Assembly (NCBI GenBank): GCA_033762255.1
Contig: JANRLT010000065.1
Location: forward strand, 248,001 to 312,000
DNA length: 64,000 nt
From: Pirellulales bacterium
Lineage (GTDB): Bacteria; Planctomycetota; Planctomycetia; Pirellulales; JALHPA01
Reading direction: 5' to 3'
Each line of letters begins with the position of its first letter. The stretch's first letter is position 1. Of the stretch, positions 1 to 64,000 are shown in pieces. Below the pieces are notes generated by a model that saw only the letters and a program-made list of their open reading frames with translations, was not told where the DNA came from and ran no database searches. The position numbers and the translations under genes were made by a program.

Positions 1-1227
1 TGTCAGTATCTCTTCTGTACTTCGCAACACCGTTGCTTTGCCAAAGGTATTGGCAATAGAACTATTATGGAACAGCCCCACCCGTTCCTCAATCCACCGC
101 GCACTCACAAACCGTCTCCAGATTGTTTCCCAGGCCTGTTGGATTTGGTGTAATGTTTCCGCTGGGGGCGGCTGCGCGACAACTTTTTTATCACGCGACG
201 GGGCAGCGGCCACGGTGGCTTGGTCAGGTACTGGTTCATCGTTAATTATACGACCATAGGCATTTAGCCCTGGTTGCGGATGCAATTGTTCCCGCGCTGG
301 CTCCTCCACCGGCACAAAGCCCGCCCAGGTTAGTTCCAGGCCCCAGTGTTGTAGCCGCGCGACTTCGTTGATTCGTTCTTGCACGCGCAACCCCCAGACT
401 ACCCCGTACAGATCACGAAACTCTCGCCACGCCGCGGCATAACGGGTATTGGCCAGTGCGGCCAGGTCAAACCTATCAGGTGTGAAATCTCGGGATGCCT
501 TTGCGTCGACATTCGCTTCCAGGGTAAGCGCAGCACGCTGTGTCAAGCCAGGTGTCTGTTTTTCCGCCGATGCCATCGGCGGCTTTGTGATTTGTGTCCG
601 AATCAGCAACGGAACCATACCCAGGCACCCCACCCCCAGCGGCCAATCCCACTCGCCCAAGCGCGCTCCCCCCGACCAGGGGAGCTGCGGCCACAGCAAT
701 ATCGTCTGGGCGGCTGTTAATAGTGCCACCGGCCCTAAATATCGCGTCGGCAGCCAGTTGCTCAGTTGCACTACCAAGAGAATCACCACAAAACCGCCGC
801 GGACCGGTTGACGGTGCAGTTCCCAGGTCCAACCCAACAGCAGCGATTCGAGCGCGGGCCAGATCAACGTGACCCACAGGGTCAGCACAATCAGTTGCCA
901 CGCTCCGTGCTGGGGGCGTTTGGCCCCCAGGATGGCCATCGCGGGCAAGAATGTGGTCGCCACCATCAAAAACCGTACCGGCCCGGCGGCATCTAGGTTT
1001 TCGGCCGTTATCCCGCTCGTACATAGCTGGTATAGGCTCACTCCGTGGCCAATCGTGATCGCCACGCCAGAGAGGATTCCCCACGCCCAAGCGTAGAGCA
1101 GCGTGGTCCCGCGTAATGATATGTATATTGATCCCAGGGATATTATCCCAGCGACTAAAAAAATAACGAGTATAATATTCAAAAACGTTAACACACGTGC
1201 AGCATGAAAAGTAAAGGGGTAAAACAA
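1..1227 (-). CDS. Multi-pass membrane protein, C-terminus cut by window edge
   Basis: The frame is open from the in-frame TAA at 1276-1278 down to base 1, so the 3' end lies outside the window. About seven hydrophobic segments occupy the first ~240 residues (for example VLTFLNIILVIFLVAGII near the start and QLIVLTLWVTLIWPALESL mid-way), followed by a soluble part rich in aromatic and charged residues (SARWIEERVGLFHN near the edge). There is no in-frame ATG near the start. TTG at 1225-1227 is used here and GTG at 1192-1194 is an alternative; neither has a clear Shine-Dalgarno. An ATG-started frame over part of this region gives a low-complexity, non-membrane product and is rejected. No family is recognised. 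It follows the toxin-antitoxin pair on the same strand by about 55 bp. Confidence 0.6.
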   Translation of the reverse strand, partial: MFYPFTFHAARVLTFLNIILVIFLVAGIISLGSIYISLRGTTLLYAWAWGILSGVAITIGHGVSLYQLCTSGITAENLDAAGPVRFLMVATTFLPAMAILGAKRPQHGAWQLIVLTLWVTLIWPALESLLLGWTWELHRQPVRGGFVVILLVVQLSNWLPTRYLGPVALLTAAQTILLWPQLPWSGGARLGEWDWPLGVGCLGMVPLLIRTQITKPPMASAEKQTPGLTQRAALTLEANVDAKASRDFTPDRFDLAALANTRYAAAWREFRDLYGVVWGLRVQERINEVARLQHWGLELTWAGFVPVEEPAREQLHPQPGLNAYGRIINDEPVPDQATVAAAPSRDKKVVAQPPPAETLHQIQQAWETIWRRFVSARWIEERVGLFHNSSIANTFGKATVLRSTEEILT

Positions 1228-1282
1228 GAAACCAGGAGTGCATTTATCAATAAAATCAAAGGCGACTAACTTTGATTACAGT

Positions 1283-1642
1283 TTAACCACGAATTCTAAT
1301 GCGAGATTCTTGCACAATCCAAGTTTTCCCTACCAAAGGCTCAGTCTCAAATAAGGGGATAATTTTACGTAGATTTAACAAGCAATTCTGCTTATCTTGT
1401 CGAACTAGTCGGAATACGATAATTCCTGAATAATCTTTTGGTGGAAAACGTCTTATTTCCGCGAAATCTTGATCAAATGAGACCACAACCCTTTGCTCTA
1501 GCTGGCAAACTTGTGCGATAACCATGTCTGACATGCCAGAAAGAGCCTGCTCACCTACAGTAACCGCATCATGGCCTGCATTCTTAAGTTCGCTGGCAAC
1601 TTCCACGGGTAAATTTTCGACAATTTTGAATTTCAAGATCAT
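1283..1642 (-). CDS. DUF5615-type PIN-like toxin
   Basis: The 119-residue product matches the DUF5615 PIN-like family: a short N-terminal strand with ENLP, then VASELKNAGHDAVTVGE, and the acidic strand VVVSFDQDFAEI. In this family the conserved acidic residues are thought to form a nuclease site resembling PIN/Mut7-C toxins. The start overlaps the stop of the upstream DUF433 gene by 4 bp (ATGA), which implies translational coupling. The pair therefore looks like a type II toxin-antitoxin module. Ribonuclease activity is inferred from the family and not shown by the sequence. Confidence 0.8.
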   Translation of the reverse strand: MILKFKIVENLPVEVASELKNAGHDAVTVGEQALSGMSDMVIAQVCQLEQRVVVSFDQDFAEIRRFPPKDYSGIIVFRLVRQDKQNCLLNLRKIIPLFETEPLVGKTWIVQESRIRIRG

Positions 1643-1875
1643 CCCACACCCTGCGGTAGGGTCACGATACGTTCCTGGGCTAGTTCGGCGGCATAACTCA
1701 ACGCCGCCGCCAAATCTTGGGATGATAAAGCCGGATAACTTTGTAGGATTTCCCGTTGGTCCAAACCTGCGGCCAAATTGTCAAGAATCACACTGATTGG
1801 GATCCTGGTGCCACGTATGCATGCTTGACCCTGACAAATTGCGGGATCAAAGGCGATATGCGACTGCCAATTCAT
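1639..1875 (-). CDS. DUF433 antitoxin
   Basis: The 78-residue product has the DUF433 pattern: an I-x-F-DP-x-I-C-x-G-x-x-C-I-R-GTRI block near residues 8-26, followed by VILDNLAAGLDQREILQSYPAL, a small helix-turn-helix-like region found in VapB-like antitoxins. It lies directly upstream of, and overlaps by 4 bp, the DUF5615 gene. An AAGG element sits about 7 nt before the ATG. Such antitoxins normally bind their own promoter; the AT-rich 218 bp upstream is where that promoter would be, but no clear operator was identified. Confidence 0.82.
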   Translation of the reverse strand: MNWQSHIAFDPAICQGQACIRGTRIPISVILDNLAAGLDQREILQSYPALSSQDLAAALSYAAELAQERIVTLPQGVG

Positions 1876-2093
1876 TGTGACCTTTCTACATTAAAGGGTA
1901 TACAGTTGAGGTTAATTCTATTATACCGCCTGGGCGGACCCTGCGGACCAAAAATGTTGCCAAAACGCCACATCTTTCCTTGCCCTGGGGCATTTTACCG
2001 CGCATCCTTGTGGAGTGAATGTGCGAACCGGGATGATTCAAAGCCCCCCCGTCCGCAACCTTAAATTTATCAAATATTCCCCTGGAGGCGACC

Positions 2094-2321
2094 ATGAAAT
2101 TTTCACGCGTATTCCTGGCGGCGGCGCTCTTTTGTAGCCTCGTGCAAAACGCCCCGGCGGTGGAAATGTTCACCCACTTTGGTCGCGAGATGGATCGCCT
2201 GGGCTTTGAACCATTAAACGCCGTCAAACGCAAATATCCCGGTTACCGCCTGCCCAACGGTCAGCGCATCCCGGTGCAGCCCGCGCCCGGGGCGCATCCG
2301 TGGTCGTGGCGTGGTTGGTAG
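2094..2321 (+). CDS. Small exported hypothetical protein
   Basis: The 75-residue product starts with a typical signal peptide (MKFSRVFLAAALFCSLVQNA, cleavage predicted after APA or AVE). The mature part is about 50 residues with the terms FTHFGREMDRLGFEP and an RLPNGQRIPV segment, ending in a Trp-rich HPWSWRGW. A good Shine-Dalgarno (GGAGG) lies 6 nt upstream of the ATG. No family is recognised. The signal peptide and ribosome site support a real gene rather than a chance frame. Confidence 0.6.
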   Translation: MKFSRVFLAAALFCSLVQNAPAVEMFTHFGREMDRLGFEPLNAVKRKYPGYRLPNGQRIPVQPAPGAHPWSWRGW

Positions 2322-2404
2322 TAGCGTATTCCGTAAGCAAGATTAAGAGTATTAAACCGGACGCTAGCGCGTGGCGGCAGATGATTTACGCAGTTAGTGT
2401 CAAA

Positions 2405-2450
2405 TCAGCCGTTGGGCGCTAGCCCACGGTTGCTGTGCCGTAAACGTCCA
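2405..2450. repeat. REP-like intergenic palindrome, copy 1
   Basis: The stretch holds the imperfect palindrome CCGTtGGGC-GCTA-GCCCaCGG at 2409-2429, followed by a GTGCCGTAAACGTCC tail. A related palindrome with a similar tail occurs at about 60545-60655. It lies between the small exported gene and trpC. Confidence 0.5.
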
Positions 2451-2528
2451 AACAGTTACATGTTGTATTTTGCCAGATTTCCCTATAGATCGCTGGCGGG
2501 AACGCGCCGATCCGCGTAAATTAGTCGT

Positions 2529-3311
2529 ATGGATATTCTTGCGGAAATTGTCGCCCATAAACGCGCCGAAGTCGCCGCCGCGCGCGCCCAAACACCGCTG
2601 GTCCAGATCCAAGCTGGGTTGGCCGATGCGCCGCCGGTGCGAAATTTTTTTCAGCCGCTCGCCCAGCCGGGGGGGATCAAGCTAATTGCCGAGGTCAAGC
2701 GCGCGAGCCCCTCCGCCGGTTTGATCAGGCCAGACCTGGACCCGGTGGCGATTGCCCGGGTGTATGAGTCCGCGGGGGCGAGCTGCCTGAGCGTGCTGAC
2801 CGACGCGCGGTACTTTCAGGGGTCGCTGGAGGACCTGACAGCGGTCAAGCGGGGGGTCGCGCTACCCGTGCTGCGCAAGGATTTTATCATTGATCCGTAT
2901 CAAGTCTACGAAGCCCGCGCGGCGGGAGCCGACGCCGTACTACTGATTGCTGAATGTCTGGACGATTGCGACCTGCGTTCGCTGCACAATCTAATTGTGG
3001 ATTTGGGGATGACGCCGCTGGTGGAGATTTATGACGCGGAGAATCTGCAGCGGGTCTTTGACGCGGGAGCCACGCTAATCGGCGTCAATAACCGTAATTT
3101 GCGAACCATGGTCACCGACCTGGGCCATGCGCTGCGGTTGCGCCCCCGGGTCCCCGACCAATGCGTATTTGTCGCCGAAAGCGGCATCAAGACCCGCGCC
3201 GACGTGGAGCAACTGATCGCGGCCCGCGTGGATGCGATGCTGGTCGGCGAGAGCCTGCTCCGCCAGCCGGATCTGGCGGCGGCGGTGCGGGGACTGTTAG
3301 AAAGTGGCTAA
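2529..3311 (+). CDS. trpC: Indole-3-glycerol phosphate synthase
   Basis: It converts CdRP to indole-3-glycerol phosphate in tryptophan synthesis, in the cytoplasm. The 260-residue length is normal for a monofunctional TrpC barrel. Visible signatures are ILAEIVAHKRAEV at the N-terminus, IAEVKRASPSAG (catalytic Lys), LRKDFIIDPYQVYEARAAGADAVLLI, VEIYDAENL, GVNNRNLRT and the phosphate-binding VAESGIKT followed by DAMLVGESLL. No other trp gene is nearby, so it is an isolated locus. Confidence 0.95.
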   Translation: MDILAEIVAHKRAEVAAARAQTPLVQIQAGLADAPPVRNFFQPLAQPGGIKLIAEVKRASPSAGLIRPDLDPVAIARVYESAGASCLSVLTDARYFQGSLEDLTAVKRGVALPVLRKDFIIDPYQVYEARAAGADAVLLIAECLDDCDLRSLHNLIVDLGMTPLVEIYDAENLQRVFDAGATLIGVNNRNLRTMVTDLGHALRLRPRVPDQCVFVAESGIKTRADVEQLIAARVDAMLVGESLLRQPDLAAAVRGLLESG

Positions 3312-3467
3312 TGCCAAGTCCTCAACCGCTAAGACAAGAAGGGGACTGGGGATTTCAAAGAGAAGCAAACATCCGCATTGCGTGGCTTCAACTTGAAATT
3401 AGAAATTTGAGAAGCCGATCCGTGAAAATCTGTAAAATCCGCAGCATCTGTGTTCCCGTCTTTTAAA

Positions 3468-3908
3468 ATGTATTCCGCTAGGCCTCACCCCATGCACTAT
3501 GCCACCGATCGCACGTTGCAACCGGCGGAGTTTATTGACCTGTTGCGGCGTTCCACACTGGCGGCGCGGCGGCCCGTGGATGACGTGGCGACGATCACGG
3601 CGATGCTCGCCCGGGCCAACTTGCTGGTCACCGCCTGGGAGGGAGAGTTGCTGGTGGGGGTCGCGCGGTCGTTGACTGATTTTGAGTATTGCTGTTATTT
3701 GTCGGATTTGGCGGTTGATGCCGCCTATCAGCGGCTGGGAATCGGCCGCGAGCTGATTCGCCGGACCCAGGCGCAATTAGGTCCGCGGGCGACATTAATT
3801 CTCTTATCCGCGCCCGCCGCCGTGGATTACTATCCGCGCTTGGGCTTTACCGCGCACCCCTCGGCCTGGACGATCAACGCACGGAAAGAGCTTCTGAGCC
3901 ATGATTAG
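3468..3908 (+). CDS. GNAT-family N-acetyltransferase
   Basis: The product (146 residues from this ATG, 138 from the ATG at 3492) has the GNAT fold signature: a beta-strand pair [35 protein letters not shown], the acetyl-CoA loop RLGIGREL (Q/R-x-x-G-x-G/A type), and the terminal YYPRLGF typical of YhbS/ElaA-like enzymes. The substrate cannot be deduced. Upstream DNA contains AATCTGTAAAATCCGC-type sequence seen in dispersed planctomycete intergenic repeats. The start is uncertain between 3450 (GTG), 3468 and 3492. Confidence 0.85.
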
Positions 3909-3923
3909 ATTCGGTGCGCCAAT

Positions 3924-5099
3924 TTAGCCTTCCGCCGTGGCGGCGGGGACGCGCGGCTGGATGTTGCGGCGGTATTCTCCCGGTGTTTTTCCCTCGTCCC
4001 GTTTAAAGACCACGCTCAGATACTCGCTATGGCGAAAGCCGGTCAGACTAGCGATTTCAGTCAGGGGCAGTTCGGTTTCGGCCAGCAGTTCCTTGACCCG
4101 CTTGAGCTGCGCCAAGCGGATTTCTTGCTGCGGCGAGCGGCGCAAGTACTTGCGAAACAGCCGCTCCAAGACACTTCGCGAAACTTGCAGATGCCGCAGC
4201 AAATCCGGCACGGTGATCCCCCGGCAGGCATGTTCGCGAATAAATCGCACCGCGGCGGAAACATCGGCATTGTCGATCGCCAACACATCGGTGGAATGCC
4301 GCGTCACCACGCCCACCGGTTCGACCACGACTTGATGCAGGGGGGGCGTCTGGCCCGTCATCAGTTGATCAAGCATTTGCGCCGCTTCAAAGCCAATCCT
4401 GCGCGGGTTAAGCACCACGCTGGATAGGGGGGGGTCGCACAGATCGCAGAGGATTTCGTCATTATCCACGCCTATGACCGCCACTTCCTCTGGCACGGCC
4501 AAATCCATTCTGCGGCAGGCATCAAGCACGTTTTGCCCGCGCAGGTCGTTGGCGGCAAAGACACCCACGGGGCTTTTGAGCTTTTTTAGCCAGATGCAGA
4601 GTCGCTTTTGTTGTTCGTCCCAGGGGAGCGCGTTCATTCCCAGCCAGTCGGATTCAAAGACGGCGCAACTGGTCGGTTGGGGGATGGCCGCCAAAAAGCC
4701 GTCCCGCCGCCTCCGCGACCACAGGTGATTCCCAAACCCGCAGAACGCAAAATTACGAAAGCCCCTTTCCAGCAAATGCGCTGCCGCCATGCCGCCAATG
4801 GACTCGTGGTTGTTCCAAATATTCGGCAAGCCCTGGTCGCCATGGATATCCGTCAAATCGACGGCGGGAATACCCAACCGCTGGATCAGCCGGACGACCT
4901 CGGGCGAGGCCGACCGCGTAATAATGCCATCCCCCTGCCAATCTTTCAGCCAGGTTGGCGGCGGAGCCATCAGTTCCCGCAAATCCAGCGATACCGACCA
5001 ATGCCGGAGCGAAACCAAATACTGCGCAATCCCGCGCAGGACTTCCCGCCCAAAATAAAGCGATGTTTCCACCATGAGCAACACATTTTTGCGATCCAT
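3924..5099 (-). CDS. XylR-type AraC-family regulator with LacI-like sensor domain
   Basis: Cytoplasmic transcription factor. The first ~280 residues resemble a LacI/periplasmic-binding sugar-sensor domain (NVLLMVETSLYFGREVLRGI, later VFAANDLRGQNVLDACR and EEVAVIGVDNDEILCDLCDPPLSSV). The last ~100 residues form an AraC double helix-turn-helix (GITVPDLLRHLQVSRSVLER, RKYLRRSPQQEIRLAQLKRVKELL, ASLTGFRHSEYLSVVFKRDEGKTPGEYR). This architecture is that of E. coli XylR and many planctomycete carbohydrate regulators. The start at 5099 is preferred because the GAGG ribosome site lies within the 8-codon longer version. The ligand is unknown, and no sugar-use genes are adjacent. Confidence 0.92.
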   Translation of the reverse strand: MDRKNVLLMVETSLYFGREVLRGIAQYLVSLRHWSVSLDLRELMAPPPTWLKDWQGDGIITRSASPEVVRLIQRLGIPAVDLTDIHGDQGLPNIWNNHESIGGMAAAHLLERGFRNFAFCGFGNHLWSRRRRDGFLAAIPQPTSCAVFESDWLGMNALPWDEQQKRLCIWLKKLKSPVGVFAANDLRGQNVLDACRRMDLAVPEEVAVIGVDNDEILCDLCDPPLSSVVLNPRRIGFEAAQMLDQLMTGQTPPLHQVVVEPVGVVTRHSTDVLAIDNADVSAAVRFIREHACRGITVPDLLRHLQVSRSVLERLFRKYLRRSPQQEIRLAQLKRVKELLAETELPLTEIASLTGFRHSEYLSVVFKRDEGKTPGEYRRNIQPRVPAATAEG

Positions 5100-5154
5100 T
5101 GCCAAACGTTGACCTCTTTCCAAATGTTAAATTACTTTACACTCCCCTTACCCT

Positions 5155-5192
5155 ACTATAACCACAATGCGCAAAGATTCTCAAGATTGAGA
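5155..5192 (-). promoter_or_regulatory. Candidate promoter and operator of the xylR-type gene
   Basis: Read on the minus strand: TTGAGA (5184-5179), an 18-nt spacer, then TATAGT (5160-5155), each one mismatch from the sigma-70 consensus. It sits about 55 nt upstream of the chosen start. The -35 box lies inside the near-palindrome TCTCAAGATTGAGA (5179-5192), which would suit autoregulation. This is inferred from sequence only. Confidence 0.45.
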
Positions 5193-5557
5193 TTCTTGAC
5201 ATAACCGGTTTTTCCCCGGGCGATCCTTGCGGCAGGAAACTTGGGGAAGTGCCTTTTCCATCAGACTTATTAAAATTACGTCAATATTTGCGAATACAAG
5301 CAGTTGGATTAGGAAAAGATTCTCAACCAAGAGTTGGATAATCTCATTGATTTCTCTTTTTCGACAAGTGTAAAATTTATCAAGAAACACTAGTTTATGT
5401 TAATCTTTGCGAGGGGTCACTTTCCGGGGTTTTGCCCTTTGGATGCTTCTCTCCGCAATCTTTGTTAAGCTGAGTGTTCCCGCCGTTCGTTTGCGGGGGG
5501 TGGAAAGAATCAGTCTGCCTCCCCACTTCTTTTAACCTTGTGTGAAAGTTCCTGCGC
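5193..5557. other. AT-rich intergenic region between divergent genes
   Basis: No gene is supported here. The stretch is more AT-rich than its surroundings. It contains a GATTCTCAA word at 5319-5327 that also occurs at 5176-5184 in the promoter region of the xylR-type gene, so both could belong to one regulatory region serving the two divergent transcripts. Confidence 0.35.
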
Positions 5558-5617
5558 ATGCCCCGCACCGCGTTGCCTATGCCTGTGTGCCGCACGATCA
5601 ATATTCCCGTACTTGGG

Positions 5618-8062
5618 ATGGCTCTATTTCATTTTTATTACGCCATGGCGCGGAGTGGGTTTTGGGCCGCAGCGATCTGGCTGGTCTGGCTGTTTTGTTC
5701 CCTCCCCCGCGCGGCCGTAGCTGATGCGCCATTGCCGCAAATTGACTTTGCCACGCAAATCCAACCCATCCTGGCTAGGCGTTGTTATTCGTGTCATGGC
5801 CCGGGTCACGACGAAGGGGGTTTGCGACTGCACAAGCCCGAGGCGGCCTTTCAAAAGCTCGATTCCGACAAACATGCCATTGTCGCGGGAAAACCCGACT
5901 CTAGCGAACTGTTGCGGCGGATCAGCGCCGAAGATGCCGACGAACGGATGCCCCCTACCGGTAAACCCCTCAGTGAGGCCGAAGTCTCGCTTGTCCGCGC
6001 CTGGATTGAACAAGGAGCCAAATGGGAAGCCCATTGGGCGTTTCAACCGATCAAACCCGTCGAGCCGCCAGTCGTGCGACAGTCCGACTGGGTGCGCAAC
6101 CCCATTGACGCGTTCATTTTACAAAAACTGGAACAGGCGGAATTGTCCCCGGTGGGAGAGGCGTCCAAACTGGCCTGGATTCGCCGAGCGACCTTTAATA
6201 CGACCGGCCTCCCCCCCAGTCCCGCGGAAATTGCGGACTTTCTGGCGGACAATTCACCGCAGGCCCACGATCGTGTGATCGACCGGTTGCTGGCCAGTCC
6301 GCATTACGGAGAGCACGCCGGGCGGAAATGGCTGGACCTGGTCCGCTATGCCGAGACGAATAGTTTTGAGCGGGACGGCGTCAAACCGAACGCCTGGCGC
6401 TATCGTGATTATGTCATCCGCGCCTTTAACAGCGACAAACCGTACGATCGCTTTATCAAGGAACAACTGGCCGGGGACGAACTCCCAGACGGCGGGACCG
6501 AGGGAATCATCGCTGCCGGATACTACCGCCTGGGCCTGTGGGATGACGAACCGGCCGACCCAGAGCAAGCCCGCTATGATGAATTGGACGATATGGTCAG
6601 CACGACTAGCCAGGTGTTTTTGGGCCTGACCGTGGGCTGTGCCCGTTGTCACGATCACAAAATCGACCCAATCCCACAAAAAGACTATTACGCATTTTTG
6701 GCATTTCTGCACGAGATCCAACCCTATGGCCGCCGCGGTGACGGCAACAATTACAACCAAGTTGCTATTCAAACAGAAGAACAAGCCGAGGCTCAACGAT
6801 TATGGCTTAGCGAGCAAGAGCGCTTGGGGGGGGAAATTCGCGCGCTGGAACTGATTGCGCTGCAAAAACTGCCGGAAGTGGAGAAGGCGGACAAGTCTGA
6901 GGAGGAGCAATTAGTCCGCACCCGCGAACGGATTAAGGACCTATTGCAGCCGCAGGAACACCACATTTATCAAACTTTTCGCCAGCAATTGGAGGAGCTA
7001 AAAAAGAAAGGCCCCACCACGGCGCAGGCCCTGAGTATTGTCACCTACCCCGCGCCGCCCGTCACCCAAGTGCTACTGCGGGGAAATCCCCACACACCGG
7101 GAGACGCGGTCGAGCCGCAGTTTTTGGATGTGTTGGGGGGAGGAACGCCCGCGGTCCAATCCTCTGCGGGCGGAAAAACCTCGGGCAGGCGGACGGCCTT
7201 GGCCAACTGGATTGCCTCCCCAGAAAATTACACCACCGCGCGGGTCATGGCCAATCGGGTCTGGCAGCAGCATTTTGGGCGGGGAATTGTGCGCTCGGCA
7301 AATAACTTTGGCAATTTGGGGACGCCGCCGACTCATCCGGAGCTGCTGGATTTTTTGGCTGGCGAGCTGATCCACAACGGCTGGCGGCTAAAACCATTGC
7401 ACAAGTTGATCATGTCCTCCCAGGTGTATCGCCTGGCCTACGCCGATCATCCAGTGGCTGTGACCCGCGATCCCGCGAACGAGTTGTATTGGCGGTACGA
7501 TATGCGGCGGCTCAGCGCGGAGGAAGTCCGCGACACCATGCATGTGGTGACCGGGGAATTTAACAATCAAATGTTTGGGCCAAGCTTTTACCCCCAAATT
7601 CAGGCCGAGGTACTAGCGGGACAATCCGTCCCGGGAAACGGTTGGGGTAAATCCTCCGCCGCGGAAGAAGCCCGCCGCAGCATTTATATCCATGTCAAGC
7701 GCTCGCTAATCACTCCGCTTTTGTCCGTGTTTGACTTTCCCGAAACTGACAGCAGTTGCGAAGGGCGGTTTATCACCACGCAGCCCAGCCAGGCGCTGGC
7801 CATGTTTAACGGAGAATTTTTTCACCAGCGGGCGGCGGCCCTGGCCGAGCGGGTGACACGCGAAAAACCTAATGACCGCGCGGCCCAGGTGGCAACGGCC
7901 CTGGGCTATGCCCTGCAGCGTCCCGCCGACCCGGCGGATGTGGATCGCGGCGTGGCCCTGATAGGTCAATTGCAAGAACAGCACAAGTTGAGCGACGCGG
8001 AGGCGTTAAAATATTATTGTCTGAGCGTGCTCAACCGTAACGAAGCGATTTACGTCGAGTAA
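5618..8062 (+). CDS. Planctomycete cytochrome-c-like / DUF1549 / DUF1553 protein
   Basis: A large exported protein of a family greatly expanded in planctomycetes. After a hydrophobic N-terminal segment (ARSGFWAAAIWLVWLFCSL) comes a cytochrome-c-like PSCyt1 domain with heme motif CYSCHG. DUF1549 follows (NPIDAFILQKLEQAELSP through KPYDRFIKEQLAGDEL) with a second CxxCH in CARCHDHKIDPI. DUF1553 ends the protein (TALANWIASPENYTTARVMANR, NFGNLGTPPTHPELLDFLA). A Lys/Glu-rich coiled stretch separates the two DUFs. The start is uncertain (ATG at 5558, 5618 or 5645). The next gene, a DUF1501 protein 209 bp downstream, is its usual partner. The reaction is unknown; roles in polysaccharide breakdown or redox chemistry have been suggested for such pairs. 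Confidence 0.92.
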   Translation: MALFHFYYAMARSGFWAAAIWLVWLFCSLPRAAVADAPLPQIDFATQIQPILARRCYSCHGPGHDEGGLRLHKPEAAFQKLDSDKHAIVAGKPDSSELLRRISAEDADERMPPTGKPLSEAEVSLVRAWIEQGAKWEAHWAFQPIKPVEPPVVRQSDWVRNPIDAFILQKLEQAELSPVGEASKLAWIRRATFNTTGLPPSPAEIADFLADNSPQAHDRVIDRLLASPHYGEHAGRKWLDLVRYAETNSFERDGVKPNAWRYRDYVIRAFNSDKPYDRFIKEQLAGDELPDGGTEGIIAAGYYRLGLWDDEPADPEQARYDELDDMVSTTSQVFLGLTVGCARCHDHKIDPIPQKDYYAFLAFLHEIQPYGRRGDGNNYNQVAIQTEEQAEAQRLWLSEQERLGGEIRALELIALQKLPEVEKADKSEEEQLVRTRERIKDLLQPQEHHIYQTFRQQLEELKKKGPTTAQALSIVTYPAPPVTQVLLRGNPHTPGDAVEPQFLDVLGGGTPAVQSSAGGKTSGRRTALANWIASPENYTTARVMANRVWQQHFGRGIVRSANNFGNLGTPPTHPELLDFLAGELIHNGWRLKPLHKLIMSSQVYRLAYADHPVAVTRDPANELYWRYDMRRLSAEEVRDTMHVVTGEFNNQMFGPSFYPQIQAEVLAGQSVPGNGWGKSSAAEEARRSIYIHVKRSLITPLLSVFDFPETDSSCEGRFITTQPSQALAMFNGEFFHQRAAALAERVTREKPNDRAAQVATALGYALQRPADPADVDRGVALIGQLQEQHKLSDAEALKYYCLSVLNRNEAIYVE

Positions 8063-8130
8063 ATGGAAGAGGCGACTCTGTCGCCGATTTGGTTTTTTTG
8101 GCAGGTGTTGGATTTAGGCAATTGGAAATT

Positions 8131-8271
8131 TCGGATTTCAAATTTGAGATTTGTGATACCCAAAATACTCCCTGCTCTCAGCACCAATTCTAATTTACCC
8201 AATTCCCATTTTGTAATTCACCTTCCCCATTCTTAATTTTGAATTCTTAATTTTTAATTCTGCCCACTCCC
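8131..8271. repeat. Low-complexity AT-rich intergenic repeat
   Basis: Between the two genes of the first couple lies text of the type ATTCTTAATTTTGAATTC followed by TTAATTTTTAATTCTG, with AAATTTC/GAAATTT words at 8145-8165. Similar wording recurs around 44655-44700 and 45752-45788, so it probably belongs to a dispersed low-complexity repeat class and not to a gene. Confidence 0.4.
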
Positions 8272-9774
8272 ATGTCCACCCACGATTACGATTGCACTCC
8301 CCGCCCCCTCAAGTCCGGCCGGGCAGCGTTTTGCCAGCGCACCCGTCGCGAGTTCCTCTGGCAGGCGGGGGCCGGTTTTGGCTCGGCGGCGCTGGTGTCG
8401 CTATTATCCGCGGAGGGATTTTTTGATTCACCGGCCTTGGCCGCGACCGCTGGCGCGACCAGCGCTAATCCCCTGGCCCCCAAGACGCCCATGCTGCCCG
8501 CGCGGGCCAAGAGCGTGATTTGGCTCTTTATGTATGGCGGTCCCAGCCATATCGACACGTTTGACTACAAACCGACGATGATTGGCATGGATGGCAAAAC
8601 GATACCCGTCAAAACATTTGGCCGCGGGGGAAAGAAAAATTCCGGCCGCATCGTCGAGCCGCGCTGGAAATTCCAGCAATACGGCCAATGCGGCAAATGG
8701 GTCAGCGATTTGTTTCCGCATCTGGCCAACCATGTGGATGAGATCGCGTTTATCCATAGCATGACGGCCGACTCCCCGATCCACGGGTCTGCCATGCTGC
8801 AAATGAATAGCGGCAAAATTCTTTCGGGAGCCCCTTGCCTGGGATCATGGGTGAATTACGGCTTGGGGACGGTGAATGAAAATCTGCCTGGCTTTGTCGT
8901 GATGTTGGACCCCAGCGGCGGACCGATTAGCGGCGCAAAAAACTGGTCCAGCGGCTACATGCCCGCCACCTACCAGGGGACGCTGTTTCGGGGGAATGGC
9001 GCGCCGATTTTGGATTTGCGGCCCCCGGAGGGAATGACCCGCGAATTGCAGCGCGATCTGTTGGACGAGCTGCACACAGCCAATACGCGGCATCAGGCCG
9101 ACCACGCGGGAAATAGCGAACTAGCCGCGCGGATCGCCAGCTATGAATTGGCGTTTAAGATGCAGGAAAGCGCCCCCGAGGCGGTCGATTTGTCCAGCGA
9201 AACCCAAGAAACCCTCGACCTGTATGGCGTCGGCAATAAGCGTACGGACGACTTTGGCCGGCGGTGTCTGCTGGCCCGGCGGTTGGTCGAGCGCGGCGTG
9301 CGGTTTATCCAGCTCTATTCTGGCGGAGCACATAATGACGAAAACTGGGACGCGCATGGCGACCTGGAAAAAAACCACAACCACCACGCGGGAAACACCG
9401 ATCAGCCCATCGCCGCCTTACTGACCGATCTGAAACGGCGGGGGTTATTGGACTCGACACTGGTGGTCTGGGGGGGCGAGTTTGGCCGCCAACCAACCGC
9501 CGAAAACGCCACCGGCAGCGGCCGCGATCATAACTCCTACGGCTTTACCATGTGGCTGGCGGGGGGCGGGGTCAAAGGGGGGACCAGCGTCGGCACCACC
9601 GACGAACTGGGGAGCGCCGCCGTCGAAGAACCCTTCCACGTCAAACGCGTCCACGCCACCATTCTGCGGCAATTGGGCCTGGACCCTAACCGGCTTAGCT
9701 ATTTCTACAACGGCCTGGACCAAAAACTGGTCGGCGTGGAACATGTGGACCCCATTAGCCAAATTGTGGGTTAA
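8272..9774 (+). CDS. Tat-exported DUF1501 protein
   Basis: The 500-residue protein carries a twin-arginine signal (TRREFLWQAGAGFGSAALVSLL) and then the DUF1501 body: VIWLFMYGGPSHIDTFDYKP, FPHLANHVDEIAFIHSM, GSAMLQMNSG, GAPCLGSWVNYGLG, RRCLLARRLVERGVRFIQLYSGGAHNDENWDAH and VVWGGEFGRQPTAE. DUF1501 proteins are distant relatives of the alkaline-phosphatase/sulfatase fold and are nearly always found with a DUF1549/DUF1553 protein, as here. Conserved Asp/His residues (SHIDTFD, HNDENWDAHGD, GRDHNSYG) may bind metal. Export of a folded, cofactor-loaded protein is implied by the Tat signal; the substrate is unknown. Confidence 0.93.
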   Translation: MSTHDYDCTPRPLKSGRAAFCQRTRREFLWQAGAGFGSAALVSLLSAEGFFDSPALAATAGATSANPLAPKTPMLPARAKSVIWLFMYGGPSHIDTFDYKPTMIGMDGKTIPVKTFGRGGKKNSGRIVEPRWKFQQYGQCGKWVSDLFPHLANHVDEIAFIHSMTADSPIHGSAMLQMNSGKILSGAPCLGSWVNYGLGTVNENLPGFVVMLDPSGGPISGAKNWSSGYMPATYQGTLFRGNGAPILDLRPPEGMTRELQRDLLDELHTANTRHQADHAGNSELAARIASYELAFKMQESAPEAVDLSSETQETLDLYGVGNKRTDDFGRRCLLARRLVERGVRFIQLYSGGAHNDENWDAHGDLEKNHNHHAGNTDQPIAALLTDLKRRGLLDSTLVVWGGEFGRQPTAENATGSGRDHNSYGFTMWLAGGGVKGGTSVGTTDELGSAAVEEPFHVKRVHATILRQLGLDPNRLSYFYNGLDQKLVGVEHVDPISQIVG

Positions 9775-10021
9775 GCGGGACGCAATTCTATCAGTTCATT
9801 CCCCTCGACGGGCACTGCTTGCTTACGGCATGCTAGCAAGCTAAATTGTGGGGGTATGGGCAGGATGGGTTGTCTGTGCGGCGCGCCGGTTTGTCAAAAA
9901 GTCCGCCCAGCGGCTCAAAATTCGCAGTATCCCACCCCGCCGCTCGATAACTAATTGTGCGGTTCCCTTTTTAGGAACAATCTGTGCATGAAGCACCGCA
10001 GCCCCGAATGAGGATTCTTGC

Positions 10022-11179
10022 ATGCCACTTATTTCCCACGAATCACTCCCCCGCGTCACTCCCGCCACGACATTTTCGCTCGCCCAGGCCAGGCAAATCG
10101 TCAAGGATGATTTTGAGCCAAATCCTTGGATTTATTGGACGGATTTTTTGGCCAGCAATATCGCGGGGACGGTCTGTTTTATGCTGGTGCGCAAGTTTCC
10201 GCTGTTCAGCTTGGCGCAGGTTTTGTTGTTTTTGGCGTCTTGCCTGTTATTTTATCGCTGCGTGCTGTTTATTCACGAGTTAGTCCATTTAAAAAGCACA
10301 AGCTTTCGCGCGTTTCGCATGGTGTGGAACTTGTTGTGTGGGATCCCGTTTTTGATCCCTTCGTTTTTGTACTATACGCATTTGGACCATCACCGCCGCA
10401 AGCATTACGGCACCCCCCATGACGGCGAGTATATCCCCCTAGGGAATCAATCGATCGGCGCGATTTTATTTTATCTTAGCCAAATCCTAATTATTCCCGC
10501 CCTGGCCATCGCGCGGTTCATGATCTTAACCCCGCTGACCTGGTTCATACCCGCCGTCCGCCGCTGGGTATTTAAGCATGCCTCGTCCATGATTATGGAG
10601 CCCGCGTATGTGCGGCCCATGCCCACGCCGCAGGTGCTGCGCATCTGGCGATTGCAAGAATTTGGCTGCCTGGTCGTCTGCTGGACAGTCGCTGTTTTGC
10701 TGTATCGCGGGCAACAGCCGGGTGTCACCCAGGAAATGCTTCAAACACCGATCCGCAACGGCGTATTGCCGTTCAGCTTTTTGGTCCAGGCGTATTTAAC
10801 TTCTCTAGTGATTGTGGGCCTGAATGCCGTGCGCACGCTGGGTGCCCATCGCTTTTTAGGGGATGGCCAAGAAATGACTTTTAACGAGCAATTGTTGGAT
10901 TCGGTCAATTACCCCCGGCGTCCCTTGCTGACAGGGCTATGGGCCCCCGTGGGGTTGCAATTTCACGCCTTGCATCATTTGTTTCCGTCGCTACCGTATC
11001 ACAATTTGCGGCGGGCGCACAACAAACTAATGCGTGAATTACCAGAAAACTCACTTTACCGTCTGACCAACGCCGACAGCTTGTGGTCCGTGCTGGCGGG
11101 ACTCTTTGCAGCGGCAAAGGATGCCCAACAGCGGAAAGCCGCCGCACAACCGCAGGGTGATTTGGTACGGGTGGCCTAA
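10022..11179 (+). CDS. Membrane fatty-acid desaturase family protein
   Basis: An integral-membrane di-iron desaturase or hydroxylase of 385 residues. The three histidine boxes are present: HELVH (residues 85-89), HLDHH (120-124, followed by RRKH) and HALHH (315-319), plus H327 and H276. Long hydrophobic segments lie around residues 48-85, 105-118, 145-170 and 213-228. The family introduces double bonds or hydroxyls into acyl chains using O2 and a ferredoxin or cytochrome donor; a 7Fe ferredoxin gene lies about 6 kb downstream but a link is not shown. GAGG 8 nt before the ATG supports the start. Confidence 0.9.
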   Translation: MPLISHESLPRVTPATTFSLAQARQIVKDDFEPNPWIYWTDFLASNIAGTVCFMLVRKFPLFSLAQVLLFLASCLLFYRCVLFIHELVHLKSTSFRAFRMVWNLLCGIPFLIPSFLYYTHLDHHRRKHYGTPHDGEYIPLGNQSIGAILFYLSQILIIPALAIARFMILTPLTWFIPAVRRWVFKHASSMIMEPAYVRPMPTPQVLRIWRLQEFGCLVVCWTVAVLLYRGQQPGVTQEMLQTPIRNGVLPFSFLVQAYLTSLVIVGLNAVRTLGAHRFLGDGQEMTFNEQLLDSVNYPRRPLLTGLWAPVGLQFHALHHLFPSLPYHNLRRAHNKLMRELPENSLYRLTNADSLWSVLAGLFAAAKDAQQRKAAAQPQGDLVRVA

Positions 11180-11343
11180 ATACGCCTCCCAACTGGAGTA
11201 AAAGCTTCCAGTGTCGCGCTCTGGCCCCTTCAGTCAACAACAAATTGCCCGAATCCTGCCAACAAGCTCGCTTGCAAGGGCATTTATTGATAAAATAGCG
11301 GCAAGAGTCGGTGAATTTTCTTATCCCAGAGAGCGGCTATTTT

Positions 11344-12366
11344 ATGCGTCCCTCTTGTTATCATTGCCATCGCGGCGCGCTCGGCTTTACCCTGGTGGAG
11401 CTGCTGGTGGTGATTTCCATTATTGGTGTCTTGGTATCAATGCTCTTACCCGCGGTCCAGAACGCGCGTGAGGCGGCCAATCGTGTCTCTTGTGCCAATA
11501 ACCTGCGAAATATCGCCACCGCATGCCGCAACCATCTGGGGGCGCAGCGTTTTTTGCCCTCCGGGGGTTGGGGCTTTAAATGGGCCGGTGATCCCGACCG
11601 GGGCTTTACCCGCAAGCAAACCGGCGGCTGGATTTACAATATTTTACCCTATATCGAGGAAGGTCCCCTGCATGATCTGGGCAAGGGAAAATCCGTGGCT
11701 GAAAAGCGCGAAGCGGGACGCAAAGCCGCCGAGACGCCCCTGCGCATCATGACCTGTCCCACGCGGCGCATTCCTGCCGCGGTGCCATATAACTGGGATG
11801 CGAATTTTATGATCAATATCAACAGACCCAGCGTCATTGGCCATGCTGATTACGCGGGAAACGCCGGAGACCTAGGGGGGAATGATTTTCAGGGGCCGGG
11901 CGATACTAGTTTCCTTACTAAAAAAGACGCCCAGATTGACGCAATTTATCCGCAAACGGCAATCAACGCGTCGGGTATTTTTTATGCCCGCAGCGAAGTC
12001 CGCGAGGGAATGATCAAGGACGGCATGAGCAAGACGTATTTGATTGGCGAGCGGCACATCAGCATCACCGATTACGAAAGCGGCAAAGGCTACGATGATA
12101 ACGAAGGCTGGAACTGCGGTTATAATAACGACATCAATCGTTGGACGCATTTGACTCCGGAGTTTGACTACCGACCGGGCAACGCCGCCAAGCTGGAGAC
12201 ATTTGGCGCCGCCCACACGCAGATTTTTAATATGGCCTTTTGTGATGGCAGCGTGCGGCAGATCAGCTTTGAAATTTTGGCCGATATTCACCGCGTTTCC
12301 GGCAACAGGCACGATGGGCAAATGATCAATGGCCGTCTGATCGACACTAGCACTCTGGGCCAATAA
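11344..12366 (+). CDS. DUF1559 prepilin-like H-X9-DG protein
   Basis: A type II/IV pseudopilin-like protein of about 340 residues. A short leader ends in the prepilin cleavage site ([23 protein letters not shown]), followed by the hydrophobic helix and [24 protein letters not shown]. The C-terminus has the H-X9-DG motif ([12 protein letters not shown]). This DUF1559 family occurs in dozens to hundreds of copies in planctomycete genomes, likely as secretion pseudopilins or surface proteins. The ATG at 11344 is chosen because the prepilin leader then has normal length. No other secretion gene is adjacent. Confidence 0.93.
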
Positions 12367-12671
12367 GCGCTGGGCTAAGTGGAGGCATTATCCCGCGGAG
12401 CGGGAAACGAAATTATTTGGGCATAAGGTTTACCGCCGGGTAATTCATTGGCAAGTTGGGTAAAATTGCGTTTTTTTGCGTGCGGTGACCACCGCGACAA
12501 CCTATAAAAAAACGAATTCCGCCTGAATTCGGTGGAATTTTAGGGGGCGGTCGCTTTTCCCCCGACCCCGCCAGAAGTACACTAAGGAATCTCTGCAAGC
12601 AGCAAATCGGGAGGCTGCGTTTAGGCCGCACGACGCATAGATGTTTTTAATTGTTATGGGAGTTTGTCGGT
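12367..12671. other. Intergenic region and probable leader of the S1-domain gene
   Basis: No gene is supported. A hairpin TCCCGC-gga-GCGGGA lies at 12391-12405 just after the DUF1559 stop, without a T-run. Around 12510-12535, GAATTC occurs twice with an A-run upstream, which on the minus strand resembles a weak hairpin with a T-tail, but no minus-strand gene needs it. Confidence 0.35.
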
Positions 12672-14729
12672 ATGAGTCAGGATGTCACAGCGGTTCCGAC
12701 CCCGGTCGATCCCGCGCAGTCTCCACAATCCGCCCCCCCGCCGGAATCAATTGCCTCGGCGACCGCCGCGGCCGAGGGTTCGGTCCAATCCGCGCCGATC
12801 GACCCGGCGTCGGCAAACTCTCCCCCGTCCGCGAGCGCGGCCCCCTCCTCTGCCAGTACTTCCGGGACCGAAGAAAACGCCAGTCGCCCGCGAATAAAAA
12901 TTGGCTCGCAGCGTGATAGCGGCCCGACCAAGATCCCCCCGCGGGTGACGACCGAATTCAAAACGCTGCCCCCGCCAAAACAGGTCTTTTTGCGAATGGA
13001 TTCGCAGGGGAATTTTGCTCCACTTAATGCGCCCGCCCCCGCCCCTGGGACTCCGCCCCAAGGTCAACGTCCCGCGCAGGTCCAGCGCCCCCCACAGAAG
13101 GAGCGCCCCGCGCAACCCCCGCGTTCCGGGCAGGGCCAGCGTCCTCACCACGGCCAACAGCGTCCTCCCCAGGGCCAGCAGGGTCTCTCACCGACCGAGT
13201 CGTCATCACCCACCCAGCGACCCGTGGAACTTTCGAACAATCCATCCCCACCAACGACCAACCCCGTCGAGGTGGCCGAAGTTATCAATGTTTCCACCAC
13301 CCCTCCCGCGCTCCGTGGGACACCGGATCACGCCGAACCCGCGCCGGCCGCCACCCCCGGCGACGCCCCCCAATACCGCCCCAAGCCCGCTCCATTGGGC
13401 GCAAGCCCCAAGAACCCGGCGTTTATTGTGGAAAAAAGCGGTCCCCGAATTGAAAAGCCCAGCATCCGGGCCCCGTTGTCCGAAGATCTAGAGGCAGAGT
13501 TGGCGGCGGCATTGGGCGAGGACTCTTTAAATGAGTTGATTGACCAGTCGAGCAAGCCGTCCATCGGGGCCAGCCTACCCCAGGACACCAAGCAACCCGC
13601 GCGCGTCCTGCGGGTCACGCGGGAGTTTGTGTTTGTGGAGTTGCCGGGGATGAACCAGGGGTCGCTGCAAACGATCGAGTTTGGCGAAAAGCCGCCGGAA
13701 CCGGGGACCGTGCTAGAGGTAATGGTCACGCGGTTTCAACCCGAAGAAGGCCTGTACGAGGTCAACCTGACCACGTCCGCCATTAATGTCTCGGACTGGA
13801 ATGAAGTGAGCGAAGGGATGGTCGTGGACGCGCGGATTTCTGGCCATAACAAGGGGGGGCTCGAATGCGAAGTGAACCGCCTGCGGGGCTTTATCCCCGC
13901 CGGCCAGGTCTCGCTGTATCGCGTGGAGGACCTCTCGCAGTTTGTCGGCCAGCGGCTGACCTGCGTCATTACCGAGGCTAACCGCGAACGGCGTAATTTG
14001 GTCCTCAGCCACAAGGCCATACTGGAACGCGAACAAGCCGAGGCCCGCGAAAAACTCAAAGCCGAATTAGAAGTCGGCCAAGAGCGCGAAGCGGTCATTC
14101 GTTCAATTCGCGACTTTGGCGCGTTTGCCGACTTGGGTGGAATGGATGGGCTGATTCATATTAGCCAACTTAGTTGGGAACGGGTCAAGCATCCCAGCGA
14201 AGTCCTGACCGAGGGCCAGCGGGTCAAAGTCAAGATTCAAAAAATCGATCCCGACACGGGCAAAATCAGCCTGTCGCTACGGGACCTCTTTCAAAATCCG
14301 TGGGAAACCGCCAACCTCAAATATCCCGTTAGTTCCATCGTCAGCGGGACCGTCAGCCGGATCATGGAGTTTGGGGCGTTCGTCAAGCTGGAGGCCGGCG
14401 TCGAAGGGTTGGTGCATATCTCGGAAATTTCGCACAAGCGGATCTTTCGAGTGGCGGATGTCCTGACCGAGGGACAACCGGTCGACGCCAAGGTGCTCTC
14501 GCTGGATATTGACAATCAAAAAATCGGCCTGTCGATCAAGGCCCTGACCATCAAACCGGAATTGGCCAAAAAGGCCGCCGAGGACGCGGCCGCCGCCGCG
14601 GAAGAAGCGGCCGCCGAAGCTGCTGCGGAAGAAGCCGCCAAATCCCGCCCCGTACGCGAACGCAAAGTCCCACTCAAAGGAGGCGTGGGCCGCGGATCCG
14701 GGGGAGAGCAGTTTGGGTTAAAGTGGTAA
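12672..14729 (+). CDS. S1 RNA-binding-domain protein (ribosomal protein S1-like) with long disordered N-terminus
   Basis: A 685-residue cytoplasmic protein. The first ~290 residues are Pro/Ser/Ala/Gln-rich and probably disordered. Four S1-type OB folds follow at about residues 309-367 (divergent), 382-450, 471-537 and 554-624; the last two are canonical ([21 protein letters not shown] and [22 protein letters not shown]). An Ala/Glu coiled tail and a basic [15 protein letters not shown] end complete it. It is likely the bS1-like translation factor or a related RNA chaperone. The ATG at 12672 is chosen over 12651 because GGGAG precedes it at suitable spacing. It has no operon partner. Confidence 0.85.
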
Positions 14730-14850
14730 CGGCCGCGTGATCTCTCTTTTGGGGATCATCCCTTTGCCAAAGGAAACGCCGCACCGGTTTTTTTACGGTA
14801 GGGATTTTTATACGTGTCCGACAGGCCTGGGAGTCATTAGATTCCACCCA

Positions 14851-15360
14851 TTACCCCGCGCCGGTCTTCCCTTTCATCGCTCTAAATCGCTCTTGGGGCA
14901 GGGTGATCTGCGCGATGCGCAGGCCAAATTTTTCCCCGACTTTGACCGCCTCCCCCCTGGCAACAACTTGCCCGCCAACTTCCAAACTTAAAAATTCTTC
15001 GCACGATTTATCAAACTGGATAATCGAGCCTGGTCCAAATTGCAAAATTTGATGCAAATTCTGTTTCTTGGATGCCAACGACACGCTAACTGCCAACGGG
15101 ATCCGGAGTAGGCTGCGCGTATAGGCGGGTAAGTCGCGCAAATTGCGGCGGTTGGCTCCCGCGGTGCTTGCCAGGGGACGCGTTGGCATGGTGCTGGCCA
15201 GCGCGGCTCCGCTAGCGGTCGCGGACGGTGATAACTCTGCCAGGGCCGCGTCTCGCGCTTCGGCGCTGGGCACTGTCGCGCCGGAATCCAGCGCGGGTTC
15301 CGCCGCGCTCTCCAAGCTGTCGCCTGGCGTCGCGTTGGGGGCTGGCGATTCCGCGGACAT
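14851..15360 (-). CDS. FliN-like SpoA-domain protein
   Basis: About 169 residues. The N-terminal half is Ala/Ser/Pro-rich and low complexity; the C-terminal ~85 residues form a SpoA (FliN/FliM C-terminal) domain: LRIPLAVSVSLASKKQNLHQILQFGPGSIIQFDKSCEEFLSLEVGGQVVARGEAVKVGEKFGLRI. Such domains build the flagellar switch C-ring or the equivalent ring of type III secretion. No other flagellar or secretion gene is in the window, so it is an orphan here. The ATG at 15360 is used; a TTG 12 nt upstream is possible. Confidence 0.82.
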   Translation of the reverse strand: MSAESPAPNATPGDSLESAAEPALDSGATVPSAEARDAALAELSPSATASGAALASTMPTRPLASTAGANRRNLRDLPAYTRSLLRIPLAVSVSLASKKQNLHQILQFGPGSIIQFDKSCEEFLSLEVGGQVVARGEAVKVGEKFGLRIAQITLPQERFRAMKGKTGAG

Positions 15361-15672
15361 GGGCAATTCCAACGTTACAAGGAGGTTATGATAGCAGTTT
15401 TGGCGATCACGCGCGACGACCGGGGGACGTACCGGCTTTTTATGCCGGATGCATCACTCAACCGCTTCATTTCTCCTCATTATCGGCATTTCAGCCGTTA
15501 GACTTTGCCAAATCGGCAAATTCCCCCTCCCTTGCCACTATGTTAAGTTTCGTCGCAAGCAGTGGCTGTGACCCGCCGGAGGCTATGATAAACTAGCTAG
15601 CGGCATGATCGCCGTGGGCGTATTGCCGGCGATTTGGCGATTTCAGGGCGTTATTTTTTGCGGAACGAATTT

Positions 15673-16584
15673 ATGCAAGGCAACAAGCATCATCGCCGGG
15701 GCGGGTCATTAATTGCGCGGGGTATGCCCTGGTTTGTTTTCTTGACCGCCTGGGCCACGGAATTCATTTATTCCGCTGAACCGATCCGTATCGACACCGC
15801 CCTGGTGACGCTGATCGACAAAGCGGACATTCCCGCGCGCGACGCGGGCGTGCTGGCGGAATTGACCGTGACCGAGGGTCAATCGGTAAAAAAAGGTGAT
15901 ACTTTAGCAAGACTGGATCTGGCCGAACAACATGCCGCCCGGGAGGAAGCCGTCGCCGCGGCCGCCGCCGCGGCCGAACTGGCCGAAAACGATATCAAGC
16001 TACGCTATGCCCGCGCCGGGTTGGCGGTGGCCCAGGCGGAGTATCAACGGGCCAAGGAATCGCTGGAAAAATTTGAAAAGAGCGTCTCACAGACCGAGTT
16101 GGACCAATTGCGGCTGGTGGTGGAAAAATCAGCGCTCGAGATAGAACAAGCCGAGCAAGACCTTAAGCTGGCTAAATTGACCGAGATCCGCAAACGCCAG
16201 GAATTGGCCATCGCCACCGAACGGCTGGAAAAACGCCGCATCCTGGCCCCTTTTGATGGCATCGTCGCCGAGGTCCGTAAACAGCGCGGCGAATGGGTCC
16301 AACCGGGAGAGACCGTCCTGCGATTGATACGGTCGGATAGATTACGCGTGGAGGGGTTTTTGCCTGCCGCCGCTACCCTTAACTTGGCAAGCGCAGAGGT
16401 GCAGTTCGCCTGTCCCGCCCTCAAAAACAACGCGCAGTCATTTCCTGGAAAAATCACCTTTGTCAGCCCCGAAGTCAACGCCGTCAATGGACAAGTTCGC
16501 ATCTGGGCCGAATTGCCCAACGCCGCCGGACAGTTAAGGCCCGGCTTGGTGGGGGAATTAATCATCAAGCCCGTGACCGAGTAA
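15673..16584 (+). CDS. HlyD-family periplasmic adaptor (membrane fusion) protein
   Basis: About 303 residues. The N-terminal hydrophobic segment (MPWFVFLTAWATEFIYS) is a signal or anchor. A biotinyl-lipoyl half-motif follows (IPARDAGVLAELTVTEGQSVKKGDTLARLD), then a long Ala/Glu/Lys coiled-coil hairpin, the second lipoyl half (ILAPFDGIVAEVRKQRGEWVQPGETVLRLI) and a beta-barrel. It would connect an inner-membrane exporter to an outer-membrane channel, but no transporter or TolC-like gene is next to it. The ATG at 15673 is preferred over an upstream TTG. Confidence 0.88.
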   Translation: MQGNKHHRRGGSLIARGMPWFVFLTAWATEFIYSAEPIRIDTALVTLIDKADIPARDAGVLAELTVTEGQSVKKGDTLARLDLAEQHAAREEAVAAAAAAAELAENDIKLRYARAGLAVAQAEYQRAKESLEKFEKSVSQTELDQLRLVVEKSALEIEQAEQDLKLAKLTEIRKRQELAIATERLEKRRILAPFDGIVAEVRKQRGEWVQPGETVLRLIRSDRLRVEGFLPAAATLNLASAEVQFACPALKNNAQSFPGKITFVSPEVNAVNGQVRIWAELPNAAGQLRPGLVGELIIKPVTE

Positions 16585-16859
16585 ACTTGTTGTTCAAGGA
16601 GCGAAAATCAACGGGCCATATTGTGATTTAATCTCAATAAGCCCATGAAAATTGAGGGGGGCTTCTAGCAAATATTATGAAAGTTGATGATTAGCAAAGC
16701 CAATGGGTGCCAAAGCGCAAATCCCTTATTTTTCCAGTGCGAAACCGTTGACTGCCTGTCCGATAGGCACTATTATTCCCGCAGAAGTGTGGCGAGTTGG
16801 CCGATAAATCTTAGGCAATTGGCTAATTAGAGTTTTTTCTTTTCCCGGGAGTGGTAGCG

Positions 16860-17141
16860 ATGGCCCACATTGTGTGCGAACCGTGTTTTGGTTGCAAGTA
16901 CACCGATTGTGTGGTGGTTTGTCCGGTGGAATGTTTCTACGAAGGGGACAAGATCCTCTACATCCACCCCGATGAATGCATCGACTGTGAAGCCTGCGTG
17001 CCAGAATGTCCCGTGGAGGCGATTTTTCACGCGGATAATGTGCCGGAAGAATGGAAGGGCTTTATCGAACTCAACGCCGAGATGGCCCCCCAATGCCCGG
17101 TCATCACCGAAAAGAAAGAACCCCTGGTCGGCGGCGAGTAA
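16860..17141 (+). CDS. fdxA: 7Fe (3Fe-4S/4Fe-4S) ferredoxin, FdxA type
   Basis: A 93-residue electron carrier. The N-terminus has [20 protein letters not shown], and residues 30-50 hold the second cluster motif [18 protein letters not shown]. The mixture of CxxxxxxC and CxxCxxCxxxCP matches FdxA ferredoxins carrying one 3Fe-4S and one 4Fe-4S cluster. The C-terminal region with [16 protein letters not shown] is also typical. GGGAG lies about 9 nt before the ATG. It could serve the desaturase or other redox enzymes; no direct partner is adjacent. Confidence 0.93.
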
Positions 17142-17277
17142 CCCTGTGTGCTAATGGGGTAGTTGTTTCTCCGTCAGCTCACCGGAGAGCGTGATTCGGG
17201 TGGAAAGTCTGATATTTGTGATCGGCAGGTGTATTCCACCCCGGGATTTATTTTTCGGCTGGATGAGCTTTGTCGCG

Positions 17278-17700
17278 TCAAATTTTAGCCACCAGCCACA
17301 ATGTGGGTAGCCCAAAGGCCACGCAGGCCAGGGCGTCACCCCCGACAAACCAGAGCGGCATCCCGGCGGATAACCCCAAATACAGACCGCTTAGCGCGCA
17401 TATCATAATGGCCGTGGCTTGATAGGCGATTACCGGCCCGTAGCGGCGGACATCGCTAGCCAACCAAATAAGCAATCCGCCATAGAACGCGCACAGGGCC
17501 GAAACCGACCGGGCCAAGTATTCGGCAATAGGTGCCTGGGGAAACTCTCCCAGACCTAATCGCGCGTGCATCTCCACCATCAGCCAGTGCGGCATAAACA
17601 GCGCCAAAATCGCCAGCGCGCACACACCACCAACCAGGCGCAACAGCCAGCACAGGATCATGGCGGGTGTACTGGTTTTCGCGGTTTCTTTTAGCTGCAT
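17278..17700 (-). CDS. Small four-helix membrane protein
   Basis: A 140-residue product with four hydrophobic segments (ILCWLLRLVGGVCALAILAL, SVSALCAFYGGLLIWLAS, VIAYQATAIMICALSGLYLG, FVGGDALACVAFGLPTLWLV). The first loop is periplasmic or cytoplasmic and contains MVEMHARLGLGEFPQAPIAEYLARS. It resembles generic small planctomycete membrane proteins; no function can be assigned. It is convergent with fdxA and lies just downstream of the SH3-domain gene on the same strand. Confidence 0.75.
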   Translation of the reverse strand: MQLKETAKTSTPAMILCWLLRLVGGVCALAILALFMPHWLMVEMHARLGLGEFPQAPIAEYLARSVSALCAFYGGLLIWLASDVRRYGPVIAYQATAIMICALSGLYLGLSAGMPLWFVGGDALACVAFGLPTLWLVAKI

Positions 17701-17747
17701 TGGTTCCGCGACCGGGCATTGATGAATGCACCCTTAAGCGAAATTGG

Positions 17748-19382
17748 CTATCGACGGGTGGGTACGTTTCCCTGCTGAGCTAACCCCCCTGGATCCACGG
17801 GGCTAACGGTGGTTGCCTGGATGTGCGTCGCCTTTAACTCCGGCATAAAACCCCGCTCCCCATGAATTCCCACATACTGGCCCACCCAAGCCTGGAGGTT
17901 GAGATCATCGGCGGGCGTAACAAAGGCCACGACCTGATTGCGGCCATTAACCAGGGCAAACTTGGGGGCATTGGGCCGTTTAGCAAGCACAGGCATGAGT
18001 TTGCCTATTCCATCATACTCCCCTCCCGTGGCCACGTTGGTGGGGGCGGGATGAGCGGATATATTTGGCACATTTGGCAGGGCATTTGACACAGAAGGGG
18101 GCGTGCCCTGGACATGCGGTGGTGGTGTTAACGCGGTCAAGGCCTGTTGATTCAGCGCACGTTGTTTGATTTCCTCAAAGCGGGACAGCTTATTCTGTAA
18201 GAGGCGAATTTTGCCCCGGTCGAGCGCGGATTGCGCCTGGTCCAGCAGTTTATCCGCTCGCTTATTCAGCGAGGCAAAGCTCCACGCGGCGGGGTCTTCC
18301 GTGAGCATAGCGGCCAAATCTTGCTCCAGACTGGCAAGTTCAGCGGCAAATTGCCGTTCGGTCGCGGAGGGGTTGGCCTGTGACGCATTGTTGGGGACGG
18401 GGCGAACCACGGCGGGGTTGAAATTGCCACCAGGTTGCGGATAAGCGGAGGTTGACGCATTCGGCGTTGCAACAGAGACGCCGTTACCTAGTTTAGACCA
18501 ATCGGGGGATTGCCAACCGCCAGGGGAGTTCTTGGCTGGTGCAGTCCCGACCGGGGGTATGGAAGCGGACAGTCCGCTGGGGGAACTGTCCCCTGGGGAA
18601 TGATTGGCAGTGGAACGATTCGTGGCCGTCGACTCGGTATTTTCCGGCCAAGGAGCGCGGACAACCGCCGGTTGCACCGACCGGACCGGTGCGAGAGCGC
18701 CCGGCGCTGATTCCGCGGGCATTTCAGGATTGGCATTCGGGGTGTATTGTGGCGGTGCAGCGCTGGCGTCGGGGGGAGCCGCGCGATCCGGTGGCGCATA
18801 CACGGGGGCGGATTTGTCGGCAAAGCTGGTGCCAAGTGGCGGATATTTGGATTCTTCGGCCGGTGGGTCCCGACTCAGGTCGCTGGCCTGCATCCACCGA
18901 AACTCCCCGGCGGGAGGGGCGATTTTGTACCACAATCCCCCTGGAGTTTCCACACTCTCCAAAATCTCCACCGACTCCCCCTCTTTTAACTCCACCTGCA
19001 GGCGGTCACGACGTTCCAACACTTGACTGCCTATGTAGCATGGCGCCTGGTTCACACGCACCTGGCCTAGATCCTCGCTGACTAGTTCCACAAAGCGCCC
19101 CTCCACCCAACTGTAGGCACCACGGGGGGGCCGGATGGCGCACCAACCCTGCGCCATCTTAAAGACTAACACCCGCTGACCGCGGTCCAGCCGCTCGGTC
19201 CGGTATTCGCCCGCCGTGCCGGGACCACTGTGCGCGAAAGCCTGATTCTGGCTAACATAAGCCACATAGGGAAACTCAGCGGCGGCAAGTTGACTGCTTA
19301 CAGGCAGCCCCCAGGCGATTGCCCAAAGGACAATCCCCGTGATGGTCAATTGTGGCGAATGCCGAAAAAAATGGGACAGCAT
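17748..19382 (-). CDS. Exported SH3-domain protein with disordered Pro/Ala-rich middle
   Basis: About 544 residues from the ATG at 19382, which has GGAGG 4 nt upstream; a longer in-frame reading adds ~100 low-quality residues. A signal peptide (LTITGIVLWAIAWGLPVSS) is followed by two SH3-like domains (residues ~36-100 ending SWVEGRFVEL, and ~105-170 ending FRWMQASDLS). A long Pro/Ala/Asn-rich stretch, a short helical part (QFAAELASLEQDLAAMLTEDPAAWSF) and a C-terminal SH3/OB-like domain (VTPADDLNLQAWVGQYVGIHG) follow. Likely periplasmic and cell-envelope associated; the ligand is unknown. Confidence 0.8.
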   Translation of the reverse strand: MLSHFFRHSPQLTITGIVLWAIAWGLPVSSQLAAAEFPYVAYVSQNQAFAHSGPGTAGEYRTERLDRGQRVLVFKMAQGWCAIRPPRGAYSWVEGRFVELVSEDLGQVRVNQAPCYIGSQVLERRDRLQVELKEGESVEILESVETPGGLWYKIAPPAGEFRWMQASDLSRDPPAEESKYPPLGTSFADKSAPVYAPPDRAAPPDASAAPPQYTPNANPEMPAESAPGALAPVRSVQPAVVRAPWPENTESTATNRSTANHSPGDSSPSGLSASIPPVGTAPAKNSPGGWQSPDWSKLGNGVSVATPNASTSAYPQPGGNFNPAVVRPVPNNASQANPSATERQFAAELASLEQDLAAMLTEDPAAWSFASLNKRADKLLDQAQSALDRGKIRLLQNKLSRFEEIKQRALNQQALTALTPPPHVQGTPPSVSNALPNVPNISAHPAPTNVATGGEYDGIGKLMPVLAKRPNAPKFALVNGRNQVVAFVTPADDLNLQAWVGQYVGIHGERGFMPELKATHIQATTVSPVDPGGLAQQGNVPTRR

Positions 19383-19569
19383 CAGACCTCCGACAGCGCG
19401 GGGGGCCATATGGCCAGCCGACCACACGGTATGGGGCGTGGCGGGTGGTGAATAGGGAAAATCGGCAAAATGATAATTGCCGGGCAAAAACGGGACAAGA
19501 GCGGCCGCGCGCGTGCTAGCGGGAAAAAAAGCCCGCCAGCACGCCCGACTCGGTTGCTGCCGTGCGGGA

Positions 19570-20400
19570 TTACCCACCGCGCTTTTGAGCAAACAACCAG
19601 GGGAGAAGTTCTTCGCTTTTGTATGCCGGGGTCCAGCTATCATGGCCGACGCCCGGCAATTCGGTGTACCGGGGCTGGCCACCGGCGGCTTTGATCGCGG
19701 CGATCATCTTGCGCGAACGCTCCACCGGGACCGCCTGATCTTGGTCGCCATGCCACGCCCAAAGGGGAAGATCCTTGAGCAGCGCGGCGTGGCGGTCGTC
19801 ACCGCCCCCGCAAATGGGGACCACCGCCGCAAAGCGCGTGGGCTGGCGCATGGCCAGGTCCCAACTGCCATAGCCCCCCATCGACAGGCCGGTCAAGTAT
19901 TGGCGATCCGGGTCGATGGGATAATTTTTGAGGGTTTCATCCAGGATGCGAAGGGCGACTTGCATTTGTTCGCCCGGTTCCGGGGGCATATTAATTGGTG
20001 CGGTAGTTGACCAATCGACCTCGACCCATTTTTTATCCTTGCGGCATTGGGGAGCGATCACGTAGCAGGGGTATTTTTCTTGCCAGGCGGGCTCGGCCAT
20101 CCATGTAGGAAAGTATTTGAGTTGGTTGGCATTATCATCCCCCCGTTCCCCCGCTCCATGCAAAAACAGCACGACGGGATATTTTTTGCCGGGTTCCACT
20201 TTGGCCGGAGCCAGCAGGCGATATTTGAATATCTCTTCCTTGTACGGACCGCCTGTAAAGGTGATCGTCTTTTCCGCGTAGCTGTCGGTGGGTTTGGTCA
20301 TGGGAGGATCGGCGGCAAACGTGACGGGAATCAGAGAAAGAGAAAGGCAAAGTCCAAAAACCCGGCTGCCCAGGAGTCCGGCCAACAGAATCGCGCGCAT
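19570..20400 (-). CDS. Exported alpha/beta-hydrolase (esterase, prolyl-oligopeptidase-like)
   Basis: A 276-residue protein with a signal peptide (LLAGLLGSRVFGLCLSLSLIPVTFA). The alpha/beta-hydrolase core is complete: oxyanion strand YPVVLFLHGAGERG, nucleophile elbow GLSMGGYG (Ser), acidic residue in WHGDQDQAVP, and His in GVGHDSW. This is the pattern of the LpqC/phospholipase-carboxylesterase type used as acetyl- or feruloyl-esterase in carbohydrate degradation. The substrate is inferred only by family. It lies upstream of the SH3 gene on the same strand but 187 bp away. Confidence 0.88.
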   Translation of the reverse strand: MRAILLAGLLGSRVFGLCLSLSLIPVTFAADPPMTKPTDSYAEKTITFTGGPYKEEIFKYRLLAPAKVEPGKKYPVVLFLHGAGERGDDNANQLKYFPTWMAEPAWQEKYPCYVIAPQCRKDKKWVEVDWSTTAPINMPPEPGEQMQVALRILDETLKNYPIDPDRQYLTGLSMGGYGSWDLAMRQPTRFAAVVPICGGGDDRHAALLKDLPLWAWHGDQDQAVPVERSRKMIAAIKAAGGQPRYTELPGVGHDSWTPAYKSEELLPWLFAQKRGG

Positions 20401-20570
20401 GGTAAAAGTCCTTTTGATGGGAGGAGGATGCTTTTATGCCCCACTACCTAGGCCCCACCGCCATTGCGATGACGGTCGGGGGAGGTTAGGAATTGTTGTA
20501 GCGAATTGCCGGTCAAAATGCCAATCCGGCGGCGGGGATTACTCCTTTTTCCCTTAGAATTAACTTACCC

Positions 20571-21071
20571 ATGCCAGAATTTGAACATTTGCGGCACAAA
20601 CCTCCGGCGGAGCTCCGGCAGCCCCGGGAACTGCTCATTGCCTGCGCACCTTTACGCAGCCAGATCAATATTTCGCATATTTTGCGGACAGCGGGCTGCT
20701 GCGGCGTCAGCCGGGTGATATGTTGCGGCCAAGCCAAAATCATCGAAAAAATCGCCCGCGACGGAGCCGACACCGTTCAACTGGAGGTGCATCGCACGTT
20801 GCCCCCCGTGCTCAAAAAACTGCGGGAGGCCGGTTATCAATTGGTGGGCCTGGAGCAAACGACAAACTCTGTCAGCTTGCATGAGTTTGTCTTTGAACGC
20901 AAGACCGCCCTGGTGATCGGCAACGAGCGGCAGGGCTTAACGCCCGAGGAACTGCGCTGCCTGGACCGGGTGGCGGAGATTCCCGTTTGGGGACTGCCGT
21001 ACAGTTATAATGTCCATACCGCGACCGCGATGGCGTTATATGAATATTGCCGACAGTTTCCAGCGGGATAA
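20571..21071 (+). CDS. SpoU/TrmH-family RNA 2'-O-methyltransferase
   Basis: A 166-residue SPOUT enzyme without the extra N-terminal RNA-binding domain. Motif 1 is SHILRTAGCCGVSRVICCG (the Asn-Ala-Arg type N-R-x-x-x region is changed to SHILRTA). Motif 2 is TALVIGNERQGLTPEEL, and motif 3 is IPVWGLPYSYNVHTATAMALYEY, which keeps the N-x-x-x-A knot. It uses SAM to methylate a ribose, probably in tRNA or rRNA. The short length resembles TrmL/TrmH-like minimal enzymes. The exact target is undetermined. Confidence 0.87.
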   Translation: MPEFEHLRHKPPAELRQPRELLIACAPLRSQINISHILRTAGCCGVSRVICCGQAKIIEKIARDGADTVQLEVHRTLPPVLKKLREAGYQLVGLEQTTNSVSLHEFVFERKTALVIGNERQGLTPEELRCLDRVAEIPVWGLPYSYNVHTATAMALYEYCRQFPAG

Positions 21072-21097
21072 GCAACTGTGAAGGACGCTATGATTTG

Positions 21098-21199
21098 GTC
21101 TGGATCAGTGGTGTCAATTTGCGCGGATTCGTGTTCCATGAATTTGTATTTCCCCAGACGGTGGCACACTAAGTGGCACTGCTCTTCACTGATCCAGAC
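21098..21199. other. Perfect 13-bp inverted repeat between convergent genes
   Basis: GTCTGGATCAGTG (21098-21110) and CACTGATCCAGAC (21187-21199) are perfect inverted copies separated by 76 nt. Inside, GTGGCAC occurs twice in close succession (near 21162-21180). The element fills the gap between the trmH-like gene and pckA, which converge, so it may act as a shared structured terminator region, although no T-run follows. Confidence 0.5.
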
Positions 21200-21229
21200 T
21201 CATCCAAAAACTGCCAGAATGCCGGATGT

Positions 21230-22810
21230 CTATACCACCGGGCCCGCGTTTTTGATCTCGTCACTGGCCACGTCGGAGTATTTCTTAAAATTCTCTTGAA
21301 AGAACCCCGCCAGCCGACTGGCCGCCGCGTCATACGCCGACGGGTCGGTCCAGGTATTCTTGGGCCACAAAATATCCGCCGGAATGCCGGGGCATTCGGT
21401 CGGCACCCCGACTCCGAATGTCGGGTCGGTCCGGGTGGCCACCTGCGCCAAGGCTCCGCTGTGGATCGCGTCAATTAAGGCGCGGGTGTAGTCCAACTGC
21501 ATCCGACGACCAATGCCGTACGGCCCGCCACTCCAGCCGGTGTTGATTAGCCAGGCCTGCGCGCCATGCGTCCGCATTTTGGCCGCAAGTAACTCGGCAT
21601 AGACAGTCGGATGCCGCACCAAGAATGCCGCGCTAAAGCATGCTGAAAACGTCGGCTGCGGTTCCTTGACCCCCATTTCGGTCCCGGCGACGCGCGCGGT
21701 GTAACCGCTAATAAAATGATACATCGCCTGCGCCGGAGAGAGACGGCTGACCGGAGGCAATACTCCCGACGCATCACAGGTCAGGAAAATGATATTGGCG
21801 GGATGCCCCCCCATGCAGGGAATAACCGCGTTGGGGATAAACTCAATGGGGTACGCCGCGCGGGTGTTTTCAGTAATGGAAAGATCGGCGTAATCGACCT
21901 GCCGTGTATGGGGGTCAAATGCGGTGTTTTCCAGCACCGTGCCAAAGCGGACTGCCTGAAATATTTCAGGTTCTTTGAGCGCGCTCAGGTTGGAACACTT
22001 GGCGTAGCAGCCCCCTTCGACGTTAAAAATTCCCTCCGCGGACCAGCAATGCTCATCATCGCCAATGAGCCGCCGCCGGGGATCGGCGGAAAGCGTGGTC
22101 TTGCCCGTGCCGGACAACCCAAAAAAGAGCGTGACGTCTCCCGCGGGCCCCGCATTCGCCGAGCAGTGCATGCTGAGCACGTCTTGACTCGGCATCAACC
22201 AGTGCATCAGGGTAAAAACCCCTTTTTTCATCTCACCGGCGTATTCCGTCCCCAGGATCACAAATTCCCGCCGCTCTAAACTCAGGTCGATGCTGGTCCG
22301 GGAGGTCATCTGGTGGGTGTGGGGATTCGCCGGAAACTGCCCGGCGTTGTAGATCACGTAATCGGGCGTGCCAAAATCCGCCAACTGCGCCTCGGTGGGC
22401 CGAATAAGCATATTATGCATGAACAGTGCATGATAGGCACGGGAACAGATCACGCGGATATTGAGTTGATAGCGCGCATCCCAACCGGCATAGCCGTCCA
22501 GCACGTAAAGTTCGTCGCGGGTGTTGAGATAATCAATCGCCCGCTGGCGATTGATTAAAAACACATGTTCATCCAGCTTAAAGTTTACCGGTCCCCACCA
22601 GACATTTCCGGAACTGTCGGGGTGTTCGACCAACCGCTTATCCAGCGGGCTGCGGCCTGTTTTTTTGCCGGAACGAATAATTAACGCTCCATTCGCGGCG
22701 ATTACCGCCCCCTCATGTTTGACGGCATCCTCATAGAGTCGGGCGGGGGCCGCATTCCGTACGACTTGGGTAACTGTGATCTCGTGGGCCGACAGGTCAA
22801 AATTGTCCAT
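21230..22810 (-). CDS. pckA: Phosphoenolpyruvate carboxykinase (ATP)
   Basis: It converts oxaloacetate and ATP to phosphoenolpyruvate, ADP and CO2, the entry to gluconeogenesis. The 526-residue length is normal. Landmarks are SGKKTGRSPLDKR, the kinase-1a P-loop FFGLSGTGKTTLSADP, the kinase-2/metal-binding LIGDDEHCWS, FNVEGGCYAKC, and the adenine-binding ENTRAAYPIEFIPNA, with the arginine-containing GRSP substrate loop. The next gene upstream on the same strand is the ferritin-like protein, 67 bp away, so the two may be co-transcribed. Confidence 0.97.
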   Translation of the reverse strand: MDNFDLSAHEITVTQVVRNAAPARLYEDAVKHEGAVIAANGALIIRSGKKTGRSPLDKRLVEHPDSSGNVWWGPVNFKLDEHVFLINRQRAIDYLNTRDELYVLDGYAGWDARYQLNIRVICSRAYHALFMHNMLIRPTEAQLADFGTPDYVIYNAGQFPANPHTHQMTSRTSIDLSLERREFVILGTEYAGEMKKGVFTLMHWLMPSQDVLSMHCSANAGPAGDVTLFFGLSGTGKTTLSADPRRRLIGDDEHCWSAEGIFNVEGGCYAKCSNLSALKEPEIFQAVRFGTVLENTAFDPHTRQVDYADLSITENTRAAYPIEFIPNAVIPCMGGHPANIIFLTCDASGVLPPVSRLSPAQAMYHFISGYTARVAGTEMGVKEPQPTFSACFSAAFLVRHPTVYAELLAAKMRTHGAQAWLINTGWSGGPYGIGRRMQLDYTRALIDAIHSGALAQVATRTDPTFGVGVPTECPGIPADILWPKNTWTDPSAYDAAASRLAGFFQENFKKYSDVASDEIKNAGPVV

Positions 22811-22877
22811 AGTGATTGTGCTTCCCGCCTGTTGGGCGGGTTGTTGGTGGACGCCTATTTTGGAAGATACTGTAGGG

Positions 22878-24317
22878 TTAACCCGATGAGGAAAGCAACT
22901 TTAGATCCGCCCGTTGATGCTCATACGTAGTGGCAAAGGCTAATGCAGCCGGGTCTGGAGCAACCCCCCAGACTTGGCATGCCTGCAAATAAATCTCGGG
23001 CCACCAGTTGCGATGCTGGGTAAGGCCCCGTTCCAAGTAGCTGCGCCAGTGAGAAACCACCTTGCTCCAGCATTTGTCGCCGTAATCGAGCGCGGTCTTG
23101 GGATCGGCAAAGTCCTTGACATACCAATCACGGCCAATCCGGGCGTGCAGAACTTCATCCGCCCAATCAAAATCCTGAAATGTCTTCGAAAGTTCGTCGC
23201 CGCTAGCGGTGCCGACTTCCCATTCAAAGCGTTTACCGGACCGGGGCATCAGGCCTTGCTCGATAAAATATAACACGGCATGCCGTTCAGCGGGAGTAAG
23301 CTGCGTATTCAGATTGAGCGACCACGTAAAATTAATCGGGATTTTAGTCCAGTCAACCCCCTGTGCGATAAAGCCCACTTCGCCCAGCATGGCGTGGCGT
23401 GCCTCGTCCCACAGTTGCCGCGTCATATCCAGGTAATAGCCCCACGGCTTGTCGGTGGTCTCAACGATGATGCTGGCCATCATTTCCGGCACGTCGATCT
23501 CGCGAAGCCTTTTATAATACATCATCAACGTTTTATCACGTGGGCGATATCGCTCATCGTAGAGAAACGCCTCGGGATTGACTCCCGCGTTATAACCATC
23601 CTGAAAACGCGCGTCCCGCCGAGGAACGCGATCATATTGATAAGGCTGGGCGGTATAGCGCGGCGGGGGAAGCTGGATCGCCGCGTCTTCCGCTGGCTTT
23701 GCGGCGCCATCCACTTCACCGGCGGCCGCCAGGGCCTGGCGCAGTTCCGCCAGCCATTCGGCGTATTCGGCTTTTTCGGCGGCGGTAACCAGACCCGCCA
23801 TTGCCGCCGTGCCAAAATCCAGAATTTCGCGCAGTTCCAGGATGGCAAATTTGAGGATCCGCCGCGAAGGGGCATCAGCCAGGGGATGCGTCTCGCGCTG
23901 GTAACGTTCACACGCCTGACATAGCGCCGGCAGCAGGACATCGTAAATGCCTAAAAGCAACGCCGGAGTGTCGGGCGTGGCCAGGACTTCGTCACAGGCA
24001 TATTGCAGGCCGGGATGGGGCGTTTCCTCTAGCCCCAGGGGTGGTTCGCGCATCTCTCCCACCCGCTTGCGCAGGGCCATGGCATGCTCCGCGGCCAAAT
24101 AAGCATGGTGGCTAAACGCGGATTTTAGCTCGTAGATCGGTTCAGCGGTGATTCGCGCGGTCCAAATGCCATGCAGCCGTTTCCAAACATAATGAAAGCG
24201 TTTAAGCCGGTCCACGCACTCGCCCACGGCGAGTCCCGGAGCTTGGGCATCGGCCATGCTGCACAAGCCTGCTAATTCGGGTAGATTGCGGTAGCGGACA
24301 AAGGGGGAACGGGGCAT
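22878..24317 (-). CDS. Ferritin-like di-iron domain protein of unknown function
   Basis: A 479-residue soluble protein. The C-terminal half shows the four-helix di-iron ligand pattern: Glu in EMMASIIVETTDK (E278/E286), E305-A-R-H308, E353 in FIEQG and E388-V-L-H391. The N-terminal part is also helical with paired residues (E63, H70/H71, E77-H78, and the Glu-rich LELREILDFG near 160-168), suggesting a second, possibly degenerate bundle. A disordered Ala/Glu linker joins them at ~180-240. This is the ferritin/DUF455/MiaE-like superfamily by pattern only; oxygenase or iron-storage function is undetermined. It lies 67 bp upstream of pckA. Confidence 0.7.
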   Translation of the reverse strand: MPRSPFVRYRNLPELAGLCSMADAQAPGLAVGECVDRLKRFHYVWKRLHGIWTARITAEPIYELKSAFSHHAYLAAEHAMALRKRVGEMREPPLGLEETPHPGLQYACDEVLATPDTPALLLGIYDVLLPALCQACERYQRETHPLADAPSRRILKFAILELREILDFGTAAMAGLVTAAEKAEYAEWLAELRQALAAAGEVDGAAKPAEDAAIQLPPPRYTAQPYQYDRVPRRDARFQDGYNAGVNPEAFLYDERYRPRDKTLMMYYKRLREIDVPEMMASIIVETTDKPWGYYLDMTRQLWDEARHAMLGEVGFIAQGVDWTKIPINFTWSLNLNTQLTPAERHAVLYFIEQGLMPRSGKRFEWEVGTASGDELSKTFQDFDWADEVLHARIGRDWYVKDFADPKTALDYGDKCWSKVVSHWRSYLERGLTQHRNWWPEIYLQACQVWGVAPDPAALAFATTYEHQRADLKLLSSSG

Positions 24318-24544
24318 GGGGGAACCTCTGTGAATGAATCTGGCCCAATAATAAGCGGATCTTGAATTTGATTTTATACCAAGGAATTTTCCCTTTCCAA
24401 GATTCCCAATATTGATTCCTTTCTCACTTTCTCATTTACAAATAAACGCCACTTAACTCTCACCGCAAATCGACTGTACAAATGTGCCGATAATTGCCTA
24501 TAATCGGTTTTGCGATTTGCTGCCACACACCCAACTTTTTTCCC

Positions 24545-27500
24545 ATGACCGCCCAAATCGAATTCCTGCTCGGTCCGGCGCGCAGCGGCAAGTCCGCCGC
24601 CGCTTGGGAACGATATTTGGCCGCGCTGGCCCAACGACGCGGACGTCAATTGCTGTGGCTGGCCCCCAATCATCACGCCGTGCGCGGACTTCGGGCTCGA
24701 TTAGCGGCCAGCGGCACCGCTGGGTGCATTGCGCCTGGCATTTTTACCTTTGCCCAGTTCGCCAGCGAGATCCTCCTGCGCGGCGATTGTCCCCTCCGCC
24801 CGCTCGATCACGTCCTCAAACGCCAAGTGCTGGGCCAGGTTGTCGCGTCCGCGCTGGCCGCAGGGCAATTAGCGCATTTTGGTTCCATCGCCGCCAGCGA
24901 CGGATTTTTGTCCTGGCTGGACGACCTGATAAGCGATCTGAAACGCCAGGAAATCTGGCCAGAGGACTTTTCCGCGGCTCTAAGGGCATTTTCTCGGCGA
25001 GCGAAGGATCGGGAACTGGCCTTATTATATGCCGAATATCAAAAGCTGCTGGAACAGCGGCAATGTTACGACCAGGAGGGGCGCTTCTGGCTGGCGTGCG
25101 AGCAACTGCGCAAGGGGAGCGTTCCCCGGTCTTTTTTGCCAGACATCGTCATCGTGGACGGATTTTCGGACTTTTCACGGGCTCAATTAACACTATTAGA
25201 AATTCTCTCCCTCACCGCGCGGCAATTATGCATTACCCTGCCAGCCGGTGTGACTGCCGACGAGCGGCCCGAGTTATTCGCTAAACCGGGACAAACCCTG
25301 GCTGAATTACGCCGACGCTTTGCTCACGCGACCGAAACAAATCTGGGCCGGATCGCTCCCGCTCTTACCACATTTGGCGGTACTGGCAGAGCGCCGCAAC
25401 CGCCGGTCTTTGCCCATTTAGAGCGGCATTTGTTTGGCAATCCCCGCGCGGTAGTTCCCCCCGTGGAGACCGACGGCCTGCAAATCTGGCCTTGCGCGGG
25501 GGAGTTACTTGAAGCACGACAAGTGGCCCGCGAGGTAAAGCGACTTCTAGCGCGGGGAGCAACTGGCGAATGCCCGCCGGTATCGCCGGAACGAATTGCG
25601 GTGGTCTATCGTACGCTGAACACCTCCGCCGAAATGCTCCGGCAGGTCTTTACGGAATTTGGCATCCCCCACCGCCTCGAAGCGGGCTTGCCGCTGGCCC
25701 AGTCGCCACTGCCGCGGTTGGTGTTGTCGGCGTTGCGCTGGCATCGGGATGATTGGCCCTATCGAGGTTTTTTAGCATTATTGGAAAACACCTACTGGGA
25801 AATCACCCTGCCAAACACACCATCGGCGGCAATTCGCCGGGCGACCACGGCCGCGGTGCGGGAAATGCAGGTTTTATCTGGTGCAAAGAACTGGCTGGCG
25901 GCGGCGACGCGCCGGCAGGCCACCTTACAGGAAATTCGGGCCAATGCCTGGGCGAATCAATCCGAAAATAGTGCCCGCTGGGAATCCGCCGCGCAACAAG
26001 CGGAGTTGGCCACCGCGGCCTTGACAGAGTTGCACGCCTGCTTTCGGTTGCTTCCTCCGCAAGCCACCTGGCGGGAATGGGGCAGGCATCTTACCGCCTG
26101 GGCAGAGCGGCTGGGTATTTTGCGCGTGGCGGCCCAGCCACTTCCGTTGCCCCAAAATGCCACCACCCGGCAAACCGAGGATACCGCCGATTTGGCCGCT
26201 TGGCGGCAAATGCTAGGGGCGTTGCAGGGAGTCGCCCGCTGGGAAAAGTGGTCCGGCGTCGCGGAACGGCAAATTACCCTGGCGGATTTGTTTCACGAAC
26301 TACAGCTTATCTGTGATAGTGAATGCCTTCCTCCGGACAATGACGGCGTGGGACGCGTGCAGATCTTGTCCGCCCCGGCCGCGCGTGTCGGTGAATGGGA
26401 CTATTTATTCCTGGCGGGGTTGACCGAGAAGGCGTTTCCGCTGCCGGGCCAATCGGATCGGCTTTATTCGGGCGAGGAAATGCGCTGTCTGAATCAATCC
26501 GGCACGCGCTTTACGGAACGAACCGAGCGCGCCAATGAAGAGCTGCTATTGTTTTATGAGCTGGTCACCAAGCCGGTCCGCGGGTTGGTGTTGTCCTATC
26601 CCGCGCTGGATGACAAAGCCGAGTCGCTTTCGCCTAGCCCTTATTTGCAAGAAGTTCTGCGCGTTTGCGGGCAAACACCTGTTCAACCGATCCAAAGTCT
26701 TAGCCCGGTTCCCCCGGCGGACCGCGTGGTTTGCTCTCCGCGTGAAGCGCTGCTGCGGGCCATGGATAGCGCGCTGGCCGGAACGATCGACCCCCTGGCC
26801 AGACAATTATCCCCCGCCACGGGGCAGCCTTCCGCTCCGCTGCTGGCCGGCCTGCGCTCGCTCGCCGCGCGGGCCAGTGGTCCGGAATTTGGTTCTTGGG
26901 AAGGGATGCTAGGCCACACTGAACTGGCCCAGCTTCAGCGGCGGTTTGGGGATGACCATTGTTGGAGCATCAGCCAACTGGAGTTGTACGCCGAGTGTCC
27001 ATTCAAATTTTTTGCCGATAAAATCCTGGGATTGGCTCCTCCGGCAGATTTGGCCTTTGAAACGGATTATCTGCGCCGCGGCATTTGGCTGCATGCCGCG
27101 CTGGCCAAACTGTACCGCGAATGGCAAGCCACGGGCCAGACCCTGGCGGATTGGACCGACCGCCCCGCCGAGTATGCCCGGTTGTGCGCGCGGGTGGCAC
27201 GGGAAACCGCGCCTGACGGCGGGGAAGGGGAATTAGGGGCGGTTTTTTTGCAATTGGACGAAAAGTTCGTGCTCAAGCTGCTCACGGCCCACCTGCAACA
27301 AGCGGAAAAATATCAAAAGCAAAATCTTGCCGAACTGCGGCCCCGCCATTTTGAAGTGGCCTTTGGACCCGGTAAAACGAGCGACCGGGATGATCCGCTC
27401 TGTACCTCGAAGCCGTGGAAATTTACCGCCGAGGAATTCACCTTAAACTTAAGTGGCCAAATCGACCGGATCGACCTGGGTCAGATTGGCTCCGAACCGG

Positions 27501-27928
27501 TCTTTCGCATTATTGATTACAAAAGCGGCAAGACTGTCCCCAAATTAAACGAGGACATCCTCGCCGCCGGACAAGCGCTGCAACTCTCGTTATATGCCTG
27601 GGCGGTCCGCGCGCATTTGGCCCCCGATCAGGGGCTGGTCCCTTGGCAGATTGGTTATTGGGCCTTGCAGGGGGACGGACCCGTATTTCATGGTTTAGCG
27701 GAGCAAAAAGAGGGAAAATTGATGGCGACCGAGGCTTGGACAACAGCCGCAGAGGAACTGCCGCGACGGGTGGCGGGGCTGGTGCGGGGAATTCAACGGG
27801 GTGAGTTTCCCATGTTTAATGAAAATGACAAATGCACCAGCGGATGCGACTATAAAACCATTTGCCGCGTCGCGCAAGCGCGGAGTCTGGAGAAAACATG
27901 GGCCGTGCCCGCAAGACCGCTGCCGTAG
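24545..27928 (+). CDS. addB: AddB-type ATP-dependent nuclease subunit
   Basis: The nuclease/scaffold subunit of the AddAB double-strand break repair and Chi-recognition complex, cytoplasmic, about 1127 residues. The N-terminus has the Walker A FLLGPARSGKSAAA. The C-terminal PD-(D/E)xK nuclease shows IDRIDLG and VFRIIDYKSGK. Four cysteines that would hold the AddB 4Fe-4S staple are visible: YAECPFKFF (about C818) and the CTSGCDYKTIC cluster near residues 1097-1107. The ATG at 24545 is chosen because the P-loop then begins about residue 10. It overlaps addA by 31 bp. Confidence 0.93.
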   Translation: MTAQIEFLLGPARSGKSAAAWERYLAALAQRRGRQLLWLAPNHHAVRGLRARLAASGTAGCIAPGIFTFAQFASEILLRGDCPLRPLDHVLKRQVLGQVVASALAAGQLAHFGSIAASDGFLSWLDDLISDLKRQEIWPEDFSAALRAFSRRAKDRELALLYAEYQKLLEQRQCYDQEGRFWLACEQLRKGSVPRSFLPDIVIVDGFSDFSRAQLTLLEILSLTARQLCITLPAGVTADERPELFAKPGQTLAELRRRFAHATETNLGRIAPALTTFGGTGRAPQPPVFAHLERHLFGNPRAVVPPVETDGLQIWPCAGELLEARQVAREVKRLLARGATGECPPVSPERIAVVYRTLNTSAEMLRQVFTEFGIPHRLEAGLPLAQSPLPRLVLSALRWHRDDWPYRGFLALLENTYWEITLPNTPSAAIRRATTAAVREMQVLSGAKNWLAAATRRQATLQEIRANAWANQSENSARWESAAQQAELATAALTELHACFRLLPPQATWREWGRHLTAWAERLGILRVAAQPLPLPQNATTRQTEDTADLAAWRQMLGALQGVARWEKWSGVAERQITLADLFHELQLICDSECLPPDNDGVGRVQILSAPAARVGEWDYLFLAGLTEKAFPLPGQSDRLYSGEEMRCLNQSGTRFTERTERANEELLLFYELVTKPVRGLVLSYPALDDKAESLSPSPYLQEVLRVCGQTPVQPIQSLSPVPPADRVVCSPREALLRAMDSALAGTIDPLARQLSPATGQPSAPLLAGLRSLAARASGPEFGSWEGMLGHTELAQLQRRFGDDHCWSISQLELYAECPFKFFADKILGLAPPADLAFETDYLRRGIWLHAALAKLYREWQATGQTLADWTDRPAEYARLCARVARETAPDGGEGELGAVFLQLDEKFVLKLLTAHLQQAEKYQKQNLAELRPRHFEVAFGPGKTSDRDDPLCTSKPWKFTAEEFTLNLSGQIDRIDLGQIGSEPVFRIIDYKSGKTVPKLNEDILAAGQALQLSLYAWAVRAHLAPDQGLVPWQIGYWALQGDGPVFHGLAEQKEGKLMATEAWTTAAEELPRRVAGLVRGIQRGEFPMFNENDKCTSGCDYKTICRVAQARSLEKTWAVPARPLP

Positions 27929-30900
27929 AACCGGCGAATAAAAAATCTCCTGACGCGCACACTTTGGCGGAGCCAATGGCCGCCACCGGAGCCGGGGTGG
28001 ACGCGTCCGCGCCCCTGGCGCCGCGCACCCTGACCCCCCAGCAACAGGCGGCGCTAACCACGCGCGACGTTTCTGTCGCGCTGTCGGCAGGGGCGGGTTG
28101 CGGCAAGACCTTTGTGCTGACCGCCCGGTATTTATCCTATTTAGATCCCGCGACCCACGGCGGAGAACCCCTGGAACTGGGGCAAATCGTGGCGATCACC
28201 TTTACCGAACGGGCCGCGCGGGAAATGCGCACGCGCATTCGTCAAAAAGTGGAAGAACGACTGCGGGGGGCAGACGATGGAGAAGCGGTGTATTGGACCG
28301 GCGTGTTGCGGCAATTGGAAGGGGCGCGGATTAGCACGTTTCATTCTTTTTGCGCCAATTTGCTACGCGCGCACGCGGTGGAGGCGGGACTAGATCCCGG
28401 TTTTGCCGTTCTGGATCAAACAGTGTCCGATACGTTTTTGGCCGAGGCCCTTCAAGATTCCCTGCGCAACGCCCTGGTCGCCGGGGATGAGGACGCCCTG
28501 GCCCTGGCGGAGGAATTTGGCCTGGAGGGATTGCAAACGCGCCTCCGCCAAATGTTAGCCGATGTGCGGGAAAACTCTGGCCTCGACTGGGATACACTCT
28601 CTCCCGCGGAACTGGCGGCCCATTGGGATAAACTATACCAGACGCGATATCTGCCGGGCCTGGTGGAATATGTGGCCCATTTGCCAGAGGTCGCCGCGTG
28701 GCAAAAACTGGCTGCGGGCCTGGGCGTGACGGGCGTGGCCCTGACGCATCAACAACGGCTCAGCGCGTTGTTAGACGAATTGCCCACGACCACCCGCCCC
28801 GAAGAGTTACTGCATGAATTGCGCGCTGCGACATTATTGACGATGGACGGCAAACGGATCACCGTCAAAATGTTTAGCGAACCGGAATTTCAAGCGCTGT
28901 ATAAAGAAGCCAACGAGAACCTCCGGTGGGAGCTGGACAAGTTGTTAAAAACCCTGGGATTTACGGCCGCCGCCGCCCTTCCCGCCGCCGCGCATAGTTT
29001 GCGCCTGTTGCGGCTCACCCGGCGCATCCTGGCGGAGTACGACCGGCGCAAGGCTGAATTGCCGGGATTGGACTTTGTCGATTTGCAGTCGCACGCCCGC
29101 GCCTTATTAACCGATCCCGCGCGCGCCGAATTACAATCGCGGTTGCGAGCGCAAATTCGAGTGTTGTTGGTGGATGAATTTCAGGATACAGATCCGATCC
29201 AGATTGAAATTTTGAGCGCGTTGTGCGGAACCGAGCGTTCCAGCGGCAAATTATTTTTTGTGGGGGATTTTAAGCAATCAATCTATCGTTTTCGCGGGGC
29301 GGATCCGCGCATTTTTTTACGCTTGCGGGCGGAAACCCCCCCGGCGGGACAATTGCCGCTGTCGGAAAATTTTCGCTCGCAGCCCGAATTATTGCACTTT
29401 GTCAACGCTCTATTCGCCGGAGAGTTTCGCTCGACGGGTTTGGAGTATGAACCACTTCTCCCCCGCCGCAAACAGACCGGTCCCGTACCGGCGGTGGAGT
29501 GGCTTTGGACCCCCGCCACCACCCATAAAGACCAAAGCTTGCCCGTGGAAGCGCGGTGGATCGCGCGGCGTTTGCGGCAATTGATTGATGAGGAGTTGCT
29601 GGTTTCGCAAAAGGAAAAAAGCGGGGCGATGAAACCGCTGGCCTTTGGCGATATTGCGATCCTCTTTCGCACGCTAGCCGATTCGCGCTATTACGAGGAA
29701 GCCCTGCGCGAAGCGGGCATCCCCTATTATGTGGTCGGCGGACAGGCTTTTTACAGCCAGCAAGAAATCTACGATCTGTACAACTTGCTGCAGTCGGTCC
29801 AATCCCCGGCCCATGAAATCGCCCTGGCGGGCGCGCTGCGCAGTCCGCTATTTGGATTGGCGGACGCCACGTTGTTTTGGCTGCGACACAGCGGGGGCTC
29901 CCTCGCCGAGGGGTTGTTTCATCCCCGATTGCCTGACAACTGGGACCCGCGCGAGACCGCCCAGGTCCGCCACGCGGCAAACACGCTGGCCCGTCTGCGC
30001 GCGGTGAAGGACCGCCTGCCGATTGCCGATCTGGTGCAACTGGCCCTGGACCTGACTGGATACGAGGCGACCCTGCTGGCGGAATTTTTAGGCGAGCGTA
30101 AATTAGCCAATCTACAAAAAATCGTGCAGCAAGCGCGGGTCTGCGACGCCAGCGGCGAATTGGCGTTGGGGGATTTTCTGCTGCAATTATCCGAATTTAT
30201 CGCCGTCCAACCGAAGGAATCGCTGGCCGCCACCCATCCCGAGGATACCGACGTGGTCAAACTCATGACCATCCACAAATCCAAAGGATTGGAATTTCCC
30301 CTGGTGGTGTTGCCTGATTTAAATCGCCGCGAACAAGCCAGTCGCGACTGCGCGGCGTATGATAACGAGTGGGGACCGATGACCAAACCGGGGGAGGGGG
30401 AGGAAGCGGTCGTTGGCGGATTGGATTTGTATAAAAAATTAATCTCTCAGCAGGAACAAGCGGAAAGCCTGCGTTTATTGTACGTGGCGTTAACGCGGGG
30501 GGCGGATTACCTCATCTTGGCGGCGGGAATTCAACAGGAGGGGCAAATCGCCAAATTGTCCGCGCAGTGGCTGCCGTATGTGGCGCGCCGATTTGATCTG
30601 TTAACAGGTCAATGGAAGTCCCCCGAACCCGCTCCGCCGCAGCTCCCGCAAATTCGCGTTACGCTGCAAGAACCCCCGCCGCCACCCCGGCAGTCCGCCC
30701 CGCGTCAATTGTCAGCGGCCAAGCTTTTAGTCAGCCTGGAAGAATCCGCTACTATCATTCATCCCTCTGCCGACCACGATGATCGTCCCAGCGGCGGCTC
30801 CCGGGAGATGGGGGGCCAAACTGCCCGCCGGAACGTGGCGAAAGATAACACGGCGGAAGGTTTGATCGAGCCTTTGGCGATCGATGGAAAATGCAGGCAG

Positions 30901-31752
30901 GAATTCTCCGTTTCGCGACTTTCGGGAATGTTGCTTCCCGCCACCGTCCCGATCCCGGACGAACAATTAAATTTCCCCCCGGCCCCAGGCGCGTGGGACA
31001 CAGAATACAACGCCGCGAAACCATTTGCCCCTTCCACTTTGCCAAAGACTAATTCCGCTTTTCCCCACCGGTCAACCGCAATCGCGGCGGGCGGTCCGCT
31101 GCGCCCCGCCAAGGCATTGCATCCCACCACCGTGGCCCACGAGGACGAGGCCAGCTTTGATGGGCGTGAATTTGGCATCCTTACCCACGCGGTGCTCGCA
31201 AAACTGACGGCGGAAAATCTGTCCGCCGCGCCGCGCCTAGCGGGGAGCTGGATCGAACGCGCGGCTGAAGCACAAGAGATTACCGAATCAACGGTAACAT
31301 CGCGCGTAGCGCGGCAACTGGAAAAATTTTGGCAGTCGCCGCGATTTGCAGCCTATCGGGATTGTCGGGAATTTCGAACCGAAGTGGAATTTTTATTGCC
31401 CGTGCCGGAAGATCCCGCCAGCGCCCCGCTGACGGGGCTTACCCGTTATGTGCGGGGATTTTTGGACTTGCTGTACCAGGATCGGGAGGGGGCGTGGTGG
31501 ATTGTCGATTATAAAACCACCAGCCTGAATGCGGGAAATCGCCAAGCAGTCATCGCGCAATACGAACCGCAGTTATTAGTTTATGGATTGGCGGCGGCCC
31601 GGGGGCTGGGGATAGCTCCCGCGGGGGGAGTCTTGCATTTTTTGGGAACGGGCGAGGAATACTTGTTGGAATGGAATGCCGCGCGGGAAGCCGCCGCGGA
31701 AAGCTGGATCCGGCGGGCTATTGCCGCGCATTTGGACATATCCGCCGAATGA
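27898..31752 (+). CDS. addA: AddA-type helicase-nuclease
   Basis: A UvrD/Rep-type 3'-5' helicase fused to a RecB-like nuclease, 1284 residues, partner of AddB. Seen: Q-motif LTPQQQAAL, Walker A AGAGCGKTFVLTARYL, motif Ia ITFTERAAREMRTRI, motif II LLVDEFQDTDPIQ, motif III FFVGDFKQSIYRFRGADP, motif V MTIHKSKGLEFPLVVLP, motif VI LLYVALTRGADYLILA, and the nuclease EFGILTHAVLAKL and GAWWIVDYKTT. GGAG sits just before the ATG at 27898. A Pro-rich, poorly conserved insert lies at ~920-1080. It lies directly after addB with overlapping ends, so the two are one translational unit. Confidence 0.95.
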   Translation: MGRARKTAAVEPANKKSPDAHTLAEPMAATGAGVDASAPLAPRTLTPQQQAALTTRDVSVALSAGAGCGKTFVLTARYLSYLDPATHGGEPLELGQIVAITFTERAAREMRTRIRQKVEERLRGADDGEAVYWTGVLRQLEGARISTFHSFCANLLRAHAVEAGLDPGFAVLDQTVSDTFLAEALQDSLRNALVAGDEDALALAEEFGLEGLQTRLRQMLADVRENSGLDWDTLSPAELAAHWDKLYQTRYLPGLVEYVAHLPEVAAWQKLAAGLGVTGVALTHQQRLSALLDELPTTTRPEELLHELRAATLLTMDGKRITVKMFSEPEFQALYKEANENLRWELDKLLKTLGFTAAAALPAAAHSLRLLRLTRRILAEYDRRKAELPGLDFVDLQSHARALLTDPARAELQSRLRAQIRVLLVDEFQDTDPIQIEILSALCGTERSSGKLFFVGDFKQSIYRFRGADPRIFLRLRAETPPAGQLPLSENFRSQPELLHFVNALFAGEFRSTGLEYEPLLPRRKQTGPVPAVEWLWTPATTHKDQSLPVEARWIARRLRQLIDEELLVSQKEKSGAMKPLAFGDIAILFRTLADSRYYEEALREAGIPYYVVGGQAFYSQQEIYDLYNLLQSVQSPAHEIALAGALRSPLFGLADATLFWLRHSGGSLAEGLFHPRLPDNWDPRETAQVRHAANTLARLRAVKDRLPIADLVQLALDLTGYEATLLAEFLGERKLANLQKIVQQARVCDASGELALGDFLLQLSEFIAVQPKESLAATHPEDTDVVKLMTIHKSKGLEFPLVVLPDLNRREQASRDCAAYDNEWGPMTKPGEGEEAVVGGLDLYKKLISQQEQAESLRLLYVALTRGADYLILAAGIQQEGQIAKLSAQWLPYVARRFDLLTGQWKSPEPAPPQLPQIRVTLQEPPPPPRQSAPRQLSAAKLLVSLEESATIIHPSADHDDRPSGGSREMGGQTARRNVAKDNTAEGLIEPLAIDGKCRQEFSVSRLSGMLLPATVPIPDEQLNFPPAPGAWDTEYNAAKPFAPSTLPKTNSAFPHRSTAIAAGGPLRPAKALHPTTVAHEDEASFDGREFGILTHAVLAKLTAENLSAAPRLAGSWIERAAEAQEITESTVTSRVARQLEKFWQSPRFAAYRDCREFRTEVEFLLPVPEDPASAPLTGLTRYVRGFLDLLYQDREGAWWIVDYKTTSLNAGNRQAVIAQYEPQLLVYGLAAARGLGIAPAGGVLHFLGTGEEYLLEWNAAREAAAESWIRRAIAAHLDISAE

Positions 31753-31804
31753 TCCAATTCTCCCTTGGTCGATGCTGGCGGTGCCACGTGCTTGCCCCTC
31801 GCGC

Positions 31805-31839
31805 AAAGAAAAAACCCCCGCCAGCGGTGCTGGCGGGGG
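31805..31839 (-). terminator. Rho-independent terminator for the YTV-repeat gene
   Basis: An 11-bp perfect stem CCCCCGCCAGC (31815-31825) / GCTGGCGGGGG (31829-31839) with a 3-nt loop, followed on the minus strand by a run of six T. It is about 80 bp past the stop of the minus-strand YTV gene and just after addA, which converges on it. Confidence 0.85.
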
Positions 31840-31917
31840 TGGATGGTTGATTAACTTGGCGTGTGGCCGCGAATGTCGCGACCAACACCCTTGGTCAAAA
31901 ACCTAGTTGGTAAAAAC

Positions 31918-33894
31918 TTAGTTGCAGCAAGGTTCGGCAACCGTGGCACATGGGTCGCAACCCGCGGCGCCGGTGGCACTGGGATTGGCCGGAGCGACGG
32001 CGTCAGCCACCCACACAGCCACTTTCTTTGTGACGGTCGAGGGGACCATCGTGCAAACTTGGACGTCGATTTCCTTTTGCACTTGGACCGGTGTGGTGAC
32101 GTTGTAGGTCACGGTCTTGGTTTCCACTTGTTCCACACACTTGGTGACGGGCACTTGGCGGGTTTGCTGTTGTGCTTCGCAGACGGTGTAGGTGACATCG
32201 CGGGTAACCGGGGTGGCCACGCACTTGGCCACCTTGACCGTGGTGGTGCGGGGTTCCGCCACACATTCGGTGTAGGTGACATCCTTGGTCATGGTGACGG
32301 GGACGCACTTGGCAACCTTGACGGTGCGGGTGCGGGCTTCGGCTACGCATTCGGTGTAGGGGACATCCTTTGTCACGGTTTCAGGGACGCACTTGGCGAC
32401 CTTGACCGTGCGGGTGCGGGGTTCAGCCACGCATTCAGTGTAGGTGACATCCTTGGTCACGGTTTCAGGGACGCACTTGGCGACCTTGACCGTGCGGGTC
32501 ATTTGCTGAGCTTCGCATTCAGTGTAGGTGACATCCTTGGTCACGGTTTCAGGAACGCACTTGCCAACCTTCACGGTGACGCTTTTTTGTTCCGGCACCA
32601 TTTTGCAAACGGTGTATTCATAGGGAACTTGTTCGCTAACCATGCGGTTGACCGTCACGGTGACTTGTTCGGTGACGACATTCGGCACCCAAACTTTCTT
32701 GGCGACTTGGACCATGCAGGGAGCAGCCGGAGCGGCGGCGGCGGCACAGGCATCGCCGCCAGTCGCACAGGCATCGCCACCACAGGCCGGGGCCGGGGTT
32801 TCACAAGCCGGGGCGCACGCGGGAGCGCAGCCGCCACGTTTGTGGTGGCCCACGCGGACAAACAAGCCCTTGCTTAGGCTGGCCGGCGTGGTGCTGGCGC
32901 AGGGGGGGCAGGCCGATTCGGCAGCCGGGGGACAGGCCGATCCGCCAGCGGCGCCCGTTCCGCCCGCGGGAACCAATTCGCATTGAACTTCATAATGGCC
33001 GCGATCCACGGTGACATCGCGGGTTTCGGTGGTCGGCACGCACTTGTTGACGGTGCGGGTGCCGGTCATCTTTTCATAGGTCGGGACCATCACCGTGTAG
33101 TTCTTGACCATGTCCTCATAAACCATCTTGTTGACGGTGTAGGTGACTTGCTTGGTCTTTTGCACGGGGACCATCACCGTGTAATTTTGGACTTGGTCTT
33201 CGTAAACCATCTTATTGACGGTATAGGTGACGGGCTTGGTCTTTTGGACCGGTACCATCACCGTGTAATTTTGGACCACATCTTCGTACACGATCTTGTT
33301 GACGGTGTAAGTTACGGGCTTGGTCTTTTGGACCGGTACCATCACGGTGTAGTTTTGGACCACGTCCTCATACTGCATTTGATTGACGGTGTACGTCACT
33401 TGTTTGGTTTTTTGCACGGGGACCATCACCGTATAGTTCTTGACCACGTCCTCATATACAGTGCTGTATTGGGTTTCGGTGACTTGCTTGGTCTTTTGTA
33501 CCGGGACCATCACCGTGTAGTTTTGGGTCACCATTTCGGTCACGGGGACCATCTTTTTGACTTGGACTTCCTTGGACTGCTGTTCGGTCTTGTATTCCGT
33601 GACCGTCACGGTTTTCTTTTGGGTGGTCATTTGGGGAACCATGACCGTGACCTGCTGGTCAACGTATTCATAGTGGCCACATCCCGCTCCCCCCGCGCCG
33701 GCGGCTCCCGTGGCGGCACAGGCGTCGCCGCCAGCCCCGCAAGCATCGCCACCACAAGCCGGAGCTGTTTCACAGGCCGGGGCGCATGCCGGAGCACAGC
33801 CCCCGCAGCCGCCGCGATGATGACCGGCGGTTGCCTGGGCCAAGCCCAGCAATCCGACCGTCGCGGCTAATAGTACTTTCAACGACAACTTCAT
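31918..33894 (-). CDS. Secreted YTV-repeat, cysteine-rich cell-surface protein
   Basis: A 658-residue exported protein. A signal peptide (MKLSLKVLLAATVGLLGLAQ) precedes a Cys/Gly/Ala-rich block. Then come about five 28-residue repeats of the type YTVMVPVQKTKQVTYTVNKM (first 20 residues shown), without Cys. A second Cys/Ala-rich block follows at ~320-400. The C-terminal part has about six 28-residue repeats of the type TRTVKVAKCVPETVTKDVTY, each with two Cys, and a short Cys-rich end. The YTV repeat is a planctomycete family, and such proteins have been seen in cell-wall fractions; disulfide cross-linking is inferred from the many Cys. GGAGG is ~10 nt before the ATG. The long opposite-strand reading frames are products of the repeats. 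Confidence 0.88.
   Translation of the reverse strand: MKLSLKVLLAATVGLLGLAQATAGHHRGGCGGCAPACAPACETAPACGGDACGAGGDACAATGAAGAGGAGCGHYEYVDQQVTVMVPQMTTQKKTVTVTEYKTEQQSKEVQVKKMVPVTEMVTQNYTVMVPVQKTKQVTETQYSTVYEDVVKNYTVMVPVQKTKQVTYTVNQMQYEDVVQNYTVMVPVQKTKPVTYTVNKIVYEDVVQNYTVMVPVQKTKPVTYTVNKMVYEDQVQNYTVMVPVQKTKQVTYTVNKMVYEDMVKNYTVMVPTYEKMTGTRTVNKCVPTTETRDVTVDRGHYEVQCELVPAGGTGAAGGSACPPAAESACPPCASTTPASLSKGLFVRVGHHKRGGCAPACAPACETPAPACGGDACATGGDACAAAAAPAAPCMVQVAKKVWVPNVVTEQVTVTVNRMVSEQVPYEYTVCKMVPEQKSVTVKVGKCVPETVTKDVTYTECEAQQMTRTVKVAKCVPETVTKDVTYTECVAEPRTRTVKVAKCVPETVTKDVPYTECVAEARTRTVKVAKCVPVTMTKDVTYTECVAEPRTTTVKVAKCVATPVTRDVTYTVCEAQQQTRQVPVTKCVEQVETKTVTYNVTTPVQVQKEIDVQVCTMVPSTVTKKVAVWVADAVAPANPSATGAAGCDPCATVAEPCCN
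32180..32590 (-). repeat. 84-bp coding tandem repeats, second half of the YTV gene
   Basis: GTGTAGGTGACATCCTTGGT-type units recur every ~84 bp across this stretch (the codons for DVTYTEC), encoding about six 28-residue units each with a KCVPETVTKD core. The period equals that of the first half although the residues differ. Confidence 0.8.
33030..33540 (-). repeat. 84-bp coding tandem repeats, first half of the YTV gene
   Basis: The word ACCATCACCGTGTA recurs near 33088, 33172, 33256, 33340 (ACGGTGTA), 33424 (ACCGTATA) and 33508, a steady 84-bp spacing equal to 28 codons. Copies differ by a few bases, mostly at third codon positions, so they have been kept as protein repeats. Confidence 0.85.
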
Positions 33895-34363
33895 AAGGAC
33901 ACATCCTCCAGGTGAAAAGAAAAAACGATCAAAATCCGCAAATATTCCACGACTAACGTCTTTGGAAAATCAATAACAGCTAAACCCCGCAAACACCCCA
34001 AAGCCTAATTCCGATTTAACTGTTACGCAAGTATGGTAATATAAAAAAAATAAAGGGTTTAGAAAAACCTTGCGGATCAGGGGGAATGGTAGGGCAGATC
34101 ATTAAATTTAGAGGGTTGGACCCCCTTTTTGCTCCTGGTAAATGATAATTTCTAGTTAATATTTCTAACTTCCATAGAGGAAGGGGGCTTGAATTTTTTT
34201 TCCAATCCCCGAAAATGCTAGATTCCCGCGATCAGCGCGGGCAGACATAGCGAGTTACCCTCCTGAGGTAGATATATGGTAACTCCTTCATTGATCTTGA
34301 GTTGCAAGTTCCATGCGACTGCGCGTCTTTCCGCAGTGTTAAATGATTTGATCATTTTTAACA
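33895..34363. other. AT-rich intergenic region between divergent genes
   Basis: No gene is supported over this part of the 587-bp gap. It contains the ribosome site of the YTV gene on the minus strand and long A/T runs (for example around 34045-34060). An imperfect inverted repeat GCAGTGTTAAATGAT / ATCATTTTTAACAGTGC lies at about 34333-34367, directly before the 17-bp tandem repeat. It presumably holds the promoters of both the YTV gene and the ribosomal cluster; no convincing pair of boxes could be fixed. Confidence 0.35.
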
Positions 34364-34448
34364 GTGCGGAGTTATGAGGCGTGCGGAGTTATGAGGCGTG
34401 TGGTGTTATTAGACGCACGATGGTATTAAGCGTGTGGCTGTCAATGGG
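34364..34448. repeat. Decaying 17-bp tandem repeat upstream of rplY
   Basis: GTGCGGAGTTATGAGGC occurs twice perfectly at 34364-34380 and 34381-34397, then three increasingly altered 17-bp copies follow (34398-34414, 34415-34431, 34432-34448). It ends 33 bp before the rplY start, so it lies in the likely 5' leader or promoter. Confidence 0.7.
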
Positions 34449-34481
34449 GCAGCCGCTAGGTGTGTTTCCACGAGGGTGATC

Positions 34482-35111
34482 ATGGCCGAAGTATTGAATG
34501 TCGAAATTCGGGAAAATCGGGGTGCCCGGGCAAATAAGCGTTTGCGCGGGGAAGGTAAAATTCCCGCCATTTTATATGGCCACGGCGAAGCCAACGTCTC
34601 TCTCGCCCTCCCGGCCGAGCAATTTGCCGCCGCACTCCGCCACCATAGCCGCATGGTGCAATTGGCCGGTGGCGTCAACGAAAGCGCCTTCATTAAGGAC
34701 TTGCAGTATGACACCTGGGGTATCGAGGTGTTGCATGTGGATTTTACCCGGGTTTCCACCGACGAACGGATCGAAGTGGATGTCACTGTCGATCTCAAGG
34801 GTACCGCCCAAGGGGTAAAGGATGGGGGCGTCCTCAGCCATTTGGTGCATGAGGTGCAGGTGGAATGCCTGGCCGCCGCCATTCCCGATAAACTATTTTT
34901 GAATGTCACCAACCTGGCCAAGGGACAGTCCCTGCACGCTCGCGAAATTGACCTCCCCGTGGGAGTAAAACTGCTCAGCGATCCGGAATTAATCATCGCA
35001 CAGTGCGTGGAACCGACAGCCGATGCGGATTTGACGCTGGCGGCGGGCGGGGCCGAGCCAGAAGTCATCGGTCGCAAGGCGGAAGACAAGGAAGAGGCCG
35101 ACGACAAGTAA
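34482..35111 (+). CDS. rplY: 50S ribosomal protein L25, general-stress (CTC) form
   Basis: A 5S-rRNA-binding ribosomal protein, 209 residues, of the long CTC type: an L25 domain (MAEVLNVEIRENRGARANKRLRGEGKIPAILYGHGE) followed by the TL5-like beta domain (HVDFTRVSTDERIEVDVTVDLKGTAQGV, and REIDLPVGVKLLSDPELIIAQC) and an acidic tail. The ATG at 34482 has GAGGG just upstream; an upstream in-frame start would add 16 non-conserved residues. It heads the cluster rplY-pth-rpsF-ssb-rplI, a common bacterial arrangement. Confidence 0.95.
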   Translation: MAEVLNVEIRENRGARANKRLRGEGKIPAILYGHGEANVSLALPAEQFAAALRHHSRMVQLAGGVNESAFIKDLQYDTWGIEVLHVDFTRVSTDERIEVDVTVDLKGTAQGVKDGGVLSHLVHEVQVECLAAAIPDKLFLNVTNLAKGQSLHAREIDLPVGVKLLSDPELIIAQCVEPTADADLTLAAGGAEPEVIGRKAEDKEEADDK

Positions 35112-35185
35112 CATCCCGGGAATGGTATTGTGTTGCCTGATTGGATCAAAAAGCCCGGTTTGACATTCATGAAGTGTTGTGTTTC

Positions 35186-35797
35186 ATGAAATTCATCGTG
35201 GGGCTGGGAAATCCCGGCAAAAAATACGCCGGAACGCGGCATAATGTCGGGTTTGACGTCCTCGAGATCCTCCGTCGGCGTTGGCAGGCGGGCACGGGTC
35301 GGACTCAATTTCAGGCGGAGGTGGTCGAGGTTGCGGCTCCGGCATTCCGCGGCGCGGGTTCAGCGGCGGCAGCGGTTGCCGCGGAAAAAGTATTGCTGAT
35401 TTGGCCGCAAACCTTTATGAACCTGAGCGGCTCGTCCGTGTTGGCGGCCCGCGACTTTTATAAAGTTTCGCCGACGGACATATTGGTGATATGTGATGAT
35501 TTTGCCATTCCTCTGGGGCGGTTGCGGATTCGCCCCTTTGGATCGGCGGGGGGACAAAATGGCTTGGCCGATGTCCTCAAACGACTAGGGACCAACAACA
35601 TCCCCCGCCTGCGAATTGGCGTGGGACCCCTTCCCCCGGGTTGGAACGCGGCGGAGTTCGTCCTGGGACGGTTCACCGCCACAGAGCAAACCGAGATCGA
35701 TATCCAGTTGCAGCGGGCGGCGGATGCGGCCGCCTTGTGGGCGGGGACGGGTGACTTGTCGGCGGCCATGAATCAATACAACACCGCGGGAAATTGA
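35186..35797 (+). CDS. pth: Peptidyl-tRNA hydrolase
   Basis: It frees tRNA from prematurely released peptidyl-tRNA. The 203-residue product has MKFIVGLGNPGKKYAGTRHN with the catalytic His in TRHNVGFDVLE, then LIWPQTFMNLSGSSV, the conserved DDFAIPLGRLRIRPFGSAGGQNGL and LGTNNIPRLRIGVGPLPPG. A short Ala/Gly-rich insertion (residues ~52-65) is not usual for the family but lies in a surface loop. The ATG at 35186 is chosen because the conserved region begins there. It lies 74 bp after rplY. Confidence 0.95.
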   Translation: MKFIVGLGNPGKKYAGTRHNVGFDVLEILRRRWQAGTGRTQFQAEVVEVAAPAFRGAGSAAAAVAAEKVLLIWPQTFMNLSGSSVLAARDFYKVSPTDILVICDDFAIPLGRLRIRPFGSAGGQNGLADVLKRLGTNNIPRLRIGVGPLPPGWNAAEFVLGRFTATEQTEIDIQLQRAADAAALWAGTGDLSAAMNQYNTAGN

Positions 35798-35961
35798 TAT
35801 TTTCCGCTAATAGTTACGCTGGGAAATTGCTCCAGCGTGGATCGCGGACAAATCGTCCGCTAAAATTTTGACCTGCCTTTCGCGCGTGCCCGCACGTGTC
35901 CATGCCGGAACGACACCCCGGCCGAAAGAGCGGCATTTGTGTGTGTCTCCAGGAGTTCTTT

Positions 35962-36348
35962 GTGTCCCAGAACGTCTATGAAGGTTTGTTCATTTTTGAT
36001 TCCAATAAATACGCCAAAGACCCCGCCGCCTCCGCGGCCGCGTTAACCCAGGCGGTTGAAGCCCTAGGGGGCGAAATGCTGGCCAGTCGTTTGTGGGAAG
36101 AACGCCGTTTGGCCTATCCCATTGATGGCCAACGCAAAGGGACTTACTGGCTTAGCTACTTCAAACTAGACGCTAAGCAATTGGGAGCATTGAATCGCCA
36201 ATACCGTCTGGATGAAGGGATCATGCGGTTTTTATTGTTAAAGGTCGATCCACGCATCGTGGAAACCTTGGTCAGCCACGCCCTCACCGGGGGAAGTGTC
36301 GTGATTGAGCGTCCCTCCGCGGCCCCTGTCGAAGAAATCGTCACCTAA
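35962..36348 (+). CDS. rpsF: 30S ribosomal protein S6
   Basis: A ribosomal protein that in the 30S platform pairs with bS18, 128 residues. It begins VSQNVYEGLFIFDSNKYAKDP from a GTG codon with AGGAG six bases before it, and contains GGEMLASRLWEERRLAYPIDGQRKGTYWLSYFKLD, LNRQYRLDEGIMRFLLLKVD. A longer in-frame reading starting at 35896 adds only non-conserved residues. The C-terminal ~25 residues are extra. rpsR, usually beside it, is absent from the cluster. Confidence 0.93.
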   Translation: MSQNVYEGLFIFDSNKYAKDPAASAAALTQAVEALGGEMLASRLWEERRLAYPIDGQRKGTYWLSYFKLDAKQLGALNRQYRLDEGIMRFLLLKVDPRIVETLVSHALTGGSVVIERPSAAPVEEIVT

Positions 36349-36381
36349 CATTCCCCCTTTGCCTCTTGCCAAGAGTCTGCC

Positions 36382-36885
36382 ATGGCCAGTTTCAATCGCG
36401 TGATATTGTTGGGCAATACAACCCGCGATATTGAAATCCGTTACCTGCCCAGCGGGATGGCGGTCACCGATATCGGGCTGGCGGTTAATGACCGCCGCAA
36501 AAGCCAAACCGGTGAATGGGTGGAGGAAACCACCTTTGTGGATATCACACTCTGGGGGCGCACGGCGGAAATCGCCAGCGAGTATCTCACAAAGGGTTCA
36601 CCCGTGATGATCGAAGGGCGGCTAAAGCTGGACACCTGGGAAAAAGATGGCAAAAAGAACAGTAAACTTAAGGTAATCGGTGAACGGATGCAACTCCTGG
36701 GCAGTCGGGGCCAGGGGGGTGGTGGCGGCGGGGGGGGTGGAAAGCCCGCAGGCCGGCGCCCCGCCAGTGGCGGCAGTCCCGACAATCAAGACGTAGGGGG
36801 CTATGACGATAGCGATTACGGAGGGGACTTTGACGCCCCCCCCGCCAATAAAACGAATGCCAGCGGTGACGATATTCCTTTTTGA
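36382..36885 (+). CDS. ssb: Single-stranded DNA-binding protein
   Basis: Binds and protects single-stranded DNA in replication, repair and recombination. The 167-residue product has the OB fold ([68 protein letters not shown]), a Gly-rich flexible linker and the acidic end ASGDDIPF, the partner-binding tip. It starts 33 bp after rpsF, the normal order. Confidence 0.96.
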
Positions 36886-37069
36886 GCACCACCCGCGCAC
36901 CGCTGGGCGAGATAAGCGATAGCGTACAATCGATTTGGCCTTTAGGCCAATTTGCCCCTTGGGGCTGGTTAGTCGTTGGGCTTGCTTTGTCTGGGATACC
37001 AGGCGGGCCCGGGCTTTTTTTACTCAACATTCACAAAATCACTTTTTTCCCAGCTAGGGGATGTGCAGC

Positions 37070-37669
37070 ATGCCTGAAACTACAAAATCTAAACGAGCCT
37101 CCTCTCACTCCACCCGCCTCCCCCGCGCCGCCAATGGCGGAGTGGAACTATTATTGATCCAGTCCGTCGATCATTTGGGCAAACAAGGCGAAGTCGTCTC
37201 GGTCAAGCGCGGCTACGCCATGAATTATCTTTTGCCCCAGGGACTAGCCACCCTGGCAACCGACCATCACAAACGAATGGTCGAAAAGCATAAAGCCCGC
37301 TTGCTGGAAATTCAAAACCAGCGCCTGGCTGGACTGCGAAAATTGGCCGAACAACTGGCCAACAAAAGCGTCACCATCGAGGCCAACGCCAACGACGAAG
37401 GACATCTTTACGGCTCTGTTGGCGCTATGGAAATCGTCAAATCGCTCAAACAGCATGACATTACCATTACCCCCGACCAGGTCCGGCTCAAGGGCCCCCT
37501 CAAAGAACTGGGCCTGTACACCGTGCATATTCACCTAGGCCAAGAAATCGAAGGCGAATTAAAAGTCTGGGTTGTCCCCACAGTGACCGACGAAGCCCTG
37601 GAAAAGAAAGTCGAAGAAAAGAAATCCGTGGAAGAAAAAAAGCCCGCCGAGGAAAAAAAGGCCAAGTAA
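37070..37669 (+). CDS. rplI: 50S ribosomal protein L9 with N- and C-terminal extensions
   Basis: About 199 residues. The L9 core has GGVELLLIQSVDHLGKQGEVVSVKRGYAMNYLLPQGLA, then the connecting helix and the C-terminal domain (GHLYGSVGAMEIVKSLKQ, LKELGLYTVHIHLGQEIEGELKVWVVP). About 26 additional residues precede the core (PETTKSKRASSHSTRLPRAA), and a Lys/Glu-repeat tail (EEKKSVEEKKPAEEKKAK) follows it. Such tails occur on several planctomycete ribosomal proteins. It closes the rplY-rplI cluster and is followed by a terminator. Confidence 0.95.
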   Translation: MPETTKSKRASSHSTRLPRAANGGVELLLIQSVDHLGKQGEVVSVKRGYAMNYLLPQGLATLATDHHKRMVEKHKARLLEIQNQRLAGLRKLAEQLANKSVTIEANANDEGHLYGSVGAMEIVKSLKQHDITITPDQVRLKGPLKELGLYTVHIHLGQEIEGELKVWVVPTVTDEALEKKVEEKKSVEEKKPAEEKKAK

Positions 37670-37712
37670 TCCAGCCCGCATCTTTGCTCGGTATGTATCC
37701 GGCATCACCATA

Positions 37713-37742
37713 TGGCCAGGGAGTACTCCCTGGCCATTTTTC
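37713..37742 (+). terminator. Rho-independent terminator after rplI
   Basis: A perfect 12-bp stem TGGCCAGGGAGT / ACTCCCTGGCCA (37713-37736) with essentially no extra loop bases, followed by TTTTTC, about 44 bp past the rplI stop. Confidence 0.85.
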
Positions 37743-37816
37743 TTGCGCTGGCGTGTCGCAATGTCATTTTGCCTGCTAGGTAAGGACGCCAGAGCCGCTG
37801 GCTTTACTGTAACCGC

Positions 37817-38761
37817 TTAGCGCCATAGTGATGGACCGGCTCCGGTGGTTGACGGCGCGAGGGGCTGCGTCGCGGCGGAGGGTGGTTGCAGTGTGGTAGG
37901 CATAACCACCCCCGAATTATTTGCGGGCGGTACTGACTCCGCGCTCGTGCCGGCCCTCCAGTGATTGATTTGGCGGATGACGTCGCCCATGGCCGCCTGG
38001 GGAATGGCGTGCCGGGCGGTAAAGGTTTTTACCGGTCCCCCGGCGGGAGGAGTCAATTGGCAATAACAAACAAATTGGTTTGCCGGAGTTCCATCCGTTT
38101 CCAAACGAAAGTAACTGGCTCCTAACTCTTTGAGTTGTCGGCTCAGGGGAGCCAACTCCGCGAGCTGGTTGGTTGACATCGCGGTTTGCGCCGCGGCGGC
38201 GGGGATCGTCTGGGTATATTCGGCCGTGACGAGGGCCGGAGTTGGATCTTGCGAGAGGTTCCCCGTGGATGCCGGAGAAACCGCGTTAACGGGGGGGGCA
38301 GGTTCCGCCCCCCAGGCCGGACGCACGGCGCTTGCCGCGTTCATGCCGGTGATCGGGGAAGATTGCCGGGCCAGCAGCGGCGCCGCTGGCGCCCCGGGGG
38401 GCAAAAGTTGCGGCTCGCCCGCGACCGTTGGCGCAAATGGCGATGTCCCCGCCGCGTTGGTCCGCAGGGGGGCCGGTTGCGGAGGAATCGGAGTATTCGC
38501 GAGGGGTGCGGAAGCCGCGCGCGGAGCCAGAGATAAATCCGCTCGCAGTGATTGCTTGGCCAAGAGTTCCCGCGCTCCCGTGGCGGGGGGAGCCACACTT
38601 CCCTCGGGAGGACGTGTTTGCCAAGGGCGAGTGGCCATGTTGGCATCCCACCAACCCTGGGCCAGCTCGGGGAGTTGTTTGCCAAAGATGGCAATTAACG
38701 GCACCACGATCAACGTGGCTAACATGATTACCGCGCGCAGCGTCAATTGCAGGGTCTGCAT
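37817..38761 (-). CDS. Membrane-anchored protein with Pro/Ala-rich middle
   Basis: About 314 residues from the ATG at 38761, which has GGAAGGA upstream. An N-terminal hydrophobic segment (RAVIMLATLIVVPLIAIFG) anchors it. Some 170 low-complexity Pro/Ala-rich residues follow, and then a compact C-terminal region (LKELGASYFRLETDGTPANQF, VCYCQLTPPAGGPVKTFTAR, MGDVIRQINHWR) that looks globular. No known family was recognised. Similar anchored proteins with a conserved tail occur in other planctomycetes. No neighbour suggests its role. Confidence 0.72.
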   Translation of the reverse strand: MQTLQLTLRAVIMLATLIVVPLIAIFGKQLPELAQGWWDANMATRPWQTRPPEGSVAPPATGARELLAKQSLRADLSLAPRAASAPLANTPIPPQPAPLRTNAAGTSPFAPTVAGEPQLLPPGAPAAPLLARQSSPITGMNAASAVRPAWGAEPAPPVNAVSPASTGNLSQDPTPALVTAEYTQTIPAAAAQTAMSTNQLAELAPLSRQLKELGASYFRLETDGTPANQFVCYCQLTPPAGGPVKTFTARHAIPQAAMGDVIRQINHWRAGTSAESVPPANNSGVVMPTTLQPPSAATQPLAPSTTGAGPSLWR

Positions 38762-38997
38762 AGCCGTTCCTTCCGGGTTTTTTCGCGTTTTCCGGCTTGC
38801 CCGGGGCCGGCTCCCTTTTCCGGGGCGAAAATCAGGTGGGGCATGATACCGACCGCTGTACATTTGCGGCAAGCGCAGTTCCAGCGTGCTAGCGGCAATG
38901 CCAAAAGAGAACGGTAAGGTCGCTTGCCCCGCCAGCGATCTACCGATGAACAAGCTATCTCGTCCGCTTATGCCGACACGGCCCGCCACGGGCGCAG

Positions 38998-39074
38998 AAA
39001 AAAACCCAGCGGTCAGCCACCACGACTTTGACCCTCGGCGAAAAAGTCAAAAATCGCGGCAGCCGCCCGCTGGG
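38998..39074 (-). terminator. Branched terminator-like structure downstream of csrA
   Basis: Read on the minus strand, CCCAGCGG (39074-39067) pairs with CCGCTGGG (39012-39005), and a run of seven T follows at once (39004-38998). Two small hairpins lie inside: GCGG-ctg-CCGC (39066-39056) and GACTTT...AAAGTC. The whole has the shape of a three-way junction ending in a terminator. It would end transcripts coming from csrA or from the structured element upstream. Confidence 0.45.
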
Positions 39075-39348
39075 TGGAGTTCCACAATGAAACGATCCTA
39101 CACAGCTAGCATTCTCTCCCGCGTTTCAGCGGGAGATCTTCTTCACCAAAAGGGGGTCGGGTTTTTTTACCCTCAATCCCCATTCGCGGTTGTAAATTTC
39201 ACAATCTCTAAATAACCGTGGCCGACTCAGTTGAAACTCGTGGTGCTGGGTCTGTCCCTCCTCTAACCTGGATTAGGCCCTTCCGGTTGTTAACACGTTG
39301 TCAGGCATTTCCAGGGAGTCGGCCACGGCTGAAATCCACTCTGTCTTC
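39075..39348 (-). ncRNA. Structured non-coding region downstream of csrA (candidate small RNA or 3' UTR)
   Basis: No protein is supported here. On the minus strand the segment after the csrA stop starts with a 113-nt element closed by a perfect 13-bp helix (39328-39316 with 39228-39216). It continues with a hairpin TCTCCCGC-tgaaac-GCGGGAGA (39136-39115), and leads into the terminator at 39074-38998. The 113-nt element contains four GGA triplets on this strand (in CCTGGAAATG, CCGGAAGG and GAGGAGGGACAG), the core of CsrA binding sites. Its transcription is not shown; no promoter was identified. Confidence 0.35.
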
Positions 39349-39771
39349 TCAGGCGATGTGCGCTTTGCCACGCGCGGCAATTCGGCGGGCCAAGGTGCTC
39401 GTGGCGGCAAGTCGATGATAATCACGGTGTCGTTCCATTACCGCCACGAGCTCAGGGCCTCGCTCTGTTTCCGGTTGCGCCAGGCCGGAGCTCCTGGGCA
39501 GTGCGGCCGTTTTTTTCCGTAAGGAGGCGGATTGAATAGGCATGGTGCCGGGCAATCCAGGAACATCGGGAACGGAGGGCGTGGCGGGCTGCGAATTGTC
39601 CCGCGCGGGAACATGGCGCCCCGTGGACGCCAGCTCCCCGCGCAGAATTTTTACCTCCGCCGGAGCGGCAATCCCCAGCGTCACACGCTCGCCCGAAATA
39701 CGCTGCACGACAATTTCAATGCCGTCCCCAATCATGATTCGTTCACCAACTTTTCGGCTTAATATCAACAT
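39349..39771 (-). CDS. csrA: Carbon storage regulator CsrA with long C-terminal tail
   Basis: A post-transcriptional regulator that binds GGA motifs in mRNA leaders. The first ~52 residues are the CsrA core (MLILSRKVGERIMIGDGIEI, RISGERVTLGIAAPAEVKILRGEL, with the RNA-contacting L4 and the Arg of ILRGEL). About 85 further residues, Pro/Ser/Arg-rich and likely disordered, follow; typical CsrA is only 60-75 residues long. GGAGGGAGA lies ~8 nt before the ATG at 39771 and is itself a potential CsrA site. A strongly structured region follows the stop. Confidence 0.9.
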   Translation of the reverse strand: MLILSRKVGERIMIGDGIEIVVQRISGERVTLGIAAPAEVKILRGELASTGRHVPARDNSQPATPSVPDVPGLPGTMPIQSASLRKKTAALPRSSGLAQPETERGPELVAVMERHRDYHRLAATSTLARRIAARGKAHIA

Positions 39772-39970
39772 GGTTTGGTCTCCCTCCACAAAGCCAGGAT
39801 CAGACTTGGTTGAGTCACGATACGGTATTAATGCAAAGCCAAGGCCAAACTTTAGTGAGTTTTGAATATAATTAAACTAAAACGTCGTAAATCCATGTCC
39901 GGTAGCCAGTTGCATCTTAAGATAATTTTTTTGCCGCTATTTTTTTGATGCCCACGCTGGATTATGGCTT

Positions 39971-40000
39971 CTCAAATTGAGCTAATTGTCTCAAATTGAG
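39971..40000. promoter_or_regulatory. Paired near-palindromic operator candidate
   Basis: CTCAAATTGAG occurs at 39971-39981 and again at 39990-40000, 19 bp start to start (about two helical turns). Each copy is nearly its own reverse complement. They lie ~45 and ~65 bp upstream of the TPR gene and ~200 bp from csrA, so either divergent gene could be the target. Confidence 0.5.
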
Positions 40001-40045
40001 ATAACTGGGAATGATTGACAGGCTATTCCAGCGGGAGATTCTTTC

Positions 40046-40927
40046 ATGCTTACCGTTTCCCTCGATTTGCGGTGGGTGCTCCTTTTGAGCCTTTGTTTGG
40101 GTGCTAGCGGCCTACGGGCCGCGCCATCATCCGGGGAGTTATTGGCTTCGGCGGAGCTAGCACTAGAGCGGCGTGAATTTGCCGAAACGATCTCCCTGGC
40201 GGAAAAAGTGCTTAGTGCCGAGCCCCAATCTATCTCCGCGTTGCGTCTGCTAGCTCAGGGGAATTCGGGCTTATTGCGACACAAGGCCGCGCTTTTGGCC
40301 ATGGATCAAGTGGTCGAGCAGCGACCAGCGGCGGATAACTATCAACTCCGGGGTGAACTGCGCTTTAAAGCCGGGCTTATGGCCGAGTCCCTGGCCGACT
40401 TTGACAAAGTTATTGAACTTCAACCCCGACGCGAGCCGGGTCACTGGCAACGCGGTATTTGCTACTATTATTTAGGCGATTACGAAAAAGGACGCAAGCA
40501 ATTTGAACAATATCAAAATGTGGATGATAACGATGTCGAAAATGTCGTCTGGCGGGCCATGTGCATGGCCCGCGACCCGCAACTGGGGTGGGAAAAAGCC
40601 GCCGCAGATTTGTGGAAGGTTCGGTTCGACCGCCGCGTGCCGCTGATGGTGGTGCATAAGCTATTTGCCGACCAGGCCCAGCCCGCCGATGTCCTAGCCG
40701 CCGTTACAGAGGGACAGCCCGGCGCGGAGGAACTGCAAAGCCGGCAATTTTACGCCCATTTGTATCTGGGCCTGTATTATGACGCCAAACAGGAGCCTGT
40801 TGAGGCGCGCAAGTATTTGGAACTGGCGGCGGGAAAGTATGCGTTGCCGGGCTATATGGGAGATGTGGCGCGGGTACATGCCGAGCGCCTAGCGCGGCAA
40901 GCGGCCGACAAAACGCCAGCCAAGTAG
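40046..40927 (+). CDS. Exported TPR-repeat protein
   Basis: A 293-residue protein with a signal peptide (LRWVLLLSLCLGASGLRA) and about five tetratricopeptide-type helix pairs: AELALERREFAETISLAEKV, ALRLLAQGNSGLLRHKAALLAM, YQLRGELRFKAGLMAESLADFDKVIEL, HWQRGICYYYLGDYEKGRKQFEQY, and a later YAHLYLGLYYDAKQEPVEARKYLELAA. Such proteins are scaffolds; no partner is evident, though an M50 protease follows. GGGAG lies ~9 nt before the ATG, and the operator candidate is just upstream. Confidence 0.87.
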   Translation: MLTVSLDLRWVLLLSLCLGASGLRAAPSSGELLASAELALERREFAETISLAEKVLSAEPQSISALRLLAQGNSGLLRHKAALLAMDQVVEQRPAADNYQLRGELRFKAGLMAESLADFDKVIELQPRREPGHWQRGICYYYLGDYEKGRKQFEQYQNVDDNDVENVVWRAMCMARDPQLGWEKAAADLWKVRFDRRVPLMVVHKLFADQAQPADVLAAVTEGQPGAEELQSRQFYAHLYLGLYYDAKQEPVEARKYLELAAGKYALPGYMGDVARVHAERLARQAADKTPAK

Positions 40928-41050
40928 GCGCAAGCGCCGGATTAAACGGTTGCGCGTCCGGGCTGGCGATGTTGGGATCTTAACTTGGAATGCGAGGTAG
41001 TTTTTTAGCGAAAAACCCGTTTCAGTTTTCGTTTTGCAGAAAGCGCGAGC

Positions 41051-41776
41051 ATGCCGGAACTTTCCGCCAATTTTTTGCTGTTTGGCCTGATTTGGTATCT
41101 GGTGTTTTTGTTGAGTTTGACATTGCACGAGGCGGGGCACGCGCTGGCGGCATATTGGATGGGGGACGAAACGGCATATTTGGGGGGACAGGTTACGATC
41201 AATCCCCTGCCGCATATCCAGCGCGAACCGATCGGCACGGTGGTGCTGCCGTTGCTCTCTTATCTCTTAACAGGCAATATTTGGGGGTGGGCCAGCGCTC
41301 CTTACAATTTGCACTGGAGATTGCGTTATCCAGGGCGGGCATTGGTGATGGCCATGGCCGGACCCTTGGCGAATTTTTTTTTAATGGTGGTGACGCTGGC
41401 CGGGATGATGGCCCTGTTGCATGGCGGACTGATTAACCCGGAGGATTTGTTTGACGATGGTTTATTGCGATATCCCCTGGAATTGCTCACCAACGAACCA
41501 TCCCCCCCGCTAATCAAGGTATACGCCGTCATTTTTTTAGTCAGCTTGCAAAATCTGATTTTAATGGTATTCAACCTCATCCCCGTTCCCCCGCTGGATG
41601 GGAGCGCGATCTGGCAATTGGTCCTGCCCCCCCGCCTGTTTGAAAGATACCTGGAATTTTCTCTGCAACCATCATTTGTCATGCTGGGCGTGATCGCCGC
41701 CAGCGGGCTATTCAATCGGTACTTAATTGGAGATATTTTTTGGGTCTATTTTCGCGTGTTATTTTGGAGTTTTTAA
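41051..41776 (+). CDS. M50-family site-2 protease-like membrane protein
   Basis: A 241-residue integral-membrane metalloprotease. The zinc-binding HEAGH is at residues 26-30 in the first helix (LSLTLHEAGHALAAYWMGDE), GPLANFFLMV is the second core motif, and NLIPVPPLDGSAIW (about residues 177-190) provides the third Zn ligand Asp. The small size without PDZ or CBS domains matches the minimal S2P-type group. The substrate is unknown. It lies ~120 bp after the TPR gene on the same strand. Confidence 0.9.
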   Translation: MPELSANFLLFGLIWYLVFLLSLTLHEAGHALAAYWMGDETAYLGGQVTINPLPHIQREPIGTVVLPLLSYLLTGNIWGWASAPYNLHWRLRYPGRALVMAMAGPLANFFLMVVTLAGMMALLHGGLINPEDLFDDGLLRYPLELLTNEPSPPLIKVYAVIFLVSLQNLILMVFNLIPVPPLDGSAIWQLVLPPRLFERYLEFSLQPSFVMLGVIAASGLFNRYLIGDIFWVYFRVLFWSF

Positions 41777-41810
41777 TGTGCCCAGCGGATCTCTTATCCT
41801 CCGCTAAGAA

Positions 41811-42215
41811 TCGCTCAAAAAAATAGGAACCCTGATGATACACGAAATGCGTGTTAGCACGATATTTAGCTGGTTTTCACCGGCAAGTCAGTTATTATGC
41901 GACCCAAACTGATGCGGATACCGGATAAACAGGAGGAAACAGAGAGAGCGGAGCAGACAAAATATAGATAAGTGTCGATCAGTGCGGATTAGTGTTCCTT
42001 ACGTATTTTTTTACCGCTAATCCGCGCTCATCGACACTAATCCCGCAAGAGGTACGCGGCTCTGTATTTTCCCCTGCTTCCTCGGCTCCTTCCCGTAAAA
42101 ATTTGTAAACCTTATCGGGGTCGCTCAAAAAAAACAAGAACCCGATGATGATTCCCCGCATGTCCGTTAGCACGAAACGTGGCGGGTTTTTACTGGGAAG
42201 TAATTTAGCATGCAA
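41811..42215. repeat. Intergenic repeat cassette: two diverged ~95-bp copies around an inverted repeat
   Basis: Copy 1 (about 41811-41902) and copy 2 (about 42120-42215) share the frame CGCTCAAAAAAA, then GAACCC-GATGAT, TTAGCACGA and the ending AATT/TTAT-GCAT or ATGC. Between them, GTGTCGATCAGTGCGGATTAG (about 41973-41993) and CTAATCCGCGCTCATCGACAC (about 42019-42039) form an inverted repeat with 2 mismatches in 21. A 78-codon frame on the minus strand (41979-42215) lies in it, but its homologous stretch in copy 1 is interrupted, so a gene is unlikely. Confidence 0.5.
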
Positions 42216-42257
42216 CTTTAGAACTTTCTCCGTTCCGGTTGTAATACCCTGGGCTCT

Positions 42258-44429
42258 TTACGGGTTTCCTTCAACCCGCTCAAAGTTTTCGGCATAGCCG
42301 TTGAGGCTGGGGCGGGATTCCAACTGCGGAGTGCTGGCTAAGCCGGAATTGCGCAGGGACAATAGTCGTTCCTGGCAACGGTAGGGTGATTCGCCATGAT
42401 TCGGCAGCAGGCGCGTGTAGGTGGAGTCCGCGTTCAGCACGCGGGTTTTGACATTATCCAGCAGATAGGCGGGGATGATCTCGTGCAGGATGCGGTCTTT
42501 TAGCTCGGGCGATTCGACGGGAAACATGACCTCTACCCGGCGATAAAAATTACGCGGCATCCAATCGGCGCTGGCCAAAAAAACCTTGGCCGAGCTATCC
42601 GGCCCAAAGACAAAGATGCGGCTATGCTCCAAAAAGCGATCAACGATGCTGCGCACCCGAATGGTCTCGGAGATTCCCGGCAGGCCGGGCCGCAGGCAGC
42701 AGACGCCGCGGTCGATAATATCGATCGGCACGCCCGCCTGACTGGCGCGGTACAAGGCCTCAATCGTGCGATGATCAACCAGCGCGTTCAGTTTGGCAAA
42801 TATGCGCGACGGCCCCCCCTGGCGAGCGATCTCGGTTTGTTCATCAATAAGCTGCAGCGTGCGGCGATGCATATCCGTGGGGGCGACGACCAGTTTGCGC
42901 CATTGATGCCCCTGGGAATACCCGGTTAACAGGTTAAAGAGCGCCGAGGCGTCCGCCGCCAAATCCTCATTCGCGGTAAATAACCCTAGATCGGTGTAAA
43001 CCAGCGCGGTCGTGGGATTGTAATTTCCCGTCCCCAAATGGACGTACCGCCGCAAATTATTTCCTTCCTGCCGCACGACCAGGGAAAGTTTGCAATGCGT
43101 TTTTAGGTCCAAAAAGCCAAACACCACGTGCACGCCCGCGCGTTCCAGTTGTCTGGCCCAAGAGACGTTATTCGCCTCGTCAAAGCGGGCCTTTAGCTCC
43201 ACCAGCGCCGTGACATGCTTGCCGTTTTCGGCCGCTTGGATCAGCGCGCGGGTCACGGGGGAGTCGCCGCTGGTGCGGTACAATGTTTGCTTGATGGCCA
43301 GCACCTTGGGATCGTGGGCCGCGCGATTGACAAAGTCGACCACCGTGTCAAACGTATCATACGGATGATGGACTAAAATATCCCTCCGGGCAATCGTGGC
43401 AAACAGGTCGTCGCCGCGGCGACGGATGCCACGGGGCAATTGCGGCGTAAAAGGGGGATCGCGCAGCGCCGCATGGTTGGGAAGGCGGGTCAGTTCCATC
43501 AGCGCGGTCAAATCCAGCGGCCCGTCGATGCGGTACACCTCGCTATAGCCCTCTGGCACATTGTCGCGGATGTATTCCTCGTCAATGATGCTCCGCAGCA
43601 GTTCCTCGCTGCCGCCGGCGGCCACTTCCAGCCGCACCGCGTCCCCATGTTGCCGCGCCTTGAGCCGTTCCTCGATCAAGCGCAGCATATCGTCGGATTC
43701 TTGTTCCAGCAGTTCCACATCGCTATCGCGCGTAATGCGAAACGTGGTCCAGCTTTGCGTGGCAAATCCGCCAAACAGTTCCGGCAGCCACGCGGAGATC
43801 GCTTCTTCCAGCAGGATAAAGTGCTGCTCTCCCGCCAGGCCCACCGGCACCAACCGCGGCAACACCGTGGGGACCTGCACCACGGCGAACATCTGTTTTG
43901 GCCCCAGGCCTCGGCGGCGTTCCAGCATGGCCGCCAGATACAACCCCCGGTTGTGGTAATGCGGGCTGGGGTGCGAGGGATCCACCGCCATCGGCGTCAA
44001 GATAGGGAACGCCCGCTCGCGAAAGTACTTGCCTAGCTGGTCGCGTTGGACATCGCTCAGTTCGTGATAGCCCAACAGCCGAATTTCCCGTTCGGCCAGC
44101 AGGGGCCGGATCGCGTCGTTCCAACATCGATACTGCGCCGCGACCAATTCCTGCGTACGCCGCGCGATCCGCTGCAACTGCACGATGGGCCGCAAGCCAT
44201 CGGGGGAGTAATCTTGAGGCGCACCGTCGCCAAACGCCTGTTCCCGCAGGCCCGACACCCGCACCATAAAAAATTCGTCCAGGTTCGAACTGAAAATCGA
44301 CAAGAACTTAACCCGCTCGAGCAACGGATTGGTGGGGTCCTCGGCCTCTTCCAAGACGCGGGCGTTGAACTCCAGCCAACTCATCTCGCGATTGATAAAA
44401 TGCTCGGGTTGAAACGATTGCTCAGTCAC
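42258..44429 (-). CDS. ppk1: Polyphosphate kinase 1
   Basis: Catalyses reversible transfer of the gamma-phosphate of ATP to polyphosphate, at the membrane. The 723-residue length is usual. Domains: N domain (FINREMSWLEFNARVLEEA), head, and two PLD-like C domains with FDTVVDFVNRAAHDP, LYRTSGDSPVTRALIQAAENGKHVTALVELKARFDEANNV, THCKLSLVVR, YVHLGTGNYNPTTALVYTD (phosphorylated His), and RVEVMFPVE near the end. It has a 13-bp perfect palindrome 53 bp upstream of its start. Confidence 0.97.
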   Translation of the reverse strand: MTEQSFQPEHFINREMSWLEFNARVLEEAEDPTNPLLERVKFLSIFSSNLDEFFMVRVSGLREQAFGDGAPQDYSPDGLRPIVQLQRIARRTQELVAAQYRCWNDAIRPLLAEREIRLLGYHELSDVQRDQLGKYFRERAFPILTPMAVDPSHPSPHYHNRGLYLAAMLERRRGLGPKQMFAVVQVPTVLPRLVPVGLAGEQHFILLEEAISAWLPELFGGFATQSWTTFRITRDSDVELLEQESDDMLRLIEERLKARQHGDAVRLEVAAGGSEELLRSIIDEEYIRDNVPEGYSEVYRIDGPLDLTALMELTRLPNHAALRDPPFTPQLPRGIRRRGDDLFATIARRDILVHHPYDTFDTVVDFVNRAAHDPKVLAIKQTLYRTSGDSPVTRALIQAAENGKHVTALVELKARFDEANNVSWARQLERAGVHVVFGFLDLKTHCKLSLVVRQEGNNLRRYVHLGTGNYNPTTALVYTDLGLFTANEDLAADASALFNLLTGYSQGHQWRKLVVAPTDMHRRTLQLIDEQTEIARQGGPSRIFAKLNALVDHRTIEALYRASQAGVPIDIIDRGVCCLRPGLPGISETIRVRSIVDRFLEHSRIFVFGPDSSAKVFLASADWMPRNFYRRVEVMFPVESPELKDRILHEIIPAYLLDNVKTRVLNADSTYTRLLPNHGESPYRCQERLLSLRNSGLASTPQLESRPSLNGYAENFERVEGNP

Positions 44430-44789
44430 GGCAGGATTCGCTTTTTAGGTAATTTGGAAAATCTAATGAAGTTGTATCGACGGAACAATGTTCCACCGTC
44501 AACCTTAGCTTATAGGTCCTTCTATGCCCATTGGTTCGCATAATCCTATTTTATCGCAGCAGCGGGGCATTGCGGCAGCGGGAAAGTCCTTTATGATAAT
44601 CGTAGGTTGGATTTTGGTCGATTTACGCAAGATGATAAATGGCAAGGAGTTACAGTGGTAATTACAATTTACGAATGGCAAATTACGATTTAAGTTGAGG
44701 CGTGGCATTTTCCCTCGCACCCCGTTCCGCCGATACCTTCGGCGGCTTTATCCCGCGACCTGCGTCCCTTACCCCTGTCCCTTACTCTT
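44430..44789. promoter_or_regulatory. Divergent promoter region with a 13-bp palindrome
   Basis: No gene is supported. The perfect odd palindrome GGAACAATGTTCC is at 44482-44494, about 53 bp upstream of ppk1, and may be an operator. Low-complexity text (TTACAATTTACGAATG, TTACGATTTAAG) fills 44650-44700 and resembles the dispersed AT-rich repeats seen elsewhere in the window. The start of the hydrolase gene is a GTG with no strong ribosome site. Confidence 0.4.
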
Positions 44790-45662
44790 GTGACTGACTG
44801 GCGTACTCTTTATCCGTTTGAATCGCAAGGACTTACGGTCGAAGGGCACCGCTGGCACTATGTGGATGAAGGCCCCCGACTCGCTGATACCCCGACACTG
44901 GTCCTGGTCCATGGCAACCCGACTTGGTCGTTTTATTGGCGAAATGCCATTACCGCCTGGTCCACCCGCTATCGCGTCATCGCGGTGGACCAACTTGGCT
45001 GCGGATTGAGCGACAAACCACCGGATGGCCCGTATCGGCTGGCGGACCGAGTGCGGCAATTGGGTAAGTTCCTAACCGGTTTGCAGTTACGCCATGTCAC
45101 GCTCATTGGCCATGATTGGGGGGGGGCCATTGCCACCGGAGCCGCCCTCGAACACCGTGACCGCGTGGCGCGCCTAGGCCTGCTGAACACCGGGGCGTTT
45201 CGCAGCGATAAAATCCCGTGGCGGATTGCCGTCTGCCGTTGGCCTATTTTTGGTCCGTTGGCCGTCAGGGGGCTGAATGCCTTTCAAATTGCCGCCTTTT
45301 CCATGGCGGTGGAACAGCGGCAAAATCTTACTCCCCTGGTGCGCGCGGGATACGCGGCTCCGTATGGCTCCTGGGCGGAACGAGTGGCAATCCAACGATT
45401 TGTCGAGGATATCCCGTTATCGCCCCGGCACCCCAGCTATGCCAAATTGGCCGAGATCGAGGCGGGGCTGCCCAGTTTAGGGGACATGCCCAAGCTTTTG
45501 ATTTGGGGGATGCGGGATTGGTGCTTTACGCCGTGGTTTTTAGAGCAATTTGAACGTGTCTGGCCCGAGGCGGAGGTGGAACGTATCGCCGACGCGGGAC
45601 ATTGGGTGCTGGAGGACGCGCCGGATCGGGTCATCCGCCGCGTGGCGCATTGGGTAGGATAG
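44790..45662 (+). CDS. Haloalkane-dehalogenase-like alpha/beta hydrolase
   Basis: A 290-residue cytoplasmic hydrolase. The nucleophile elbow is GHDWGG (Asp109), with the HGNPTW motif (N43, W46) and W110 that bind halide in haloalkane dehalogenases. The acid is D243 (MRDW) and the base H271 (AGHWVLED). This set matches DhlA/OleB-type enzymes, so it may act on halogenated compounds or on a related ester/lactone. The substrate is unproven. The start is a GTG, and no neighbouring ole genes are present. Confidence 0.87.
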   Translation: MTDWRTLYPFESQGLTVEGHRWHYVDEGPRLADTPTLVLVHGNPTWSFYWRNAITAWSTRYRVIAVDQLGCGLSDKPPDGPYRLADRVRQLGKFLTGLQLRHVTLIGHDWGGAIATGAALEHRDRVARLGLLNTGAFRSDKIPWRIAVCRWPIFGPLAVRGLNAFQIAAFSMAVEQRQNLTPLVRAGYAAPYGSWAERVAIQRFVEDIPLSPRHPSYAKLAEIEAGLPSLGDMPKLLIWGMRDWCFTPWFLEQFERVWPEAEVERIADAGHWVLEDAPDRVIRRVAHWVG

Positions 45663-45751
45663 GGTGGCGGGTGTGCAGGGGTGACGGGGGACGAGCCTCG
45701 GCAGGACCCGTGGGAGGTAGTGGATTGTGGGTTAAGTCAGAATTGCTGGCA

Positions 45752-45781
45752 TTTCTATTCTGCATTCATCATTCTGCATTC
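45752..45781. repeat. Short 14-bp tandem repeat in the AT-rich spacer
   Basis: ATTCTGCATTCATC is followed at once by ATTCTGCATTC; the copies start at 45757 and 45771. The type resembles the spacer at 8225-8270. Confidence 0.4.
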
Positions 45782-47179
45782 TTAATTTATTTCAACCTCC
45801 CCCTGCAGCAGTTCATACAACTCCCCGGCCGTGTCGAGCAGTTCCGCCTCCACGGCCGTTTCATCGGTCCCTTCGGCAAAAATTGTCAGTAGCGGTTCCC
45901 CCGCGTAAATGGGACTTTCCGCCATGGGCAAGTCCGCCACACTCGGTCGGCCGCTGGACAGATTGCGAATCGCGCACCACTGCGCGGCGGCCGTGGTAAA
46001 TCGCCAGGGTTGTTGGTTAGGCAATCCATCAAATCCTTCTTGCGTTAGTTCAGTTCTCCGCGGCGCGGCGTCCGGAACATGCAAAATCGCTTTCCCCACG
46101 ACCAGTCTGGCAAACGGGATCGCCCGCGCTGGCAACTTGCCCAGGAGGCACGCTTCGAGATGCAGTTTGATCGCCAGCAGCCGTTCGCCACGGGTGCCCC
46201 GTGTTCCTAACAGACTCGAACGCTCTAGTACTTCGATCGACGCCGTGTAGCGGGGGTTGATTTCCACCGGCACGATCCGTCCGTCGGCGGTCCAAATGGC
46301 ATCCACGCCAAACAGGCCGACGAGGCCAAACTCGCGGGCCAGCACATCGCCAATGGCCTGCCACTGCGCAAAGATATCATCCGGCAAATGCAGCGGCCCC
46401 ATCGAGCCACAATATTGAAAGGAGCGCGGTCGCGACGTGGCAGATTCGTAATTTCCCCGCGGACCTGCTTTTCCGCTAACATCCATATCCGCGGGGCTGG
46501 CCGTTTCCCCCCAACACCACGACTGCCCAATCAGTTGTCGGGTACTCCCTAGGCAGACCGCTTGGCGTCCGGCGGCGACATACACCGCGCTGACAGGCGT
46601 GCCGGGAATATATTTTTGCCAAAAGTGGTTTGCAGGTACGGCTGCGGCGGCCGGTTCCGCGCTCCAAAAATTGATGCCTATCCCTCCCCCCGAGCGGAGC
46701 GGTTTGCACAGCCACAGGGGTGGGGTGTGATTCTGTGGGAGAACTGATTCTGCTTGTAAAGGTTTGGGCAAAGTTTTTTCTGGCGGTTCATTGCGGATTT
46801 CCGCAAACGGCAGGCCAGCTTGTCGCAAGACGGCAGTCCACGAGAACGGGTCTCGCACGGCGGCGACAACCTCTGGCGAATTGCCCGCCAAGCGATGTCG
46901 CGGCGTCAGGCAAGCGGCAAGTGTCTGGAGGTGATTTTCCATCGCCCCGGTGTAGATCAGCGTGCCGCTGGGGGCATTGGCCAAAAGCGAGGGAAAGCCC
47001 GTGGGGAAGGGGTCGCAGATTTCGGTGATTTCGGCCAGCATTTGCAGGTCGGTATCGCCAAACCTATCGGCGCACCACAAGAGGCGTCCATGTTCTGGCT
47101 GATATCCGGCCTGCACCGCTGAAGCGGCCGCGGCCCGAACGCTTGCGCCGATGAGGAGTAAATTTTGCGGCAGGGACAC
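45782..47179 (-). CDS. ATP-grasp domain protein (COG2232-like carboligase)
   Basis: A 465-residue cytoplasmic ATP-dependent ligase. The N-terminal domain starts with a Rossmann-like strand (NLLLIGASVRAAAASAVQAG). The ATP-grasp core shows PLWLCKPLRSGGGIGI (Lys and Gly-rich loop), FWQKYIPGTPVSAVYVA, FGLVGLFGVDAIWTADGRIVPVEINPRYTASIEVLE (the metal-binding Glu and Asn). It is most like the COG2232 predicted carboligases that are also found with methanopterin-linked C1 genes in methylotrophs and planctomycetes, but none of those genes is in the window. The ligated substrates are unknown. Confidence 0.82.
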   Translation of the reverse strand: MSLPQNLLLIGASVRAAAASAVQAGYQPEHGRLLWCADRFGDTDLQMLAEITEICDPFPTGFPSLLANAPSGTLIYTGAMENHLQTLAACLTPRHRLAGNSPEVVAAVRDPFSWTAVLRQAGLPFAEIRNEPPEKTLPKPLQAESVLPQNHTPPLWLCKPLRSGGGIGINFWSAEPAAAAVPANHFWQKYIPGTPVSAVYVAAGRQAVCLGSTRQLIGQSWCWGETASPADMDVSGKAGPRGNYESATSRPRSFQYCGSMGPLHLPDDIFAQWQAIGDVLAREFGLVGLFGVDAIWTADGRIVPVEINPRYTASIEVLERSSLLGTRGTRGERLLAIKLHLEACLLGKLPARAIPFARLVVGKAILHVPDAAPRRTELTQEGFDGLPNQQPWRFTTAAAQWCAIRNLSSGRPSVADLPMAESPIYAGEPLLTIFAEGTDETAVEAELLDTAGELYELLQGEVEIN

Positions 47180-47520
47180 GAGTAATTTCCAGTTGCTGAA
47201 TAATTGGTTGCAAATATAACGAAAAATGTGGAGCGGATTTGATTTTTACCCAGGCAAAAAAAACCTGGACTCAGGTGGTCAAGTATGCTTAAATAGGAAA
47301 GACCTGCGGCCCGCCGGGGAATCTCCGGTCCCACCTGCCGCGTAGAACAAACTGGATTCATGCAAAGCTACGGCCTTAGAGGCCCTCCTTCTTTGCTGAA
47401 TCCGCGCTTATTAAAACAAGCACCCTCCCACGGTTGGTGGGATAGCCCGCGCCACGGCCGGATCGCCGTGACGGGTTAACCGCTTATAATCCGGTAAGAG
47501 CCATTCTACAATCGCCGATC
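47180..47520. other. Intergenic region with several hairpins
   Basis: No gene is supported. Short perfect hairpins occur at 47372-47384 (GGCCT-tag-AGGCC) and 47453-47470 (CACGGC-cggatc-GCCGTG), and a weaker CCGG/CCGG one near 47315-47330. On the plus strand this would be a structured leader of the DUF1592-family gene starting at 47521. Confidence 0.35.
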
Positions 47521-50079
47521 ATGCTGGATAAATCCGCCAACGCCGCCAAAAACCAGTTTTCTCCTAGCCGTTATCACCGGCTGGTTGGCAGCCTCTTGGG
47601 CATGTTGTGTGGCGGGTTGTTGTTGTGGGGAAACAGCGACTTACTAGATTCCAGTAAAGGAATAGCCAGGGGAGAGGAATCCTCCCCGGCATCCGCCACG
47701 ACCGCGCAATTGTCGGCCGAGGTTCCCGGCAAAGTCGTGCCGTTTATTAAAAAATATTGCGTGGACTGCCACGCGGGAAAGGAGGCCGAAGCGGGGATCG
47801 ATCTGGAAAAAACAACCACGGGCGAGCAACTGCTGCGGGAACGACGGGTCTGGCGAACGGTGGCCAGTAAACTGCGCAACCGCGAAATGCCCCCCAGCGA
47901 TCACGACACCCAACCCGCCGAAGGGGAAAGCGATCACGCCGCCGCCTTGATTGAGGGATTGTTAAAAAGCTCTTTGGCGGACGCCCCGATCGATCCGGGC
48001 CGCGTCACCATTCGCCGTTTGAATCGCGCCGAATACAACAACACCATTCGCGATCTCGTGGGCGTTGACTTTCGCCCGGCGGAAGATTTTCCCAGCGACG
48101 ACGTCGGCTATGGGTTTGACAACATCGGCGATGTCCTGGCGATGCCGCCGATCCTCCTGGAAAAGTATTTTTTGGCGGCCGAGAAAATCATGGATCGGGC
48201 GATTGTCGTTCCCGATCCGGCCAAGATGTACACCAACCGGATGACCGGGGCGAAGCTGACCGCGGACAACGGCGGGCGGGTGCCCGAATCCGAAGCCCAT
48301 CTGCTGACATCGGACGGCGCGGTGCGGGGCGATTTTAATTTTCCCACGCCGGGCGAATACCAGGTTCGTATCGAGGCCTGGGGAGACCAGGCCGGTCCCG
48401 ATCCGGCGCGGATGTCGCTCAAGATTGATGACAAAGCGCTAAAGACCTGGGACGTGGCGAATGATCGCTTTAAACCACGGGTGTTTCAAATCCAGCAAGA
48501 GTTTTCCGCGGGAAATAAGCGGCTGGCGGTTTCCTTTGACAATGATTACTACTTGCCAAAAAATGACGATCCCAAAAAAGGGGGAGACCGCAACCTGATC
48601 ATCCATTGGGTGGAGGTGCGGGGTCCGTTAGGGCTAGACGAGTCCACGCTCCCGGCGACGCACAAGCAAATTTTATTTGTGACGCCGCCAAAGTTACAGC
48701 CCGAGGATCTGAATAAGCCGCGTAAGCGGATTGTCACATTAAAAAAAGATCCCGAAAAGGCCGCCGCCGAAAAAGCGAGCGCTGAACGCCGCAAAGCCCG
48801 TCGCGACGCGGCGGAAAAAATCATCGACCGGTTTGCGTCCCGCGCGTTTCGCCGGCCGGCGACCAGCGATGAGCTAGAACGCCTGCTAAAAATTTGGGAA
48901 ACCGTCGAGGAAGACAAACAACCGTTTGAGCGGGGGATTCAACTGGCCTGCACGGCGGTGTTGGTCTCCCCCCATTTTTTGTATCGGATAGAGCTGGACC
49001 CCAAGCCGGATGATCCTAATTTTGTCTATGAACTGAACGATTTTGAACTGGCGACGCGGCTGAGTTATTTTTTGTGGAATAGCATGCCGGATGATGAGTT
49101 GTTTGCCCTGGCTGAAAAGGGTGCGCTCCGTCAAGGGAACAATTTGGCCGCGCAGGTCAAACGAATGATGCGCGACCGCAAGGCGCAGGCCCTGGTGGAT
49201 AACTTTGGCGGGCAGTGGCTGCAAACGCGGCGGCTGGCGGATGTGCAGTTTGACACGACGAAATATAGCGCCTTTGACGACCAACTGCGGGCCGCCATGC
49301 AAAAAGAGACCACGCTCTTTTTTGCCACACTTTTGGTGGAGGATCGCAGCGTTCTAGAGTTTTTGGACGCCGACTTTACGTTTCTCAACGAGCGGCTGGC
49401 ACTCCATTATGGCTTTCCGGGGATTGCCGGCGACCATTTTCGCCGCGTGGACCTTTCCGCCGACAACCCCCTGGCCGCGCGACGGGGGGGACTCCTGGGC
49501 ATGGCGGGAATTCTGGCCCTCAATAGCAATCCTACCCGCACGTCACCGGTCAAACGGGGCAAATGGATCATGGAAACTTTATTGGGGACTCCCCCTCCCC
49601 CCGCGCCGCCGGAAGTCCCCAAACTAGAAGATGACAAGGAAGACCAAGGGCCCCTGGTCGGCACCCTCAAGCAGCGCATGGAGCAACACCGCGCAAATCC
49701 CATGTGCGCGTCCTGCCATCGCCAAATGGACAGCATGGGCTTTGGGCTGGAAAACTTTGACGCCTTGGGGGCTTGGCGCGAGCAGGACGGCACCGAGGCG
49801 ATCGATGCTAGCGGGGTTTTGCCCGGAAATGTCAAATTTTCCGGACCTGTGGAATTAAAACAGATTCTGAAGTCGAAAAAAGAGTTATTCGTCCGCTGTT
49901 TAACCGAAAAAATGCTGACTTATGCTGTCGGCCGGGGCCTGGAAGAGTATGATGAAGTCACGGTGGACCGCATTGCGGCCGCTATGGCTAGCCAGGATTA
50001 CCGTTTTTCCGCGCTCTTGACCGAAATCGTCAACAGCGCTCCCTTTCAACAAAAACGTGGCGCAGGAGTTCGACCATGA
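47521..50079 (+). CDS. Cytochrome-c-like / DUF1587-1595-1592-1588-1585 protein
   Basis: An 852-residue exported planctomycete protein. After an N-terminal hydrophobic segment (LVGSLLGMLCGGLLLWG) comes a cytochrome-c motif CVDCH. DUF1587 follows (IRRLNRAEYNNTIRDLVGVD), then a carbohydrate-binding-like insert (FNFPTPGEYQVRIEAWGDQA), DUF1595 (IDRFASRAFRRPATSDELER), DUF1592 (ACTAVLVSPHFLYRIELDP, LATRLSYFLWNSMPDDELF), DUF1588 (LLGMAGILALNSNPTRTSPV) and DUF1585 (NPMCASCHRQMDSMGFGLEN, a second CxxCH). The DUF1552 partner starts 4 bp before its stop. The reaction is unknown. Confidence 0.93.
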   Translation: MLDKSANAAKNQFSPSRYHRLVGSLLGMLCGGLLLWGNSDLLDSSKGIARGEESSPASATTAQLSAEVPGKVVPFIKKYCVDCHAGKEAEAGIDLEKTTTGEQLLRERRVWRTVASKLRNREMPPSDHDTQPAEGESDHAAALIEGLLKSSLADAPIDPGRVTIRRLNRAEYNNTIRDLVGVDFRPAEDFPSDDVGYGFDNIGDVLAMPPILLEKYFLAAEKIMDRAIVVPDPAKMYTNRMTGAKLTADNGGRVPESEAHLLTSDGAVRGDFNFPTPGEYQVRIEAWGDQAGPDPARMSLKIDDKALKTWDVANDRFKPRVFQIQQEFSAGNKRLAVSFDNDYYLPKNDDPKKGGDRNLIIHWVEVRGPLGLDESTLPATHKQILFVTPPKLQPEDLNKPRKRIVTLKKDPEKAAAEKASAERRKARRDAAEKIIDRFASRAFRRPATSDELERLLKIWETVEEDKQPFERGIQLACTAVLVSPHFLYRIELDPKPDDPNFVYELNDFELATRLSYFLWNSMPDDELFALAEKGALRQGNNLAAQVKRMMRDRKAQALVDNFGGQWLQTRRLADVQFDTTKYSAFDDQLRAAMQKETTLFFATLLVEDRSVLEFLDADFTFLNERLALHYGFPGIAGDHFRRVDLSADNPLAARRGGLLGMAGILALNSNPTRTSPVKRGKWIMETLLGTPPPPAPPEVPKLEDDKEDQGPLVGTLKQRMEQHRANPMCASCHRQMDSMGFGLENFDALGAWREQDGTEAIDASGVLPGNVKFSGPVELKQILKSKKELFVRCLTEKMLTYAVGRGLEEYDEVTVDRIAAAMASQDYRFSALLTEIVNSAPFQQKRGAGVRP

Positions 50080-51464
50080 ACAGCCAAAAATCCGAATTCG
50101 GCAAACTATCCCGGCGGACCATCTTGCGCGGGCTGGGCGTGGGTCTGGCGCTGCCGCTGCTCGATGGCATGCTCCCCGCCGTGCGGCTAGCGGGAGTGTC
50201 CCGCGCGGCCGATGCAGCCGCGGCCCCGGTGCGACTGGCGTTTCTGTATGTGCCTAATGGGATGCACATGCCGGACTGGACGCCCAAGGAAGCCGGCCCG
50301 CTGAATGAGCTGACGCCCCTGCTCAAACCAGTGGAGGCGTTTAAGGACACGATCAACGTCTTTACCAATCTGGCCCAGCACCATGCCGAGGCCAACGGCG
50401 ACGGCCCAGGCGATCATGCCCGTAGCATGGCGACCTATCTCACGGGAAAGCAAGCTTATAAAACCAGCGGGGCGGATATTAAGGTGGGCGTGTCGGTCGA
50501 TCAGGCCGGAGCACAGCAAATTGGCAAACTGACCAAGTTTGCGTCGTTGGAATTGGGGATCGAGCGCAGCCGTCAATCGGGCGAGTGCGATTCGGGCTAT
50601 AGCTGCGCCTATTCGTCGAATATCTCTTGGAAAAGCGAAAGCACGCCCAATCCGGCGGAGGTCAATCCGCGGTTGGTGTTTGAGCGGCTGTTTGGCGAAG
50701 GGCCCAAGAACGAACAAGGGGAATCCCGCGCCGAGCGAGAGAAATACCAAAAGAGCATTCTGGATTTTGCCCAAGAAGACGCCCGCCGTTTAAATAAGAA
50801 ACTGAGCCGCACCGACCAGCGCAAGTTGGACGAATACCTGACCAGCGTGCGCGAGCTGGAACAACGGATCACACGGGCCGAACAAGAAGCGCGCGGCGAC
50901 CATCCGGCTTCGCTAGCCAAAGCCGGGGCCAAGCCCGAGGGTATCCCCAAGGAATTCACCAATCATGTCAAACTGATGCTGGACATGCTGGTGCTAGCGT
51001 GGCAGACGGATTCCACGCGGATTGTGACATTCCCCCTGGCCAACGAGGGAAGCAACAAGAACTATCCCGAAATCGAAGTCTCCGAGGCGCATCACGAGTT
51101 ATCGCATCATGGCCGCGACCCCAAAAAGCAGGAGAAAATCAGCAAGATCAACGCCTATCACATGCAGCATTTGGCTTATCTTCTCGAAAAGCTGCGCGGC
51201 GTGCGCGAAGGGGACCGGACGCTACTGGATAATTGCCTGGTCAGCTATGGCAGTTGCATTGGCGATGGCAACCGCCATAACCATAACAAGCTGCCAATCC
51301 TGGTCGCGGGGCGCGGCGGCGGGGCGGTCCCCACCGGTCGGCATGTCATGCTAGAAAATCAAACGCCGCTCAATAACCTGTGGCTGGGCATGCTAGCCGT
51401 GGCCGGGGCGAATGTCGAATCCCTGGGGGACAGCACAGGACACCTAAAGGAACTGCGGGGTTAA
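50076..51464 (+). CDS. Tat-exported DUF1552 (HXXSHH) protein
   Basis: A 462-residue protein whose start overlaps the upstream stop by 4 bp (ATGA). A twin-arginine signal (SRRTILRGLGVGLALPLLDG) is followed by VRLAFLYVPNGMHMPDWTPK, DHARSMATYLTGKQAYKTSG, ASLELGIERSRQSGECDSGYSCAYSSNISWKS and the family motif HHELSHH (HXXSHH, about residue 339). It is an analogue of DUF1501 proteins for the DUF1592 type of partner. The two form a translationally coupled pair. The substrate is unknown; the His cluster may bind metal. Confidence 0.93.
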   Translation: MNSQKSEFGKLSRRTILRGLGVGLALPLLDGMLPAVRLAGVSRAADAAAAPVRLAFLYVPNGMHMPDWTPKEAGPLNELTPLLKPVEAFKDTINVFTNLAQHHAEANGDGPGDHARSMATYLTGKQAYKTSGADIKVGVSVDQAGAQQIGKLTKFASLELGIERSRQSGECDSGYSCAYSSNISWKSESTPNPAEVNPRLVFERLFGEGPKNEQGESRAEREKYQKSILDFAQEDARRLNKKLSRTDQRKLDEYLTSVRELEQRITRAEQEARGDHPASLAKAGAKPEGIPKEFTNHVKLMLDMLVLAWQTDSTRIVTFPLANEGSNKNYPEIEVSEAHHELSHHGRDPKKQEKISKINAYHMQHLAYLLEKLRGVREGDRTLLDNCLVSYGSCIGDGNRHNHNKLPILVAGRGGGAVPTGRHVMLENQTPLNNLWLGMLAVAGANVESLGDSTGHLKELRG

Positions 51465-52196
51465 TCCCCTTACGAAATTTGTTATTGATCCCATACCTGG
51501 TAATTTCGTGCACAAATCTATAATTGGCATCTTATACTAATTGCAAGTAATCATAGCGCGGTTTTTACCCAGTTTACCAAGGGATTCCGTAACTCCGTTG
51601 GAGTAGGAGTTCACTGGTTTTGTTCTTTTCCCAGGGTTGTTCGCTGCGCTCCAACCCGTGGGCTTTGTTACAGAACCCCGTTGCGGTAGCGAAGTACCGC
51701 GAAGCGGTTATGGAACTCAGCCCAGGGTTGCCGCGTAGCGGCTACCCTGGGAATACCGCAAGCCAAGAAATTCTACCGCAACGCGGTTACGTCATGCGGA
51801 AATAACTCATGAATACCTGGATACATTCACAAATTGCTAGCCGCGCTACGTTTAGCTAGAAAGCGTATTATCATCATTCTGCAAAATCAGGGTGTTGCAA
51901 CGGCTTCATGCGTCCTTATGCCTACCCGGCCGCCGCTATGCCGCCGGATGGGGTTGTGCTTGGTTCCTTCATGCATGCCCCGCGGTTTCGGCCCAGATTA
52001 GTTGAAGCTGAATAATTTCGAAAAAATTTTATTTGTGTTTCGTTCTAGCGGACGCGGCGGCACTGGCTTGCGACAGAATCCGGGCATCATCATCGCCCCA
52101 TCCGCGCGGGGCTGCTTGCGAATTGCCCCTGGTCAAAATAAACTAGCTCCGTGGCGGGACGTTTTTTAGACAATAGTTTTCTCCGGGGCACTTCTC
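51465..52196. other. 732-bp intergenic region with GC-rich hairpin repeats
   Basis: No gene is supported. The core is a strong hairpin CCCAGGGT tg CCGC gta GCGG ct ACCCTGGG at 51721-51751. Flanking copies of related words occur: CCCAGGGTTG near 51631, and GGTAGCGAAGTACCGC around 51687. A 61-codon frame at 51620-51805 runs across these repeats and is not convincing. This is typical of planctomycete dispersed intergenic elements. The end of the region carries the ribosome site of the next gene. Confidence 0.45.
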
Positions 52197-52961
52197 ATGG
52201 CAAAGCCTACTGGCCCATTTGGTTACATACCTCCCTCAAATCCGGTTGCAAAACCAATTATCCCGCCCCCCGCCGTGGGGACGCCGTCCTTGCCGGTGGC
52301 CGAGGAAGTTCCCCTGGTCGCCGAATTGGTGCCCCCAACCCCAGCGCTTCCGCGCGCTAATCAATCGTTGCATGCCGATAATCCCTACGCCGCGCCGCAG
52401 ACCACGCTCTTGGCCATGCCGCCGGGAGTGGAAACCAGTTATTATATTCAGGGGCGGGACGTGGTCTCGACCAATCCCCTAACGCTACCGCCACTCTGTA
52501 TCTTTTGCGGCGCCCACGCGCACGATGCCCCCAAACAGCAAAAGACGATCGGCGTGAATGCCTGGTGGCACTATCTGTTTATACTGTTGGGTGTCTTACC
52601 CGGAGTTATCTTTTTGGTTACTTTGCAAAAAAGCTGTGTTGTAGATTATTACCTGTGCCGCGAGCATCTGCGCGGCCGTTGGCGCTTGTATGGGTGGCTC
52701 TGGGGGATTTTTTTGGGTTCGATTTGCTGTATTTTTTTTGTGTCAATTATTACGGTGGTACCCAGCAGCCTTGTGTCGGTTGTAATTGGCATTTTGGCGA
52801 TAACTTCAATCATTGCACTACCAGTCAGTCTCTTAATCATGATGAACCAAAGCCACATCCTCCTGGGCAAGCGCCACAAGGCTGGCTGGTTTTGGATTCG
52901 CGGGACGAAGCAACCGTTCCGTGATGCCCTGGTGGCTGGGGGGATTTCGCAAGTCCCCTAA
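52197..52961 (+). CDS. Membrane protein with disordered N-terminus
   Basis: A 254-residue protein. The first ~95 residues are Pro/Ala-rich with ADNPYAAPQ, a motif seen at the start of many planctomycete membrane proteins. A CIFCGAHAHD segment could bind a metal. Three or four hydrophobic segments follow (YLFILLGVLPGVIFLVTL, GWLWGIFLGSICCIFFVSII, VSVVIGILAITSIIALPVSLLIM). The ligand and function are unknown. It has no operon partner. Confidence 0.77.
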   Translation: MAKPTGPFGYIPPSNPVAKPIIPPPAVGTPSLPVAEEVPLVAELVPPTPALPRANQSLHADNPYAAPQTTLLAMPPGVETSYYIQGRDVVSTNPLTLPPLCIFCGAHAHDAPKQQKTIGVNAWWHYLFILLGVLPGVIFLVTLQKSCVVDYYLCREHLRGRWRLYGWLWGIFLGSICCIFFVSIITVVPSSLVSVVIGILAITSIIALPVSLLIMMNQSHILLGKRHKAGWFWIRGTKQPFRDALVAGGISQVP

Positions 52962-53125
52962 CGGCATGGCAATAAAAATTACATAATTTATTTAAATCCT
53001 AACATCATTCAAACACACGTCCCGGCCCTCCCTGTTACGCTGACCAGCGGAATAGCATTTGCCCGCGGCCATCGTGGTCCGCTTGTTTTTTGCAATTGCC
53101 ACAATTTTTTTAGGGGAGACCGCTC

Positions 53126-53905
53126 ATGAAGTTGCTCAATTTGCTCGCTGGTTCGTTGGCTCTCGCGCTCGCCACAGGTGTCGCGCTGAACACCTCCGCG
53201 GACACCATCACCGCCTTTACCTTTGAACAATTGGCCGTCGGGATAAACAACACACCCGCCCCCGCCGTGGGAAGCGGCTCGGCCACGACACTGGGCATGA
53301 CCAACAATCTGACCACGCCCCCCAGTGTCAGCATGGCGGATGTAATCTTGCAAAACGGCACCTCCGGCCCGGCCACCGGCAACAAGACCTGGCGGATTCG
53401 CTCGGCGGGGACGGGGAACGGCAATGGCTGGTCCGCCCTGGCCCCCCAATACAGCCAAGGGGCGGAATTCCTCGCTAGCACCACGGGCTTTCAGGATATC
53501 TTTTTGACTTTTGACTGGAGCGCCACCACCCAAGGGGTCAAGCACCTTCAGGCGCAATACACGACCGACGGCAGCTCTTGGCTGAATGCGGGGGGGATTC
53601 AAACCGCGGGCGCTACCGAGGGTTGGATCAATGGCATCACGGTCGATCTGTCGTCACTGACCGCCGCTGATAATAATCCGCTGTTTGGCGTGCGTTTGGT
53701 CTCGGCCTTTGCCCCCAGTGGGCCGAATGCCGGCCAATATGTGAATTTGGCGGGCAATCCCATCAACAGCACCTCGGGCAATTGGCGCGTGGATAACATT
53801 ATTATTTCTGGATCGGTTATACCCGAACCTTCGACTTGGCTATTAGCTGGTTTTGCCGTGGTCGGTCTGAGTTGGTGTGCCGCCCGCCGCGCACGCACGG
53901 CCTAA
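53126..53905 (+). CDS. PEP-CTERM sorting-domain exported protein
   Basis: A 259-residue secreted protein: signal peptide (MKLLNLLAGSLALALATGVA), a beta-rich body with FTFEQLAVGINN and FLTFDWSATTQGVKHLQAQYTTDGSSWLNAGG (a jelly-roll-like pattern), and the C-terminal sorting signal VIPEPSTWLLAGFAVVGLSWCAARRA. PEP-CTERM proteins are processed by exosortase; no exosortase gene is in the window. GGGGAG lies ~7 nt before the ATG. Confidence 0.88.
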   Translation: MKLLNLLAGSLALALATGVALNTSADTITAFTFEQLAVGINNTPAPAVGSGSATTLGMTNNLTTPPSVSMADVILQNGTSGPATGNKTWRIRSAGTGNGNGWSALAPQYSQGAEFLASTTGFQDIFLTFDWSATTQGVKHLQAQYTTDGSSWLNAGGIQTAGATEGWINGITVDLSSLTAADNNPLFGVRLVSAFAPSGPNAGQYVNLAGNPINSTSGNWRVDNIIISGSVIPEPSTWLLAGFAVVGLSWCAARRARTA

Positions 53906-53953
53906 TCTGCGCGTGGCGGGATGTAGCGGGACTACTCACGGAAATTTCTTTTA

Positions 53954-53993
53954 TAAAAAAAACAGCTCGCTTGGCAACAAGCGGGCATTTTTT
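53954..53993 (+). terminator. Rho-independent terminator after the PEP-CTERM gene
   Basis: A 9-bp stem GCTCGCTTG / CAAGCGGGC with a GCAA tetraloop (53965-53986, one G-T pair), followed by TTTTTT and preceded by an A-run, so it could act on both strands. Confidence 0.85.
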
Positions 53994-54192
53994 ATGAGGA
54001 TTGCCGCAGATGCGTTCACCCGCTAACCGAGCGGGTGGGATGATTTCAGCTTTTTTACAAAGCGGGGAGCGATCAACCGCCGCTTTCGCCTATAAATGGG
54101 TTTATTCCAGCAACTACTGCAACCCTGCCCCGAGGACTATAATAAATGTTTATCCGTCGACAATGACGGTCCGCTCATTTTTTATTAACCTC

Positions 54193-56718
54193 ATGATGCC
54201 CGCCCGTTTGGCCCCAACTCCCGAACTGCTCGCCCCCGCCGGGGACTGGGAGGCGCTCCGCGCGGCGGTGGCCAATGGCGCGAACGCGGTCTATTTTGGC
54301 CTGCCTAACTTTAACGCCCGCTTTCGCGCGACAAATTTTCCGCCCGAGGAATTGCCTCAAATCCTCGATTTTTTGCACGACCATAATGTTCGCGGTTATG
54401 TCACGCTGAACACGCTTATTTTTACCGATGAATTGCCAGATGTCGCGCGGATCCTGGGGGAGCTGGTCCGGGCCGGCGTGGATGCCGTCATTGTGCAGGA
54501 CCTGGGCGTGGCGGATTTGATCCGGCGGGTCGCGCCGCACTTGCCCGTGCATGGTTCGACGCAAATGACGCTCACAGAACCGCGCGGCATTGACTGGGTC
54601 AGTCGCCTGGGGGTGGAACGGGTGATTCTGGCGCGGGAGCTGTCGGTGGGTGAGATTCAGCAGATCACCGCCGCCACAACCACGCCGGTCGAGGTCTTTG
54701 TGCATGGGGCGTTGTGCGTGGCGTATAGTGGGCAGTGCCTGACCAGCGAGGCCCTGGGGGGGCGCAGCGCCAACCGGGGGCAATGCGCGCAGGCCTGCCG
54801 TCTGCCGTACGAAATGGTGGTCGATGGCGCCGCGCGGGATTTTGGCGAGCGGGCCTATCTGCTGAGTCCCCAGGATTTGGCCGCCCCCGAGTTGATCCAA
54901 CCGCTGCTGGCCGCGGGTGTGGCCAGCTTTAAAATCGAAGGCCGCCTGAAAAGCGCTCATTATGTCGCGGCCACGTCGCAGACCTATCGGGCGGCGCTGG
55001 ATGCGGCGGTGGCGGGACAAAATTTCGTCCTTGGTCCAGCGGCGGCGATCGATCTAGAGCAGAGCTTTTCCCGCGGATTTACGACCGGATTTTTAGGGGG
55101 CTTGAATCATCAAACGCTGGTCCCCGCGCGCTTCCCCAAGGCCCGCGGCGTCCGCGTGGGTACCGTGCTGCGCGTGGATCATGGCGGCATTGTGGTCCAG
55201 GTCGAAGAGCACAAACAAGATCTGTTAAAACCGGGTGACGGCGTGGTCTTTGACCAAGGGCATCCCGAACAGGATGAACAAGGGGGCCGCCTTTATCACG
55301 TGGAGATCCTTTCCGGCGGCGCGCCCCATGAACCACCCCTGGTCAATATTCGCTTTGGACCCGGTGCGATCAATTTTGCCGCGATCGAACGGGAGGCCAT
55401 TGTCTGGCGTACCGACGACCCTGACCTGCGCCGCCGCATGGAACAGACCTACGCCCGCGACACCGTGGTGCACCGGCAAACGGTGAATTTTGAAGTTGCC
55501 GGTACATTGGGGAGTGCGGTGACATTAACCGCCCGGGATGCCACGACAGGCTTGACCGCCGCCGCCACCTGGCCAGGACCTTTGGCTGTCGCGCAAAAAC
55601 ACCCGGTCACGCTGGAATTATTACGGGAACAACTGGGCCGGTTGGGGGACTCCCCCTACACCCTGGGGGAGATCGCCACTCACTTGCCCCCGACGGCCAT
55701 GCTGCCCAAGAGCGTGCTCAATGAACTGCGCCGCGAGGCGGTCACCGAACTGCTGATAAAGCGGGAAGAGCAGCGCCCCGCGATATTTCAACCGGAAAAA
55801 CTCTCCCAGCGGCTGCGCGAGATTTCCCGCGCGCCCCGTCGCGCTCCCCCCGCCGCACCACAAATCAGCGTGCTGGTGCGAAACGAAGCGCAACTGCTGG
55901 CGGTATTGGCTTGGCAACCCCCTGTCCCATCCATCACGCTGGAGGCCGTTTATTGCGATTTTGAAGATGTCCGCCGCTATCGCGCGCTGGTTCCCCTGGC
56001 GCGGGAGGCAAACTGTCCCATTGGGTTGGCCACGCTGCGTATTCTGAAGCCGGGCGAAGAAGGCCTGTTATCCATCATTGGCAAGGCGCAACCGGACCGC
56101 ATTCTCATCCGCAACCTGGGGGGCCTGGGCTATTTTCAAGAGCATTTTCCCGGTCTCCCCTTGTACGGCGATTTTTCGCTCAATGTGTCTAATCCCCTGA
56201 CCGCGGCGCTTTTGTGGGATAGCGGCCTGACTCGGCTGGTACCCAGCTATGACCTGAACTGGGAACAACTGGCCGGTTTGTTGGACGCCGTCGATCCGCT
56301 GGGACTGGAGCCTGTCATTCATCAACACATGCCCATGTTTCACATGGAGCATTGCGTGTTTGCCGCGATGCTGAGCACGGGCAAGGACTGGCGCGACTGC
56401 GGCCGTCCCTGCGACCACCACCGGGTGGAGTTGCGCGACCGGGTGGGGGCGGATTTGCCCCTGGTCGCGGATACTGGCTGCCGCAATACGGTGTACAATT
56501 CATTGCCCCAAACAGCCGTGGAATATTTGCCCCGGATGCTCACGCGGGGGGTAAGGTACTTTCGCGTCGACCTCTTGCGCGAATCCGCGACCGAAACCGC
56601 CGGGCTGCTGGACCGCTATGCCCGCGTGCTGGCGGGCGAAGAACCCGCGCGACAAACCTTTCGCCAGTTGCGGGTGCTCAACCAATTAGGCGTGACGCGG
56701 GGCACCTTGTCAGGTTAA
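54193..56718 (+). CDS. Peptidase U32 / RlhA-type rRNA hydroxylation protein
   Basis: An 842-residue U32-family protein. The N-terminal barrel has ELLAPAGDWEALRAAVANGANAVYFGL, VHGSTQMTL and the family signature VFVHGALCVAYSGQCLTSEALGGRSANRGQCAQACRLPYE. A DUF3656-like part follows. The extra C-terminal region (RNEAQLLAVLAWQ through HMPMFHMEHCVFAAM, GRPCDHHRVELRDR) is again U32-like and adds Cys residues that may hold an Fe-S cluster. RlhA proteins hydroxylate C2501 of 23S rRNA; this is the likely role. The start is chosen at 54193 where the conserved part begins; 54163 is possible. Confidence 0.87.
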   Translation: MMPARLAPTPELLAPAGDWEALRAAVANGANAVYFGLPNFNARFRATNFPPEELPQILDFLHDHNVRGYVTLNTLIFTDELPDVARILGELVRAGVDAVIVQDLGVADLIRRVAPHLPVHGSTQMTLTEPRGIDWVSRLGVERVILARELSVGEIQQITAATTTPVEVFVHGALCVAYSGQCLTSEALGGRSANRGQCAQACRLPYEMVVDGAARDFGERAYLLSPQDLAAPELIQPLLAAGVASFKIEGRLKSAHYVAATSQTYRAALDAAVAGQNFVLGPAAAIDLEQSFSRGFTTGFLGGLNHQTLVPARFPKARGVRVGTVLRVDHGGIVVQVEEHKQDLLKPGDGVVFDQGHPEQDEQGGRLYHVEILSGGAPHEPPLVNIRFGPGAINFAAIEREAIVWRTDDPDLRRRMEQTYARDTVVHRQTVNFEVAGTLGSAVTLTARDATTGLTAAATWPGPLAVAQKHPVTLELLREQLGRLGDSPYTLGEIATHLPPTAMLPKSVLNELRREAVTELLIKREEQRPAIFQPEKLSQRLREISRAPRRAPPAAPQISVLVRNEAQLLAVLAWQPPVPSITLEAVYCDFEDVRRYRALVPLAREANCPIGLATLRILKPGEEGLLSIIGKAQPDRILIRNLGGLGYFQEHFPGLPLYGDFSLNVSNPLTAALLWDSGLTRLVPSYDLNWEQLAGLLDAVDPLGLEPVIHQHMPMFHMEHCVFAAMLSTGKDWRDCGRPCDHHRVELRDRVGADLPLVADTGCRNTVYNSLPQTAVEYLPRMLTRGVRYFRVDLLRESATETAGLLDRYARVLAGEEPARQTFRQLRVLNQLGVTRGTLSG

Positions 56719-56789
56719 TATCTCCGCAAAATCGGCGTTATTGCGGAAGTCACAACGTAAGTCCCGGTTCGTTTTCATGCATCAACCTC

Positions 56790-57545
56790 GTGCGGGAGCC
56801 ACCCCCTTTGTTTGACGAATCCCCCTTTGAGATCGAGCGGTTTAGCGGCATAACGCGGGTTTTTCCCCTGCCAAACTTGGTGCTCTTTCCCCATGTCATG
56901 CAACCCATGCATATTTTTGAACCCCGCTACAAGGCCCTGCTGCAGGAAGCCCTGGCCGGGGACGGCTTATTGACATTGGGCGTGCTGGCCCCTGGCTGGG
57001 AAGGGGATTACGAAGGACGCCCCCCGCTTTTGGAATACGGCTGCCTCTGCCGGGTCATGAATTATCATTTGACCGATAAAAACACCTACAATGTCCTGCT
57101 GGTGGGGGTACGGCGGTTGCAGTTGATCACCGAACTTCCCCCGGAAAAGCTCTATCGCGAATTTCAGGCTACCATCTTGGAAGATGAGTATCCCCTAGCG
57201 AGCGAGGGACACCGCGACGCGCTGCAGGCGCAATTATTAGATGTCTTTCAACGGGCATTGCCCAAATTGGCCGATGGACCCGAGCAGTTGCGCGAAGTGC
57301 TGGGCCAGCGGATTTCATTGGGAACCCTGTGCGATATCATCAGTTACACCCTGGATATGCCCCCCGAGAACAAAGTGGGCCTGCTGGCCGAGACCGTGGT
57401 GGATCGACGGGCGGAGCGATTGCTAGAGCACTTTCAACGTATCCTGGCGGGACAACCGGCGTCCGAAAGCGAGTCCCAGAATTCAGCCAACGGGGCCAAT
57501 CCCTCCGCGCGGCGGTCGTTTCCACCGGACTTTAGTCAAAATTAG
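56790..57545 (+). CDS. LON substrate-binding-domain protein
   Basis: About 251 residues. It contains a stand-alone Lon N-terminal (LON/PUA-like) domain: RVFPLPNLVLFPHVMQPMHIFEPRYKALLQEAL, LLEYGCLCRVMNYHLTDKN, VLLVGVRRLQL, and a helical part (LLDVFQRALPKLADGPEQLREVL). The Lon ATPase and protease domains are absent, so the product may be a proteolysis adaptor or substrate binder. The start is a GTG at 56790 without a strong ribosome site; upstream in-frame residues come from the other frame of the previous gene and are rejected. Confidence 0.8.
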   Translation: MREPPPLFDESPFEIERFSGITRVFPLPNLVLFPHVMQPMHIFEPRYKALLQEALAGDGLLTLGVLAPGWEGDYEGRPPLLEYGCLCRVMNYHLTDKNTYNVLLVGVRRLQLITELPPEKLYREFQATILEDEYPLASEGHRDALQAQLLDVFQRALPKLADGPEQLREVLGQRISLGTLCDIISYTLDMPPENKVGLLAETVVDRRAERLLEHFQRILAGQPASESESQNSANGANPSARRSFPPDFSQN

Positions 57546-57650
57546 CGCGCGCGACAGAGTCAACCCGGGAGGAAGCGGAAATCCTTTTCCTTACAAGCCG
57601 TGCGCCTGACATCCAGCGCGCCTACGGCAGGGGCGGGATGACATTTCCGC

Positions 57651-59219
57651 TTACTCCACTTGCCGCCCTTCGATGTAAAGATGTTCGCGCACGCTGCCGT
57701 CGGCGCCATACACCCGCCAGCGGCCATGCATTATTCCCGCTCGGTATTCTCCCTCGAGAGCCTTGGTCCCATCGGGGCGCCATTCGATCCACCAACCTTC
57801 TTCCTTGTCATCCACATATCCCCCGGAATACAGCGGCCGCTCCTCCTGGTCGTATTCCACCCAACCATCCCCCTGCTTGAGTCCATCGACGGTGCCGTGG
57901 ATGATTTCCCGCGATTGCGCGCCGCTATATTGACTAAGTAACTGGGGAACCTTTATCAACAGTTGATCCCCTTTATTGGCAATCCGCGCGAACAGTCGCT
58001 GCAAAATATTCACGCTAGGGGGAAGCGAGACCCGCAGATCGGCTTGCACCACGCGGGGCAGTTCCACCAAAAATTTCTCGCGCGTGGCGGGATCGCTGTT
58101 TTGTAGCCACGCCCAAATGTCGTCACCGGGTGGACGCAGGGCATAAAAGCGGGGGACTTTTTCCCGCGGCAGGCGGTAGCCCCGGACCACGTTGCCGGAG
58201 ACCAGACAATGCGACAAATACGCGTGCCACCAACCCAGATAATAAGTTAAGGGCGTCGCCAAGAGCATGATCGCGACAACCCGCGCGGGCCAGTTCAGTT
58301 GTTTCCAAGTAACGGATAAAGAAACTCCTTGCCAGGGCCAGAGAAACACCGGCGCGGCGGCCATGAGCAGCAGATTCCAGGGCCAGACGGGATCGGGCCA
58401 GGTGGCGGGATCGAGCGCCGCCAGGCTTGCTTCCCATTGGCCCGTGGATACCGCCTGAAATGCCGATGGCAGTCGGCTGGCACTGATAAAAATCAGCAAA
58501 TGCAAGACCACCCCCCCTATCGTGGCAAAAATCCGCGTGGAGGGAACAAACACCATCACGCCTAGTAGCATTTCCGCAAGGGGAATCGCCACGACCAGCG
58601 CCTGGGCGGTCGATTCATCAACGGGGAACAGGAACAAATTTGGAAATATATGAACCCCCTCGCTAGCAAATCGGGGGGAGAGCAGCTTATGCAAGCCAGC
58701 ATAAAACCAAAGGGTCCCCAGGTGAATTCTGGCTAAATCGCGCCCAGCCGGACCGGGCAGCGTCCCCGCCAAGAGCAAAAGCGGCGAGATCACTTGCGGT
58801 TGCAGCCGAATTTCATCCTGCAGGATCGCCCAAATCAATACCCCGGCGTGACAAGCAAGCCCAATCCGAAAATAGACCAGCATCACCCCCGCCGAGACGA
58901 TCAGCAACCACAAAAAATCCAGGGGAGGGCCGTAGGAACCATCCGCCACGGGCAACAGCGGCACGCTGCGCGCGCTCCAATGATCCGGCTGAAAATCAAA
59001 AATCATCCCCAGCCAATCTCCCCAGCCCCGAATCGGCTGGGTGTAAGTGTGCGCCAACCAGACCGGCCAGGTGATTCCCAGGGATAAGATTTGTAAGATT
59101 ACCCCCCAGACGCGAAACAGCCGCAGGGTTCCAGAAACTCCCTCGGGATCGGGATTGGCCAGCCATTCACGCCAAGTAGCACGCGCGTAAGCGGGGGGCT
59201 GGGAAAGAGCGTCGGTCAT
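57651..59219 (-). CDS. Multi-pass membrane protein fused to MORN-like repeats
   Basis: A 522-residue protein. The first ~350 residues contain about eight to ten hydrophobic helices (WGVILQILSLGITWPVWLAH, PPLDFLWLLIVSAGVMLVYF, VISPLLLLAGTLPGPAG, LGTLWFYAGLHKLLSPRF with a conserved H-K-L-L pattern seen in HTTM/DoxX-like proteins). A soluble linker leads to C-terminal MORN-type repeats of the form GWVEYD...Y-G-GY, GWWIEWRPDGTKALEGEY, GRWRVYGADGS. The combination suggests a sensor or membrane-organising protein; no function is proven. Confidence 0.8.
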   Translation of the reverse strand: MTDALSQPPAYARATWREWLANPDPEGVSGTLRLFRVWGVILQILSLGITWPVWLAHTYTQPIRGWGDWLGMIFDFQPDHWSARSVPLLPVADGSYGPPLDFLWLLIVSAGVMLVYFRIGLACHAGVLIWAILQDEIRLQPQVISPLLLLAGTLPGPAGRDLARIHLGTLWFYAGLHKLLSPRFASEGVHIFPNLFLFPVDESTAQALVVAIPLAEMLLGVMVFVPSTRIFATIGGVVLHLLIFISASRLPSAFQAVSTGQWEASLAALDPATWPDPVWPWNLLLMAAAPVFLWPWQGVSLSVTWKQLNWPARVVAIMLLATPLTYYLGWWHAYLSHCLVSGNVVRGYRLPREKVPRFYALRPPGDDIWAWLQNSDPATREKFLVELPRVVQADLRVSLPPSVNILQRLFARIANKGDQLLIKVPQLLSQYSGAQSREIIHGTVDGLKQGDGWVEYDQEERPLYSGGYVDDKEEGWWIEWRPDGTKALEGEYRAGIMHGRWRVYGADGSVREHLYIEGRQVE

Positions 59220-59364
59220 ACGCGTTTAAACGTGCGCGGAAACAAAGGGTTAATAAAGAAGTTTAGCATATTTTGCTCCCGGGGCCGACAGTGAATTCAC
59301 GCGGTAATCCGGGAAGCGCGCTCTTCACAGTCGAAAATCGTCCACTGTGACTTGTATCCGCGCG

Positions 59365-60423
59365 TCATTCCACCGTGGGAAGATCCAGTAGGGAGGCATC
59401 CGGCGCCGCCCCAGAGTCCGGGCCGGGACCTTTGTAGAGTTGCTGGAAGAGACGGTTTTTTTTACTGGTGAGCGGGCCGGTCTCGGCGGGATTGGACAAT
59501 GCTTCGGCCAGCATATTCATCTTGGCATCGATATCGTCGGCATAATGGACCAAATACGCCTCGGGGGTCATGGGGGGCTTGGGCGAGCCCCACTCGGGCA
59601 GCCGTTGATGCGAAAGGATGATGTGCTCTAGCCGCAACTGCAAATCGGCGGGCAAGGAAAACTCCACCGCGGCGTCGCGGACCAGATCGCGCCCCTGGAC
59701 CATATGGCCAATGAGCGCCCCCGCGGACGTGTACTGCGCCCCTTGGGGGGTTAGCTCGATTTCTTGCAATTTACCGATATCATGCAACACCGCTCCGGCC
59801 ACGACCAGTTCGACGCGTAGCCGGGGAATCAGTTCGCTGTAATAGGCGTCGTATTTTTCCGCCAGATAGACCGCGGTGCGCGTGACGCTTACCACATGTT
59901 CTAAAAACCCCCCCACGTAGGCATGGTGATTCTTGGTCGCGGCGGGCAAGGCCAGCAACGCCGTTTGATGGCGTTGGAGCAGGGCCAACGTGAGGTCGCG
60001 TAAGGCGGGCGTGGTGACTTTTTCACGCACGAGGTCACACAACTCGGCGAACATTCGCTCGCTATTAAATCGCGAGCGGGGGATGCACATCCACGGATCA
60101 AAGCCATCCTGGCGGTCCTTGTCCGTAACAGGACGCAGTTTTTGGATATCGAGTTGCGGACCATAGGCGGTTTCTTTATAGGTCGCCCGCAATTTATAGT
60201 GCATGCCTGGCTGCCAGTGATCACGGCAGTTGGCGTAAAAGGCGGAGTCCGCCCACAAGGGAAAGCTGACTTCGCGGCGCGCGTCGCGAAAGGTGACTTT
60301 GTAATAGGGTTTGTGGTCGCGGGTGGTAAGCAGCTCCTTGGCCGTGAGCAGGGCAAAGCAATCCGCCTCTTGGCCGGGCATAAAATCCGCCAGCGGCAAT
60401 AAAGGAAAGAGCGCGGCGGCCAT
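59365..60423 (-). CDS. YhaM-like 3'-5' exoribonuclease (HD domain)
   Basis: A 352-residue protein. The N-terminal OB fold (DCFALLTAKELLTTRDHKPYYKVTFRDARREVSFPLWADS) resembles YhaM/tRNA-anti nucleic acid binders, and the HD domain shows FLEHVVSVTRTAVYLAEKY, VVAGAVLHDIGKLQEIEL (HD metal pair), GHMVQGRDLV and ILSHQRLPEWGSPKPPMTPEAYLVHYADDIDAKMNML. YhaM degrades RNA and single-stranded DNA from the 3' end with Mn2+. The order of domains and the length fit well. It stands alone between sppA and the MORN-fusion gene on the same strand. Confidence 0.9.
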   Translation of the reverse strand: MAAALFPLLPLADFMPGQEADCFALLTAKELLTTRDHKPYYKVTFRDARREVSFPLWADSAFYANCRDHWQPGMHYKLRATYKETAYGPQLDIQKLRPVTDKDRQDGFDPWMCIPRSRFNSERMFAELCDLVREKVTTPALRDLTLALLQRHQTALLALPAATKNHHAYVGGFLEHVVSVTRTAVYLAEKYDAYYSELIPRLRVELVVAGAVLHDIGKLQEIELTPQGAQYTSAGALIGHMVQGRDLVRDAAVEFSLPADLQLRLEHIILSHQRLPEWGSPKPPMTPEAYLVHYADDIDAKMNMLAEALSNPAETGPLTSKKNRLFQQLYKGPGPDSGAAPDASLLDLPTVE

Positions 60424-60544
60424 GGGGGAATGATCTTAGTAAAGACTAAAGTAAAGATTGAAGGGACCACGACACGCCGCTGATTGTAATTTACACAAAA
60501 TTACAACCCTCGTGCTGTGTCAAAGTTAAACATTCGAGTTAGGC

Positions 60545-60655
60545 AAATCAACCGCTAGGCACTAGCCCACGGTTTTTGACGCTTCAACCCGGGGCTACCG
60601 TCCTACGGCTCATCTGATAGCGAATCGTTGACAGTGCCGTAGACGGCCAAAAAAT
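60545..60655. repeat. REP-like intergenic palindrome, copy 2
   Basis: ACCGcTaGGC-ACTA-GCCcAcGGT lies at about 60551-60573, and GTGCCGTAGACGGCC follows at about 60633-60650. The same two parts, in the same order but closer together, occur at 2405-2450. Confidence 0.5.
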
Positions 60656-60676
60656 AATTTAGCTCTAACCGCCCTC

Positions 60677-62659
60677 CTACCTTATCCGCAGCTCGTACGG
60701 TAGCATGACCGCCGGTTTGCTGAGTCCGCGTTGTAAAAGCGGCAGCCGCCGTAACGTGGCCAAGGCGTCGCGCACTTCCACCGGCACGGTTGAATGGAGC
60801 GTTGTTTGCACGCCCAAAAGGCCACCCAACCCTCCCAGGGGATTCCCCCCCTCGGGCAGGTAGATGCGGGGGAGTTTTTCCTCGGCGGGGATCTTCGCCA
60901 GTTTGCGGGCCTCCGCTACGGCGTCTTCCAGCGTCCCCAGTTGATCCACCAGCTTATTGACCACCGCCTGGCGGCCGGTAAAGACCCGCCCACCCGCCAG
61001 TTCCTCCAGTTGTTTGAGTTCCAATTTGCGTCCCTCGGCGGCTTTGGCGGTAAATTGTTGATAGGTGTCCCGCATCATTTTGAGGAAGGCGTTCTTTTCC
61101 GAGTCACTCATCGGAGCAAAGGTGGATTCCAAACCGCTATTGCGCCCCCGGCTGATGACTTCCGTCTTAACGCCAAATTTTTCCAGCGCGCCCCCTAGGG
61201 CAATCTTGCCGCCGACCACGCCAATTGAGCCGGTCAGGGTGCCCGGCTCGGCCAGCACCCGATCCGCCCCCATCGCGATGTAGTATCCGCCGCTGGCCGC
61301 CGTGTCCCCCATGCTAGCCACGACCGGTTTTTGGCATTGGGTGACGGTGCGCCAGATGACATCGCTGGCCAGGGCCGATCCGCCGGGACTGTCGATGCGC
61401 AGGACAATCGCCACCACATCGGGGTTTTTATCGGCGTCGGTCAGGGCTTTGCACAAGGTGTCGGAGCCGACCGTTTCGCCGTTCATCAGGCTGACGCCGC
61501 TTTTGCCATCGACAATCGCCCCAATGGCATAGACCACGGCGATTTTCTTTCCCTTGGCGGTGGATTTCTTCTTATCTCCGCCGCCGCTAAGCAATTCCAT
61601 CATTTTCAGCATTCCCCCGATGCCGGAAAAATCGATTTCCTCCCGCTTGGCCGCGCCGTAATTAGGTAGGATTTTCAATTCGCCTTCGGGCTTGAGTTTG
61701 GCCAACTCGGCCCGCACTTCGTCCTCGTAGGCCAGTCGATCGATCAGTCCTGCGGCCAGGGCCTCCCGCCCGGTCAGTAGTCCCTCATCGATTAAGTCCC
61801 GCACCTTGCCCCGTTCTAGTTTGCGGTCGACGGAGATTTGCTCAATCATTTGCTGAAACATATCCTCGCACAACGTTTCCATTTTGCTGCGCAATTCGGG
61901 ACTCATGCTGTTGCGGGTGTACGGTTCTCCGGTCCCCTTAAAATCCCCGACCTGCAGCATGTCGGCCTGCACCCCGTATTTATCAAAAATGTCCTTATAA
62001 AATTGCAGCTCCATCCGCACGCCCAAGAGTGACAAGTTTCCTTCCGGCAAGAGGAAGACCTTGTCGCAGGCGCTGGCCAATAGATAGTCCGATTTATCGC
62101 CGTTTTTGAGGAACGCGTAAATCGGCTTCCCCGCGCGGCGCACGCGTTGGATCGCGCCACGCAGTTCCTCGCGGCGGGCGGCGCCCAGCGACGTCCCATC
62201 CAGTTCGAGCAGGATTCCCGCCAGTTCGGCGTCCGCAGCCGCTTTTTCCAGGCGGTTGATGACTGTTTGAATGGTGTCGCTGGTATCGCTAAAAAGCGAC
62301 TCGGTCTCGACTCCTTCGGGAATATCGCCCGCTAGTTTAAACCCCGCGATCTTGATCGTGGGGGGATCGGCCTTTTTGGCGGGCTTAGCTTCATTGGGCT
62401 TGGTTTCGGTAGGCTTGGTGTCGGCGGGCTTGGCCGGTTCAGCGGGTATATTGTCACTGGCGGGCTTGGTCTCCGCGGGTTGAGGCTCATTTTTTTGGTC
62501 CGCAGGCTTGTCGGCTGCCACTTGCGCGGCGGCTTCCACGGGGGTCGCTTCCTTGGCGTTGGTCGCGGAGGCGGGTTCGTCCGCGGCATGCGTAATGCCA
62601 CCCAAGAGACCACCAAGTCCCCACACACAAATGATCGCAAATCCAATTCGTCGTGACAT
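60677..62659 (-). CDS. sppA: Signal peptide peptidase SppA, 67K type
   Basis: A membrane protease that degrades cleaved signal peptides, about 660 residues. A signal segment (IGFAIICVWGLGGLLGG) is followed by a Pro/Ala/Lys/Thr-rich stretch (about residues 35-90) and two tandem SppA (S49) domains. The first holds the catalytic Lys region (YLLASACDKVFLLPEG); the second holds the catalytic Ser (GDTAASGGYYIAMGADRVLA) with GTLTGSIGVVGGK. Both halves are needed in the double-length type. The ATG at 62659 is used; two upstream in-frame ATG codons add only poorly conserved residues. It lies 64 bp after the right-edge gene, same strand. Confidence 0.93.
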   Translation of the reverse strand: MSRRIGFAIICVWGLGGLLGGITHAADEPASATNAKEATPVEAAAQVAADKPADQKNEPQPAETKPASDNIPAEPAKPADTKPTETKPNEAKPAKKADPPTIKIAGFKLAGDIPEGVETESLFSDTSDTIQTVINRLEKAAADAELAGILLELDGTSLGAARREELRGAIQRVRRAGKPIYAFLKNGDKSDYLLASACDKVFLLPEGNLSLLGVRMELQFYKDIFDKYGVQADMLQVGDFKGTGEPYTRNSMSPELRSKMETLCEDMFQQMIEQISVDRKLERGKVRDLIDEGLLTGREALAAGLIDRLAYEDEVRAELAKLKPEGELKILPNYGAAKREEIDFSGIGGMLKMMELLSGGGDKKKSTAKGKKIAVVYAIGAIVDGKSGVSLMNGETVGSDTLCKALTDADKNPDVVAIVLRIDSPGGSALASDVIWRTVTQCQKPVVASMGDTAASGGYYIAMGADRVLAEPGTLTGSIGVVGGKIALGGALEKFGVKTEVISRGRNSGLESTFAPMSDSEKNAFLKMMRDTYQQFTAKAAEGRKLELKQLEELAGGRVFTGRQAVVNKLVDQLGTLEDAVAEARKLAKIPAEEKLPRIYLPEGGNPLGGLGGLLGVQTTLHSTVPVEVRDALATLRRLPLLQRGLSKPAVMLPYELRIR

Positions 62660-62723
62660 CTGTTGACCAACTCCCGATAGTAAAACTTGAGTCCCCATGA
62701 ATGCCGAATGCACCACAATAATT

Positions 62724-64000
62724 CTAAAACCCGCTTTCGACGGCCGCGCTTTGGTAAAGGGGCTGGTGGCGGTAGTACACTTCCAAGGTTAAGGTTGCCA
62801 GCACGGTATTAAACAGCCGGCCCCCTTCATCCCCGTGCTGATTGGGAAAATACCAACTCCCCGCCGCATGTCCGGTCTTTACCTGCTGTGCCAGCAAATA
62901 TTCCCGCATGCGCGGATTCCATCGCTGCCAGGCGTGTCCGCCATGATGCATCAGCACCTGCGTCGCATAATAGTTATAGTACATATCCGCCGGCGCGGGT
63001 CCAGTCTTTTCCAGGGCCGCAATTCCCCGCACAAGCGCCGGATGGTCCTGTTTCCAGCCTAAATACATCCGCGACAGCAGGCCAACCGCCGTGGTCGAAT
63101 CCCGCCGCTGGGGGGATTTATAGCCATACCCCGCCCCCTGGTCGACTTGCACGCTATCCAAAAATTTATTGACTTGATGGAAAACCGGTGAAGGAACCTC
63201 CAGGCCCGCCATTTGTGCGCTTTTTAGAGCCATGAGCTGCCAGCCGGTTACCGTCAAATCCCCGGGTGCCCCCGGCGTGTAACGCCATCCCCCTCCCTGG
63301 CGATCTTGCGCATAAATCACAAACTGAATCGCCCGTTCCGCATAGCCCCGTAGCGTGGCGTCACCCGTCAGGGCATACGCCTCGCACAGGGTGATCGCCG
63401 CCATTCCTTGGGCGTACATGGTTCCCTCTTGCAAATCGCCTCCATGCGGCGTGACCAACATTCGGCTGCCTAGGTAATAAAGTCCGTTATTGATTACTTT
63501 GGCATATTTGCCATCCAAGTGATTGTAGTTTGCGCCGTAAAAGGCCAAAAGCGCAAGCGATGTGGCGGCGGTGGTGCTGGCGTGCGTGCCGGGATTTGCA
63601 CAAGTCCCGTCGCACGCCCCGTCCGTATGATCAAACCGCCAACTGCCATCGGGGCGCTGGTGATTGGCCAGCCAAGCTAGCGCCAACTCCACGGCGGATT
63701 CGCTCTCCGCGGTTGCTCCCACTTCCCGCGCGCGTTGGCGACGCTCGGCCCGGCCAGCGCCGCTGAGACCACCTAGGATTGATTCTTGGCCGGTTCCACT
63801 GGTTGCGGCCGCGCCAGGGGGCTTTACCGTCACATCTCCGGTTGGCGGAGGCTGATCCAAGGAATACAAATCCGTCCGTGTGATCAGCGGTGTTTCCCAA
63901 CCCGCTAGATCCTGCCTTCCCGGTAGTTCCATTCCCACCAACGGGTCCGCGGTGGTGGGATCATCCTCCGGGGTGGGCGTTAAAGAAAGCTTGGCCGTGT
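62724..64000 (-). CDS. Prenyltransferase/squalene-cyclase-like repeat protein, 5' end outside window
   Basis: At least 425 residues; the frame has no stop up to base 64000, so the N-terminus lies beyond the window, and the Pro/Asp/Thr-rich part near the edge (LSLTPTPEDDPTTADPLVGM) is a linker. The conserved part has alpha-alpha toroid repeats of the terpene-cyclase/prenyltransferase beta-subunit fold: ALAWLANHQRPDGSWRFDHT, GGWRYTPGAPGDLTVTGWQLMALKSAQMAG, VGLLSRMYLGWKQ, and HAAGSWYFPNQHGDEGGRLFNTVLATLTLEVYYRH. Catalytic DxDD-type motifs of squalene cyclase are not visible, so it is probably a structural relative. It precedes sppA by 64 bp. Confidence 0.85.
   Translation of the reverse strand, partial: TAKLSLTPTPEDDPTTADPLVGMELPGRQDLAGWETPLITRTDLYSLDQPPPTGDVTVKPPGAAATSGTGQESILGGLSGAGRAERRQRAREVGATAESESAVELALAWLANHQRPDGSWRFDHTDGACDGTCANPGTHASTTAATSLALLAFYGANYNHLDGKYAKVINNGLYYLGSRMLVTPHGGDLQEGTMYAQGMAAITLCEAYALTGDATLRGYAERAIQFVIYAQDRQGGGWRYTPGAPGDLTVTGWQLMALKSAQMAGLEVPSPVFHQVNKFLDSVQVDQGAGYGYKSPQRRDSTTAVGLLSRMYLGWKQDHPALVRGIAALEKTGPAPADMYYNYYATQVLMHHGGHAWQRWNPRMREYLLAQQVKTGHAAGSWYFPNQHGDEGGRLFNTVLATLTLEVYYRHQPLYQSAAVESGF

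Follow-up and report, generated by a model that had tools for sequence, protein, structure and literature searches.

The open reading frame at positions 31918 to 33894 on the minus strand of the window (the whole stretch of 64,000 nucleotides that was analyzed) runs from ATG to stop and codes for a protein of 658 amino acids. Our results suggest, with a probability of about 80%, that this YTV protein, probably exported to the wall, folds as one giant antiparallel two-stranded β-ribbon, the arms of which turn at a cysteine-rich hinge. Residues 75 to 309 and 394 to 628 would be the two strands and would pair residue by residue, with i + j = 703. The cysteine block of the hinge would lie at one tip of the ribbon, and the N-terminal block and the C-terminal tail together at the other. 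Computation demonstrates the antiparallel pairing of the arms in their lengths, in the mirror order of their units, in covariation, and in the register obtained with AF2.

Layout, repeats, and family of the protein

Table 1. Features of the gene for the 658-residue protein and of the sequence that follows it (positions in the window)
Feature	Position	Strand	Basis and remarks
Putative Sec-type signal peptide, residues 1-23 (MKLSLKVLLAATVGLLGLAQATA)	33826..33894	-	By-eye reading: K-bearing start, then a hydrophobic core, then small residues
N-terminal Cys/Gly/Ala block, residues 24-74, 8 Cys	33673..33825	-	Would be placed at the hairpin's open end
N arm (strand 1), residues 75-309	32968..33672	-	Cys-free 28-residue repeat core at residues 126-265; repeat arrays, anchor profiles, AF2 strands E75-297 and E300-309
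Hinge and second Cys/Gly/Ala block, residues 310-393, 10 Cys	32716..32967	-	Partial copy of the N-terminal block
C arm (strand 2), residues 394-628	32011..32715	-	Cys at 14-residue intervals; each residue i would face N-arm residue 703 - i; AF2 strands E394-403 and E406-628
C-terminal Cys tail, residues 629-658, 4 Cys	31921..32010	-	The hairpin would place the tail beside the N-terminal block
Likely gene terminator	31815..31839	-	Read from the sequence: perfect 11-bp inverted repeat, 3-base loop, then a minus-strand T run

The Pfam profile YTV (PF07639) matched the protein with an E value of 3.6e-26 (91.4 bits; cut-off, 21) in 10 stretches. The matches covered both repeat halves, the second at 22.9 bits. 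Together with the literature on the YTV family, this backs the initial annotation, in which the product was called a YTV cell wall protein. YTV proteins are already known from planctomycete walls. They have been described as major constituents of SDS-resistant walls (PMC5287468), and when walls of Tuwongella were fractionated, two cysteine-rich YTV proteins were found solely in the last, SDS-extracted fraction (PMC8567305). In Planctopirus limnophila, the essential genes include one for a YTV protein (PMC10632474). In Gemmata obscuriglobus, Rhodopirellula baltica, and Tuwongella immobilis, the major SDS-resistant wall proteins belong to the same PF07639 profile family and are likewise cysteine rich and class restricted; they are exported, as the 658-residue protein probably is. 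By analogy with these proteins, the 658-residue protein is probably located in the wall.

YTV proteins were present in 60 of 60 Planctomycetia genomes. Outside this class, we detected 2 weak matches among 108 genomes of the same phylum, and none in 14 control genomes. When contigs were queried for homologues, a single protein gave no match; an alignment query did. The genome studied here carries three YTV genes, namely, the one described above and paralogues on contigs C70 and C44. The C44 paralogue (L055:1865-3448, 527 amino acids) has few cysteines, and its halves carry different 16-residue repeats, KPVTETSEREERFLVT and KVPVQTTRMVQEEIVR, again with one common period. Phage tblastn matches were rejected as YTV relatives, as they reflect an unrelated 14-residue AENLDKNI-type repeat with nothing in common but period and composition. 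The huge phage record LR745206 encodes a protein (L175:1691-3814) with a 14-residue AYSEYIAENLDKNI-type repeat, which is not YTV.

Tandem Repeats Finder detected two 84-bp arrays, at 33082 to 33526 (5.3 copies; score, 513) and at 32219 to 32578 (4.3 copies; score, 496). Protein autocorrelation revealed a 28-residue peak in both halves, with 62% identity in the first and 54% in the second. The two arrays with a common period of 28 residues, or 84 bp, that had been proposed from the letters were thus borne out, as was their difference in cysteine content. The core of the first set contains zero cysteines, and the second half carries them at positions 446, 460, and so on to 586, that is, at a spacing of 14 residues and two per 28. 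The 28-residue period is therefore real, but the deeper unit is of 14 residues, a sub-period that was clear in the second half. Moreover, both arms are repetitive over their full length and not just in the near-identical cores. The two Cys/Gly/Ala-rich blocks said to separate or cap the repeats were also found, along with a third, small block at the C terminus. The block in the hinge is identical to the N-terminal block at 87 of 100 aligned bases and looks like a recent copy of it; the hinge is much shorter in most relatives. Elsewhere in the window, a 17-bp tandem repeat (2.7 copies, 34364 to 34409) lies directly upstream of an L25/Ctc-like ORF that heads an apparent gene row, L25-Pth-S6-SSB-L9.

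The initial annotation had also derived both repeat types from one ancestral unit, a claim set against the possibility that their profiles resemble each other in nothing beyond length. The 658-residue protein came close to the latter. Compared with parity-preserving column shuffles, its two 28-column profiles showed no excess similarity (p = 0.42 and 0.57). In relatives, the same comparison reached significance in 32 of the 38 proteins that belong to the 28-residue type and in 8 of 8 of the 16-residue type. The alignment register of the repeat types was constant in these relatives, e.g., KPVYETKTKEICYTVC against HMVPEQRVKTCNYTVC. Judged from the profiles, this argues that common ancestry of the units holds for the YTV family as a whole and is blurred in the 658-residue protein.

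Arm lengths and mirrored units

We defined arm length as the distance between anchors, employing four short anchor profiles (for the start and the end of each arm) that were searched separately. A constant offset of 5, caused by anchor placement, was removed before the arms were compared. A first survey of 18 proteins had revealed halves of nearly equal length and equal periods (28/28, 30/30, and 16/16). Among 84 proteins with arms of 79 to 289 residues, a set in which a few entries are duplicates (L062/L127 and L068/L144), the N arm was exactly as long as the C arm in 71. These exactly matched lengths fall into several classes modulo 14. Shuffled pairing of the arms yielded 5.9 ± 2.3 exact matches, with a maximum of 17 in 20,000. 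Equality was exact in 10 of 10 proteins from named isolate genomes, and hinge length did not track arm length (r = -0.23). Tree-corrected contrasts, calculated on a tree of the anchors, gave an r of 0.94 between N- and C-arm lengths. By parsimony, about 42 changes occurred in N-arm length, about 42 in C-arm length, and 12 in the difference between them, all 12 at tips.

The arms were unequal in the remaining 13 proteins, most of them by multiples of 14. Eleven of these are from labelled MAGs, in which the inequality likely results from repeat collapse in assembly; one of the other two is a mis-anchored protein of the 16-residue type. Some proteins of this type had arms unequal by one to six units. 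The same anchors gave exact equality for two proteins from single-contig genomes of more distantly related class members (219/219 and 217/217). Crude arm lengths in other orders were close (155/156, 194/189, 263/261, and 304/306), and are to be read as supportive only; L187 was mis-anchored in this comparison. In three distant class members (L188, L189, and L190), the C arm is interrupted by an insert of about 50 residues that ends near PGRVFVEG or similar and has no partner in the N arm. This insert would have to loop out if the ribbon exists.

Irregular units, i.e., units of 12 or 16 residues among 14s or of 14 residues among 16s, were indexed from the hinge. Of 47 irregular N-arm units in 30 proteins, 42 had a C-arm twin with the same index, compared to 18 in parallel order. 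The null expectation was 8.2 ± 2.4, with a maximum of 18. Many of the 42 mirrored units are the conserved distal unit, and the test was redone at residue resolution with the arm ends left out. In the 16-residue subfamily, 30 of 33 units matched at one offset, versus 9 at the best parallel offset. For the 28-residue type, 21 of 26 matched at either of two offsets, which are linked to unit size; the best parallel offset gave 9, largely from proteins with palindromic patterns. In the C70 paralogue, for example, the irregular units of the N arm lie at distances of 81 and 143 residues from the hinge, and those of the C arm at 84 and 146. Since irregular units lie at matching distances from the hinge in both arms, their order is mirrored.

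Covariation, predicted structure, and competing explanations

To measure covariation, we calculated the mutual information between the arms, corrected for column averages, in 59 dereplicated proteins. It peaked on the antiparallel line i-j = 0 (0.103), was lower at ±2 (0.074 and 0.050), and faded past about 6, while parallel lines reached at most 0.008. Exclusion of the hinge and distal regions left the peak in place (z = 4.5), and among proteins whose units are all regular its z was 6.2. Because it persists in interior regular repeats, the covariation is not explained by the mirrored irregular units alone. Charge covariance between the arms was negative at -2 and 0. The N arms were near neutral and the C arms basic (51/61). 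Hydrophobic residue matching was not best at the covarying register, and raw hydrophobic and charge matching was insufficient to set the register. Together, the residue-exact arms, the mirror order, and the covariation indicate that the common period is a pairing constraint. The 28-residue period would be shared because every unit has to lie opposite one of the same length in the partner arm.

AF2 was run with 24 sequences, and we read the pairing from equal strand lengths and sums, as the output consisted of strand boundaries and no coordinates. In the 658-residue protein, the two long strands (223 residues each) and the two short ones next to the hinge all sum to 703, which is also the register of the covariation peak. 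Confidence was low overall (pLDDT, 51.6; pTM, 0.22), with the best values at the hinge and at the distal ends. For the short homologue L151, whose arms span about 107 residues from anchor to anchor, strands 73-207/285-419 (135 residues each) and 210-219/273-282 all gave sums of 492, with a pLDDT of 64.0 (mostly 74 to 88 in the arms) and a pTM of 0.25. These predictions used the alignments and are not fully independent of the covariation, and repeat degeneracy may contribute to the confidence values obtained for both proteins. In Foldseek searches with the short model, the best matches among solved structures were other long hairpins, although weak ones (best E value, 8e-4; TM-scores of about 0.1). 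With the stems of pore-forming toxins, there was no likeness of fold past the bare hairpin at these scores, and a viral library returned only noise. The φ29 collar protein, lysenin, and aerolysin-type pores likewise form one long antiparallel hairpin per chain. Their hairpins are far shorter, however, and have neither tandem repeats nor cysteine tips, and we claim no relationship.

Alternatively, the N arm of one molecule could pair antiparallel, in the same register, with the C arm of its neighbor, in a domain swap leading to an endless ribbon or a dimer. This arrangement predicts the same length matching, mirror order, and covariation, and the long hinge of the 658-residue protein and some others would accommodate it. 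In many homologues, however, the hinge is very short (a link of 15 to 30 residues between landmarks), which favors a turn within the chain, and we regard the swap as unlikely. Slightly less probable still is that each arm forms its own β-solenoid of 14- or 16-residue coils, with the coils of the two forced to match side by side. Short, regular, V/T-rich repeats and a unit size that varies by two residues would suit such a fold. Conversely, the covariation lies at single residue pairs and their neighbors at ±2, with less signal at odd offsets, the pattern of a strand pair, and AF2 gives extended strands without turns.

The initial annotation had explained the two repeat types differently, as a stretchable segment followed by a crosslinkable one. 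The second half is indeed where cysteine is concentrated, both in this protein and in the majority of relatives (16/18 and 53/58). Independent segments, however, would have kept neither residue-exact lengths nor mirrored irregular units, which makes this explanation very improbable. The halves, equal in length to the residue, mirrored, and covarying, are the paired strands of one ribbon rather than consecutive segments that differ in mechanics. Finally, we give almost no credence to mutation alone, e.g., duplication of a whole repeat tract, as the equalizer of the arms without structural pairing: the units of both arms are homologous family-wide and a cysteine block was copied within this very gene, but duplication gives the same order, yet mirror order beats parallel order (42 versus 18 and 30 versus 9) and covariation is confined to the antiparallel line.

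A candidate building block of the planctomycete wall

As a giant hairpin, the protein would be a strut of fixed length, with 235 residues per strand and about 80 nm long if fully extended. We considered a disulfide ladder within the ribbon and dropped it, as cross-strand Cys-Cys pairs were not enriched at the pairing register. The partners of the C-arm cysteines in the N arm were Pro, Met, Ile, Tyr, or Thr; none was a cysteine. Since these cysteines face none in the N arm, they would close no ladder within the ribbon and would be available for bonds to neighbors. Given the literature and the placement of the cysteines, the sticky, cysteine-rich tips and the row in the C arm would form disulfides between molecules. 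Ribbons linked through these disulfides and through their free edges could make up an SDS-resistant wall mesh, in which ribbon length would be tuned by gain or loss of units in both arms jointly.

The accounts of the family covered here describe cysteine-rich YTV-repeat proteins only, with no hairpin pairing, arm-length matching, or mirror order. A literature search, which did not extend to the principal paper, that of Mahajan et al. (2020), returned no paper describing hairpin pairing or arm matching of YTV proteins. The hairpin explanation therefore appears to be new.

The G5-E regions of the staphylococcal proteins SasG and Aap are single-layer β rods at the cell surface, the length of which follows repeat number. 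Each of their repeats folds alone along one chain, whereas in YTV proteins two distant halves would pair over their full length. With less confidence than for the single protein, we lean toward a general picture in which the planctomycete protein wall consists of giant two-stranded β-ribbons of about 120 to more than 330 residues per strand, with distant arms that evolve in residue lockstep. If true, these ribbons would be an undescribed class of structural proteins and would embody a principle of wall construction whereby the number of paired repeats determines the length of the rod. Peptidoglycan genes have been lost in many planctomycetes, and the leading candidates to replace or reinforce peptidoglycan are YTV proteins. 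A ribbon of fixed length with cysteine-rich tips would provide a concrete building-block model for how they make a wall. Moreover, compensated gain and loss of repeats in arms hundreds of residues apart would provide a rare, clean example of long-range co-evolution, one directly legible in the sequence.
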